Source of the DNA: Geitlerinema sp. PCC 9228
Lineage (GTDB): Bacteria > Cyanobacteriota > Cyanobacteriia > Cyanobacteriales > PCC-9228
Assembly: GCF_001870905.1 (NCBI RefSeq)
Contig: NZ_LNDC01000073.1
Coordinates: forward strand, 1-49,191
Direction of reading: 5' to 3'
DNA length: 49,191 bases
The notes under the pieces are model-generated. The model was not told where the DNA came from. It worked only from the letters and a program-made list of their open reading frames with translations, and searched no databases. Each line of letters begins with the position of its first letter. Within the stretch, counting starts at the first letter, position 1. Below are positions 1 through 49,191 of the stretch, in pieces. Made by a program: the position numbers and the translations under genes.

Positions 1-63
1 TTGACGGCGGCTAAAGCCGCACGGGTCGCTTTTCATCCCTGCTTTAAAAGGTCAGGGCTTTCA
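1..63 (-). repeat. Right-end-like 63-bp element, copy 1 (IS200/IS605 type)
   Basis: Read on the minus strand, this stretch ends in a GC-rich hairpin (GCGGC, loop TTTA, GCCGC) followed by CGTCAA, the usual look of a tnpB-element right end with a TCAA-type cleavage site. It matches positions 17470-17532 on the plus strand over 63 bp, with only scattered mismatches and a different hairpin loop. No tnpB reading frame lies next to it. The window starts exactly at the element boundary, which may mean a contig edge at a repeat. Assignment to IS200/IS605 is inferred from structure. Confidence 0.55.
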
Positions 64-218
64 AGCTCCCGATTCACGCCGTAAGAAGAGGAGGCATCCC
101 ATTTCCGGAACTTTTTTTTCAAAAGATCGTCTCGGGAGCATGCTTGCTTTTTCTGCCTCGTATTGCCCAATCTGGGGAACGATCGAGCAACATGCCATCT
201 TCCCCTCTTCCCATACTG

Positions 219-746
219 CTAAGACCCATCCGTTGGCTCTGCCGAAGCATCTGCGGGTTCTTTAATTGAACCATCCGGCATAATAGCACCTTGGAAATTG
301 GCACCGGCTAAGTTGGCACCGGCTAAGTTGGCATTACTGAGGTCGGCATTTTGCAGGTTGGCGTTTTGTAAGTTGGCGTTGCGCAAATCGACACCGCGCA
401 AAAAAGCGCCTTCTAAGTCAGCGCCAGAGAGATTGGCGTTTTGTAAGCTCGCATTGGTAAGAGCAGCTCGAGTGAGTTTGGCGTTGCTAAGATTGGCCCT
501 TTGTAAGTTAGTACTATCTAACAGCGATCGCGTTAAATCGGCGTTTTGCAAATCCGCCTTGCTTAAGTTAGAAAAATTGAGCTTGGCAGCCCTCAGTTCG
601 GCATTAGCAAGTTCTGCCCCCGATAAATCGCATTCCAAACATTCTTTGGTTTCCGTTAGCAAAGCCATGTTGTCTTGTTCCCGACATCCGGTAGCAACGA
701 CACCAAGGATGGTGGCAAGGAAAAGAGCGATCGCCATTCTTCCCAT
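219..746 (-). CDS. Pentapeptide-repeat lipoprotein
   Basis: The 175-residue product starts with a short hydrophobic signal segment ending in VVATGC, a plausible lipobox with the lipidated cysteine near residue 21, so it is probably anchored in a membrane facing the periplasm or thylakoid lumen. From about residue 38 to 160 it consists of A(N/D)Lxx pentapeptide repeats, which fold as a right-handed quadrilateral beta helix. No catalytic motif is present and the molecular role is unknown; such proteins are common in cyanobacteria. The start at 746 (MGRM) is used; an in-frame Met three codons later would also work. It is convergent with nothing and lies downstream of the iron permease gene on the same strand, 47 bp away. 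Confidence 0.85.
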   Translation of the reverse strand: MGRMAIALFLATILGVVATGCREQDNMALLTETKECLECDLSGAELANAELRAAKLNFSNLSKADLQNADLTRSLLDSTNLQRANLSNAKLTRAALTNASLQNANLSGADLEGAFLRGVDLRNANLQNANLQNADLSNANLAGANLAGANFQGAIMPDGSIKEPADASAEPTDGS

Positions 747-793
747 AGTATGCTAAATTCCTTAACAGTTTGATTGCGAATGTAGTTTGACGC

Positions 794-2506
794 CTACTGC
801 CGAGCGCGCGAAATTTGCCAGCTTAACAAAATCACTGGTACAATGCCTACCAACACAATCGCCAAAGCTGGGGCAGCGGCTTCGGCAAGTCGTTCGTCGG
901 AAGCTAAATTATACACCCGTACGGCCAAGGTGTTAAAGTTAAAAGGACGAATGATAATCGTAGCGGGTAATTCTTTCATCACATCCACAAACACCAACAT
1001 GCCGGCAGTGAGCAAACTACTTGCCATCATGGGAATGTGAACCCGCAGCAGGGTACTTGTCGTATTGTGCCCTAAAGAACGAGCAGCGGCATCTAAATTG
1101 GGATGGATTTTGTTGAGGCTGGATTCTACGGTACCGAAGGAAACAGCAAGAAAACGCACGATATAGGCGAAAATTAAAGCAAAAACCGTACCGCTGAGCA
1201 ACAAACCGGTGGAAATCCCAAATTGCGATCGCATCCAGGCATCGATAGAATTATCCAAATTGCCCATAGGAATCAAAATCCCCACTGCAATCACCGCCCC
1301 AGGAATAGCATAACCCATGGAAGCGACTCTGGCGGAAAACCGCATGAGAGCGTTGGGTTGCAACCGTACCCCATAGGCAATAATTAACGCAATGGCAACC
1401 CCCAAAATCGCCGTTGCTACAGCCAAGCCAAAGCTATGTTGCGACAGTTCCCAAAAACGATGGTCGAAGGTTTGGAGATTGTCGAGACTCATTTTCAACA
1501 AAATCCCCGCTGGTAGCAAAAAGCCAATGGCACAGGGCAGCAAACACACCAAACTTGCCGCCGCCGCACGTATTCCTGTAAGCTGGTAGGGTGGCACCGT
1601 GCGATCGCTGCCAGTAGATTGGTAGTAGCGGGCGCGGCGGCGGGAAAAACGTTCCAGAACGATTAAAATAAAGACAAATAGCATTAAAAACGCCGCCAGT
1701 TTGGAAGCTGCCACGCGATCGCCCATCCCAAACCAAGTATTGTAAATCCCCGTCGTAAAGGTATTGATGCCAAAATATTGAACCGTACCAAAATCGTTGA
1801 GGGTTTCCATCATCACCAGCGACAATCCCGCCGCAATGGCTGGTCTGGCTAAAGGCAACGCCACCGTAACAAAACTGCGCCAAGGTCCGCATCCCAGGGA
1901 ACGGCTGGCTTCTAGAGTACATCCCGACTGTTCCAAAAAAGCCACCCGCGCCAGCATGTACACGTAGGGATATAACGTAAACGCAAACAACGCGATCGCG
2001 CCACCCATGGAACGAATGGAGGGAAACCAATACTCCCCATAGCTAACTTGCAACCAATCGCGAATTGCCTGTTGCAGGGGACCAGCAACCCCCAACAAAT
2101 CCGTATAGGTATAGGCTAGCAAATAAGTAGGCACCGCCAGCGGTAGCAGCAACGCCCATTCAAAAATACCACTGCCAGGAAAACGACAGGCAACCACCAG
2201 CCAAGCCGTTCCCACGCCAATAACCAACACGCCAATGCTGGACCCGAGCATCAACACCAGCGAATTTTGGATATAATCGCCAAGGACCGTTTCTGCCAAA
2301 TGCTGCCACAGGCTGGTGGTATTATCTTGACCAAACGATACCTGGGGTTCGGCGAAAATATTGGCAAAAACAAATAAAATGGGGGTAGCAATGGCGATCG
2401 CGATCGCACCCACCAAAATCGTCCATCCCCCAGGCAGCAGGCGACCCAGGCGTAAATCGTTGTTCTTCGGCAGCGCGCGCAAATCGTCCAATGAAAACCT
2501 GGTCAT
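794..2506 (-). CDS. futB: Iron(III) ABC transporter permease, FutB-type
   Basis: A 570-residue polytopic membrane protein with two fused binding-protein-dependent permease halves, as in the FbpB/SfuB/FutB group that moves ferric iron across the inner membrane. Each half carries an EAA-type loop that contacts the ATPase: EASRSLGCGPWRSF in the first half and DAAARSLGHNTTSTLL in the second. About twelve hydrophobic segments can be counted. The ATG at 2506 is followed by a short hydrophilic N-terminus. The gene is divergent from the ATPase gene at 2674, so the 167-bp gap probably holds both promoters. No periplasmic iron-binding gene (futA) is present in the window, and no clear Fur box was found by eye in the gap. 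The thiamine permease ThiP has the same architecture and is a less likely alternative. Confidence 0.85.
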   Translation of the reverse strand: MTRFSLDDLRALPKNNDLRLGRLLPGGWTILVGAIAIAIATPILFVFANIFAEPQVSFGQDNTTSLWQHLAETVLGDYIQNSLVLMLGSSIGVLVIGVGTAWLVVACRFPGSGIFEWALLLPLAVPTYLLAYTYTDLLGVAGPLQQAIRDWLQVSYGEYWFPSIRSMGGAIALFAFTLYPYVYMLARVAFLEQSGCTLEASRSLGCGPWRSFVTVALPLARPAIAAGLSLVMMETLNDFGTVQYFGINTFTTGIYNTWFGMGDRVAASKLAAFLMLFVFILIVLERFSRRRARYYQSTGSDRTVPPYQLTGIRAAAASLVCLLPCAIGFLLPAGILLKMSLDNLQTFDHRFWELSQHSFGLAVATAILGVAIALIIAYGVRLQPNALMRFSARVASMGYAIPGAVIAVGILIPMGNLDNSIDAWMRSQFGISTGLLLSGTVFALIFAYIVRFLAVSFGTVESSLNKIHPNLDAAARSLGHNTTSTLLRVHIPMMASSLLTAGMLVFVDVMKELPATIIIRPFNFNTLAVRVYNLASDERLAEAAAPALAIVLVGIVPVILLSWQISRARQ

Positions 2507-2673
2507 AAGTCGGATAATTTACCGAATAGAAATGTTTCGATGGAACAGAGGGCTATTGTGGGAAAAACAACCATACCACCTTACTATAATCGATCCATTT
2601 ATTGTAGAATTGAAAAACACTTTCTATAAGCCTTTTCTTTGACATGCATTTTTTGCGAGGTTATTGCATCTAG

Positions 2674-3732
2674 ATGGCTGCTGTCATTCTTCACCTAGAA
2701 GGAGTCACCAAAAAATTTGCTCGCAACCAAGCACCAGCGGTGGAATCGGTGGATTTGCAATTGGCTAGCGGGGAAATTTTAGGTTTGCTTGGTCCTTCTG
2801 GCTGTGGCAAAACCACCCTCTTGCGTACAATTGGCGGTTTTGAAACCCCCCAAGCCGGGACCATCGACATCGATGGCGATCGCGTGGCTGGCGGTGGCAA
2901 ATGGATACCGCCAGAAAAACGCAATGTAGGCATGGTATTTCAAGATTATGCCTTATTTCCCCACCTCAATGTCCATAAAAATATTGCTTTTGGACTGAAA
3001 CACGCCAAACGCCAGGGAAATCTGGTTTCCTCGCATCAAAAGCGCGTGGCTGAAGTTTTATCGTTGGTGGGATTGGAAGGCATGGCCAAACGCTATCCCC
3101 ACGAACTTTCTGGGGGTCAGCAGCAGCGGGTGGCTTTAGCCAGAGCCTTGGCACCCTATCCGGCCATGGTACTGTTAGACGAACCGTTAAGCAATTTGGA
3201 CGCGCAAGTGCGCCTGCGGTTGCGGCAAGAAGTGCGAGAAATTCTCAAAAATACAGGGACTTCGGCGATTTTTGTTACCCACGACCGGGAAGAAGCTTTG
3301 TCAGTATGCGATCGCGTGGCCTTGATGCGTCAAGGTCGCGTGGAACAAATGGGAACCCCGGAAGAAATTTACACCCACCCTGCCTCGCGCTTCGTTGCCG
3401 AGTTTGTGACCCAAGCCAATTTCCTGCCTGCCATTCGCAAAGGGGAGGTTTGGGAAACGGAAGTGGGGTGTTTTCCCCGCAACGATGATAGTGTTGAAGT
3501 GGATACCGCCGATTTGATGGTGCGCCAGGAAGATTTACTGCTTACCCCCCAAGAAAATGCCAGCGTAGCCATTCGCGATCGGCAATTTTTAGGCAGGGAA
3601 CACCGATATTGCCTGCAAACCCCCTCCGGCAAAGAACTCCACGCGCGTTTGGCAGCGAAAAACAGCCTCCCCATCGGCACCCATGTTGCTTTGCAGGTCA
3701 ACCCAGAAGCCATTCAGGTCTTCCCGCGCTAA
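2674..3732 (+). CDS. futC: ABC transporter ATP-binding protein, FutC-type
   Basis: The 352-residue protein is a classic importer ATPase. Walker A is GPSGCGKTT (about residues 40-48), the signature is LSGGQQQR (about 143), Walker B with the catalytic Glu is VLLDEP (about 164-169), and the switch histidine sits in FVTHDREEA. After about residue 240 there is a TOBE-like regulatory domain, as in FbpC/PotA/FutC proteins. The expected partner is the divergent permease at 794-2506, with an unlinked iron-binding protein. The start ATG follows TTGCATCTAG without an obvious Shine-Dalgarno sequence. Substrate assignment to ferric iron comes from the neighbour; spermidine or sulfate ATPases share the fold. 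Confidence 0.85.
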   Translation: MAAVILHLEGVTKKFARNQAPAVESVDLQLASGEILGLLGPSGCGKTTLLRTIGGFETPQAGTIDIDGDRVAGGGKWIPPEKRNVGMVFQDYALFPHLNVHKNIAFGLKHAKRQGNLVSSHQKRVAEVLSLVGLEGMAKRYPHELSGGQQQRVALARALAPYPAMVLLDEPLSNLDAQVRLRLRQEVREILKNTGTSAIFVTHDREEALSVCDRVALMRQGRVEQMGTPEEIYTHPASRFVAEFVTQANFLPAIRKGEVWETEVGCFPRNDDSVEVDTADLMVRQEDLLLTPQENASVAIRDRQFLGREHRYCLQTPSGKELHARLAAKNSLPIGTHVALQVNPEAIQVFPR

Positions 3733-3904
3733 GTCGGGGAAACCCTGGATCTTCCGTTTCTACTTTCTGACGACAAAAATTGCAAATTCTATTCAATAAT
3801 TTCCATTTTTTATTGACAAAGTCCCGCAAAAACGGGAAACTGTTTCTATCCCAATTTCTCCTTTGGGGAAAATAAATAGTCGTTTCGCCTGCTACTTGTT
3901 GCAT

Positions 3905-4330
3905 ATGTATATCAAAAGCTCTGTAAGCCTCACCCTGGCTGCCATTTGCGGCTTGCTGGTTCCCACCCAAACCCATGCCATCTCGGAAAGCAGCCAATCC
4001 CCCACCCAACCGGCCGCCAACCGACGCATTCAAGTAAGCGTCCAAGAACAGCCGTGGTACCTTCCCCAGGGCAATTCTCCAGCTTACCTGGCGGATGCCA
4101 GCGAATCGGATGAAACCGCCAGCGACGATGCGGAAGAAGCTTCCGAAGACATGATGTCGCCTGAGGAAATGGAATACGACGAAGGTTCGGTGGATGAACT
4201 TGAAACCGAAGCATTGGTGGAGAAACTCAACGATACCGGCGTCGAGTTCGACGAAACGGAAGTGGATAGTCTGGAGTACGACATTTTAATGGAAACCCCA
4301 GATAATCCCCCCGAAACAGATAGCGACTAG
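3905..4330 (+). CDS. Small exported acidic protein, unknown function
   Basis: About 141 residues from the ATG at 3905. A longer reading from a TTG at 3863 exists, but the ATG gives a clean signal peptide (MYIKSSVSLTLAA... ending THA). The mature part is low in hydrophobic residues and very acidic, with runs such as ESDETASDDAEEASED and a second Asp/Glu-rich stretch at the C-terminus. No domain is recognised. The gene ends 15 bp before the JmjC-type oxygenase gene on the same strand, so the two are likely cotranscribed. A Ca2+-binding or spacer role would be a guess. The protein is probably real because of the signal peptide and tight spacing. Confidence 0.6.
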   Translation: MYIKSSVSLTLAAICGLLVPTQTHAISESSQSPTQPAANRRIQVSVQEQPWYLPQGNSPAYLADASESDETASDDAEEASEDMMSPEEMEYDEGSVDELETEALVEKLNDTGVEFDETEVDSLEYDILMETPDNPPETDSD

Positions 4331-4345
4331 CAAGCACTAGATATC

Positions 4346-5518
4346 ATGGAAACCCTTGCCAGCTTACTTTCTCCCTATCCCCTACAGGAATTTTTGCAGG
4401 AAAATTGGACCCAAAAAGGCGTTTTTATCCCAGCAGAAAGGAGGGATAAGTTTGCGCATTTATTTTCCTGGCAGGATTTAAATTATTTGTTGAACTTCCA
4501 TAACTATACCTATCCTGACTTGCGTTTTTCCCAAGGGGGTCGGGTGTTGTCCCCTTGCAGTGCCAAAGATTGGGTGAAACGCTGCCAGGAAGGGGCAACG
4601 CTGATTTTAAACCACGTCCACCAGCGAGTGCCGGTGCTGGCGGAGTTGGCAGCGGCGTTGCATCGGGAAGTGGGACACCGGGTGCAGGTGAATACTTACT
4701 GTTCCTGGCCGTCCCAGCAAGGGTTTTCCTGCCATTACGATACCCACGAGGTATTTATTTTACAAATTAAGGGGAATAAGGAGTGGTTTGTGTTTGAGGA
4801 TACGATTAAATATCCTCGTAAGAATGCCCGTACGTTGGGGGTGGAACCGCCGGAGAGCGATCCTTATATCCATGAGGTGTTGCGTCCGGGGGATTTGCTG
4901 TACATTCCGCGGGGACACTGGCACTACGCGATCGCGTGCGATCGCCCTTCGTTGCATTTAACCTTGGGAATTCCCGGTCGTACGGGGGTAGACTGGTTGC
5001 GCTGGCTGGTGGGGGAACTGCAAAACGACCCCGCCTGGCGGGAAAATTTGCCCCTGGCTACAGCAGAAGATACGGCGGCGTTGGAATATCACTTGCATGG
5101 GTTGGTGGACCGGTTAATTGATACCCTCAAACAGGAAAAATGGGTGCAAAAATATGCCAGAAGCCACTCCCATCGAAGCGATCGCGTACCGGAAATTTCC
5201 CTCCCCAGCCAGGCAGGCTTTGACGTGTTTGCCGACGGCTTCGACACCCAATTTCGCCGCGCCAAATTCCAAAACCTGCGAATAGAATGGCAGCCGGAAA
5301 CCGAGCAATATCAACTTGCTTTTGCCCACAAGGAAATTAATCTCACAAACGTTACCGATCGGTTCGTACAAAATCTGCGCCAGCGCCATCAATTTACCGT
5401 TTGGGAAGCGATGGATTGGCTGCCTGAGTGCGACCTAGAAGCCGATATCCTGCCTTTGTTGTGGGAATTGGTGCGGGAAGGAGTTTTGGCAGTTGATTCG
5501 CCGGATTTCCCAGAATAG
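4346..5518 (+). CDS. JmjC/cupin-like oxygenase (ribosomal oxygenase type)
   Basis: The 390-residue protein has the cupin_4/JmjC core of 2-oxoglutarate- and Fe(II)-dependent oxygenases. The metal triad is visible: His-x-Asp in CHYDTHEV (about residues 130-132) and a distal His in YIPRGHWHY (about 190). A Lys in IKGNKEW lies where these enzymes bind 2-oxoglutarate. The C-terminal third has the helical/winged-helix look of the RoxA/YcfD family, which hydroxylates a ribosomal protein residue in other bacteria. The substrate here is unknown. It follows the small acidic exported gene by 15 bp. Start ATG fits the family N-terminus. Fold assignment is firm; substrate is inference. Confidence 0.8.
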   Translation: METLASLLSPYPLQEFLQENWTQKGVFIPAERRDKFAHLFSWQDLNYLLNFHNYTYPDLRFSQGGRVLSPCSAKDWVKRCQEGATLILNHVHQRVPVLAELAAALHREVGHRVQVNTYCSWPSQQGFSCHYDTHEVFILQIKGNKEWFVFEDTIKYPRKNARTLGVEPPESDPYIHEVLRPGDLLYIPRGHWHYAIACDRPSLHLTLGIPGRTGVDWLRWLVGELQNDPAWRENLPLATAEDTAALEYHLHGLVDRLIDTLKQEKWVQKYARSHSHRSDRVPEISLPSQAGFDVFADGFDTQFRRAKFQNLRIEWQPETEQYQLAFAHKEINLTNVTDRFVQNLRQRHQFTVWEAMDWLPECDLEADILPLLWELVREGVLAVDSPDFPE

Positions 5519-5535
5519 TTTGTTTTGCAGCAGCT

Positions 5536-5554
5536 TTTAACCGTAAATTAAACC
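5536..5554 (+). promoter_or_regulatory. Possible Pho box upstream of the phosphate-binding gene
   Basis: Two 8-bp direct-repeat-like units, TTTAACCG and ATTAAACC, are separated by three bases. Cyanobacterial Pho boxes are tandem PyTTAAPyPy(T/A) octamers spaced by three bases. The first unit fits at seven of eight places, the second only at about five. The site lies about 100 bp before the ATG of the PstS-type gene, a reasonable place for SphR control. Weak by sequence, helped by context. Confidence 0.35.
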
Positions 5555-5650
5555 AATGATAATGTTCCGATTACCCTCCTTTAGGATTTCCTTGATAGCT
5601 TAGGCGCGAGATGCTATGGCTTTTGAGCTAGTTCTACGGAGCTTAATCCT

Positions 5651-6565
5651 ATGTTAAAAAATCGCTTTGCTTTTCTCGGTGCCGCCGCTGCAGTAACTGC
5701 TGCGACCATTGGACTGTCTGCGAACTTCGTGCAGTCCCAATCCCTGTCCGGTACCATCCGCATTGACGGTTCCAGCACCGTTTTCCCAATTACGGAAGCG
5801 GTTGCGGAAGAATTTCAAGGCACCCATTCTGAAGTCAGAGTTCCCGTGGGTGTTTCCGGGACTGGCGGTGGTTTCAAGAAATTCTGCGTTGGCGAAACCG
5901 ACATTTCCGACGCCTCTCGTCAAATTAAACAAACCGAGCAAGAGAAATGTGCCGCCAACGGCATTGACTACATAGAAATCCCCGTTGCTTACGACGCCAT
6001 TACGGTTGTCGTCCACCCCGAAAACACCTGGGCTACGCAAATGAGCGTCGAACAGCTCAAAACCCTATGGGAACCCCAGGCTGAAGGGGAAATTACCATG
6101 TGGAGCGATATGAATTCTTCCTGGCCCAATCAGGAAATTAGCCTCTACGGTCCGGGAACGGATTCCGGTACGTTCGACTACTTCACCGAAGCCATTGTTG
6201 GCGAAGAAGATGCCAGCCGCGCCGACTACACCGCCAGTGAAGACGATAACGTCTTGGTTCTTGGCGTTGCGGAAGATAAATACGCGCTTGGCTATTTCGG
6301 TTACTCCTACTATTACGAAAACCGTGACAAACTACAAGCGGTGGCCGTTAATGGTGTTAAACCTTCCCAGCAAACGGTAGAAAGTGGCCAATACTCTCCG
6401 CTGTCTCGTCCTCTGTACATTTACGTAAACAAAGAGTCTCTGGAACGTCCGGAAGTGAAGGCTTTTGTAGAGTTCTATCTGAACAACGCACCCACCTACG
6501 TCAACGAAGTGGGTTACGTTCCCCTCAGCGAGACCACCTATAGCGCTTTCTTGGAAGACCTATAA
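5651..6565 (+). CDS. sphX: Phosphate ABC transporter substrate-binding protein (PstS/SphX)
   Basis: A 304-residue periplasmic binding protein with a signal peptide ([18 protein letters not shown]..., cleavage near VQSQS). The phosphate-contacting motifs of the PstS family are present: DGSSTVFPI near the mature N-terminus, [24 protein letters not shown], and later [14 protein letters not shown]. The length and the [14 protein letters not shown] stretch resemble the cyanobacterial SphX branch more than E. coli PstS. No pstC, pstA or pstB follows, so it works with a permease encoded elsewhere. A possible Pho box lies upstream and a hairpin with a T-run lies 50 bp after the stop, so it is probably a monocistronic, phosphate-regulated gene. 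Confidence 0.88.
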
Positions 6566-6614
6566 ACCCTAGCAGGTACCAAATCGAGTGTAACCACCCT
6601 AGCTAGCTGGCCGT

Positions 6615-6655
6615 GCGATCGCTAAGGATTTTTTGCCAAAGCGATCGCTTTTTTT
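6615..6655 (+). terminator. Rho-independent terminator built from two HIP1 octamers
   Basis: Two copies of GCGATCGC at 6615-6622 and 6641-6648 form a 9-bp stem (GCGATCGCT with AGCGATCGC). The second arm is followed at once by seven Ts. It lies 50 bp after the phosphate-binding gene and just before the convergent end of the large minus-strand gene. Confidence 0.75.
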
Positions 6656-6670
6656 ATGAAATGCTCCGTC

Positions 6671-9600
6671 CTATTGAAAAACAAACGTATTGTTTTGCAG
6701 CGTCAGACCTGCCACATCTTCCCCATCAATGGTGGCAATTAGTTCGTTGTCGCGCAACAGCAGCACCGTACCATCGCTGTCTGCCTGCAACCGGTACTCT
6801 TGGGGAGCGCCATACAGAACAATTGTATCCCGATTGGCTTCCCAATCCACAATCGCCGCAAAATCGTTCAAACCAGAACTGCCGGGGTCGCCATCGTCAT
6901 AGTAAACCTGGGTTTCGTCTGCAAGAACAAAGCGATCGCTTCCCGATCGACCTACCAACACATCCCGTTCCCCAACACCAGGTTGTGCCGCCTCCGGATC
7001 GACCCCCACCAGCGTATCATCTCCCAAATCACCACTGAGGCGATCGCTGCCAACATCTCCCTGCAACCAATCATCCTCGCGACCACCGTAGAGACTGTCA
7101 TCGCCATCGCTTCCCCAGAGGCTGTCATCTTCGAGATTGCCATTGCTGATATCGTCGCCAACATTGCCATCGATAGAATCTTCTCCCTCCCCACCCAGCA
7201 GACTGTCGTTATCGCGACCGCCGTAAAGGCTATCATCGCCAGCCTCTCCCACCAACAAATCATCTCCCAAATTGCCAGCCAGCCAATCGCGACCCATACC
7301 GCCAGCAGCGCGATCGTTGCCTTCCATAGCAATAATGGGATTGTTACCACCATCGCCAACCAGCGAATCATCGCCATCGGTACCAAATTGCACTTCGGTC
7401 AGGGAAACCGGTTCTTGGGGTTCTTCTTGGGGTTCTTCTTGGGGGTCTTCCTCCACCGGCGCGCCGCCACCACCGTTGGAAAAATCGGGAAACGAATCAG
7501 GGGAATTAACCACCCGAACCGCCGCCTGCGCCTGTGCAGGAATCGATTCGGTCAGACCTACACGATCCCGCGCCACACTATAAAAACGATAGGTGTTGCC
7601 AGGCGCGCCGGAAAACGTAGCCGATGTAGCCTCGGTTTGGAGTTTCCAGGGAACAAACGGTTCGTCGTTGATAGAAACGTATACATCGTAGGAACGAATG
7701 CCGCTGCCGGTATCCTCTCCCGACCAAGAAACTCGGAAATTGCTGTTGCCAGTGGTTTCCGGGAGGGAACCCACACTACTGGTAGGAGGTTGCGCGTCAA
7801 TGGTATTGGATACCCCGTTGGTTTCGATGGTATTCTCCAAATCGTCAAAAGCAATTTCGGCTTTCGTCTCCACCGTGGCATCTTCTCCCACATCGGCGCT
7901 GCTGCGTACCGTATAGCTGACAAACGCTTCTCCCACCGTACCGTCTTCATTGGGTGGTAAAAATCCTGCCTCCGCTTCTGTCGGTGGTTCTCCCGTTTCC
8001 GGATCGATGGTTTCCAGCATCCAAGTCACTTCCCCAGTATTGCTGTTGAAGGATCCAGTAAAATCCAACAGGTTATTGCTATCGGGAATGGCAACGCGGC
8101 TACTGTAGTTTTGCCGACCGTCGGGAACATCTACATAAACTTCACCAAAACCAAAATCTCTCAGGGAAAAACTGTTCCAATTCAAATCTTCGTCGAGTTG
8201 CTGGGTAATTTCCACGGAAACGGCATTGGCTTTGGCGCTGGCATCGTTTTCAAAGTTAATCCGGTAGGGTAAGACTTGACCGGTACCGATCCAATCTTCG
8301 TCTCCAAACCCGGCAGGTCCGATGATATCGTTGGGTTCGACCAAAGCAAACAGAACGTCGGTAGAAGAGTTGGTAATTGGCGCGCTAGCGGCATTGTCAA
8401 CCGGAGATACGGAGAGCAAACCGTCGCTGTCGGGGTTGAGTTGTAGCGCGCTTAATTGGGAATTGCCGTAAAAAGCATGCAAGCGATCGCCAGATGCACT
8501 TTTAGAAAACCGAAACGCACCATCTTCGCGAAATTCGGTTACCGTTCCGTTGGCTTCCTGCAGGCGAAATTTCCCATCGCTGGTTTCGCTGAGGCTAACG
8601 CCATCCACAGAACTTTCGTAGCTGCCATCATCTTGTTTTTGAAAACGCAGATCGATATCCGCCGGATTTTCAACCGTCACATCGCCGCTGTCATCCACCG
8701 ACACCGAAATCTCTCCGGGAAAGAGCCATTCCCCACTCAACGAATCCAAAGGATAGGGAGAGTCTAAAACCTCACTGGCACTGGTTTGTTGCAATTCCAA
8801 AGCCAGCAGTTCTCCCACATCGTTGGTGAAATATCCCAACTGACCCAACTGGGTAGCGTTGGTTGCCAAAGCCGATTGCAACCCGCCGGCAGTGTTGCCA
8901 ATGCGATCGGTAAAATCCTGCCAAATATCGTTCCACTCCCCATCCGCAATGCCATCCGGTTGCAACTCGCTGGATAAATTGCTGCCGTTCCAGGCAATAT
9001 TTTGGCTGCCATCGACGGTATTCAGGGAAAAATCAATAGCTTCCACATCTTTTTCGGGTCGGAAGAATACCTGAAAACTAGCTTCAGCGCCGGGGGGAAG
9101 TATCCCCGCTATGCCACTTGGGTTGGTACCAAGCAGTTGAATGGTGTTGGTGTCAAAATCGCTGCTGTTGCTGCTACTGAAATTGGCCCCTTCTGCTTCT
9201 AAAGCCAGCAGGGGTGCCATCACCTCCGTACCGCCGTCGTTTTTATAGGTAACCGTTGCTTGACTGGTCCACTGGCGGCGAACCCGGCTGGGGATACTCA
9301 GGGAAACTTCCAACTGACCGGCGGCATCGTCGGTGACGGTGAGGCTGTTTTCTAAAACCGCATTGCCACTGTCGTCGGTGACTTCTACGTTGTAGGTTCC
9401 CGTTTCTATCCCTAGCAGGTCGAAGGTGGCTGCCAGGGTACCGCTGTTTAACCAAGTGACTTCGCTGGCATCGATTTCGTTGCTGCTACCGTCTTCGCTA
9501 TCTGCGGACAAAGCCACGCTGGCATTGCGGCTAAACTGGGAACCGTCAAGTTGTACGGTGGTTGTACCGGCATTGCTGACGCGATTGGGGGAAATGGCGT

Positions 9601-10711
9601 TAAAGTTAAATTCGGAAACGCTACCCAATTCTAAGTTGTAGTCTGTGTTTCCTTCAAATTGGTAAACGCGCAGGAAATAGGTTCCTGCTTCCAAGTCTTG
9701 TACTTCGATGCGATCGCGTTGATCTTCTGGTTCGATGGATTTGGCAATTTCTTCTAGGGAACCGCTATTGTCGCGTTTGAGCAACTCAATATCTGCATCG
9801 GCGGAGAGTTGGTCTAGGGTGGCGGTGAAATCGCTGTTTTTTAAGATTTGGAAGCGGTAGTAATCGTCGGTGTCGAAGTCGCCAACAAAGTCTTGGAAGG
9901 TTCTGCTGCTGGAAAGAATGTTAAGGGATTGAGCTTCTTCTGGCGCGTTCCCGGCACGATCTGTGACGGGGTTTCCTTCTAAGGTGAATTCGTAGTTGGT
10001 GTCGCTGCCGGCATAGCTGACTCTGGCGAAGTAAGTACCGGATTCGATGGCACTACGCAGGCTGTTGCTTTCAGTGGCGGTAATTGGGTTGCCATTGCGG
10101 TCTAACAAGGCTAGGTCTACATTAGCATCGCTGGTTTCTGGGGTCAGTTGCAGGTCTACCCAGTCATTCCCCGATACCTGAAAGCGGTAGTAGTCGTCGG
10201 TATCGGCTTCGCCAATAAAGTCGTTGCGGGTTTTGGAGGTACCGTTGATAATGCCTAAGGAAGTGGCGTTGTCTCGGTCGTTGCCGGCATTGTCTTCAGG
10301 AACCGATGTGTCGCTATTGCTGTGGCCTGTTTCGCTGTTGCTGGTAGGTGTCGCTTGCGCTTCTAGGGTGTAGTTGGTGGTTTCGGAGGTGGCACCACTG
10401 ACGCGGACCCAATAGGTACCGGCATCCAGGGATTGGGTAATTTGCCGATCGCTGGTGTCGCTGGTGTCGGTTACCCCGTCTTCAAATAAGATATCGTCGC
10501 TGTCGAAGGTATCGTTTTGATTTGTATCCGCTACGATGGCGATTTGTATGGCAGCACTCAACTCTTTTGCTATCAGATCCACCTCAGCCGTCTCGTCTAA
10601 GGTGAAGCGGTAGAAATCCTCCGTATCGTTGCTATCTAGGGTATCGGTAAAGGTTTGTAAATTGCCTAGAGAGCCGAGTGCGATCGCGCTGTCGAATGTG
10701 TTGTCGGACAT
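6671..10711 (-). CDS. Giant secreted PPC/TIG/RTX-repeat protein
   Basis: About 1346 residues from the ATG at 10711; a GTG at 10768 would add 19 residues. Three PPC-type domains (about 5-115, 147-243, 255-365) show the DTDDYYRF / GTYFLRVY pattern. A TIG-like unit (ISPNRVSNAGTTTVQLDGSQF) lies near 370, then a long beta-rich middle with a NDIIGPAGFGDEDW module (about 790-960) seen in large bacterial surface proteins, a fibronectin-III-like unit (about 975-1075) and a Glu/Pro linker. About ten RTX nonapeptides (GDDSLYGG type, about 1108-1240) bind Ca2+. There is no signal peptide, and a C-terminal RTX block is typical of type I secretion, but no T1SS genes are nearby. Likely an extracellular adhesin or matrix protein; no protease catalytic motif is seen. 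Confidence 0.85.
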   Translation of the reverse strand: MSDNTFDSAIALGSLGNLQTFTDTLDSNDTEDFYRFTLDETAEVDLIAKELSAAIQIAIVADTNQNDTFDSDDILFEDGVTDTSDTSDRQITQSLDAGTYWVRVSGATSETTNYTLEAQATPTSNSETGHSNSDTSVPEDNAGNDRDNATSLGIINGTSKTRNDFIGEADTDDYYRFQVSGNDWVDLQLTPETSDANVDLALLDRNGNPITATESNSLRSAIESGTYFARVSYAGSDTNYEFTLEGNPVTDRAGNAPEEAQSLNILSSSRTFQDFVGDFDTDDYYRFQILKNSDFTATLDQLSADADIELLKRDNSGSLEEIAKSIEPEDQRDRIEVQDLEAGTYFLRVYQFEGNTDYNLELGSVSEFNFNAISPNRVSNAGTTTVQLDGSQFSRNASVALSADSEDGSSNEIDASEVTWLNSGTLAATFDLLGIETGTYNVEVTDDSGNAVLENSLTVTDDAAGQLEVSLSIPSRVRRQWTSQATVTYKNDGGTEVMAPLLALEAEGANFSSSNSSDFDTNTIQLLGTNPSGIAGILPPGAEASFQVFFRPEKDVEAIDFSLNTVDGSQNIAWNGSNLSSELQPDGIADGEWNDIWQDFTDRIGNTAGGLQSALATNATQLGQLGYFTNDVGELLALELQQTSASEVLDSPYPLDSLSGEWLFPGEISVSVDDSGDVTVENPADIDLRFQKQDDGSYESSVDGVSLSETSDGKFRLQEANGTVTEFREDGAFRFSKSASGDRLHAFYGNSQLSALQLNPDSDGLLSVSPVDNAASAPITNSSTDVLFALVEPNDIIGPAGFGDEDWIGTGQVLPYRINFENDASAKANAVSVEITQQLDEDLNWNSFSLRDFGFGEVYVDVPDGRQNYSSRVAIPDSNNLLDFTGSFNSNTGEVTWMLETIDPETGEPPTEAEAGFLPPNEDGTVGEAFVSYTVRSSADVGEDATVETKAEIAFDDLENTIETNGVSNTIDAQPPTSSVGSLPETTGNSNFRVSWSGEDTGSGIRSYDVYVSINDEPFVPWKLQTEATSATFSGAPGNTYRFYSVARDRVGLTESIPAQAQAAVRVVNSPDSFPDFSNGGGGAPVEEDPQEEPQEEPQEPVSLTEVQFGTDGDDSLVGDGGNNPIIAMEGNDRAAGGMGRDWLAGNLGDDLLVGEAGDDSLYGGRDNDSLLGGEGEDSIDGNVGDDISNGNLEDDSLWGSDGDDSLYGGREDDWLQGDVGSDRLSGDLGDDTLVGVDPEAAQPGVGERDVLVGRSGSDRFVLADETQVYYDDGDPGSSGLNDFAAIVDWEANRDTIVLYGAPQEYRLQADSDGTVLLLRDNELIATIDGEDVAGLTLQNNTFVFQ

Positions 10712-11367
10712 GGTGGAAACGCCATATAAATCTACTTCAGTAAAAATCGGAAACGTACTGACTGCCACAGCGATTACCGCACCTCAACCGACCAAGCTTC
10801 TACAAAAACGAAACTTGGCCGCGTAGCAGTCGTACTTTTTCGGATGAAAACGGGAGAAAGCCGTACGGCCCCTGCTTACCCTCGTACTAGTACTGAAAAA
10901 TTTTTCGGTATGCTAGATCGATCCGGTCGTTTGTAGCTAACCATCCCCAGGTAGGGAGAAGTTATTGGTACTACCTATAAAAATAGCTAGGTCAGTTACA
11001 TCGGAAGCAGCATTTCCCCTCAGTTGGCTCCTGCAAGATCCCCAAAGCGTCTAAATCTTAAAAAATGCTGAAGAACTGGTTGGGAACGATTTCCGATTCT
11101 TATCCGTATTTCTAAGGATATCCTACCCAAATCAATCGACCAATCGATCTCCTTTGAAAAATTTTCCAGCATTGGTTTCGGTTTCCCTATAAATTTATAT
11201 ACAAAAAAAAACCGTGCAATTCGGGAAAGTTTTGCCCTCAGTTTGTCCTACAATAGGAGAAGTTGCATGTATCCGGCGCTACGCCAAACTCGAAAACGAG
11301 CTGTTGGTGGGCGTCTGGATATGGATGCTCGCGCTGTTTGTCGTTTGCCAGGGAGACGGTCACCGTT
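10712..11367. other. Divergent intergenic region, about 650 bp
   Basis: No credible gene. It separates the giant minus-strand gene from the plus-strand ATP-grasp gene and must hold both promoters. Visible items: a GTACTAGTAC palindrome followed by GAAAAATTTTTC near 10883-10906, and an AT-rich stretch with TTGGTT (11172-11177) and TATATA (11196-11201) spaced by 18 bp, a possible sigma70-type promoter for the gene at 11368. A plus-strand reading frame extends upstream of 11368, but its residues look non-coding. Confidence 0.5.
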
Positions 11368-12933
11368 ATGCTAGCGGATACGCCAGCTACCAATGCTCAA
11401 ATCGATGCTTTTCAAAGACTACAGCAGTGGCTGCGCGATCGCTGGCAAAAAATCGAACCCTTCGGCACGACGCCAGGCAAGCGGACGGAACATTGCAACT
11501 ACGACATTCTGGTGGTTCCCTCCATTAGTTTGGACCGCCAGGAACTGCTCAAAATCAACGGCGTTCACCACTACGAGGAACGGTTGTTGTATTCGTTGAT
11601 GCGGTTGCGCCACCCACAAACGCGCCTCATCTACGTCACCTCGCAACCCATTCCTCCCATGATTATCGACTACTACTTACAGTTGTTGCCAGGAATTCCC
11701 TTTTCTCATGCCAGGGAACGCCTGTTGCTGTTTTCCACCTACGACGCTTCTTCCAAATCCCTCACCGAGAAAATCCTGGAACGTCCCCGCCTCATGCAGC
11801 GCATTCAAAATGCCCTGCGCCCGCAGCGATCGTTTACCATTTGTTTTAATGCCACCGATGCGGAACGAACCCTATCGGTACGTTTGGGGGTTCCCCTGCT
11901 GGCTACCGACCCCAGCTTGCTCTATTGGGGAACCAAAAGCGGCAGCCGGGAAATTTTCCAGCAAACCCAGATTCCCTATCCCGATGGTAGCTTTTTGCTG
12001 AAAAGTCCGGAAGAACTCGCGATCGCGGCCAGCAAACTCCTACAGCGCCAACCCCACCTCCAGCGGCTGGTGGTCAAACTCAACGAAGGATTTTCCGGAG
12101 AAGGCAATGCCATTTTAAATGTCAATTCCATCCACCAGTTGCCCCCTTCCCAATGGGTAGCGGCGTTGCAGGCGCAGTTCCCCCACATGAAATTCCAAGC
12201 CAGCGGCGAAACCTGGGAAACCTACAAGCAGCGCATCCACGATTTGGGTGCCATTGTAGAAGCCTACATCGAAGGCCAAGAAAAGCGATCGCCCAGCGTC
12301 CAAGGACAAATTCACCCCTCCGGCTACGTAGAAATTCTCTCCACCCACGACCAAATTCTCGGCGGACCCGACGGTCAGATTTATCTGGGATGCCAGTTCC
12401 CCGCCGATGCTGGCTATCGCTTGCACTTGCAAGAATACGGCTTGCAAGTGGGCAAAAATTTAGCCGCCAAAGGCGCTTTGGACCGATTTGGGGTAGACTT
12501 TGTTGCCGTTCCCACAGAAACTGGCTGGGATTTGCAAGCGGTGGAAATCAATTTGCGCAAAGGCGGCACCACCCATCCTTTCATGACCATGAGATTCCTC
12601 ACCAACGGACAGTATTACTATCCCAAAGGCTTGTTTTACAGCCAACACGGCAAGGAAAAATACTACCTAGCCTCCGACAACCTACAACAAGACCACTACA
12701 GAGGCTTGCTTCCCAGCGACCTCATGGATATTATCGCTTCCCACCAACTCCATTTCGACAGCGCCACAGAAACGGGAACCGTCTTTCACCTGATTGGTTC
12801 CCTCAGCGAGTTTGGCAAAATTGGCTTGACCAGTATCGGCAACTCCCCAGAACAAGCCCAGGATATTTACAATCAAGTCATCGAAGTGCTGGAAACGGAA
12901 ACCAACAGCAGCGAAAAGAACGCCTGGTTATAA
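11368..12933 (+). CDS. ATP-grasp ligase, PGM1-related peptide ligase type
   Basis: About 521 residues from the ATG at 11368, chosen because GGGAG lies upstream at ribosome-binding distance and the residues before it look non-coding. The N-terminal half is a pre-ATP-grasp region (CNYDILVVPSISLD...). The C-terminal half has ATP-grasp marks: VVKLNEGFSGEGNA (phosphate-binding loop) and the Mg2+-binding AVEINLRKGGTTHPF. The closest family I recognise is the cyanobacterial/actinobacterial PGM1-related ligases, which form amide bonds between a carboxylate and an amine; the substrates here are unknown. The stop overlaps the convergent chorismate mutase gene by 6 bp. No biosynthetic cluster surrounds it. 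Confidence 0.75.
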   Translation: MLADTPATNAQIDAFQRLQQWLRDRWQKIEPFGTTPGKRTEHCNYDILVVPSISLDRQELLKINGVHHYEERLLYSLMRLRHPQTRLIYVTSQPIPPMIIDYYLQLLPGIPFSHARERLLLFSTYDASSKSLTEKILERPRLMQRIQNALRPQRSFTICFNATDAERTLSVRLGVPLLATDPSLLYWGTKSGSREIFQQTQIPYPDGSFLLKSPEELAIAASKLLQRQPHLQRLVVKLNEGFSGEGNAILNVNSIHQLPPSQWVAALQAQFPHMKFQASGETWETYKQRIHDLGAIVEAYIEGQEKRSPSVQGQIHPSGYVEILSTHDQILGGPDGQIYLGCQFPADAGYRLHLQEYGLQVGKNLAAKGALDRFGVDFVAVPTETGWDLQAVEINLRKGGTTHPFMTMRFLTNGQYYYPKGLFYSQHGKEKYYLASDNLQQDHYRGLLPSDLMDIIASHQLHFDSATETGTVFHLIGSLSEFGKIGLTSIGNSPEQAQDIYNQVIEVLETETNSSEKNAWL

Positions 12934-13353
12934 TTGGTGGGAGTGGGAATGCTGCGCGATCGCAGCGGAAATCGGGTCTTGCTGGGAAGTGAGGTCCGGT
13001 CGCAACCCTTGAGCTTCGCGCAAGTAGGGATGGTGAATTTCCGAGTTCGCCTCTGGCAGGCGAACGTGGATGAGAAAGCGAATGCAGCGCGGCAGGCCCC
13101 CTTTGACATACATTTGCTGTACGTCTAAAAGTGGTACCCGATTCCAATGGGGACGTTCCCGCGCGATCGCGGCTGGATAAACAGCGTCTAAATCTGGCGT
13201 TACCGAAAACAAAGCGCTAATAATATTATCCGGATGCAGTTGATTTTGCGCCTGCAGTTCGTCAAGCAGTTCCATCACTGCTTCCCGTATGGCTTCCACT
13301 GTATTTTCCGAGACCGTTGTTGCGCCACGAATTGCCTGAACTGTCCACTCCAC
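12928..13353 (-). CDS. aroH: Chorismate mutase, AroH class
   Basis: The 141-residue protein opens with MEWTVQAIRGATTVSENT, the typical start of the trimeric AroH-type (Bacillus-like) chorismate mutase, which converts chorismate to prephenate on the way to phenylalanine and tyrosine. Conserved active-site features are the early Arg (AIRGATT), the SVTPDLDAVYPA segment, RERPHWNRVPLLDVQQM and the RCIRFLIHV strand. It runs convergently into the ATP-grasp gene with a 6-bp overlap. The C-terminus is about 20 residues longer than the Bacillus enzyme. Confidence 0.92.
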   Translation of the reverse strand: MEWTVQAIRGATTVSENTVEAIREAVMELLDELQAQNQLHPDNIISALFSVTPDLDAVYPAAIARERPHWNRVPLLDVQQMYVKGGLPRCIRFLIHVRLPEANSEIHHPYLREAQGLRPDLTSQQDPISAAIAQHSHSHQL

Positions 13354-13423
13354 GCCAAAATTCTCCGTTTATCTACAGCCAAAACAAACAGCCACTCACG
13401 CTGCTATCGTTTGTCGCTTCCGG

Positions 13424-14251
13424 TTAAGGACGGTACAACCACAAAGGCAATCCTTCGGTTTCCATTTCAAATTCCAACCATTCCATAGCAGCATGCAGGC
13501 TGGCAGGTAAAACCACTTGTTGGCGGTTTCCCGTCAAGCGATTTACCAAATTTTTCTTATCCTTGATGGTATAAAAAGGAGCCTTCTCTGGGTCCAATCC
13601 TACCATTTCTGCCGCCCAACAGCGAGCATCCTCTTCGGTCCCCAACCGGTCCACCACGCCAAATTGTAACGCTTGCTGCCCGGTAAATACCCGTCCGTCA
13701 GCAAAGGTGCGCACCGCATCCACAGCTAGGTTCCGCGCTTGCGCTACCACCTCCACAAACTGCTGGTAGCTGGTGTCGATCATTTCCTGCAAAATATGCT
13801 GCTCCGGTTCGGTGAGTTCCCGGTCGAATGCCAAAATATCTTTATAAGGACCGGATTTCACCACTTTAAAGGAAACGCCAATTTTATCGAGCAGGCGTTC
13901 TAGGTTGTTGCCGCGCAAAATCACGCCAATGCTGCCGGTAATGGTACCGGGATTGGACATAATATGCTCGGCCCCCATACCCACGTAAACTCCGCCAGAC
14001 GCAGCAATGTTCCCGAAGCTGGCGATGACTTTTATTTGGGATTGCAAGCGTTTCATTGCTTGGTAAATTTCTTGGGAGTCGGCAACGGTTCCCCCAGGAC
14101 TGTCAATGCGCACTACAACCGCCGGAAAGCGACGTTCTTCTACTTCTTTGAACGCTTCTAAAACGCGCTTGCGGGTGCTAGCTGCGATCGCACCGTTAAT
14201 ATCAATGCGAGCAATTTGTTTTTTAAATCGAGGTTTAAAAGGCCAGATCAT
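13424..14251 (-). CDS. sppA: Signal peptide peptidase SppA (short form)
   Basis: About 275 residues starting at MIWPFKPRFKKQIARI, the usual N-terminus for the cyanobacterial protein; a longer reading from 14341 adds 30 unlikely residues. It is a single-domain S49 serine peptidase. The nucleophile Ser lies in GNIAASGGVYVG and the general-base Lys in KSGPYKD, with RIDSPGGTV preceding. It degrades cleaved signal peptides in the membrane. The gene lies downstream of nothing obvious and is divergent from the DMT transporter at 14486. Confidence 0.9.
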   Translation of the reverse strand: MIWPFKPRFKKQIARIDINGAIAASTRKRVLEAFKEVEERRFPAVVVRIDSPGGTVADSQEIYQAMKRLQSQIKVIASFGNIAASGGVYVGMGAEHIMSNPGTITGSIGVILRGNNLERLLDKIGVSFKVVKSGPYKDILAFDRELTEPEQHILQEMIDTSYQQFVEVVAQARNLAVDAVRTFADGRVFTGQQALQFGVVDRLGTEEDARCWAAEMVGLDPEKAPFYTIKDKKNLVNRLTGNRQQVVLPASLHAAMEWLEFEMETEGLPLWLYRP

Positions 14252-14485
14252 AAGGTGGATACTGTTTGCGTGGAACTCGCCATTGAGAACAACAATTGAC
14301 TGCCAGGAAAACTTGGGATGCTTCCTAGCAAATGAAAGCACAATGGCAATGGATTCTTTACATAATGATACAATTTAAAAGCAATGATTTGCGATCGCTG
14401 CCACGCTATCGCCAATAGTGGATATTATAGCCGTTTGCGCAGCGTTTCCGAAGCCAAATCCCTCCCTGTCGAACTCGTGCGTGCT

Positions 14486-15556
14486 ATGCTGTCAAAACTT
14501 TTCCCTGCTAAAGCAATTGATTTTCCTTTCCTGGCCATTGCGCCTTTTTTCTTTTGGGGAACGGCCATGGTAGCTATGAAAGGAGTCATGCCCCATACAG
14601 AACCGTTTTTTTTGGCTGGGTGGCGAATTTTGCCGGCCGGGATTTTGGTGTTGCTCGCAGCAGCTTTAGCCGGACGCCAGCAACCGGTCGGATGGAAAGC
14701 CTGGTTGTGGATTGCTTTGTTTGCCTTGGTAGACGGTGCCTGTTTCCAAGGATTTTTGGCCTGGGGATTGCAAAACACAGGAGCCGGTTTGGGGTCGGTG
14801 ACCATTGACTCCCAACCGTTGATGGTGGCGGTTTTGTCTCGCTGGCTATTTGGCGAAATCATTGGTGGGTGGGGATGGCTGGGATTGAGCATTGGCATCG
14901 TTGGCATTAGCCTGATTGGGTTGCCTACCCCTTGGATCGAAAGTATTGCCCGGGGAAATCTCGACGGCATCGCCTGGGAAGCTTTGGCGGAACACGGTCA
15001 GTGGCTGATGTTGCTGGCTGCGGTCTCCATGGCATTGGGAACGGTATTAATTCGCGGTGTCTGCCGCCATGCGGATCCGGTGGTGGCAACGGGTTGGCAC
15101 ATGGTGTTGGGAGGAATGCCCCTGTTTTGGCTGTCTTGGCAAACCGAATCCCAGCCTTGGGTGGACTTGACGGCAGGAGATTGGATATCGTTGGGATATG
15201 CTACGGTATTCGGTAGCGCCGTTGCCTACGGGTTGTTCTTTTTTTATGCTTCGCGGCGCAATTTAACCAGCCTCAGCGCCCTAACTTTTCTAACGCCAGT
15301 ATTTGCCCTGTTGTTTGCTAGGCTATTTTTGGCGGAAACTTTAACCCTTTGGCAACAAATCGGCGTCGGGAGTACGCTGGTTAGCATCTACTTGATTAAC
15401 CAACGCCAAGCGATCGCTAGCTATTTCTGGCGGTTCTGGCGCTGGTTCCGCACCACGCCCCCAGGGAATTCAGTTGCACCTGACGCTGTAGAAAAGGAGG
15501 CTGAGGCAACCTCCTCCACGGCTAGGGTAGCTTCTAACCACCTACGCGATCGCTAA
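14486..15556 (+). CDS. EamA/DMT-family transporter
   Basis: About 356 residues from the ATG at 14486 (MLSKLFPAKAIDF); the residues before it are not family-like. Ten hydrophobic segments form two EamA repeats. The first begins FFFWGTAMVAMKGV and the second follows GQWLMLLAAVSMALGTVLIRG. LVDGACFQGFLAWGLQNTGAGLGSV and SSLSALTFLTPVFALLF-type stretches are typical of drug/metabolite exporters. Substrate unknown. The soluble C-terminal tail is rich in Arg, Glu and Ala. An isolated gene, 180 bp before the HEAT-repeat gene. Confidence 0.85.
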   Translation: MLSKLFPAKAIDFPFLAIAPFFFWGTAMVAMKGVMPHTEPFFLAGWRILPAGILVLLAAALAGRQQPVGWKAWLWIALFALVDGACFQGFLAWGLQNTGAGLGSVTIDSQPLMVAVLSRWLFGEIIGGWGWLGLSIGIVGISLIGLPTPWIESIARGNLDGIAWEALAEHGQWLMLLAAVSMALGTVLIRGVCRHADPVVATGWHMVLGGMPLFWLSWQTESQPWVDLTAGDWISLGYATVFGSAVAYGLFFFYASRRNLTSLSALTFLTPVFALLFARLFLAETLTLWQQIGVGSTLVSIYLINQRQAIASYFWRFWRWFRTTPPGNSVAPDAVEKEAEATSSTARVASNHLRDR

Positions 15557-15736
15557 GCAAGGAAAAACTTTCTCGATCCCCATTTTTTGCCAACCCAAAA
15601 ATCCAGTGCGTGCATTTCATCGATAATTTTTATTGCTTCGACTTCTTTGGTCCGGTTTTCCCGGTAAGCTATCCTGGGTAGCGTATTCCAAACTGCAGGG
15701 GCGGGGAATAGCTAAAATTTTGGCATAGCAAACACC

Positions 15737-17500
15737 ATGACGAACCACCCGCCTGTATTTTCTATGAGGCGTTACTTTCCTCCCGTTCTTGTCTTACTGT
15801 CTCTCGTTGGCTGCGAATGGTCCGCACTTTCTTGGAAGGCAAGTACTGGCGCGTGGCTTTCTTCAGCGGAGCACCCCCCAGTCACCATCCATTTGCTGGT
15901 AGCACCAGCCAACGCCCAGGAATCTTCTCCTTCCGGGAAAATCCGCAATTTAGAAATTGAATCGCTCCCTACCTTGCGCGTAGGCGACGAAGCACCGGAA
16001 GTGGCCAAACTCCAAACCAATTTACAAAAACTGGGGTACTACCAAGGGGAAATTAGCAATACGTTTACCCCAGCCACCCAACAGGCCCTGGTGCAATTTC
16101 AACAGGATTCCAACCTCACCAGCGATGGCGTGGCTGGTCCCAACACATGGAAAACCCTGTTCGTGACGGCTGCCACGGAGTCAGATACCGCCAGCGATCC
16201 GGAGACGGCGGCCAACCAAACCGAAGCAAGCAGTTCCAACGAGGGTCAAGGGGAAGGGGAGGCATCCGAACAGGAAGAGGCGTCGGATTCGTCCTCGACC
16301 GATGGTGAAAATACTCAATCTAATGGGGGCTGGCGCGGCCGGTTTTCGAGAATCGCCTTGCTAGTCTTCGGGGGGATTTTCGGCATTGGTGCTTTTGCTG
16401 GTTTGTTTGCCATTTTGTTGAAGCTATCGGGGAGTGAGGAAGACCAATTGGAAACCCCACCTGCCAGTTCTGGGAAATCTGGAAAATCCGATGTGGATGC
16501 CACACCTAGCGACCAAAGTGCCAATCCTTTCCCTACGCAGACCCCAGAAACGTCCCCCTCTCCGGCAGCAGCTCCTACACAAACCGAAGCCCCACCCTCC
16601 CAACCAGCAGCAGCCCCTGCCTACGAACCAGAATCGGGTAGTTCTTCGTCAGAAACGGAGGTAGTTTCGGCTTCTTCCTCTCTGGAAGCCGCCCCAGAAA
16701 CCTCTCAAACCAATGGCAAGTCGGGGGGAGAACGCCATACAGCTTCGGAATCGCCAGCCGAGACCAACCCCCGTGAGTCGGAATCCAGCCTGTCGCAACC
16801 CAACCAACCATCCCAGCTGGCGAAAATCAATATTGTAGAAGAGCTGATTAAGGAACTGCAAGCCCCTGACCCGGTAAAACGACGCAAAGCCATTTGGGAA
16901 TTGGGGCAGCAGGGAGATTCGCGAGCGGTATATCCTTTGTTGAATTTGATGTTGGAGTCCGATTCCAAACAGCAGGGGTTGATTTTGGCGGCGTTGGCAG
17001 AAATTGGTACTCGGATAACAAGCCCTTTGAATCAGGCATTGGTTATGGCGTTGCAAGCAGATAAGCCAGAAGTTCGTAAAAATGCGATTCGAGATCTGAT
17101 GCGCGTTTACGATTCCTTTGCAGAAGTGAGCCACTTGCTGAGCCACGCCCACCACGACCCGGACCCGCAGGTGCAAGAAACGGCGCAATGGGCGATTGCC
17201 AAGCTTCACCGCCTACGCGCGATCGCACAAGGAGACATTCCCAAAACTTCCCGACGCTTCCCCAGCGACGAAATTTCCTTGCCTTCTCCGGTGCAACAGG
17301 TGGTGAATATCATGCTGTTTCGCGGGGAAGTGACCCTAGAAGAAGCGGCCGAATCCACGGGATACGAACGAGATACGGTGGAGAAAATGCTGGAACCTTT
17401 GGTCAAACAAAAGGTGATTGCCCGATATGAAGGGGAAGAAGGGATTTTTTACCGCATTAACCAGGTGCCTGAAAGTCCTGAATTTTCCAAGCAGGGATGA
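15737..17500 (+). CDS. PG-binding / transmembrane / HEAT-repeat / winged-helix protein
   Basis: A 587-residue multidomain protein. It starts with a signal or lipoprotein-like segment (lipobox LVGC near residue 26; an ATG at 15764 is an alternative start). A PG_binding_1 domain follows at about 78-138 (EVAKLQTNLQKLGYYQGEIS... DGVAGPNTW). After an acidic Ser-rich linker comes a transmembrane helix at about 203-230. A long Pro/Ser/Glu linker leads to HEAT-like helices at about 358-495 (KRRKAIWELGQQGDSRAV and similar) and a winged-helix-like segment at about 512-572 (GEVTLEEAAESTGYERDTV). This puts a murein-binding module outside and HEAT plus a possible DNA- or protein-binding domain inside. The last ten residues are encoded by the repeat at 17470-17532. 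Function unknown. Confidence 0.75.
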   Translation: MTNHPPVFSMRRYFPPVLVLLSLVGCEWSALSWKASTGAWLSSAEHPPVTIHLLVAPANAQESSPSGKIRNLEIESLPTLRVGDEAPEVAKLQTNLQKLGYYQGEISNTFTPATQQALVQFQQDSNLTSDGVAGPNTWKTLFVTAATESDTASDPETAANQTEASSSNEGQGEGEASEQEEASDSSSTDGENTQSNGGWRGRFSRIALLVFGGIFGIGAFAGLFAILLKLSGSEEDQLETPPASSGKSGKSDVDATPSDQSANPFPTQTPETSPSPAAAPTQTEAPPSQPAAAPAYEPESGSSSSETEVVSASSSLEAAPETSQTNGKSGGERHTASESPAETNPRESESSLSQPNQPSQLAKINIVEELIKELQAPDPVKRRKAIWELGQQGDSRAVYPLLNLMLESDSKQQGLILAALAEIGTRITSPLNQALVMALQADKPEVRKNAIRDLMRVYDSFAEVSHLLSHAHHDPDPQVQETAQWAIAKLHRLRAIAQGDIPKTSRRFPSDEISLPSPVQQVVNIMLFRGEVTLEEAAESTGYERDTVEKMLEPLVKQKVIARYEGEEGIFYRINQVPESPEFSKQG

Positions 17501-17532
17501 AAAGCGACCCGTGCGGCGGTCGCCGCCGTCAA
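17470..17532 (+). repeat. Right-end-like 63-bp element, copy 2, overlapping a gene end
   Basis: This plus-strand copy matches window bases 1-63 in inverted orientation, with CAGGGATGAAAAGCGACCC identical and the end hairpin (GGCGG, TCG, CCGCC) followed by GTCAA. Its first 31 bp are read as the last codons and the TGA stop of the HEAT-repeat gene. It looks like a solo right end of an IS200/IS605-type element; the hairpin may also end transcription. Confidence 0.6.
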
Positions 17533-17604
17533 AATCAAATTGAGGTGCTAGACTTTAAGGAAGCAGGCGCAATTTTCTAAATCTATTTTCGTTCATCTTG
17601 TCGA

Positions 17605-18110
17605 ATGTCAGCTACGAATTTAAGCTCAAGCCGACATGCCGCCAGATTCACGCCATCGATTGGAAATTATGGGCTCAGAGAACGTAAAGATGGGGTCAAA
17701 TCCCGAAAATCGCCTGTCAACGCCTGCCATTTAACATGCGACCAGCTGAATACCTCATTCCCGCCGATGCCCCTCGCCCTACCTATGCCAGTCAGTGCCA
17801 GGTATTCAGCTACGCCAAGAAAGACCATCCGCAACTGAAAATCCCCCAATTACAAGTTTTGCAGCACAAGCTGTTTGCAAACTCTCAAAAGTTTGGAGAC
17901 CGCATGGATGGACATATATCCACGGGGATTTGGTTTTTGGTTGGTTGAAGAAAAAAGGGCGATTTCGCTCCTTTGTTTTCCCTAAAGTCAAGGAAACCTG
18001 TATGTATCGAAGGGAATCCAATGGACTTTCCCCTTCCCGATAGCTTCGTGGTAGGAGCCCGGATACGAAATAGCCACAATGGGCTACCATGAAGGTTATT
18101 GAAACCAATC
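17605..18110 (+). pseudogene. TnpB N-terminal half, frameshifted remnant (IS200/IS605)
   Basis: Three frames carry consecutive pieces of one TnpB N-terminus: YGLRERKDGVKSRKSPVNAC in the first (about 17660-17730), EYLIPADAPRPTYASQ then PQLKIPQLQVLQ in the second (about 17745-17875), and KKKGRFRSFVFPKV in the third (about 17948-17990). A last piece, PLPDSFVVGARIRN, follows near 18030-18070. These match the order of conserved segments in cyanobacterial TnpB (YNYALRE, EYIIPADAP, VLQ, FPRFKK-RSFVFP, PIPDGFVVKQ). Nothing of the RuvC domain follows. At least three frameshifts and the missing C-terminus make it non-functional. It sits right after the solo right end at 17470-17532. Confidence 0.65.
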
Positions 18111-18157
18111 GCTAACCGGTTGGTCTTTTCCCCAGTGTTGGTGGTGGAGTGTTGTGC

Positions 18158-18808
18158 ATGCAGGAATTTTCCAGTTCGCGATCGCCATTTTTGCGAGCCA
18201 CCTTGGTGGCAGGTAGCCTATTCGCCGTTTTTGCCAGCCTGAGCGCAGGTAGTGCCGGCGCTCAAACCAGTCTTCCCGCCCAATCGCGCTACCAACCCGC
18301 AGCCAATATGGCCAACCCTTGGCAATGGGCCTCGTTTCCGGTGGAAAACTTTCGCGGCTACAGTTCCGGATTTGGCTACCGCCAGTCGCCCATGGGCGGT
18401 CCTTCCCAGGAATTTCACTACGGCTTGGATATTGCCGCACCAGAAGGCAGCTACATTCGCAACTGGTGGCAGGGAGAAGTAGTGGAAATTATCAACGACG
18501 CTCGCTGCGGGGTGGGTTTGGCCATCCAATCCGGCGATTGGGAACATATTTACTGCCACATGAAAGGCAGCGTAGAAAGCCACCGGGGAACCCTCTATTT
18601 AGTGGACCGCAGCGGTGGCTTGCAAATCCGAAAAGGTCAGGTAGTAGCAGCGGGAACCCGCATCGGTCGCGTGGGCATGAGCGGACGTACCAACGGCCCC
18701 CACCTACACTGGGGCTTGAAATACGGAGGGCAATGGGTAGACCCGGCAGTAATTTTACGAGCTATGTACGACAGCCAGCGCCAACGGTCGTTGCCCTCCT
18801 CTTGGTAG
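18158..18808 (+). CDS. M23-family metallopeptidase (exported)
   Basis: About 217 residues from the ATG at 18158, chosen because GGAG lies 8 bp upstream; an upstream GTG at 18149 is in frame. A signal peptide ends near SAGAQT. The lysostaphin-type zinc site is complete: HYGLDIAAPEG (His and Asp ligands) and HLHWGL (second and third His), with GYRQSPMGG ahead. Such enzymes cleave peptidoglycan cross-links, or act as EnvC/NlpD-like amidase activators when ligands are missing; here they are present. It is convergent with ftsH, 14 bp away. Confidence 0.88.
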   Translation: MQEFSSSRSPFLRATLVAGSLFAVFASLSAGSAGAQTSLPAQSRYQPAANMANPWQWASFPVENFRGYSSGFGYRQSPMGGPSQEFHYGLDIAAPEGSYIRNWWQGEVVEIINDARCGVGLAIQSGDWEHIYCHMKGSVESHRGTLYLVDRSGGLQIRKGQVVAAGTRIGRVGMSGRTNGPHLHWGLKYGGQWVDPAVILRAMYDSQRQRSLPSSW

Positions 18809-18822
18809 GTGGATGTCCAAAT

Positions 18823-20739
18823 TTAGCTACTGCTGTTGACTTTTTGCCGTTCCGGCAGCTTAGTGTATTCGGAAACAATCCGGCGGAATTCGTCGCCACT
18901 CATGGTTTCTACCTCAACTAGGATATCCACCAAGCAATCCATAAGTGAGCGATTCTCTCGAAGGATTCTACACGCTTTTTCGTAGCAAGTCACGGCTATG
19001 GAGCGTACTCTGTTGTCTATTCTCTTAGAAATTTTCTGAGAATACTCTGAACGAGAAACTAGATCGCGACCCAAAAAGACTTGATTGTCATCGCTTTCTA
19101 AAGAGGCTAGTCCTAAATCTGACATGCCGTAGCGAGTAATCATTGCCCGAGCTACTTGACTCACCACTCGCAAATCGTTGCCGGCACCGTTGGTAATTTC
19201 TGCATCGCCGAAAACTACCTGTTCGGCAGCACGACCTCCCAGAGTAATAGTAATGCGGTCCATTAGCCATGCGCGGGTATACAAACCGCTATCCACCATT
19301 TCCTCGTTAAGGAGGGGCTGGGAGAAACCGCCAACGCCCCCAGAACGGGGGATAATTGTCACCTTATTTAAGGGATCGGCGTTCTCCAACAGGGTCATGA
19401 GCAAGGCGTGACCCACTTCGTGATAAGCAATAATACGTTTTTTCTTGCTATCCAGCAAGGGAGCACCGCTCAACCCCACAATAATCCGATCGATGGCATC
19501 TTCGATCTCGGCCATGGTAATGGCATCTTTGCGCCGCCTAGCTCCCAAAATCGCTGCCTCGTTCATCAGGTTGGCTAAGTCAGCACCGGAAAAGCCAGGA
19601 GTGCGGCGGGCAATGGTTTCCAAGGAGACCTCTGGTGCCAGTTTTTTGTTGCGAGCGTGCACCTGTAAAATCCCCAAACGACCCTTGTATGTGGGCAAGT
19701 CTACGCCAATTTGCCGGTCAAAGCGACCCGGGCGCAAAAGGGCCATATCCAAAACGTCAGGGCGGTTGGTGGCAGCAATCACAATTACCCCCGCATTGGG
19801 TTCAAACCCATCCATTTCCGTCAGCAACTGATTGAGGGTTTGCTCGCGCTCGTCGTTGCCACCGCCAATGCCAGCGCCCCGCTGCCTGCCCACAGCGTCG
19901 ATTTCATCCACAAACACCAAACAGGGGGAATTTTCTTTGGCTTTTTTAAACAAATCGCGGACTCGGGAAGCACCGACGCCCACAAACATTTCCACAAATT
20001 CCGACCCGGAAATGCTAAAGAATGGTACGTTGGCCTCCCCTGCGATCGCTTTGGCAAGTAATGTTTTCCCCGTTCCCGGGGCACCCACCAACAAAACGCC
20101 TTTGGGAATCTTAGCGCCTACCGCCGTGAAGCGTTCCGGCTGTTTGAGAAACGTAACCACCTCCTGTAGTTCGGCTTTGGCTTCCTCAATACCGGCCACA
20201 TCTTCAAAGCTCACCCCAGTTTTGGCTTCCATGTGAAACTTAGCCCGGGATTTACCAAAACTAAACGCTTGGTTGCCCGCTTGGGTGGAACGGCGAACGA
20301 TGAGAATCAACCCTCCCACCAGCAACACCACCAGCAGCAATCGCGATAAAATCGCCACGGTCATATCGCGATTGGGAGAAGGGTTCACATTTACCTGCAG
20401 CTCGTGGGCGCGAATTGCCTCCATGAGTTCCGGGTTTTGCTCGAACAGCTGGACTTCGTAGGTGCGGTCGGGATTGCCTTCTAGCTGGACCTGCGCCACT
20501 TGACGGGATGGATCCAGCTCCATTTGGGTAACTTTCTCGTTGCGGATTTTCTCCAACAACTCCCCATAACTCAACGATTCGCCTTCCGATTGGGCAAACG
20601 CTGGCGTCGCTAAGAACATGCCCGGTGCTAAGAGCAAACTGGCGAGAAATCCCCGCAAATTCCAGCTTTTTTTGGTCATTTGGGTCGTTTTAGAGGTCTG
20701 CTTCGATCTCTGGTTCAGCCTAGCTTGGAAACTGTTCAT
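18823..20739 (-). CDS. ftsH: ATP-dependent zinc metalloprotease FtsH
   Basis: AAA+ membrane protease of about 638 residues if started at the ATG at 20739; the reading frame stays open to 20907 and a second ATG lies at 20679. The first hydrophobic segment ([21 protein letters not shown]) looks like a signal peptide or anchor, followed by a periplasmic/lumenal domain and a second TM ([15 protein letters not shown]). Walker A is GAPGTGKT, Walker B LVFVDEID, the second region of homology [20 protein letters not shown], and the zinc site HEVGH with a distal Asp. Cyanobacteria carry four FtsH types for photosystem II repair and housekeeping; I cannot assign the type. No Shine-Dalgarno decides the start. 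Confidence 0.93.
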
Positions 20740-20994
20740 GAGTTCTAGATTTGATTCTGCCTGCGATGGTACCCAACTTCCCCCAGGGGTGTTGACGTGC
20801 GAAGCATTCGCCTGCTTTTTTTCAGTGTAACCTGTTCGCGAGTAGTTCGCGACTTTACCAGAAGGCTGTTTGCCCGAACGGATCCTTCCTAGGGCAATCT
20901 CCAGCAACGAATAAAATAGGAGTCAGAGGTCGCATCCAAGCAGCCTCACGACTCCCACCAGCAATGCCCAAGACCCGATCGCACGCCGGGCTGG

Positions 20995-22893
20995 TTACAG
21001 TTTGCTACCGCATTCGGGACAGAATTTGTTTTGCGGTTCGTTTTCGTGGCTGCAGTTGGGGCAAACCACCGGTGCGGATGCGTTGTTCTCTTGGGGGATT
21101 TCGGGCAAGCCTAACATCTGGGCGTTGCTCTTGCCAGGTGCCACCATAGGATAGCAGTTTTCATCCTTGGTCACCCGCACATCGAGCACGTAAGGACCGT
21201 CGTGAGCCAGCATTTGCGCGATCGCATCGGCCAGCTCTTCCCGCCGATAAACGGTTTTGCCAGAAAATCCGTGTGCCTGGCACAGCAGTTCGATATCCGG
21301 CATACCCACTTCCATATTGGAAGCCATGTACTTCTCTTGATAGAACGTTTGCTGCCACTGGCGTACCATGCCCTGCCAGCCGTTATTAATAATCACTGTT
21401 TTCACCCCAATCTTATATTGAGACAGGGTGCCCAACTCTTGCATGTTCATCAAAAAGCTGGCATCGCCGCTGATACAGATAACCGCTTCTTGGTCTGCTT
21501 CGAGAGCCACTTGCGCGCCCATCGCGGCGGGGACACCATAGCCCATGGTGCCCAAACCAGCGCTGGAAATCCACTTTCTGGGACCATTTTTTAGAAATTG
21601 CGCCGCCCACATTTGATGCTGCCCCACATCGGTGGTGTAGCAGGCATTGGGGGCTTGCCGACCCAACTCCACGATCGCTTCTTGGGGAGAAAGGGTATCT
21701 TCGGGATGGGGCACTTGCAACGGATACTGCTGCTTCCAGCGGTTGATGCGTTCCAACCAAGGTTGGGTACGTTGTGCCTGACGGGCCACATCTTCGTTGC
21801 TAGTAAAGAAACTATCCTGGCAGCGAGCCACCATATCCGCCAACACGTGGCGCACATCCCCCACAATTGGCACGTCGGGGGCGCGGTTTTTGCCCACTTC
21901 CGCCGGGTCGATGTCAATGTGAATCACCTTGGCATGGCAGGCGAAACGGTCCAATTTACCAGTAACGCGATCGTCAAAACGGGCACCTACCGCAATCAAC
22001 AAATCGCAGTTGCTCACGGCAAAATTGGCATAGGCCGTACCGTGCATGCCCAACATGCCCAGCGCCAGGGGATGGTGTTCGTCAAAAGCCCCTTTGCCCA
22101 TCAATGTGGTGGTAACGGGAATGTTGAAATATTCCGCTAGCTGCTTCAATTCCCAATGGGCATTGGAGGTAATGGCACCACCGCCCACGTAGAGTAAGGG
22201 CTGTTCTGCCGATGCCATCAGCTGCAATGCCTGTAAAATTTGTCGGGGATTGCCTTTAACTGTGGGGCGAAATCCGGGCAAATTCACCGTTCCCGGTTCC
22301 ACCGGTACGTAGTCAAATTCTTCCAAGCCCACATCTTTGGGGAAGTCAATTAAAACTGGTCCTGGGCGACCCGTGGTGGCGATGTGAAACGCTTCTGCCA
22401 CAATACGGGGAATATCTTTGGGGTCGCGAATGACGTAGGAATGCTTCACCAAAGGTAGGGTAATGCCGAAAATATCGGTTTCTTGGAACGCATCGGTGCC
22501 AATGGCAGCCCGGGGAACCTGACCGGTGATGGCTACCATGGGAATGGAGTCCATGTGGGCTGTGGCAATACCGGTAACTAAGTTGGTGGCCCCAGGTCCG
22601 GAAGTACCGAAGCAAACGCCCGGTTTGCCTGTGGCACGCGCGTAACCATCAGCAGCGTGGGCAGCACCTTGTTCGTGACGTACGAGAATGTGGCGCAAAC
22701 TGCCGTTGGCTTCAAATTCGTGCAGGGCATCGTACACTGGCAAAATAGCACCGCCGGGATAGCCGAAAATGGTGGTCACGCCGTGGCGGCGCAAGCTATC
22801 GAGCAATGCATACCCACCGGTTTTGCGCATGGGTTGCACCGCTGGTAGGTCGGTAATGGGGGTTTTGAGTTGGGGTCTTCTTTCTGAAAGCAC
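20995..22893 (-). CDS. ilvB: Acetolactate synthase large subunit with C-terminal zinc ribbon
   Basis: About 632 residues from the GTG at 22893, supported by AGGAG eight bases upstream; a TTG 30 bp earlier is less likely. This thiamine-diphosphate enzyme makes acetolactate or acetohydroxybutyrate in valine, leucine and isoleucine synthesis. The activating Glu lies in [14 protein letters not shown], and the ThDP/Mg2+ motif runs GDASFLMN...NNGW. The FAD-region segment [12 protein letters not shown] is present. After the usual end ([13 protein letters not shown]) there is an extra tail with CPNC and CPECG, a four-cysteine zinc ribbon in the last 24 residues. The regulatory subunit gene ilvN is not in the window. 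Confidence 0.93.
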
Positions 22894-23388
22894 GATGGGT
22901 TCTCCTCTCTTTTCAAACAACAACGCCTACATGTTCATCATGACTTTAGAGTAAATTGCTTGTGTCTCACGTATAGGAAATTTTTAGCATTCTGAAAGGC
23001 TTGCTGCTGTTCGCTAACAAGATTTCGTTGGGCTACTGTAGCAAAAGGCTGTATAAGGACCCAAGCGAAACCATTGGCGAGCGGTTATTTTTGAAGGTAC
23101 GCCAATTGTACCTCTCGAAACGGTTCGGTAATGGTTTCTTAAAATTTAATACCTTTTATAGGTGGAAGCATTTTCCTATACTAGATTGGCGAAACATACA
23201 AAATCTTACCTTTTTTGCAGCCAAAATGGGGAAGGTCTTTTTATTTTTCCCATCCATGGCGGTTGGTTGGTCAGATGGGGGAAATGGTTCGTTGTTCCTG
23301 GACTAGGCGATCGCACTTTCCCACTGGTCTGACGATGGTACGGGTGGGCAGTACGAGGAAATGCCATTGTGTGGTATCCATCTTTTCT
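22894..23388. other. Intergenic region of about 495 bp
   Basis: No convincing gene. Short reading frames on the plus strand (for example 23001-23306) have no family-like residues. A GGTAC-N7-GTACC inverted repeat is present at about 23097-23113. It resembles an NtcA site but has nine rather than eight bases between GTA and TAC. The region upstream of ilvB presumably holds its promoter. Confidence 0.5.
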
Positions 23389-24012
23389 CTAGAGAGAAAC
23401 GCGATCGCATAGAATTTCTTTTTGCAGGATAGAAACCACAAACTCAGAGGCGGTGGTTCTGCGACTGGCTTGGTAAGGTGCTACCCACCATCCCCAAGTT
23501 TGGGCGGGATACTGCCACAAATCCAAATGATCGACAGCAGGCTCGGCGTAAAAGCTTCCCAATCCCCTTCCCAGTAGGTTAGAACTGATATGGGTAAAGG
23601 TATCGTGGCTGCAGCGATAAATGGGAAACTTCCCGTATAAAGGAACCCCCCAGCCGTCGAAGGCTATGAAGGTTTTTACGGTTCCCCCCCTCGCTTGCCA
23701 GCTGTTGGCAGCTGCGATCGCCCCGACAACCCCAGCACTGAACCCAATCAAGCCTAAGGGAACATCGCCAGTAGATACCGATGTTTGCAAAAACGACCAA
23801 ACATGGGTAGGGGAATAGGGAGGATATTGAGAAACGGGAAGCACCAACGGTAAACCCAGGGAAATTCCGAGTGTGGCCGCTTGTCGTTCTACTTGCCGCC
23901 AAAAGCTATCGGTGAGCCTGGGGTCGTGAACACCACCACAAATCACCAATTGTACCGATGCCCGATGTTGTAGGTCCATAAAATCCACAAAAAAAAATTC
24001 TACAGCCGACAT
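23389..24012 (-). CDS. Alpha/beta-hydrolase-like protein, unknown substrate
   Basis: A 207-residue protein with a nucleophile-elbow motif GFSAG in the middle (LGLIGFSAGVVGAIAAA) and a downstream His-rich stretch (CSHDTFTH, AVDHLDLW) that could supply the acid and base. It begins with a strand-forming VQLVICGGVHD after residue 17. It resembles a conserved cyanobacterial protein of the hydrolase fold, but no defined family is recognised. Start: ATG at 24012 directly after AGGGGG, or the ATG 33 bp later (MDLQHR). It is divergent from the ferrochelatase-family gene. Confidence 0.65.
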   Translation of the reverse strand: MSAVEFFFVDFMDLQHRASVQLVICGGVHDPRLTDSFWRQVERQAATLGISLGLPLVLPVSQYPPYSPTHVWSFLQTSVSTGDVPLGLIGFSAGVVGAIAAANSWQARGGTVKTFIAFDGWGVPLYGKFPIYRCSHDTFTHISSNLLGRGLGSFYAEPAVDHLDLWQYPAQTWGWWVAPYQASRRTTASEFVVSILQKEILCDRVSL

Positions 24013-24160
24013 CCCCCTAGAGGGGATGTTAAACTATGAAGAAATCTATAGTTCCTGAAAAAACATTGGGTTAACCAGCTCGCCAGCGGGCATTGACCGT
24101 ATGGGGTCGTCAGATCCATTTTGCACATCGTCTGTATTTCGGAGATTTAGGAGAAAAACT

Positions 24161-25282
24161 GTGGTTGCCACCGAAGAAACAATTCAAAATCAAACCCAGC
24201 AAGACTCGGAGAACAATCGAGTAGCCGTCTTATTGATGGGATATGGGGAAGTGGAAAGCTACGACGAATTTGCCAATTATAACGAACAGGCCTTAAACCT
24301 GCTGACGGCGAAGTTTGCTCCGGTTCCCACGTGGGTGTATCCGCTGCTGGCTAAATTACTGGCCTTATTTGACTTCCACGAATGGAACCACCAACACGAT
24401 AGTTTTATTTCCCCCCACAATTCGATTTTTGAAAAACAACGGGCGGGCATTGAACAACAGCTGCAGCAACGTTGGGGCTCGCGCGTTCAAGTATTTAAAG
24501 CATACAACTTTTGCAAACCCTTTTTACCCCACCAAGTTCTCGAACAAATCCGTGGGGAAGGTTTTGATAAACTGCTGATTTATCCCCTGTTGGTGGTCGA
24601 TTCTATCTTTACCAGCGGCATTGCCGTAGAACAGGTCAACAAAGCGTTGGAAGCCCAAAAAGACACCACCGAACACTGGGTAAAAAATATCCGCTACATT
24701 CCTTCCTTTTACAACCAACCCGATTATCTAGATTTAATGGCGCGGATGGTGGAGGAGAAAGTAGCCAGCGAACTGTCAGATAAATACCTGCGATCGCAAA
24801 TTGGCATCATCCTCATGAACCACGGCTGCCCCATGAAAGCCAAAGGATTTACCTCTGGGGTTACCGAAAGCGAAGCCCTCTACGAACAAGTGCGGGAACG
24901 CCTCATCAACCGTTATCCGCTGATTTCTGTAGGTTGGCTCAACCACGATACCCCCCTCATCGAATGGACGCAACCGGACGTCAAAACCGCCGGCGATAAC
25001 TTAATTCAGCTGGGCGCAAAAGCATTGGTGTTCATGCCCATCGGGTTTGCCACCGAAAACCACGAAACCCTCTTAGACGTGGACCACATTATCCACGAAC
25101 TCCAGCACCAACACTCGGACATTACTTACATTCAAATGCCTTGTGTCAACGATCGCCCGGAATTTTTGCGCATGGCATCCGACTGGGCAGACACGCAAAT
25201 CGAAGCTCTACTAAGCGAAGACAGCGTTAACATCAATCCCAGCTTAGCCCAGCCCGGTACCCATCACCACCACCATCACTAA
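24161..25282 (+). CDS. Ferrochelatase-family protein with natural C-terminal His6
   Basis: About 373 residues from the GTG at 24161, chosen because AGGAG lies 8 bp upstream; an ATG at 24101 is in frame but lacks support. The fold marks of ferrochelatase are present though diverged: VAVLLMGYGE (family LLNLGGP), LIYPLLVVDS (LPLYPQ), IILMNHGCP (FSAHGVP, catalytic His) and ATENHETLLDVD (SEHIETL-EID, catalytic Glu). It appears to be a paralogue rather than the main HemH; substrate and metal are not known. The last seven residues are Thr followed by six His, read from CAT/CAC codons before TAA. No C-terminal CAB-like helix is present. Confidence 0.75.
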   Translation: MVATEETIQNQTQQDSENNRVAVLLMGYGEVESYDEFANYNEQALNLLTAKFAPVPTWVYPLLAKLLALFDFHEWNHQHDSFISPHNSIFEKQRAGIEQQLQQRWGSRVQVFKAYNFCKPFLPHQVLEQIRGEGFDKLLIYPLLVVDSIFTSGIAVEQVNKALEAQKDTTEHWVKNIRYIPSFYNQPDYLDLMARMVEEKVASELSDKYLRSQIGIILMNHGCPMKAKGFTSGVTESEALYEQVRERLINRYPLISVGWLNHDTPLIEWTQPDVKTAGDNLIQLGAKALVFMPIGFATENHETLLDVDHIIHELQHQHSDITYIQMPCVNDRPEFLRMASDWADTQIEALLSEDSVNINPSLAQPGTHHHHHH

Positions 25283-25288
25283 ACAAGT

Positions 25289-25309
25289 AGGGTGGGCAGA
25301 GCCCACCCT
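25289..25309. terminator. Perfect 9-bp hairpin between convergent genes
   Basis: AGGGTGGGC, loop AGA, GCCCACCCT. It lies 7 bp after the ferrochelatase-family gene and 8 bp before the end of the response-regulator gene, so it can act on both. There is no long T-run (TATATAAAT follows), so it may be a repeat used as a stop or mRNA-stabilising hairpin. Confidence 0.5.
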
Positions 25310-25316
25310 ATATAAA

Positions 25317-26009
25317 TCAGCTTTCTTGACTATCTTGCAGCCGATATCCTTTCCCGTATACCGACTGAATCAGTTGGGGTTCTCCTTTTTTAGCAATTTT
25401 GCGGCGGAGCAAACGCACCAAAGCCGCCAGTACATTGCTACTAGGGCGATCGCTGTCCGACCATAGATGTTGGTAGATTTGTGTATGGGTAAGCAGCTGT
25501 CCGGGATGGGAAAGAAACAACTCTAACAAGCGGGTTTCCTTTTCCGAAAGTTCGATTTTGCGATCGCCGCGATAAGCCAATTGGTTTTCCCGATCCAAGC
25601 GCAAATCCGCCACCTGGAGACGATCGTTTTTCACATCTCGCTGGGAAGGTTCGCTGCGTCGCAAACTAGCACGCACCCGCGCCAGCAACTCCCGCAGTTC
25701 AAAAGGCTTGACAATATAATCATCTGCCCCCGCATCCAAACCAGCCACCCGGTCATCTAAAGTATCCTTCGCCGTCAGAAACAAAACCGGCGTGGTATCC
25801 CCTCGCTCGCGCAACTCCTGACAAAGCTGCAACCCCGACTTGCCCGGCATCAACCAATCCAAAATAAACAAATCGTAGCTACCCTGTGCTGCCATTTCCA
25901 CCCCCGTGGTGCCATCGTAGGCAACATCCACATCATAGCCTTCCTTCGTCAGCACGCGATACAACGGATCGGTTAGTTCCACTTCGTCATCCACCAACAA
26001 AATACGCAT
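25317..26009 (-). CDS. OmpR/PhoB-family response regulator
   Basis: A 230-residue two-component regulator. The receiver domain has the acidic pair DDE (about 7-9), the phospho-acceptor Asp in LFILDWLMPG (about 51), Thr in FLTAKD and Lys in VKPFELRE. The C-terminal winged-helix DNA-binding domain contains ELSEKETRLLELFLSHPGQ and a final YGKGYRL hairpin. No sensor kinase gene is adjacent, so its partner is unlinked. It is divergent from the ABC exporter gene with 112 bp between starts, a place where autoregulation or control of that exporter is possible. The exact orthologue cannot be named. Confidence 0.9.
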   Translation of the reverse strand: MRILLVDDEVELTDPLYRVLTKEGYDVDVAYDGTTGVEMAAQGSYDLFILDWLMPGKSGLQLCQELRERGDTTPVLFLTAKDTLDDRVAGLDAGADDYIVKPFELRELLARVRASLRRSEPSQRDVKNDRLQVADLRLDRENQLAYRGDRKIELSEKETRLLELFLSHPGQLLTHTQIYQHLWSDSDRPSSNVLAALVRLLRRKIAKKGEPQLIQSVYGKGYRLQDSQES

Positions 26010-26121
26010 AGGTTTTCAGCGTTGTTTGCCATCCATCAAGAAAAGTCAATACCACCACGCTCTAAAAAAACGCCATCAGATACCAATAGCGAGCATTGAA
26101 CGGGAAACGTACAATAAAATT

Positions 26122-27936
26122 ATGACTATTTCCGATGCCACCTTACAAAATCGACCTTCCCAGCGCGAAAACGACTGGCGCTTATTTTTGCGGTTGGTGC
26201 CCTATGCCCGCCGCCATAAAAAACTATTGCTATCTTCCATTTTATTACTATTTCCTTTATCCTTTGCCGGTGCCGTCCAACCCATTTTGGTGGGGCAAGC
26301 GGTTTCCCTCATTCGCGGCGAAGAAACATTTTTCTTACTAGAAGGCAAAACCATTCCCGAAGGTTTAAACCTACTGTCGATTCTGCTTTTGCTAACCGTC
26401 GTTTTGCGCATGGTCTTGGAAGCTTCCCAAGGATTTTTGGTGCAAAAAGTCGGGCAGCAGATTACCACCGATATTCGCAACGACTTATTTCGCCATGTCA
26501 CCTCCCTGGCTTCTAGCTTTTTCGATCGCACCCCTGTAGGCAAACTGATTACCCGACTCACCAGCGACGTTAACGCCTTGGGGGAAGTATTTTCCACCGG
26601 TGCCATTGGCGTCATTACCGATTTGTTTTCCATTGTCATCCTTGCCGTTGCCATGTTCGCCGTGCAGTGGCAGCTTGCCAGCATGCTGGTATTGATGCTT
26701 TTTCCCGTAGCCGGCGTAGTCATGTATTTCCAAAACCAATACCGCAAAGCCAACTATCGGGTGCGCGAAGAACTATCCAGCCTCAACGCCATGCTCCAGG
26801 AAAATATTACCGGCATTAACATCGTACAGCTGTTTGGGCGGCAACGGTACAACAGCGAAATGTTTCGGGAAAACAACCAACGCTACATCGAACAAGTCGA
26901 TCGGACCATTTTCCACGATGCTTCCGTATCCGCCATTTTAGAATGGATTTCCTTAGTCGCGATCGCAGCCGTGTTGTGGGCTGGTGGCAGCCTAGTTTTA
27001 GAAGACGCCCTCACCTTTGGTACCCTCTCCACCTTTATTCTATTTGCCCAACGTCTGTTCAACCCTTTACGTCAATTCGCAGAAAAATTCACCGCCATCC
27101 AAGCGGGATTTACCGCCATCGAACGCATTAGCGACATTCTCAACCAACCCATCGAAATTCGCGATCCTGAAGAAAACCGCCAGCAGCTAGAAGTTCACAG
27201 CACCCGTCGCGGCGAAATTCGCTTTGAAAACGTTTCCTTTGGCTACAAACCCAACGAATACGTACTCAAAAACTTAAACTTTACCATCGAACCCGGGGAA
27301 AAAGTGGCCATTGTTGGTCCTACCGGTGCCGGCAAAAGTTCGGTTATTCGCCTGCTATGCCGCCTTTACGAAACCACCGAAGGTCGGGTTTTGGTCGATG
27401 GTATTGACGTGCGCAACCTACCCCAAGCCGAACTGCGACGCCACGTCGGGGTCATTCTTCAAGATGGATTTGTTTTTTCTGGAGACATCAAAAGCAATAT
27501 TGCCCTCGGCGAAAACTATTCCTGCGAGCAAATCCGAGAAGCCGCCCAAAAAACCAAAGTCGATCGCTCGATCGAAAAATTACCCCAAGGGTACGATACC
27601 AAACTCCGACAGCGCGGCACCAATTTATCCGGCGGTCAAAAGCAACTGCTAGCCTTTGCCCGGGTTGCCGTTCGCGATCCTCAAATTCTGGTATTGGATG
27701 AAGCAACCGCTAGTTTGGATGTCGCCACCGAAGCGTTGGTTCAGTCAGCTTTGGATCAATTGCTGGAAAACCGCACGGCTATTATTATCGCCCACCGGCT
27801 GTCTACCATCCGTAAAGCCGATCGCATTTTCGTTTTCAAGCAAGGGGAACTGGTGGAAGCCGGCACCCACGAAGAACTGATACGCCAAAAAGGGGTGTAT
27901 GCCAGTTTGTACGAGTTACAGCAGTTGGGAACGTAG
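26122..27936 (+). CDS. ABC exporter half-transporter (MsbA/MdlB-like)
   Basis: About 604 residues from the ATG at 26122; an upstream TTG at 26026 is unlikely. Six transmembrane helices (about 25-310) form the exporter domain, with the loop RTPVGKLITRLTSDV typical of multidrug/lipid flippases. The ATPase follows: Walker A GPTGAGKSS (about 400), Q-loop ILQDGFVFSGD, signature LSGGQKQ (about 502), Walker B ILVLDEATASLD and switch IIAHRLST. It works as a homodimer or heterodimer, exporting lipids, peptides or drugs; the substrate is not evident. It is a single gene followed by a terminator at 28059. Confidence 0.9.
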   Translation: MTISDATLQNRPSQRENDWRLFLRLVPYARRHKKLLLSSILLLFPLSFAGAVQPILVGQAVSLIRGEETFFLLEGKTIPEGLNLLSILLLLTVVLRMVLEASQGFLVQKVGQQITTDIRNDLFRHVTSLASSFFDRTPVGKLITRLTSDVNALGEVFSTGAIGVITDLFSIVILAVAMFAVQWQLASMLVLMLFPVAGVVMYFQNQYRKANYRVREELSSLNAMLQENITGINIVQLFGRQRYNSEMFRENNQRYIEQVDRTIFHDASVSAILEWISLVAIAAVLWAGGSLVLEDALTFGTLSTFILFAQRLFNPLRQFAEKFTAIQAGFTAIERISDILNQPIEIRDPEENRQQLEVHSTRRGEIRFENVSFGYKPNEYVLKNLNFTIEPGEKVAIVGPTGAGKSSVIRLLCRLYETTEGRVLVDGIDVRNLPQAELRRHVGVILQDGFVFSGDIKSNIALGENYSCEQIREAAQKTKVDRSIEKLPQGYDTKLRQRGTNLSGGQKQLLAFARVAVRDPQILVLDEATASLDVATEALVQSALDQLLENRTAIIIAHRLSTIRKADRIFVFKQGELVEAGTHEELIRQKGVYASLYELQQLGT

Positions 27937-28058
27937 CCTTAGTTTGCCGTGGTTCCTTGCGATCTGAATTTCTACGAAAATTTTTACCAAACTTTCCCGA
28001 TCGTTTCTGGCAACAACGGAAGAAGAGAATGGTAGATGCACCCTGATGAGTGAGTTAT

Positions 28059-28085
28059 CCCTGGCACCCAGCCAGGGTTTTTTTT
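28059..28085 (+). terminator. Rho-independent terminator
   Basis: Stem CCCTGGC / GCCAGGG with loop ACCCA, followed by eight Ts. It lies about 120 bp after the ABC exporter stop. Confidence 0.85.
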
Positions 28086-28160
28086 GCTTTTTTGCCCGAA
28101 TCGCCTCGCTAATCCCATTTCTGAAAAACAACGATTGTCTGGAATTGCTCAATTGCCCTG

Positions 28161-28189
28161 GTAGGGGCGCTCACGCGTTGCGCCCCTAC
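28161..28189. repeat. Dispersed palindrome GTAGGGGCGC...GCGCCCCTAC
   Basis: Ten-base arms are separated by nine bases. A related palindrome occurs at 29857-29883. Such TAGGGGCG/CGCCCCTA units are common intergenic repeats in cyanobacterial genomes. Confidence 0.7.
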
Positions 28190-28209
28190 AAAAATGCCTC
28201 TATTATCTC

Positions 28210-28237
28210 TTGCATATTATTAAGAAAATGGTATAAC
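28210..28237 (+). promoter_or_regulatory. Possible sigma70-type promoter for the PucC-family gene
   Basis: TTGCAT (28210-28215) and TATAAC (28232-28237) are separated by 16 bp, about 110 bp before the chosen start at 28349. No binding site for a regulator was recognised. Confidence 0.4.
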
Positions 28238-28348
28238 ATCTATTTTCCCATTCCCGTCTCCCCACCAGCCCCCATTGACATGTACCTTGTATAGGTAGGA
28301 AAGATGGCTCCATCTTTTAGAATGTCTCCAATGTCTCCCCTACCGAGT

Positions 28349-29836
28349 ATGAGTACAGAAATCGATCGAAACATGGAACCAGCAAAGGAATCTCCGACGG
28401 ATGCCCCTGTTGTTCCCAATATCAATTTGTTTACCATGTTCCGTCTGGGTTTGTTTCAGATGGGATTGGGCATCATGTCTCTGTTAACCCTGGGTGTATT
28501 AAACCGGGTGATGATTGATGAGTTGAAAGTGCCGGCTTTGATTGCCTCAGGAGCACTCGCCATGCACCAAGTGGTGGCACCAGCGAGGGTTTGGTTCGGC
28601 CAAATGTCGGATGCCAAGCCGATTTTGGGCACCCATCGTACTGGCTATGTCTGGATCGGTGCAGCGTTGTTTACCAGTGTTTCTTTTTTGGCGGTGCAAG
28701 TGGTTTGGCAGTTGGGTAATAGCATGGCGAGTGCTGGAGAACTCACCAATACCACCTACGCTTGGGCAGGGGTTTTGGCTTTGGTGTTTACCGTTTACGG
28801 TTTGGCACTCAGTGCGAGTTCGACGCCTTTTGCTGCCTTGCTGGTGGATATTTCCGATGAAGAGAACCGTTCCCAGCTCATTGGCATTGTTTGGTCGATG
28901 CTGATGGTGGGGATTATTGTGGGGGCGGTGATTAGCAGTATTTTGTTGGAACCGCTGACCCTGGATACGCCGGTTGCCCAAATGCAAGATTCGATTACCA
29001 GTTTGTTTGTGTTTGTGCCGGCGATTGTGTTTGCGATCGCAATTGTTTCGACGGTGGGGATAGAATCGAAATATTCCCGCTATGCCAACCGTTCCAGCGT
29101 TCGCGATCGCGAAGATAGCGTTACTTTGGGCAAAGCGTTGAAGGTGCTGACCGCCAGCCGCCAGACAGGTTTCTTTTTTACGTTTCTGTTGGTCATGACC
29201 GTGAGTTTGTTCATGCAGGAAGCGGTGTTGGAACCCTACGGCGGTGAAGTGTTTGGCATGCCTATTTCGGAAACGACGAAATTAAATGCTTTTTGGGGCA
29301 CCGGAACCCTCATTGGCTTGAGTGGTACGGGATTTTTGATTACCCCGCGTTTGGGCAAACATAAAACGACCCGGTTGGGTTGTTTGCTTTCTGCCGGTAC
29401 GTTTGCGATCATTATTTTGGCTGGCTTGACCCACAATCCTCAGTTTCTCCAATATGCTTTGTTGCTGTTTGGTTTGGCGTTGGGGATGACGACAACTGGA
29501 GCGTTAAGCCTCATGCTGGATTTGACGGTAGCGGAAACTGCCGGTACGTTTATCGGTGCTTGGGGATTGGCACAAGCGATCGCCCGTGCTTTGGCAACGG
29601 TTTTTGGCGGTGCGGTTTTGGATTTTGGCAAATGGATTTTGGTACAAGTACGCGGCGTGACGGATGTTACGCAGATTCCCGAACCGGAGTTGCTGCCAGC
29701 CTATGCTGTTGTGTTTGGTTTGCAGGCGGCAGGGATGCTCTTAGCAGTATGGTTTTTAAGTCGGGTGAATATCAAAGAGTTTCGCGACAATTCCAAACGT
29801 GCGGTCATGGCGGTCATTGAAAGCGATTTGGATTAG
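28349..29836 (+). CDS. PucC/LhaA (BCH2) family MFS protein
   Basis: About 495 residues from the ATG at 28349; a longer reading from 28304 adds a low-complexity Met/Pro/Ser stretch. The N-terminal cytoplasmic part leads to LFTMFRLGLFQMGLGIMSLLTLGVLNRVMI, characteristic of the PucC family, with about twelve transmembrane helices. HQVVAPARVWFGQMSDAKP and GTHRTGYVWIGAAL are family signatures. PucC/LhaA proteins help deliver or insert (bacterio)chlorophyll into light-harvesting complexes; in cyanobacteria the homologues are linked to photosystem or Hlip-type pigment handling. The role here is inferred from family. A palindromic repeat 20 bp after the stop may end the transcript. Confidence 0.85.
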   Translation: MSTEIDRNMEPAKESPTDAPVVPNINLFTMFRLGLFQMGLGIMSLLTLGVLNRVMIDELKVPALIASGALAMHQVVAPARVWFGQMSDAKPILGTHRTGYVWIGAALFTSVSFLAVQVVWQLGNSMASAGELTNTTYAWAGVLALVFTVYGLALSASSTPFAALLVDISDEENRSQLIGIVWSMLMVGIIVGAVISSILLEPLTLDTPVAQMQDSITSLFVFVPAIVFAIAIVSTVGIESKYSRYANRSSVRDREDSVTLGKALKVLTASRQTGFFFTFLLVMTVSLFMQEAVLEPYGGEVFGMPISETTKLNAFWGTGTLIGLSGTGFLITPRLGKHKTTRLGCLLSAGTFAIIILAGLTHNPQFLQYALLLFGLALGMTTTGALSLMLDLTVAETAGTFIGAWGLAQAIARALATVFGGAVLDFGKWILVQVRGVTDVTQIPEPELLPAYAVVFGLQAAGMLLAVWFLSRVNIKEFRDNSKRAVMAVIESDLD

Positions 29837-29856
29837 TTAAAACCAACAAAATTCCT

Positions 29857-29883
29857 GTAGGGGCGTTTTGCAAAGCGCCCCTA
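29857..29883. repeat. Dispersed palindrome TAGGGGCG...CGCCCCTA
   Basis: Eight-base arms at 29858-29865 and 29876-29883 with a ten-base loop. It is the same family as 28161-28189 and sits 20 bp after the PucC-type stop codon. Confidence 0.65.
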
Positions 29884-30141
29884 AATGGGAATTGACAAGT
29901 TTCCAGAAAGGCAATGGTTGTGATTTCAAAATACTAATACCAAATCCAACATGGAAAAACCACAATTTTTTTTGTCGGGGCAACCCCCCATTGGGGGTCC
30001 TTTTTGTCGGGGTAGGCTCGGGGCGCTCCCCCTTGCTTCGGCAGGCTCAGAACAAGTATTTTTGTGGTTTTATGTACATCGGATTTTATATAAGAATCAA
30101 TTCAAAAACTGCTTGGTAATTCGTGGCGACGCTCTCTATCT
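29884..30141. repeat. Repeat-dense spacer with hairpins
   Basis: No gene seen. It contains two TTTTTGTCGGGG units (near 29970 and 30001), a hairpin ACCCCCC-ATT-GGGGGT, and at 30034-30056 a diverged copy (TGCTTCGGCAGGCTCAG...) of the 24-bp repeat found inside the tnpB element at 48.6-48.97 kb. It looks like accumulated small interspersed repeats. Confidence 0.5.
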
Positions 30142-30486
30142 TTAGCCACCAAATTGTCTGTCTTTTTGCAAAGCCCAATCCATGGTGCTGGTACGAATCC
30201 AATGATTGTAAATTTTTCCCCAATATTGGCCGTATTGCGCCCAGGTAGCATGGAGAAATTTTTGGACCACAGCAGCCAGTTGGGAACCAAAATCATCCAG
30301 CTCCCCTTTGACCAGCTCAGCTTGTTCTTTAGGGGCAATTCGCCCTTGGTTGCTTTTCTGTTTGAGCAACTTTTATACGAAGGCTTTGCTAACATCAAAG
30401 CGCGCCGCAACTTGCTGAATCGAGGTGTTTTCTCGTTCGTAGGTATGGATAATTTTTGGGCGCAAATCGATGGAATAGGTTTTCAT
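30142..30486 (-). pseudogene. IS630-family transposase remnant (N-terminal HTH part)
   Basis: From an ATG at 30486 the frame reads MKTYSIDLRPKIIHTYE and VAARFDVSKAFV, the standard N-terminal helix-turn-helix start of cyanobacterial IS630 transposases. A TAA interrupts it near 30373, after which the same frame continues KLLKQKSNQGRIAPKE and on to a stop at 30142. The second helical DNA-binding segment (TWAQYGQYWGKIYN, STMDWALQK) is recognisable, but the DDE catalytic domain is absent. It is a truncated, inactive fragment; no terminal inverted repeats were identified. Confidence 0.7.
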
Positions 30487-30526
30487 AGTTTGTGTGCATG
30501 AACTCGTCAGTTGTCCGTTCGATCGC

Positions 30527-31828
30527 TTACCAATCATCCTCTCGATCGGATTTTTTAGAAGGGGTTTCCCAATCATCTTCCCAATTGTCTTGCTGGATAT
30601 CTCGAGTATCTTGGGGTTTTTGATTTTTTGGGGGATTTGACTGGTTTGGGGAAACAATTTTTTGCACGAAACGCTTTGCCAACCCTGCTGGTTTGGATGG
30701 GGGTGGCTCTTGGGAAGGTTCCGCAGAGGGAGAAGAACCGGGAAACCCTGTTTGCCAACCTTCGGTTTCGTCTTCGGGCAAATCATCGGTTGGGGATTCT
30801 TCCAACCGACGGGATGCGGTTGTTTCTGTTTCCCGATTTTCTATTTCCAGTTCTGCCAAACTTTCTTCCCAGGAAACGGCTTCGGTGGGGGGTTCTTGTG
30901 GAGTAGATTCTCTGGTAGCACGATCGCGAGAATCTTCCGAACTGGCAGCAACTTCTGCTTCTGCTGCCGGTGGCGATTCCGATGGCGATTCTACAGGCAC
31001 TTGGTCTGTTGCGGTTTCTGGAACAGAAGTGGTTTCCGGTTCGCTGTCGGTTTGGTGGTCTTCGGTTTCTGGGATAGAGGTGGTTTCCGGATCGGTGTAA
31101 GTATAGGAATACACCGAACCCGACCGGTATTGTTGCACGGGTTGGCGGTAGCGTTCGTAGGTTTTGCCAGGGGCAACTTCGCTGGTTTTTCCTGGATCGC
31201 CGGTGTCTGCCGGTTCGTTTTCTGGTTTGATTTCCTGCTTCCAGTCTTCAAAGAATTCTTCCCCCAGCCATTCTGTTGTTTCGCTGGCAAGTTCCTTGTC
31301 TTCCTCGCCTGCCACAGATGACTCGTCAGTGGGGTTGCTACCTGTGGTTTGTAGTTGCTGATTTCGCGGTTTGCCCCGGTCGGTGGCGGTGGCTTCCACG
31401 TTAATGGGGGTATCTTGGGGTTCTTCCCAATCATCCCAGGGAGCGGGTTCGTCGAGTTCGTCGAATTCTTTTGGTTGGTTTTCCATAGATCGTTGTGTGG
31501 CTGGTTGTCGGTCGCGTTTGCTAGAGGCGGCAGCTTTTCGTTTGGCAGTCTTTTTGCGAGGGCGTTGCTTGGGTGTAGATGTAGGTTCTGGAGATTTTTC
31601 TGAGGCAGGAGAAACCCGACGCCCAGACCGCCACAACCCACCCAATGCTAGAGAAGTAACAAATCCCGCGATCGCGCCCAACAACAACCAAGCTGCCAGG
31701 GGCAACGCTGGCAAGTTCGCGCCCACAAAGACCAAAGAAATTGTGGGCGTAGCATTTTGTAGGAAAAATACGATTCCCAAACCTAATAGTATTAGGATAA
31801 AAATAGGAGCAAAACGGCGATCGCGCAT
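30527..31828 (-). CDS. LapA-like membrane protein with long acidic disordered tail
   Basis: About 433 residues from the ATG at 31828 (MRDRRFAPIFILILL). Two transmembrane helices near residues 8-26 and 38-62 resemble the LapA/DUF1049 N-terminal domain. A basic Lys/Arg stretch (PRKKTAKRKAAASSKR) follows, then more than 300 residues of Glu/Ser/Thr/Pro-rich low-complexity sequence. One ordered-looking motif, YRQPVQQYRSGSVYSYTY, stands out near residue 230. The end is Asp/Trp/Glu-rich (NWEDDWETPSKK). Function unknown; the tail is cytoplasmic if topology follows the basic stretch. It is divergent from the UspA gene. Confidence 0.7.
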   Translation of the reverse strand: MRDRRFAPIFILILLGLGIVFFLQNATPTISLVFVGANLPALPLAAWLLLGAIAGFVTSLALGGLWRSGRRVSPASEKSPEPTSTPKQRPRKKTAKRKAAASSKRDRQPATQRSMENQPKEFDELDEPAPWDDWEEPQDTPINVEATATDRGKPRNQQLQTTGSNPTDESSVAGEEDKELASETTEWLGEEFFEDWKQEIKPENEPADTGDPGKTSEVAPGKTYERYRQPVQQYRSGSVYSYTYTDPETTSIPETEDHQTDSEPETTSVPETATDQVPVESPSESPPAAEAEVAASSEDSRDRATRESTPQEPPTEAVSWEESLAELEIENRETETTASRRLEESPTDDLPEDETEGWQTGFPGSSPSAEPSQEPPPSKPAGLAKRFVQKIVSPNQSNPPKNQKPQDTRDIQQDNWEDDWETPSKKSDREDDW

Positions 31829-32035
31829 AATCAAGTGGCAAATAGGGACTGCCAACCAACGGTTGGGCAAAGCGTTCTATGCACCATTGTAGAAGATAGC
31901 GAAAAGGACAGCGCTCCCACCGTAGTTTCCCCCCAGCAATCGCCGAAACGTACAGTTTTTGCTCCCCGTGCTCGATCCCGAAGCAACTAGTATAGGATTG
32001 AATTTAGGACGAAGTTGGAAGCTGCTAGAGGCTTT

Positions 32036-32452
32036 ATGTTTAAAAACATCTTATTTCCCATAGACCAAAGTCGAGAAGCTCGCGAAGCAGCCAACATGGT
32101 AACCCAGTTGGTGAACACCTTTAACAGCGAACTACACATCCTCTCGGTGGTAGAAACCACTTCCAACGAAGAACCCCCCGCCAGTGGCGACAGCAGCATG
32201 ACTTCTGAAAAAGAAGTCAACGAACTGCTCCAAAATGCCAAAGATATGTTTTCCCAAGTCGGCATTGAAGCCAAAATCATCGAACGGGAGGGCAAACCGG
32301 CTTTTGTCATTTGCGATGTCGCCGATGAAATCGAAGCCGACTTAATTGTCATGGGCAGTCGCGGCGGTGGCATTGTCGAACCGGAAACTTCCGAAAGTGT
32401 TAGCACCCGGGTAATTAGTTTTTCCCCTTGCCCGGTATTGGTGATTCCCTAA
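32036..32452 (+). CDS. Universal stress protein (UspA family)
   Basis: 138 residues from the ATG at 32036 (MFKNILFPIDQSREAREAA). It has the Usp alpha/beta fold with the early Asp and a C-terminal VMGSRGGG...SVSTRVISFSPCPVLVIP, close to the ATP-binding G-x2-G-x9-G(S/T) pattern, though the second half (GIVEPETSESVSTRV) departs from it, so nucleotide binding is uncertain. It probably acts as a soluble dimer in stress responses. It lies 72 bp before rbgA on the same strand and may be cotranscribed. Confidence 0.88.
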   Translation: MFKNILFPIDQSREAREAANMVTQLVNTFNSELHILSVVETTSNEEPPASGDSSMTSEKEVNELLQNAKDMFSQVGIEAKIIEREGKPAFVICDVADEIEADLIVMGSRGGGIVEPETSESVSTRVISFSPCPVLVIP

Positions 32453-32524
32453 AAATCGCCATGCCCAGGAAATCCTGGCAAAAGGTGCGTTTCTAGCAGC
32501 AAAACCTTTCGGTGAGGTATATCC

Positions 32525-33388
32525 ATGACACCCAAAATTCAATGGTATCCCGGTCACATTGCCAAGGCGGAAAAAGCCCTGCGCGAACAGTTGAAATTGG
32601 TGGATGTGGTTTTGGAAGTACGGGATGCGCGCATTCCCCTAGCCACCCACCACCGCGACGTGCCCCAGTGGAGCGGCGATAAAGCCCGGATTTTGGTGGT
32701 CAATCGCGTGGATGCCATTTCCCCACCCCAACGCGATCGCTGGCAAAAATGGTTTGCCAGTCAAGGAGAAAAACCTTACTTTACCAATGCCCAACAGGGA
32801 AAAGGGGTAGCAGGGGTTGCCAAAGCTGCCCAAGCCTGTGGCCAGGAGGTTAACAAGAAACGCACCCGGCGGGGTATGCGCCCTCGCGCCGTCAGAGCGG
32901 TGGTGGTGGGCTTTCCCAATGTGGGCAAATCCGCTTTAATCAATCGTTTGTTGCGGCGGCGGGCGGTAGCCAGTGCCAGACGCCCCGGTGTGACCCGCCA
33001 GTTACAATGGGTACGCCTATCTGATAAATTGGAACTTTTGGATGCCCCTGGGGTGATTCCCGCCCAGCTAGCCGACCAAGAGCAAGCTTTGAAACTGGCG
33101 ATTTGCGACGATATTGGCACGGCAGCCTACGATAACCAACGGGTGGCGGCGGAATTGGTAGAGCTGCTGAAAAATTTCCCCAACGAGGAAAAAGACGCAT
33201 CCATGGCAGCTTTGCGCGATCGCTATCACATAGATCCGGAACCCGTCAGCGGGGAAATGTTTTTGTATCAATTCGCCGAACATCGCCACCAGGGGGATGG
33301 GGAACGAGCAGCGGTAGCTCTGCTCAACGACTTTCGCCAAGGCAAACTTGGGAAATGTTGTCTGGAATATCCCCCATTTGACCGATAA
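32525..33388 (+). CDS. rbgA: Ribosome biogenesis GTPase YlqF/RbgA
   Basis: A 287-residue circularly permuted GTPase that helps late assembly of the 50S subunit. The G motifs appear in permuted order: G4 as NRVD (about 60) first, then G1 GFPNVGKSALINR (about 129), the G2 threonine in RRPGVTRQ, and G3 DAPGV (about 178). The N-terminus IQWYPGHIAKAEK is the family signature. The C-terminal helical RNA-binding region ends near GKLGKCCLEYPP. Start ATG follows GGTGAGG at good distance. Confidence 0.95.
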   Translation: MTPKIQWYPGHIAKAEKALREQLKLVDVVLEVRDARIPLATHHRDVPQWSGDKARILVVNRVDAISPPQRDRWQKWFASQGEKPYFTNAQQGKGVAGVAKAAQACGQEVNKKRTRRGMRPRAVRAVVVGFPNVGKSALINRLLRRRAVASARRPGVTRQLQWVRLSDKLELLDAPGVIPAQLADQEQALKLAICDDIGTAAYDNQRVAAELVELLKNFPNEEKDASMAALRDRYHIDPEPVSGEMFLYQFAEHRHQGDGERAAVALLNDFRQGKLGKCCLEYPPFDR

Positions 33389-33517
33389 TGGCAGGTTTCA
33401 AGCCCCGTGCTTCTAGCACGATCTTATTTGCTTCTTTTTTTCCTTCCTCGGAAATTTTTTCGGGAAGAAAAAATGGTGAACGACAGACTTGAAGGAAGTT
33501 TCAGAACCTTCTTAAGA

Positions 33518-34083
33518 ATTTTGGCCTCGAGCATGAAACAGCCCTAGCTTCCCGAGGGCTTTGTGGTTAAACAGGTACAAATTCTAAAAAGAGCGAGCGG
33601 GTACTATATTATTTTATCCGGTGCCAGCTGATGTAGAGGTTCCCCAACCATCTATAACTGGTGCTGAGCTACGCCGAAGCAGCGGTCATGCCATCGGATT
33701 GGATGTGGGGTTGGAAAGCCATTTGGCTACCAGCGAGGGTGGATTGATTGACAACCCACGATTGTTCGTGAAGGCTTCTGGCAAGCTGAAATGGCTGCAA
33801 CCAAAGCTCAACCCGTAGAAAAAGGGTTCCAGGCGTTGGCACTTGATTCAACATCGCATTGCCAAATTATAAGAACATATAACCAAATCTCGAAAAAACT
33901 TTTTCTTGAAGTGGGCTCACCATTTGTGCAACCAAATCGAGGTGTCGCAAGTACCTCCGGAGAGGGGGAAAAAGGCTTGTCGAGGGTCCCTGTTACCGGG
34001 GATGGACTAGTTCATAGCGAATCTCTTCACAGGCACACTCAATGAAACGAGAATCTCACGAATTCTCTTGGTGAGAGTGTCAA
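33518..34083 (+). mobile_element. Decayed TnpB element with internal deletion (IS200/IS605), copy A
   Basis: The frame starting near 33518 reads MKQP-stop-LPEGFVVKQVQILKRASGYYIILS, a conserved TnpB segment. A frameshift then gives PADVEVPQPSITG and SSGHAIGLDVG (RuvC-I Asp), LATSEGGLIDNPRL and, past a stop, KKGSRRWHLIQHRIAKL. The sequence KWAHHLCNQ then joins directly to the 3' end: about 320 bp present in the other copy (48374-48692) are missing, removing RuvC-II and the zinc finger. The right end finishes at 34083 in a hairpin and GTGTCAA. The protein is dead, but the 3' end is well kept. The left limit is uncertain because the N-terminal region has decayed. It ends 15 bp from the convergent end of the ABC exporter gene. 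Confidence 0.75.
33939..34083 (+). ncRNA. Probable omega/reRNA scaffold at right end of TnpB copy A
   Basis: The last 145 bp match 48224-48371 of the other copy after reverse complementing. They include GAGGTGTCGCAAGTAC at the start, GAATCTCTTCACAGGCAC in the middle and GAGAATCT...GAGAGTGTCAA at the end. In IS200/IS605 elements TnpB uses an RNA transcribed across this end, with the guide lying just beyond it; here the guide would begin at 34084. That an RNA is made is inference. Confidence 0.5.
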
Positions 34084-34097
34084 GAATAGCCATGCAC

Positions 34098-36191
34098 CTA
34101 CGACGCCGACGAATTTTCTGAGGTTGGGGAAGGATGGCTGCTGGCACCATCGGCGTTGATTTCGGTGACTTCGCTACTACTGCTGGCTTGGCGGGCATCG
34201 TTTTCCATGGTTTCTAAGGTATGGAGCAACCTGACAGAAGCTTCGTAGGCACTTTCAATGAGTTCGTGGCGCTCTTCGGAGGTATCCACCACGTCATCCA
34301 CCAATAGATTGAGAAAGCCAATGGTGGGATTTAAGCGCGATCGCACTTCGTAGGAAAACTGGATAATCGATTGATTGCGCGCATTTTGGACCAGGTGTTG
34401 CGTCGTGCTGCTAAACTGCATGGCATACAAGTGCGCGTAGTGACCGTCTTTTGCCAACAGTTCCCGGTGGCTGCCGAGTTCTACCACTTTCCCCCGCTCC
34501 AAGACCGCAATTTGGTCGGCATTTTGAATGGTGGAGAGGCGGTGAGCAATGACCAAGGTGGTGCGTTCTTTGCTCAAATCTTCCAATGCGGATTGCACCA
34601 AGCGTTCGGAAACGGTATCCAACGCGGAAGTGGCTTCGTCGAGAACTAAAATTTCCGGGTCTTGCAAAATCGCACGGGCAATGGCAATGCGCTGGCGCTG
34701 ACCCCCCGAAAGCAAAACCCCGCGATCGCCGAGGGGGGTTTCAAATCCCTGGGGCAGATCGAGAATAAACTCGTAGGCATTGGCACGTTTGGCAGCTTGA
34801 ATAATATCGTCATCCGTGGCATCTGGGGCAGCGTAGGCAATATTGTTTCTAACAGAATCGTTAAACAAGAACGTATCTTGACTAACAATGCCCATCGACC
34901 GCCGTAGCGATCGCAAATCGTATTCGCGAATATCGCGCCCGTCAATTAAAATCCGTCCTTCCGTCACGTCATAGAACCTAGGCACCAAATCGGCAATGGT
35001 TGACTTACCAGCCCCCGAACCACCAACCAACGCCAGAGTCGTTCCCCGAGGCAAGAAAAGATTGATATCCTGCAATACCATGCGTTCGTAGCCGGGATAG
35101 TGAAAGCCAACCCCCTCAAAACGAATCCCTTCCTGCAACTTCTGCACCGGCAAATAACCGTTCGACATAAACTGTTTGTTATCCCGGTTCAACAAATCCG
35201 CGATCAAATCCACGCTAGCCGATAAATTGGCAAACTGACTGCGATTGCTATTTAACTGACCGATAAACGGTAGCATCCGAAACAAAAAGACCAAAAAGTT
35301 CAACAGAACGGCAGAAATCGCTTCCACTTGGGTGCTCAGGAAAAACTCTCCCAACAAAACAATAACGAGAATCATCAAAACACCAGAAAACTCGTTCATG
35401 GGACCAATAATGGCCGAATTCACCTGGGATTTAAACTGAGCCGTTTGCCGTTCTGTCATTAAGTAATCAACTTTTTTATATTCCTTATCTTCGTTTGCCC
35501 GGGACTTGACTAAGCGAATTCCATTAATCATCTCATGCAAAGCAGCAGAAGAATCCCGGGACATATCAGAAAGGATTTTACCAAAATATTTGGCTCGTTT
35601 GACAAAATATTGGTTGATCAGCCAAACCAGGGGTAGAAGAATTGTGGCAATTAAGGTCAGCTGCCAAGAAATGGCGAGCAAAGCGATAATAAATACAAAA
35701 ATTGTAAATATATTCTTTGTAAACGTAGCGGCTGTATTGATAGAACTGCCCGTTCTTTGAACTTGAACGCCCAACCGGTTGACCAAATCGCCAACACGCA
35801 TTTTGACGAAAAAGTCCAGATCCACATCCATCAAAATTCTCAAAGACTTCCGGCGAATATCTTGGACCAGAAATCGTGTTAGCAATGCCGAACTGTAAGC
35901 GCTAGCATATTGAGTAGCGTTCTTGCCAAAAATGGCCCCAATCACTGCAAAGGTCATCAACGGAATGCGCCATTCCTCAGGAAACCCATCAAATAAAGAG
36001 GTAAAAACTCGTAAAATCGGGGGTGCTCCTTCGATGTTCATATCCTGACCGAGAAAAGCCATAATCAAGGGAATGACTAAGAAGGTGCTGACCCCGTTGA
36101 AGATTGCACTAGACAATCCCAATACAACCGTTAAAATAAGTAATATTGGATAGCGCTGTGCAAATTGTAAAAGCAATCGATTGGATGACAT
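34098..36191 (-). CDS. ABC exporter with degenerate HisKA-like C-terminal segment
   Basis: 697 residues from the ATG at 36191 (MSSNRLLLQF); a TTG three codons earlier is ignored. Six transmembrane helices (to about 310) are followed by an ATPase with Walker A GGSGAGKST (about 390), signature LSGGQRQR (about 492), Walker B ILVLDEATSALD and switch VIAHRLST. This is a lipid-, glycolipid- or polysaccharide-exporter type, near MsbA/HepA. After the ATPase, at about 605-660, comes QFSYEVRSRLNPTIGFLNLL, which resembles a histidine kinase H-box (FSHELRTPL...GFLELL) with Tyr at the His position. A Ser-rich tail ends the protein. It is the last gene of a likely minus-strand operon with two glycosyltransferases. 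Confidence 0.88.
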   Translation of the reverse strand: MSSNRLLLQFAQRYPILLILTVVLGLSSAIFNGVSTFLVIPLIMAFLGQDMNIEGAPPILRVFTSLFDGFPEEWRIPLMTFAVIGAIFGKNATQYASAYSSALLTRFLVQDIRRKSLRILMDVDLDFFVKMRVGDLVNRLGVQVQRTGSSINTAATFTKNIFTIFVFIIALLAISWQLTLIATILLPLVWLINQYFVKRAKYFGKILSDMSRDSSAALHEMINGIRLVKSRANEDKEYKKVDYLMTERQTAQFKSQVNSAIIGPMNEFSGVLMILVIVLLGEFFLSTQVEAISAVLLNFLVFLFRMLPFIGQLNSNRSQFANLSASVDLIADLLNRDNKQFMSNGYLPVQKLQEGIRFEGVGFHYPGYERMVLQDINLFLPRGTTLALVGGSGAGKSTIADLVPRFYDVTEGRILIDGRDIREYDLRSLRRSMGIVSQDTFLFNDSVRNNIAYAAPDATDDDIIQAAKRANAYEFILDLPQGFETPLGDRGVLLSGGQRQRIAIARAILQDPEILVLDEATSALDTVSERLVQSALEDLSKERTTLVIAHRLSTIQNADQIAVLERGKVVELGSHRELLAKDGHYAHLYAMQFSSTTQHLVQNARNQSIIQFSYEVRSRLNPTIGFLNLLVDDVVDTSEERHELIESAYEASVRLLHTLETMENDARQASSSSEVTEINADGASSHPSPTSENSSAS

Positions 36192-36268
36192 AAACCCCAA
36201 ATTTTGAACGGTATGTAGTTAGAACGAGCTTTTTGTACTAGCCATTGATTGCCCATGCTAGTATACTA

Positions 36269-37489
36269 TCAGCCTTTGCCATGGTTGCCTTTTGCGGCTA
36301 CTTGCGTGACGACCTCACTGAGAATGTCAGCCATCGCCTCCAAGCTATAGGAACGTACGCAACGCTCTCTGGCTTGCCGGCCGCGATCGCTTGCTGCTTC
36401 CCAATTCTGGAAAATCTCTTGAATCCCCCGAGCCAGCTGCGGTGGCGAGTGGGGGTCCACCAAATACCCAGTATTTTCCAAAATTTGCGGAATGTCCCCT
36501 ACCCGGGTTGCCAAAATGGGTTTGGCCATAGCCATGCCGTCTGTGAGCTTCAAAGGAAATTGCGCTCGCGTCGCCTCGGTATCCCGTTGGGGAACAACAA
36601 TCACGTGAGCGGCAGCCACCACGGCTGGCATTTTTGCCACTGGTTGCGGTGCAATTTTCACAATCCAACGACTCCAGTTTGTCATGAGATAGCGGTCGTA
36701 GTCATCGTAAGGACTGCCCCCGACAATGGCCAACCGCAAATCTGGTTCGTCAAGGATATCCAAAGCTTGTAACACATCTTCAACTCCTTTGTAAGGACGG
36801 GGTGCTCCAGGAAACATCAACACCCGATAGTCCGACAATCCCAACTGGCGGCGGCACTCTGGTGCATTATAGCCATCGGGGGCAAAATGTACCGTGTCTT
36901 TGCCTTGGGGGAGGTAAATACCACCAAAACGCTTTTGCAAAAACTGATTGTGGGTGGTGACCGCATCCGCTTGAGAAACCCATTTTTCCGTCCATTTTAA
37001 ATATAGGGGATGGTGGGGATTGCGCAAAGCACCATTGGGTTTCAAAATATCCCGTGCTAGTTGTTTCCAACTGGGATGATACTGCCAAGCATCTCCACCA
37101 TGCCAGCTCAATTCCCAATCGTCTATATCCAACAGCACCGGACGTCTGGTCAATTGCTTGCGTAGCAGGGCAATTCCCAAACTCGTCGGCTTGAGTTTGT
37201 AAGCATACAAAATATCACCGTCCAATCGCGACCACAATTGGGAAGCAGGGCGTAAAAAGCCAGGATATTGCTCGCCGGTAAAGGTCACCAGGGGAATATC
37301 GCTGCTGAGGGTAGGATTTTCTTCCCCAAACACAAAACCAACGATTTCTACTTCAAAGCCAGCCTTTTGCAAAGCTCGACCGAGGAGAAACGGACGCACG
37401 GCATCTCCCCAGCGACCCGCACCGCGTACGGATAGATCGCTTACGCAAATGGAAATCTTGCTCGGGAGGGAACGGGAAAATGGTTTCAC
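36269..37489 (-). CDS. GT4-type glycosyltransferase
   Basis: About 406 residues from the GTG at 37489, which overlaps the TGA of the upstream gene as GTGA, a sign of translational coupling. The protein has a two-Rossmann GT-B fold: N-terminal KISICVSDLSVRGAGRWGDA, central VLMFPGAPRPYKGVEDVLQAL and C-terminal EX7E-type region near QFPLKLTDGMAMAKPILAT. These fit GT4 retaining enzymes that use nucleotide sugars. Acceptor and sugar unknown. The ABC exporter gene follows 77 bp downstream, suggesting a glycan- or glycolipid-making role. Confidence 0.85.
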   Translation of the reverse strand: MKPFSRSLPSKISICVSDLSVRGAGRWGDAVRPFLLGRALQKAGFEVEIVGFVFGEENPTLSSDIPLVTFTGEQYPGFLRPASQLWSRLDGDILYAYKLKPTSLGIALLRKQLTRRPVLLDIDDWELSWHGGDAWQYHPSWKQLARDILKPNGALRNPHHPLYLKWTEKWVSQADAVTTHNQFLQKRFGGIYLPQGKDTVHFAPDGYNAPECRRQLGLSDYRVLMFPGAPRPYKGVEDVLQALDILDEPDLRLAIVGGSPYDDYDRYLMTNWSRWIVKIAPQPVAKMPAVVAAAHVIVVPQRDTEATRAQFPLKLTDGMAMAKPILATRVGDIPQILENTGYLVDPHSPPQLARGIQEIFQNWEAASDRGRQARERCVRSYSLEAMADILSEVVTQVAAKGNHGKG

Positions 37490-38682
37490 GATTCGTATTT
37501 TTGAAATAAGTTCGCCAAAACCTGCTCGACGGCATCCCAGCTGTAATGTTCGATACATTTTTCCCTGGCTTTGGCCGCTTTTTCTTGACCCATTTCCGGA
37601 CGGTCGAGCAAATCTTCAATGGTGGCGGCTAGCTGCGGGGGATTTTCCGGGGGGACTACCCAGCCAACGTCTTGCAAGATTTCTGGAATGTCGGAAACAG
37701 CGGTGGAGATAACGGGTTTGGCCATGGCCATGGCTTCCAAAACTTTGATGGGAACTTGCCCTTTGGTGGAAAAGTTATCCCTTTGCGGTACCACCACCAT
37801 ATCAGACATGGCTAAAAATTCTGGGACGAGATCGAAGGGTTGCAGACCAAAGGAAATAAAGCGATCGCCTAAGGTTTTCTGAGCTTTCTTGGTTACCTTT
37901 TGCCCATAGCCACTATCGCCATTACCCACCAAAGCAAGTACCAAATCGCGGCGTTTTTCTAGCAATGCAACGGCTTGGATGAGGTCTTCGATGCCTTTAT
38001 GCGACTGGGGGGTACCGCAAAAAATCACTACTTTCCGATCTGCAGCAATACCAAATTTTTCTTTCAGGGTATCTGGTGGGAAATAGTTATCTGGGGAAAA
38101 TAACGCCGTATCCACAGCATGGCGAACGATTGTACCGTTGAATTTTTTGGCTAAAAATCGATTGGATACGGTGACAAAATCGGCATATCCCAGAAGTTTT
38201 TCCCCCAAGTAGTTGTTAACATAGGAACTGGTTTTATAAAATTCTCCCACCGATTGGGTTAACTCTTTGACCTTTTTGGGTAAGGCAAGGGATTGGTATC
38301 GCTGCCGCCGAAATCCCATTTGCCAGTCGTCTAAATCGGCTATAACAGGGCGCTGGCTGGTTCTTTTGAGCCACAGTCCCACCCCCAAGGTGGTGAGCAA
38401 AGGTTTGCTGGCGTAGAGAATATCGCCGTCAATGGCCTCTGCCAGCTGCCGAAATCTCCGCCCCAGTTTGACCATTTGACCGGCAGATACATCGCTGATG
38501 TCGATGAGTTTGTAAGGCATGTTTTGATCCTGCGCCACGGGGGGCCAAATTTCCGGTTTCAGGGATAAACCCACCAGTTCTACGGGATATCGCCGCTGGA
38601 GAATTTTGGCAAATAAATAGGCACGACTCAGACAATTACCATACTTGCAGGACAGATCGGGAATCAAAATCGAGATTTTCAT
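37486..38682 (-). CDS. GT4-type glycosyltransferase
   Basis: About 398 residues from the ATG at 38682 (MKISILIPDLSCKYGN); the longer frame to 38730 is not supported. It is homologous in layout to the next gene: DGDILYASKPLLTTLG, a DLDDWQ segment, VVIFCGTPQSHKGIEDLIQAV, and KVLEAMAMAKPVISTAVSDIPEIL with the donor-binding Glu. The shared DILYA/DDW motifs suggest the pair arose by duplication. It overlaps the following GT gene by four bases. Confidence 0.87.
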   Translation of the reverse strand: MKISILIPDLSCKYGNCLSRAYLFAKILQRRYPVELVGLSLKPEIWPPVAQDQNMPYKLIDISDVSAGQMVKLGRRFRQLAEAIDGDILYASKPLLTTLGVGLWLKRTSQRPVIADLDDWQMGFRRQRYQSLALPKKVKELTQSVGEFYKTSSYVNNYLGEKLLGYADFVTVSNRFLAKKFNGTIVRHAVDTALFSPDNYFPPDTLKEKFGIAADRKVVIFCGTPQSHKGIEDLIQAVALLEKRRDLVLALVGNGDSGYGQKVTKKAQKTLGDRFISFGLQPFDLVPEFLAMSDMVVVPQRDNFSTKGQVPIKVLEAMAMAKPVISTAVSDIPEILQDVGWVVPPENPPQLAATIEDLLDRPEMGQEKAAKAREKCIEHYSWDAVEQVLANLFQKYES

Positions 38683-38753
38683 AAAAAATGCCCAATATCG
38701 TCGATAGACCGGCAACCGCGGGGATGGCAACCATTTCTACTTTAGCTAGAAAT

Positions 38754-38966
38754 TTATTGTTCTACAATTTTGAGCTGTCCGGTTTGCAAGCGATCGAAAA
38801 CCCGATTGATTTGTGTACTTTCTTCGCTGGTTATAGGTGCGTTGCTCAGCATCGCATAGGTCAGCTGGAAATGCTGCTGGTAAGTAATTTGTCCGGAAGA
38901 CAGAATTTTTTCGGTTAGAGGAATTAGATTGGTATTTGGCGATCGCAGCAGTTCGGCTCTACTCAT
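38754..38966 (-). CDS. Small conserved cyanobacterial hypothetical protein
   Basis: 70 residues. The core reads ILSSGQITYQQHFQLTYAMLSNAPITSEE, then INRVFDRLQTGQLKIVE, a pattern I recognise from short helical cyanobacterial proteins with no known function. It lies 71 bp before the first glycosyltransferase on the same strand and could be the first gene of that operon. Confidence 0.7.
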   Translation of the reverse strand: MSRAELLRSPNTNLIPLTEKILSSGQITYQQHFQLTYAMLSNAPITSEESTQINRVFDRLQTGQLKIVEQ

Positions 38967-39139
38967 AAGTCGCTATTTTTATAACATTCAGTTTAAAAGC
39001 TACTTGGTAGATTTCCAGTTGGATGCACCCGAAGCATAGCTATTTTAGCTTACCAGAGCCCAGGCAAAGCGATAAAATTGCAGCCAAGGGTTGGTAGGCT
39101 TCGGGATATAATCAAGGGACGGTACGCCAGAGGTGAGTT

Positions 39140-39793
39140 ATGTCCACGATCGCAGTTGTAGACTACGATATGGGAAACCTACACTCGGTTCGCAAAGGGT
39201 TGGAAAAAGCACAAGGAAATCCGGAAATAACCGACCGAGCCGAGGTGATTTTGAATGCTGATGCTGTCGTTCTGCCAGGAGTGGGTGCTTTCGATCCAGC
39301 TATGCAACATTTACGCGAGCGTGGACTCATCGATCCCCTCAAGGAAGCGATCGCTAGTGGCAAACCTTTCTTAGGGATTTGTTTGGGATTGCAGTTGCTG
39401 TTTGAAGGCAGTGAAGAAGGTCAGGAAGCGGGTTTGGGTATCGTTCGCGGAAAAGTGCGTCGCTTTCGCAGCGAGCCGGATTTAACCATTCCCCACATGG
39501 GATGGAACCAACTGGATTTTACCCAACCCCACTTGGTTTTGTGGGACACTTTGCCTCCTGCCACTTGGGTGTATTTCGTGCATTCCTACTATGTAGACCC
39601 AAGCGATTCTCAGGTAACGGCAGCGACGGTTACCCACGGCAGCCAAACCGTTACCGCGGCGATCGCACAAAACAATGTCATGGCGGTGCAGTTCCACCCG
39701 GAAAAATCTTCCTCCAGCGGCTTGCAAATTCTATCCAATTTCGTTCGCTCGGTATATCAAAAGGCACCAGCAGTTTCCCCATCGAACTGCTAG
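39140..39793 (+). CDS. hisH: Imidazole glycerol phosphate synthase, glutaminase subunit HisH
   Basis: A 217-residue class I glutamine amidotransferase that feeds ammonia to HisF in histidine synthesis. The nucleophile Cys is in FLGICLGLQLLFE, and the His and Glu of the triad are in VQFHPEKS. N-terminal VVDYDMGNLHSVRKGLE and PGVGAFDPAM are diagnostic. The Shine-Dalgarno is GAGG upstream of ATG. Other his genes are absent, as usual in cyanobacteria. A strong hairpin follows. Confidence 0.96.
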   Translation: MSTIAVVDYDMGNLHSVRKGLEKAQGNPEITDRAEVILNADAVVLPGVGAFDPAMQHLRERGLIDPLKEAIASGKPFLGICLGLQLLFEGSEEGQEAGLGIVRGKVRRFRSEPDLTIPHMGWNQLDFTQPHLVLWDTLPPATWVYFVHSYYVDPSDSQVTAATVTHGSQTVTAAIAQNNVMAVQFHPEKSSSSGLQILSNFVRSVYQKAPAVSPSNC

Positions 39794-39803
39794 CCAAAAG
39801 AAA

Positions 39804-39842
39804 AGTCAGAGCTGGGGAAGTTGCTGTTCCCCCACTCTGACT
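39804..39842 (+). terminator. Hairpin after hisH
   Basis: Outer arms AGTCAGAG and CTCTGACT, with inner complementary GGGGAA/TTCCCC further lengthening the stem. It lies about 10 bp after the hisH stop and also faces the end of the small minus-strand gene at 39875. No long T-run. Confidence 0.6.
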
Positions 39843-39874
39843 TGGAGCAGTTGTTACAAATTTTTGGGGAGGGG

Positions 39875-40063
39875 TTACTGGCGTTGCCGAGAGACAAACT
39901 TCTCGAAATTGGCCTGGGTTTGCTGGAGAAGTTCTTCTCGACTATCTGCGGCTTGCGTTAGCGTCGGTACGAGATTGCGAGCTTGTAGGGTCATGTGAAG
40001 CTGCAGATGAGCTACGTAATCTCGAATGTCTTCGCGGGTGTTTTGAGATTGGGAACTCAGCAA
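39875..40063 (-). CDS. Small hypothetical protein, cyanobacteria-like
   Basis: 62 residues, mostly helical and hydrophilic: REDIRDYVAHLQLHMTLQ and REELLQQTQANFEKFVSRQ. No domain recognised. Support comes from codon-consistent residues, a hairpin just downstream, and isolation from other frames. GGAGAA lies in the leader, close to the ATG. Confidence 0.55.
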   Translation of the reverse strand: MLSSQSQNTREDIRDYVAHLQLHMTLQARNLVPTLTQAADSREELLQQTQANFEKFVSRQRQ

Positions 40064-40746
40064 GGCGTGTTCTCCTTCCTTACAATAAAATTGCCAATTT
40101 GCCGAAATAATTGCTCGTGGATAGGTCGGTGTAGGGATCCCCCTAACTAGGACGCTATCCAGCTAGGTTGGTTATGTCTACTAGTTTGCAATGAAGATTG
40201 CGGCTTTGGGCCATATTTTTAAGAAACTTCATAAAATAATTTCAAACTATCTTTACGATAAAGGCTGGTTATCTAGCGATCGCGATCGCCTGCAAGGAAT
40301 TGCAGCCATAACTTTTATACAGGAGGGATTTTTGTATGGGGGGTTCGCGATCCCCCATACCAGGGAAATCAAGAAGTTCTGAAAAATCATGATTTTTCAG
40401 AAATGGTATAAATACTTCAATATTTTTCGTTAAGACAAACGCTCCTATGAAGAAGTAAATACTCTATAACCATCTATATATGGCAAAGCTAGGTAACGTT
40501 TTATTTATGTATATATACGAGCGCCGAATGATACCTTGCCCCTTAGCGATCCAGAGATTAAAATTGTAAGTGATAACACTGAGACTATATACGAGATTTC
40601 CGATCGGATTTATAGAACGCCAGGGAATATTGGGATATTTCCAAATGGAAGTAACGTATAAACACGGAGACAATACCAGGATTCCTTGCAGCCTAACCGT
40701 ATATATTTTCAGGATCGCGTACAAATGAAATGAGGAAATCATAGCC
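40064..40746. other. Intergenic region of about 680 bp with two hairpins
   Basis: No gene could be supported on either strand; the short frames are AT-rich and unlike any family. It holds a 9-bp hairpin (GTATGGGGG...CCCCCATAC, 40334-40360) and a perfect 26-bp palindrome at 40377-40402. A tandem HIP1-like CGATCGCGATCGC lies near 40277. The right part is AT-rich and presumably carries the promoter of the gene at 40747. Confidence 0.5.
40377..40402. repeat. Perfect 26-bp palindrome
   Basis: TTCTGAAAAATCA is followed at once by its exact reverse complement. It is AT-rich with no loop, so cruciform formation, a dimeric repressor site or an old element end are all possible. Confidence 0.7.
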
Positions 40747-41814
40747 ATGGTATCAGCAAGTTGTTCTCTTTCGATTCTGGCAGCACGCACCGATCTGCCA
40801 TTTCTCATGCAGACAGTTCCTCATATTGTCAGAGGATGCAATTTTCAGTTTCGCGATCGCCTGTTAGCCGTAGACACAGCACCTTTGTCGGGAGATAAAG
40901 TCAACCGTCCCGGCATTGGCACCCTGGATGAATTGCATCAATGCTGCCACCAGTTAAAAGATGCGGGAGTGGTAGACCGAGTTGTGGATATTGACTACTC
41001 CGAAAGCTATCGCAAAAAAGTTTATCGCAAGCATTTTGGCTTTCCCATTCGCAACAGCCACAATCACAAAGGCTATCCTATCCTAGGGACCATCTTTTCC
41101 ATTGAAAATCCCCAAACTGACTATCTCGTACACTTTGACAGCGACATGCTGCTGCACTCAGAACCTGACTATAGTTGGGTGGAAGCAGGAATCAAACTAT
41201 TACAACAAAATCCAGATGTCATAGCCGTAAGACCCCTAACCGGACCCCCCACCTCTGACGGCAGCATCCACCAACGAGTAGCCTACGAATACGATCCGAA
41301 TGGCTTTTATCGGTTTAAATTTTTCAGCAGCCGCGTTTATCTAATTGACTGCAAGCGATTCGAGAAATTGCTGCCACTGCCAGCCCTCTGGCGTTCTTAT
41401 AACCAAAAAATCCTCAATCGACTGCCCAATGGTATAAAGACCATATTAAACTACTTGACCAACAAAGGGCAATTAGACTCTTGGGAAGTCATGGTTTCGC
41501 GACGCCTGGAGGAAACCCACTACGTACGAGCTACCATGGAATCCCCACAAGCTTGGACAATTCATCCCAAAGACCGCAATCCGGAATTTCTAGAAGCCTT
41601 ACCCGATATAATTAAATATATAGAAGCAGGATGGTACCCCATGGCACAAGCCGGTTATTACGATTTGGACCTCAAATCTTGGTTGCCAATTCCCGCTGGT
41701 GCCGCGGAAGCAGAGCAAAAAGATAAAAATTGGAAACCCATCTGGCTTCGCACTCCTATCAAATACCAAGCTTACCCCAAAATTCAAACTGTCGAAACCG
41801 AACCCAAAAACTAG
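40747..41814 (+). CDS. GT2-like glycosyltransferase family protein
   Basis: 355 residues. The N-terminus SCSLSILAARTDLPFLMQTV and a DxD-type motif in DYLVHFDSDMLLHSEPDY (about residue 130) suggest a GT-A fold that binds a nucleotide sugar with a divalent metal. The central part (KKVYRKHFGFPIRNSHNHKGYP) and the tail are not typical of a named family. Its position next to the LCP and GDP-mannose genes supports a role in surface glycans. GAGGAAATC precedes the ATG. Family call is moderate; sugar and acceptor unknown. Confidence 0.6.
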   Translation: MVSASCSLSILAARTDLPFLMQTVPHIVRGCNFQFRDRLLAVDTAPLSGDKVNRPGIGTLDELHQCCHQLKDAGVVDRVVDIDYSESYRKKVYRKHFGFPIRNSHNHKGYPILGTIFSIENPQTDYLVHFDSDMLLHSEPDYSWVEAGIKLLQQNPDVIAVRPLTGPPTSDGSIHQRVAYEYDPNGFYRFKFFSSRVYLIDCKRFEKLLPLPALWRSYNQKILNRLPNGIKTILNYLTNKGQLDSWEVMVSRRLEETHYVRATMESPQAWTIHPKDRNPEFLEALPDIIKYIEAGWYPMAQAGYYDLDLKSWLPIPAGAAEAEQKDKNWKPIWLRTPIKYQAYPKIQTVETEPKN

Positions 41815-41821
41815 CGATCGC

Positions 41822-43180
41822 TTATTTTGCTGATTCTGCCATCATTTCCACCCAATCTTCGCCGAGGCGAATGGTAAAATCCGAATCCAACTCCCCTGTA
41901 GACATCACCGCAATCTCCCCAAATCCCAACAATTCCTGCAACGCCTTCGCTCCTTCCAAATATCCCTTTTGAACGATAATTTGAGTTTGAAACTGGCGGT
42001 CTTGCCAGGAGTCCAATACGTAAGTATCGGTAAATCCTTGAGATTGTAAGTAATCGACCATCTTTTGGGTTGCCTGGGGATGGTTCGTGGTATTTTGCAC
42101 CGCAATTTGCAAACTAGCTGGGTCGCGGTTCGTTTGTAAGTAGCGTTGGCGTTGGCGGCTCAGTTGTGGCGGTTCTACCTGAAAATATTTTTGCACAATG
42201 CGATCGCGCGCCACTCGATCGGGCAGCCAGTAGCCACGCCGACCAAACTCTCCAGGTAGCATCACCATCCGAAAATCGCGACGATCCACATCCAAAGCAA
42301 ACTTCACCAACGCCACCATTTCCTGCCACACCAAATCCGTATCCACATACTTCTGCATCACCCGCACCACCTGCGGCAAGCGAGGAATCATCGCCGGGTC
42401 GTTCAAACGTTTTCGCAATCCCAGCAACAACATTTGCTGCCGCTGTACGCGACCGATATCCCCCAAATTCCCCTGGCGAAAGCGAGCAAACTGTTCCGCC
42501 TTCTCGCCATCCAGCGTCTGCCATCCCGGCAGCAGCTCAATGGTTAGCTGTTGGGTTTTATCCTCATAGGTCATCTTTTGGGGAACGTACACCTCCACCC
42601 CTCCCAACAAATCCACCAACTCCCGCAAAGCACCCGTACTCACCCTCACGTAGCGATGGATGGGAACATCGTGTAGCAACTGCTGTACCGCCGCCACCAT
42701 CATTTTCTCACCGCCAAAATAGTTCGCTTGATTTACCGTATCCACATCCGCATCTGGCAAACGGACTTTTGTATCCCGAGGAATCGAAAGCAAATTGATG
42801 GTTTGATTTGCTGGGTCAAAACGCACCAGCAACACCGTATCGCTGCGACCGCCAAAACGATTGGACCGGGAATCTTCTCCTGTAGCGGCTACCGGATCCA
42901 CACCGACCACCAAAATATTCACCGGTTGGGAAAGTCGGTATTGCCAGCTAGATGGCAATAGGGGAGAAAGTTGGTCTGCAGGGGTGGCAAATGGGGAATT
43001 TGGCTGGAAAGAAGAAGAGACAAGCAACTCCGGCAGCCACAACCCCACCACAGCACCGCCAATGCCGCTGAGAACCGCAGTTAGCAAAAAAGCCATTCCC
43101 CAAAATAATTTCCCTCGCCACCGGGAAAAGGACGTGGAGGGATCTACCGATGCCTCTGTGGTTTTGCTTTCTACTGGCAT
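41822..43180 (-). CDS. LytR-CpsA-Psr (LCP) family protein
   Basis: 452 residues. A TM anchor at about 24-48 is followed by the LCP domain: NILVVGVDP, GRSDTVLLVRFDP, LLSIPRDTKVRLP, the Arg-rich loop ARFRQGNLGDIGRVQRQQ. LCP enzymes transfer lipid-linked glycans onto peptidoglycan or other surface acceptors. A C-terminal LytR_C-type domain spans about 345-440 (SLQIAVQNTTNHPQATQK... ending near ELDSDFTIRLG). It is convergent with the GT2-like gene, with a 7-bp gap, and divergent from manC. Confidence 0.9.
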   Translation of the reverse strand: MPVESKTTEASVDPSTSFSRWRGKLFWGMAFLLTAVLSGIGGAVVGLWLPELLVSSSFQPNSPFATPADQLSPLLPSSWQYRLSQPVNILVVGVDPVAATGEDSRSNRFGGRSDTVLLVRFDPANQTINLLSIPRDTKVRLPDADVDTVNQANYFGGEKMMVAAVQQLLHDVPIHRYVRVSTGALRELVDLLGGVEVYVPQKMTYEDKTQQLTIELLPGWQTLDGEKAEQFARFRQGNLGDIGRVQRQQMLLLGLRKRLNDPAMIPRLPQVVRVMQKYVDTDLVWQEMVALVKFALDVDRRDFRMVMLPGEFGRRGYWLPDRVARDRIVQKYFQVEPPQLSRQRQRYLQTNRDPASLQIAVQNTTNHPQATQKMVDYLQSQGFTDTYVLDSWQDRQFQTQIIVQKGYLEGAKALQELLGFGEIAVMSTGELDSDFTIRLGEDWVEMMAESAK

Positions 43181-43287
43181 AGAGAATAGATTCGTGCGAT
43201 CGCGGCAAAATGTATAGATCTACCAGAATTTCTAGAAATCGAGTTATTTTGGGGTGGAAGTTAGCAAAAATTAAACCATCGTTTCCT

Positions 43288-44346
43288 ATGCCATCTTTGA
43301 TTCCCGTTATCCTCGCTGGTGGAAAAGGCGAACGTTTTTGGCCCGTCAGCCGCCAACACCGTCCCAAACAGTTTTTATCCCTCGACGGCAGCGGTACGAG
43401 TTTGCTGCAAGCCACTGCCAATCGCCTGTTGCCTTTGGCGGGTGGTTGGCAAAACTTGTGGGTGGTCACCTCGGAAATGGTGGCCGATGGCATTCGCGAA
43501 CAGCTCCCCCACCTGCCGGATAGCAATATCTTGGTGGAACCCGACCGCCGGGATACTGCTGCTGCCGTAGCCTGGACGGCAGTGGAAATCGACCGCCGCT
43601 ACGGGGGAAATACTGTGGTGGGATTTTTCCCGGCAGACCACTGGATTGATGATGTTGCTTCTTTTCAAGATACCTTACAAGCAGCCAGCCAACACGCTAC
43701 CAACCAAAATGCGATCGCGACGTTAGGGGTCAAACCCAGCTATCCCGCCACTGGCTACGGCTACATCGAACAGGGAGAAGCCACAGAAACCGTTTCTGGA
43801 TATCCTATCTATCGGGTCAATCGCTTTACGGAAAAACCCGACCGCCAACGGGCCACTGAATTGATCGAAACCGGTCGTTACAGTTGGAACAGCGGGATTT
43901 TTGTGTTTCGCGTGGAAGTCGTCCTACAACAGTTGCGAACCTACGTTCCCGATATTATCAACCCCCTGCTTCGAGAAGGAGTGGCCGCCTACTCGCAACT
44001 GCCAAAAACCAGCTTTGATTATGCCTTGATGGAGCAAACCCAACTGGCTACGGTTTTGCCGGTTTCCTTTGGTTGGGATGATTTGGGAGATTGGAATGCA
44101 TTGGCACGCTTGCAGTCCGGTCAAGACAAGAATGTAGAACTGGCCCAGCATCGGGGATTGGATTCTCAAGGCAATATTTTCTTTGCGACCGACGAAAATG
44201 AGATTGTGGTTACTTTGGGGTTGGAAGATACGATTGTGGTTCGCGATGGCAACGTGACGTTGGTGGCGAGAAAAGACCGTTCCCAAGATCTTAAAAAATT
44301 GCTGCAGCAGCTACAGGAGGACCCCAACGATCGGGATTTGCTTTAG
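43288..44346 (+). CDS. manC: Mannose-1-phosphate guanylyltransferase
   Basis: 352 residues from the ATG at 43288 (MPSLIPVILAGGKGERFWP); the upstream frame to 43210 is not family-like. It makes GDP-mannose from mannose-1-phosphate and GTP. Motifs: the nucleotidyl loop LAGGKGERFWPVSR...RPKQFL, EPDRRDTAAA, FTEKPDR and SWNSGIFVFR, all diagnostic. It is the short form without a phosphomannose isomerase domain. GDP-mannose would feed the glycosyltransferases nearby. Confidence 0.94.
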   Translation: MPSLIPVILAGGKGERFWPVSRQHRPKQFLSLDGSGTSLLQATANRLLPLAGGWQNLWVVTSEMVADGIREQLPHLPDSNILVEPDRRDTAAAVAWTAVEIDRRYGGNTVVGFFPADHWIDDVASFQDTLQAASQHATNQNAIATLGVKPSYPATGYGYIEQGEATETVSGYPIYRVNRFTEKPDRQRATELIETGRYSWNSGIFVFRVEVVLQQLRTYVPDIINPLLREGVAAYSQLPKTSFDYALMEQTQLATVLPVSFGWDDLGDWNALARLQSGQDKNVELAQHRGLDSQGNIFFATDENEIVVTLGLEDTIVVRDGNVTLVARKDRSQDLKKLLQQLQEDPNDRDLL

Positions 44347-44437
44347 TTTCTAGCCATTGCCTATTAACGGCGTGGCAGCTTGCCGATAGGATAGACAAAG
44401 ATACAAAGATACTTTGGAATTGATTTGGGATAAATGT

Positions 44438-44986
44438 ATGTGGAGACGACTTGTTGCCATTTGCCTGTTGTTGGTTTCTTTCAGCGTAACTGCTTGTTCC
44501 ACTTCCCCAACTGGCGAACTCAAAAGTTATGTGGATTCTCGTTCGGGATATGAGTTTCTCTATCCCAATGGTTGGATTCCGGTGGAGGTAAGTGGCAACG
44601 GACCCGATTTGGTGATGCGGGATTTAATCGAACGTTCGGAAAATTTAAGCGTGGTGATTGGGGATATTCCCGAGGGAGAAAGCTTGCAGGATTTGGGAAC
44701 ACCTACGGAAGTGGGACAAAATATTGCCAAGACTGCGATTTCCAATGCCACGGCCAACCGCCAAGCGGAGTTGGTAAGTGTGGGGTCGAAGGAGACGCCG
44801 GAACATACTTACTATTTGTTGGAGTATAAGGTGGATTTTAGCGATCGCGAATCCCGTCACAATTTGGCTAGCGTGGCGGTCAGTCGCGGCAAGCTATTTA
44901 CGTTTAATATTTCTACTCCCGAGAGGCGTTGGAAAAAAATGCAGGATAAGTTCCAAGCGGTGGTCAATTCTTTTTCGGTATACTAA
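44438..44986 (+). CDS. PsbP-domain lipoprotein (CyanoP-like)
   Basis: 182 residues from the ATG at 44438 (MWRRLVAICLLLVSF). The lipobox is VTAC, giving a lumenal lipoprotein. The PsbP fold is shown by YVDSRSGYEFLYPNGWIPVEV, DLVMRDLIERSENLSVVI, LGTPTEVGQ and the C-terminal KKMQDKFQAVVNSF. CyanoP assists photosystem II assembly. The gene ends 45 bp before maf on the same strand. Confidence 0.9.
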   Translation: MWRRLVAICLLLVSFSVTACSTSPTGELKSYVDSRSGYEFLYPNGWIPVEVSGNGPDLVMRDLIERSENLSVVIGDIPEGESLQDLGTPTEVGQNIAKTAISNATANRQAELVSVGSKETPEHTYYLLEYKVDFSDRESRHNLASVAVSRGKLFTFNISTPERRWKKMQDKFQAVVNSFSVY

Positions 44987-45031
44987 GTTAGAAACCTACA
45001 CGGTTTCCATGGCTACACTGGCAAAGAACGA

Positions 45032-45631
45032 ATGACTCTTCCTCAATTTGTGCTGGCTTCCGCATCGCCAGCGAGAAAGCGTTTGTTACAAACCATTGGC
45101 ATCGACCCCATCGTTCGTCCCAGCGATTTTGATGAATCCACCATTTCCCAAGAACATCCAGACTTGTTGGTGGAACAATTGGCGAAATGCAAGGCGGAGA
45201 AAGTCGCTACAGATTTTGCCGATGCCATTGTTACTGGATGCGATTCGGTGTTGGTGATTCGCGGCGAAATTCAGGGAAAACCGGCGAATACAGAAGAAGC
45301 GATCGCTCGTTGGCAGCAAATGCGGGGGTCTACAGGATTTCTCTATACCGGTCATGCCACCGTCGATACCCGCCAGCAAAAAACCCTGGTCCGCCATCAG
45401 ATTACTCAGGTAACCTTTGCCAACGTAAGCGATCGTCAAATCGAAGCATATGTCGCCACCGGCGAACCGTTAAAATGTGCCGGTAGTTTTGCTTTGGAAG
45501 GCAAAGGTGGGTTGTTTGTGGAGAAAATTGCCGGCTGCCATACCAACGTCATTGGGTTGAGTTTGCCGTTGCTGCGGGAGATGCTACAAGAACTTGGCTA
45601 CGATCCCACCGATTACTGGCAATCTGCCTAA
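45032..45631 (+). CDS. maf: Maf-family nucleoside triphosphate pyrophosphatase
   Basis: 199 residues. N-terminal [19 protein letters not shown] is the Maf signature, with [26 protein letters not shown], and [18 protein letters not shown] completing the active site. Maf proteins hydrolyse dTTP, UTP or modified nucleotides to monophosphates. It follows cyanoP and its stop overlaps the convergent alpha/beta-hydrolase gene by four bases. Confidence 0.93.
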
Positions 45632-46560
45632 AAGCAATAGTCCGAAGGACCGGTGCGGTAGGCACCATCGCTATGGCTGGCAATCCACTCGGCTAAAATC
45701 GGATTGACCAACTCCGGTGCCTCATCCTGGGGACAGTGTCCCATCCCTTCCACAGGCACAAACCGTTCTACCGTATCAAACGTTGCCAATTCTCTTCCCA
45801 TATCCACAGGTTCCCAAGGATCCGCCGTTCCCCAAATAACCATCGCCGGACAAGGCAATTTCGGCAGCAAATCCTCCGGCAACGGTCCTTGGGAATAGCG
45901 CGTAAAAGCCAAAAACACATCCGCCGCTTCTGGTTCCCTAGCCGGCTTCATAATTAAATCCACCAACTCATCGGTCACCGCTTCCGGTCTTTGATACGCC
46001 TGCAGCAAAATTTTGCGTACCGACTTGGGTTGAGCCACCTGTCGGTAAAACCATCTCCCAAACCAGCGTACTGACAGCAATTGTTGCATAATCTGGGCAC
46101 CCACCCGGCGTCCCCAGGAAATATTTTGTTGGCGGCGTTCGTGCAGCAGTCGCAGAGAACAATTGATTAAAGCCACCCCCAAAACCATATCGCGATTGTC
46201 CACCGCCGCTTGCATGGCAGCGATACAGCCAATGGAGTTACCAACCAAAAAGGCCGGTCCCCCCACCACTTCCCGACAAAAATCGCCAATTTGCTGTCCC
46301 CAGGTTTCAAAGGTATAGCTGATTTCATTGCTGGGAGTGGGTTTCGCAGAACCGCCAAAACCTAATAAATCGATGGCGTAAACCCGACAGTGGGTCGCCA
46401 ATTCGGGAAGGTTTTTCCGCCAGTGTCCGCAAGAGGCACCAAAACCGTGAACCAGCACCACCGCCGGACCGTTGTCTCCCTGGCTTTGGTAGCAAATGGG
46501 ATAGCCACGCCAAAGCCACTGTTGGGTGGTTGTGATTGTAAAAAAAGAAGTTTCTGTCAT
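45628..46560 (-). CDS. Alpha/beta hydrolase
   Basis: About 310 residues from the ATG at 46560 ([17 protein letters not shown]); the extension to 46641 looks non-coding. A cap-domain hydrolase with the oxyanion [10 protein letters not shown], nucleophile Ser in VGNSIGCIA, Asp in WGTADPWEP and His in [10 protein letters not shown], so the triad is complete. This cyanobacterial group resembles proteins annotated as haloalkane dehalogenase-like or pheophytinase-like, but no substrate is evident. Convergent with maf, four-base overlap. Confidence 0.9.
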
Positions 46561-46759
46561 GAGGAAAATGAAGGAGGGACAGGAGACGGGGAACGAAAGT
46601 CTATTGAATAGATTGGCCCATCCGAAACCTGCCACCTTCAAAGGACAAATGACGAATAAGCGAACGTTCGTTCGCCTTTACTTAATATTCTGTAACAAGA
46701 CGCGCGGAAATGCTATGTTTTTGTTCAAATTTTTTGATGGATGCGAGTAGGGTTTGCGA

Positions 46760-48196
46760 CTACGGTTGGGATTGGCTGGTTGTTTGGTCTTGATTTTGCA
46801 GTCGCAATAAAATTTCTTCGTGTTTTTCTTTGGTAATGGGATAAAAATAGGCAAGCACCATGCCAGCAATCAAACAGAGGGTAGGAACCGGTCCGATAGC
46901 CAAGCGAATCACCAACAAAGCTGAATCCGGCTGTTGTACGGAGGCAGCATCAACGGCCGTCCCTTCAACATACCCCGCCAAATCCAATGCTTGTCCCACC
47001 AGAAACAATCCCAACGCCAATCCCATTTTTTGCAAGACCACCATAAAGGCATAAAAGACACCTTCCCGTCGCTGGCCAGTATTGAGTTCGTCTAGTTCGA
47101 TGACATCCGGCAACATGGACCAAGGAATTAAATAGGCTGTAGAAACCCCCAGACCAGCCATGACGGCTAGCATGTACATCAGAAAAACCTGGCCTGGTTG
47201 CAGGAAAAACAACCCTCCCTGTGCTATCACCCACATAGCAATTCCCATATAGTAAACTGTTTTTTTCCCCAATTTGCGGCTGAGGGGACTCCAAACCGAA
47301 AGCATGACCATAGCCGTTCCTTGCACCGTCACTGCCACCGTGTAAAAACTCGTATCGGACAATCCCATCCAGCTATTGACATAGTATTTTAAGGTCGTAG
47401 CGGTAATTTGTACGGCCAGCCAGGAAAACAAATAAATCCCTATGACAAAGAGAAAAGGACGGTTGGTAAAGGCAATTTGCAGCTGTTTTTTGAGGGGAAT
47501 GGAAGTAGGTTGTTCCGCTGGTTGGTGGGTAGCCTGCATTTGGTCGGCTCTAGCTTTGGTACCCCAAACGCACCAGTAGAGGGGGATAATAGAAAAAAGA
47601 CCAAAAGCAGCTCCAATGGTAAAGTATCGCTGTTGGGGATCTTCAATGAGCCGGGAAATGCCAGCAGCTACCAACAAAGATAAAATACTGCCGCCGATGG
47701 AAAAGGTGAAGCGAAAGCGATTGAGATTGGTGCGTTCGTTATAATCGCGCGTTAGTTCTGGAGTGAGTGCGGTATAGGGAAGATTAACAGCGGTGTAAGC
47801 AAGATTGAACAGGATGCCCACAATGAGATAGTACCAGAATAAAGCTGTGGCACTGCCGAATTGGGGAACCAGCCACTGCAAGAAAAAGAAAATGGCAAAA
47901 GGAAAGGCACCAAAAAGTATCCAAGGATATCGCCTTCCCCAGCGGCTGCGAGTGCGATCGCTTAAAATACCGATAATGGGGTCGTTTACCGCATCGGAAA
48001 CCTTTCCCACCATTAAAACACTACCTGCCCAAGCGGCTGGCAAACCCGCCACATCCGTTAAAAAAGGGAGCAGCAAAAAAACCTGCAAATTTGCTGTTAA
48101 AGCCGGAGACAAATCCCCAGCGCCAAAAGCCAGTTTGGTCCAGAAAGAAAGTTCGCCAGGTTTGGGAGTTGGCGTAGGAAAAGCATCTTGGGTCAT
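46760..48196 (-). CDS. GPH-family (MelB-like) sugar:cation symporter
   Basis: 478 residues with about twelve transmembrane helices. The early AFGAGDLSPALTANLQVF, then KVSDAVNDPIIGILSDRTRSRWGRR, the hallmark loop of glycoside-pentoside-hexuronide symporters, and MLPDVIELDELNTGQRREG later in the protein, are diagnostic. Substrate unknown. It begins just 28 bp from the end of the TnpB element at 48224, whose right end points toward this gene. Confidence 0.9.
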   Translation of the reverse strand: MTQDAFPTPTPKPGELSFWTKLAFGAGDLSPALTANLQVFLLLPFLTDVAGLPAAWAGSVLMVGKVSDAVNDPIIGILSDRTRSRWGRRYPWILFGAFPFAIFFFLQWLVPQFGSATALFWYYLIVGILFNLAYTAVNLPYTALTPELTRDYNERTNLNRFRFTFSIGGSILSLLVAAGISRLIEDPQQRYFTIGAAFGLFSIIPLYWCVWGTKARADQMQATHQPAEQPTSIPLKKQLQIAFTNRPFLFVIGIYLFSWLAVQITATTLKYYVNSWMGLSDTSFYTVAVTVQGTAMVMLSVWSPLSRKLGKKTVYYMGIAMWVIAQGGLFFLQPGQVFLMYMLAVMAGLGVSTAYLIPWSMLPDVIELDELNTGQRREGVFYAFMVVLQKMGLALGLFLVGQALDLAGYVEGTAVDAASVQQPDSALLVIRLAIGPVPTLCLIAGMVLAYFYPITKEKHEEILLRLQNQDQTTSQSQP

Positions 48197-48223
48197 TAGT
48201 ATCTCTATACAGGAAAAGAACCA

Positions 48224-48371
48224 TTGACACTCTCACGAATAGAATTCGTAAGATTCTCGCTTCATTGGGGGTGCCTGTGAAGAGATTCGCGAAGAGAGTT
48301 ACTCCATCGCCGGCCACAGGAACCCTCGACGAGCATTTTTCCGCCCTGTCCGGACGTACTTGCGACACCTC
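48224..48371 (-). ncRNA. Probable omega/reRNA scaffold at right end of TnpB copy B
   Basis: Matches 33939-34083 across its length: GAGGTGTCGCAAGTACG..., GAATCTCTTCACAGGCAC, and the final hairpin with GAGAGTGTCAA. The expected guide would start at 48223 going down and run into the leader of the GPH symporter gene. RNA production is inferred from the element family. Confidence 0.5.
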
Positions 48372-48572
48372 AATTCAAGACCACTTGTGCTGCTGCCACC
48401 ACGTCTCGATGGGTTTAATAGCCGCAGTGGAGCAGAAATGAGTTCTTTGAGAAAGCGGCTTTTCGCTTTTCCCCCTATGGACACCACAATGGGGACAAAT
48501 TTGACTGGTTTGTTTGGCCTCTACTTTGGCCAAGTATTTACCGCCCTTCAAACAGACCCAAGACAAAATGGA

Positions 48573-48596
48573 CTTGTGCTGAGCTACGCCGAAGCA
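48573..48596 (-). repeat. 24-bp repeat inserted in tnpB (inner copy)
   Basis: A 24-bp unit (minus-strand reading TGCTTCGGCGTAGCTCAG...) that adds eight codons, CFGVAQHK, between GEFL and SILSWVC, a junction that is continuous in other TnpB proteins. It is the exact inverted copy of 48947-48970. Confidence 0.65.
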
Positions 48597-48946
48597 TAGA
48601 AACTCGCCCCAAGTCGCATCGAGACAGAATTTCGCTAGCCGACTTCGCCCAAGAACTTTCAAATTCAGGCCCTCGGCAAAAATGCTGTCAGCTTGGTTGC
48701 ACAAATGGTGAGCCCACTTCAAGCAAAAGTCTTTGCGAGCTAATGTGAGGTGTTCGTACAATTGGGCGATGCGATGTTGAATCAAGTGCCAACGTCTGGA
48801 ATCCTTTTTCTACAGGTTGAACTTTTGTTGCAGCCATTTTAGCTCGCCAGAAGCCTTCAAGAACAATCGTGGGTTGTCAATCAATTCACCATCGCTGGTA
48901 GCCAAATAGCTCATTTTACCCACATCCAATCCGATGGCATGACCGC

Positions 48947-48970
48947 TGCTTCGGCGTAGCTCAGCACAAG
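48947..48970 (+). repeat. 24-bp repeat in tnpB (outer copy)
   Basis: An exact inverted copy of 48573-48596, about 350 bp away. It encodes CAELRR-S in front of SGHAIGLDVG on the minus strand. The other element carries the same unit at about 33661-33681, so this insertion predates their split. A diverged copy lies outside tnpB at 30034-30056. Confidence 0.65.
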
Positions 48971-49043
48971 TTATAGGTGGTTGGGGAACATCGAATCCGC
49001 TGGCATCGGATCAAATGATATAGTACCCGCTCGCTCTTTTCAA

Positions 49044-49191
49044 GTGAAACTAAGCCAGGCAGTTGCCCACCCGACTCGTCTTCACAACCGGACTTGATAC
49101 TTTCGCATCATCCGGGGACTCAACAACTTGGCTCTTGTCATGAGTACCAAGACTACCATCATTGGCAGTTTTTGCATCGTGGCAATGTTTG
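49044..49191 (-). mobile_element. Group II intron, 3' end (domains V and VI), partial
   Basis: On the minus strand, 49121-49085 forms a domain V-like hairpin: CCGGA, UGAU, a C-GAAA-G loop, AUCA, a two-base AG bulge, UCCGG. Directly after it, 49084-49044 forms a domain VI-like stem of about ten pairs with loop GGCAAC and an unpaired A followed by GUUUCAC, placing the branch-point A eight bases from the 3' end; the intron ends in AC. The next base starts the tnpB codon TTG, homologous to CTA at 33584 in the intron-free copy A. The bases before domain V read GAGUCCC rather than GAGC, so the catalytic triad may be altered. The rest of the intron, with any reverse transcriptase gene, lies outside the window. 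Confidence 0.7.

Follow-up and report, generated by a model that had tools for sequence, protein, structure and literature searches.

The right end of the window, by which we mean the whole 49,191-nt stretch of DNA analysed here, carries the 3′ end of a group II intron that abuts an internal codon of a tnpB gene. It is very probably a cyanobacterial intron of the HNH-maturase kind that lies in sense orientation in an IS200/605-type tnpB pseudogene and is now a non-splicing fossil within a fossil. Judging from sequence, its relatives in other cyanobacteria apparently sit on the sense strand, splice-ready, inside intact tnpB genes, and do so repeatedly, in many cases at active-site codons. TnpB is an RNA-guided nuclease related to Cas12.

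The intron occupies positions 49044–49191 on the minus strand, and tnpB resumes at the next base, 49043. The ribozyme is assigned to group II by the Rfam model RF00029, which matches 49044–49118 (−) with 30.2 bits (E = 1.8e-4 for the segment). This score lies below the 40-bit gathering score, so that a scan of the window at gathering level misses domain V/VI; the covariance-model check proposed in the initial annotation thus returns domain V, as a weak match. A search of the strain’s own genome gave nine such group II sites. The domain V hairpin with a GAAA loop and a two-base bulge, first read from the letters of the sequence, is recovered by folding and by the RF00029 match, and folding likewise places the branch-point A of domain VI correctly upstream of the …CAC end (Table 1). 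Six further 3′ ends of the same intron lie on five other contigs (C15 (twice), C94, C86, C111 and C59) and match the window copy at 90–96% over 148 nt. Because all six stop at the base equivalent to 49044, the 3′ boundary is exact, and the intron ends precisely where the tnpB coding sequence resumes, as had been claimed. A complete copy on C86 is 2414 nt long, begins with GTGCG, ends with TTTAAC, and encodes an intact protein of 602 aa with RVT_N, RVT_1, GIIM and HNH domains. The GUGYG 5′ end and domain I are present in the C86 and C59 copies. The RT/maturase is complete in C86; the window holds only its C-terminal tail, the last 73 nt being the counterpart of the end of the C86 maturase gene.

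Table 1. Features of the interrupted tnpB locus and of the uninterrupted tnpB copy in the window
Feature	Position	Strand	Basis
Intron-encoded maturase, C-terminal (HNH-domain) tail	49119..49191	−	93% DNA identity to the C86 intron end; contig stops here
Domain V, GAAA tetraloop and 2-nt bulge; AGC triad and basal pairs lost (GAGTCCCCGG for GAGGAGCCGG)	49082..49118	−	RF00029, comparison of family copies, folding
Domain VI, bulged A 8 nt from 3′ end; intron end …TTTCAC at 49044	49044..49081	−	Folding; 3′ end common to six other copies
tnpB 3′ exon, pseudogene, TGA at 49011–49013 and TAG at 48810–48812	48375..49043	−	Translation; PF01385 and PF07282 over cut-off
IS200/605-type element, right end (…GTGAGAGTGTCAA)	48224..48374, approximate	−	Same sequence ends copies C186, C107, C57 and copy A
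Copy A, truncated and frameshifted tnpB, site uninterrupted; empty site only	33557..34084, approximate	+	Sequence and translation; 93% match to exon side at 33587–33626
Small repeat, right part (ends …ATGAAACAGCCCTAGCTTCCCGAGGGC), abuts copy A	33443..33556, approximate	+	Whole repeat inside C107 tnpB, left end in C169

The genome also holds nested and deleted forms of this intron. Positions 1–353 of C15 contain tandem intron 3′ ends with a break within the HNH codons, and two or three intron 5′ ends are stacked at the right end of C95 (L095) and on C168 (L167). A mini-intron of ∼520 nt on C111 (8790–9310, L012) keeps both ends but has lost the maturase gene and the greater part of its interior. 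Elsewhere in the window, nitrogen stress-induced RNA 1 (NsiR1) is matched at 28030–28086 (+) with 45.1 bits, over its gathering score.

The 3′ exon belongs to a tnpB gene by its matches to PF01385 (OrfB_IS605, 39.6 bits) and PF07282 (Zn-ribbon, TNB, 27.2 bits), and it is not an open reading frame, with TGA and TAG in frame. The insertion point lies between the codons for …VKQVRV and LKRASGYY. Seven tnpB copies run uninterrupted through this point (C186, C107, C57, C161, C13, C171 and window positions 33587–33626); since they match the exon side only, they represent empty sites. The copy within the window, copy A, had been put forward as the empty site in the initial annotation. It is continuous across the site, but it is a truncated, frameshifted pseudogene that is cut off a few tens of nucleotides upstream of the intron site by a repeat also found within the C107 tnpB, and we reject it as proof of an intact host gene. 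Both tnpB copies of the window are thus pseudogenes. The TAG of the window exon is also present in copies A, C107 and C13. The host tnpB lineage was thus probably dead already, and the intron would have entered after that death. The small repeat, which has inverted ends (AGCAGGGCTGTTTCATT…AATGAAACAGTCCTGCT), lies within tnpB a few tens of nucleotides upstream of the intron site in C107 (L109), in C169 (L111) and at ∼33443–33556 of the window. A third tnpB relic, at 17656–18035 (+) of the window, is an N-terminal fragment with stops that is related to the C186 TnpB.

The window is the whole of contig C73 and ends at 49191 inside the intron; the 5′ half and the 5′ exon are unassembled. Contig C15 begins with the same bases as those at which C73 breaks, which is the pattern that a repeat is expected to leave in an assembly graph. 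Using two types of intron 5′ end and the tnpB N-terminus as queries, we found that no intron 5′ end recovered from the assembly (C86, C59, two on C111, C95, C168 and a 25-nt stub on C58) comes after a tnpB N-terminus. The C59 copy lies ∼60 nt after the C-terminus of a different tnpB. Two candidates for the other half of the window intron were rejected: the right end of C111 has a 5′ flank that is not tnpB and an EBS1 region (GGTATCTCTCAGACC) that, by eye, does not pair with the tnpB target, and the flank of C95 is not tnpB either. Presumably, the 5′ half and the 5′ tnpB exon exist and went unassembled because both are repeats; a contig made of the tnpB N-terminus and the intron alone would be easily lost, being all repeat. 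Alternatively, the 5′ flank of the window intron might not be tnpB, either through a flank swap by recombination between copies or through fusion of a tnpB 3′ fragment to the intron 3′ end. Such a history would suit an assembly in which no intron 5′ end stands beside a tnpB N-terminus, and it has a parallel in genome G040, where an intron has a tnpB 3′ exon and a non-tnpB 5′ exon. However, a short-read assembly would probably lack a fragment consisting entirely of tnpB N-terminus and intron, and the contig does break inside a repeat, with C15 starting at the same bases; we therefore consider a non-tnpB flank unlikely. The exact exon boundary and the relatives described below argue instead for insertion within tnpB, not beside a tnpB 3′ fragment. 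From the original proposal of a group II intron inside tnpB with an intron-free copy nearby, the genuine sense-oriented intron abutting tnpB coding sequence stands, as do the uninterrupted copies in the window and the genome, while the 5′ tnpB exon is one that we infer.

The catalytic triad of domain V, AGC or CGC, is required for group II intron catalysis. At the triad position the window copy has CCC, whereas AGC is kept in C86, C59 and the second C15 copy; domain V accordingly starts with GAGTCCCCGG in the former and GAGGAGCCGG in the latter three. Comparison and folding indicate that the window domain V has lost the triad and the basal pairs and that the opposite strand has not changed to compensate. 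Domain VI, including the bulged A, is preserved. Among the related introns scored, 106 of 110 have AGC; the remaining four appear to have been extracted from the wrong position, and one of them (L297) does retain the triad. The CCC type occurs with exact 3′ ends in four places: C73 (the window), C15:1–148 (the first copy there), C94:87567–87714 and C111:9163–9310. The triad is therefore lost, by the window copy or by the whole subfamily to which it belongs. This loss would leave the window copy unable to splice, and its description as self-splicing fails on two counts, the absent triad and the exon TGA and TAG. Because of these stops, even perfect splicing would not restore TnpB, and no TnpB comes from the window locus, transcribed or not. 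One point sits awkwardly with our reading of a dead intron: the same triad loss is found in four separately located copies, which would be surprising if it abolished mobility. The GAGTCCCCGG-type domain V may have reached four places by gene conversion, with assistance in trans, or because it is a variant that works. A live, self-splicing window intron whose host IS survives with little TnpB expression could appeal to the well-kept domain V loop and bulge, domain VI branch A and 3′ end, and to splice-compatible insertions in intact tnpB among relatives, yet the AGC triad is replaced without compensation and the exon carries stops, one of them common to other tnpB copies, which makes it very improbable. 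The accompanying idea that the intron lets its host element persist at low TnpB expression accordingly is not supported at this locus, where the triad is gone and the exon has stops.

We searched genomes of the same order with the C86 maturase and found the intron family in 115 of 196. We collected 126 loci, two of which duplicate others (hence ∼124), and included the sequence on both sides of the intron wherever this could be had. The flanks, oriented by their intron, were searched on both strands with a TnpB profile made from nine proteins. In 24 of the ∼124 loci the intron junction borders TnpB coding sequence, always on the intron’s own strand and never on the opposite one (L184, L185, L187, L190, L203, L205, L207, L214, L216, L218, L219, L221, L222, L224, L225, L226, L227, L248, L252, L275, L278, L283, L297 and L298). 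This count leaves out loci with tnpB merely near the intron (L243, L244, L279, L295, L204/L180, L191 and C59) or recognisable by eye alone (L228 and L249). The 24 are not phylogenetically independent, and L216/L218 and L219/L221 are duplicated units. When the flanks were joined at the predicted splice sites, at least 12 of the 24 gave one TnpB frame across the junction, for example …GCVRVVWND/ALAICKQ… in G034, …VLGIDLGRTDI/TVTSEG… in G178, …CELDRD/FNAAINIL… in G002, …ADRD/VAAAQVL… in G011 and …VETEES/YTSKAS… in G117 (slashes mark the junctions). Pfam identifies the joined proteins of G034 and G169 as TnpB. Several of the introns are inserted at codons for catalytic residues, namely the RuvC-I Asp, the RuvC-II Glu and those of the DRD motif.

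Entry by base-pairing predicts that the EBS1 of each intron matches the 5′ exon of that same intron. One column of the alignment of intron 5′ regions stands out in this respect, with a pairing score of 4.0 of 6 for the intron’s own exon compared with 2.05 for shuffled exons; across 91 distinct introns, none of 20,000 shuffles did as well. The tnpB subset behaves in the same way (3.7 versus 2.1, also 0 of 20,000). The tnpB introns of the relatives thus look like real, retargeted insertions in which EBS1 tends to match the intron’s own exon. Some of these introns may also move together with their hosts. In G169, a tnpB holding two introns head to tail (L304 and L305, the second starting at the last base of the first) is present twice, as 6.58-kb copies that are 99.9% identical, with unrelated flanks and IS200/605-type hairpin ends. 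Similarly, G154 has two copies of an IS whose RuvC-II Glu codon carries an intron (4.25 kb, 99.7%), and these units too end at IS hairpins. Joint transposition of IS and intron is the simplest reading of both cases, since separate homing poorly explains the same tandem pair in both G169 copies. The nested mobility suggested in the initial annotation is thus well supported by the duplicated IS::intron units of relatives, and not by the window locus. In such relatives, pairing between EBS1 and exon would set the insertion site, splicing would restore TnpB from apparently working tnpB genes, and the IS would carry the intron to new places.

Two explanations of the wider pattern deserve consideration. 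It is quite possible that tnpB is a common host just because it is plentiful and dispensable, and that the introns favour neither tnpB nor its active-site codons. Transposase genes are frequent hosts of group II introns (PMC4238363). Insertions of the present family also occur in other genes, dcd among them, and outside tnpB too they are sense-biased (20 to 4, counting 200 aa or more), which weakens sense-only orientation as a tnpB-specific trait. Moreover, none of the 18 plasmid copies inspected lies inside tnpB; together with the split dcd, these rule out tnpB as the exclusive host. Against abundance as the whole explanation, tnpB makes up just ∼0.5% of the genomes (787 PF07282 hits in 40 genomes, ∼204 Mb in total, at 1.2 kb each), so that by this rough estimate ∼0.6 of 124 loci would be expected at a tnpB junction versus the 24 seen, an excess of ∼40-fold; even the share in the tnpB-richest genome (114 in 8.5 Mb, ∼1.6%) would predict 2 loci. 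The location of several sites on catalytic codons also counts against it. More tentatively, and in our view rather doubtfully, one family may have made tnpB a regular home, entering RuvC catalytic codons, switching between tnpB genes by EBS1 change, travelling with the IS and gating TnpB (possibly also guide-RNA) by splicing; it would then be a group II counterpart of the IStrons, with the window locus as a dead relic.

Several other insertions of the family were seen in the survey. L189 (G033) splits a dcd-like (dCTP deaminase) gene in frame, and on cyanobacterial plasmids L324 and L333 lie between two parts of a conjugative coupling-protein-type gene (TrsK-like/type IV secretion DNA-binding) on the same strand. 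Two copies in G032 (L190 and L191) sit at the same short motif (AAGAATCACCG.ACCT…GTCGG); in L190 this motif immediately follows tnpB and resembles the right end of an IS. The reverse nesting occurs in Microseira wollei NIES-4236 (L183), where a tnpB element lies inside the HNH-coding part of a group II maturase gene.

Known systems share parts of this arrangement. RmInt1 of Sinorhizobium meliloti is a group II intron in the transposase gene of ISRm2011-2, and as here the IS protein would need splicing; however, RmInt1 is a class D intron in a different IS family, whereas the host here is an IS200/605-type tnpB and the window copy is dead (PMC4238363). IStrons likewise combine a self-splicing intron with an IS of the IS200/605 or IS607 type that carries ORF B (tnpB), but theirs is a group I intron at the 5′ end of the element that splices the whole element out, whereas here a group II intron interrupts tnpB (PMC4227781). 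The window ribozyme is of group II, and its 3′ end abuts an internal tnpB codon, unlike the group I intron at the 5′ end of an IStron. In Halorhodospira, group IIB introns occur together with an IS200/605 element, ISHahl1, lying in gene cassettes next to it rather than inside tnpB (PMC7923331). The CL-type group II introns of cyanobacteria show a similar multi-copy expansion; in the parts consulted, the survey that describes them names no tnpB host, and the cause of CL multiplication is left open there (PMC8919778). By our own reading the present family is CL-type, and in this genome introns are nested in introns on C15 and C95. The literature searched, from which subscription papers were mostly absent, contained no account of a group II intron within tnpB, although one may already have been published.

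The window locus itself is decayed, and its value is as a pointer to the wider pattern. Group II introns in transposase genes are known, and tnpB as their host appears unreported in the literature searched. The relatives provide natural test systems: intact tnpB frames interrupted by introns whose domain V is intact, in some cases as duplicated IS::intron units. Splicing control of an RNA-guided nuclease, and whether the nuclease aids persistence of the intron, can be addressed there. The same relatives bear on why CL-type introns multiply in cyanobacteria, a question that the CL-type survey leaves open (PMC8919778).
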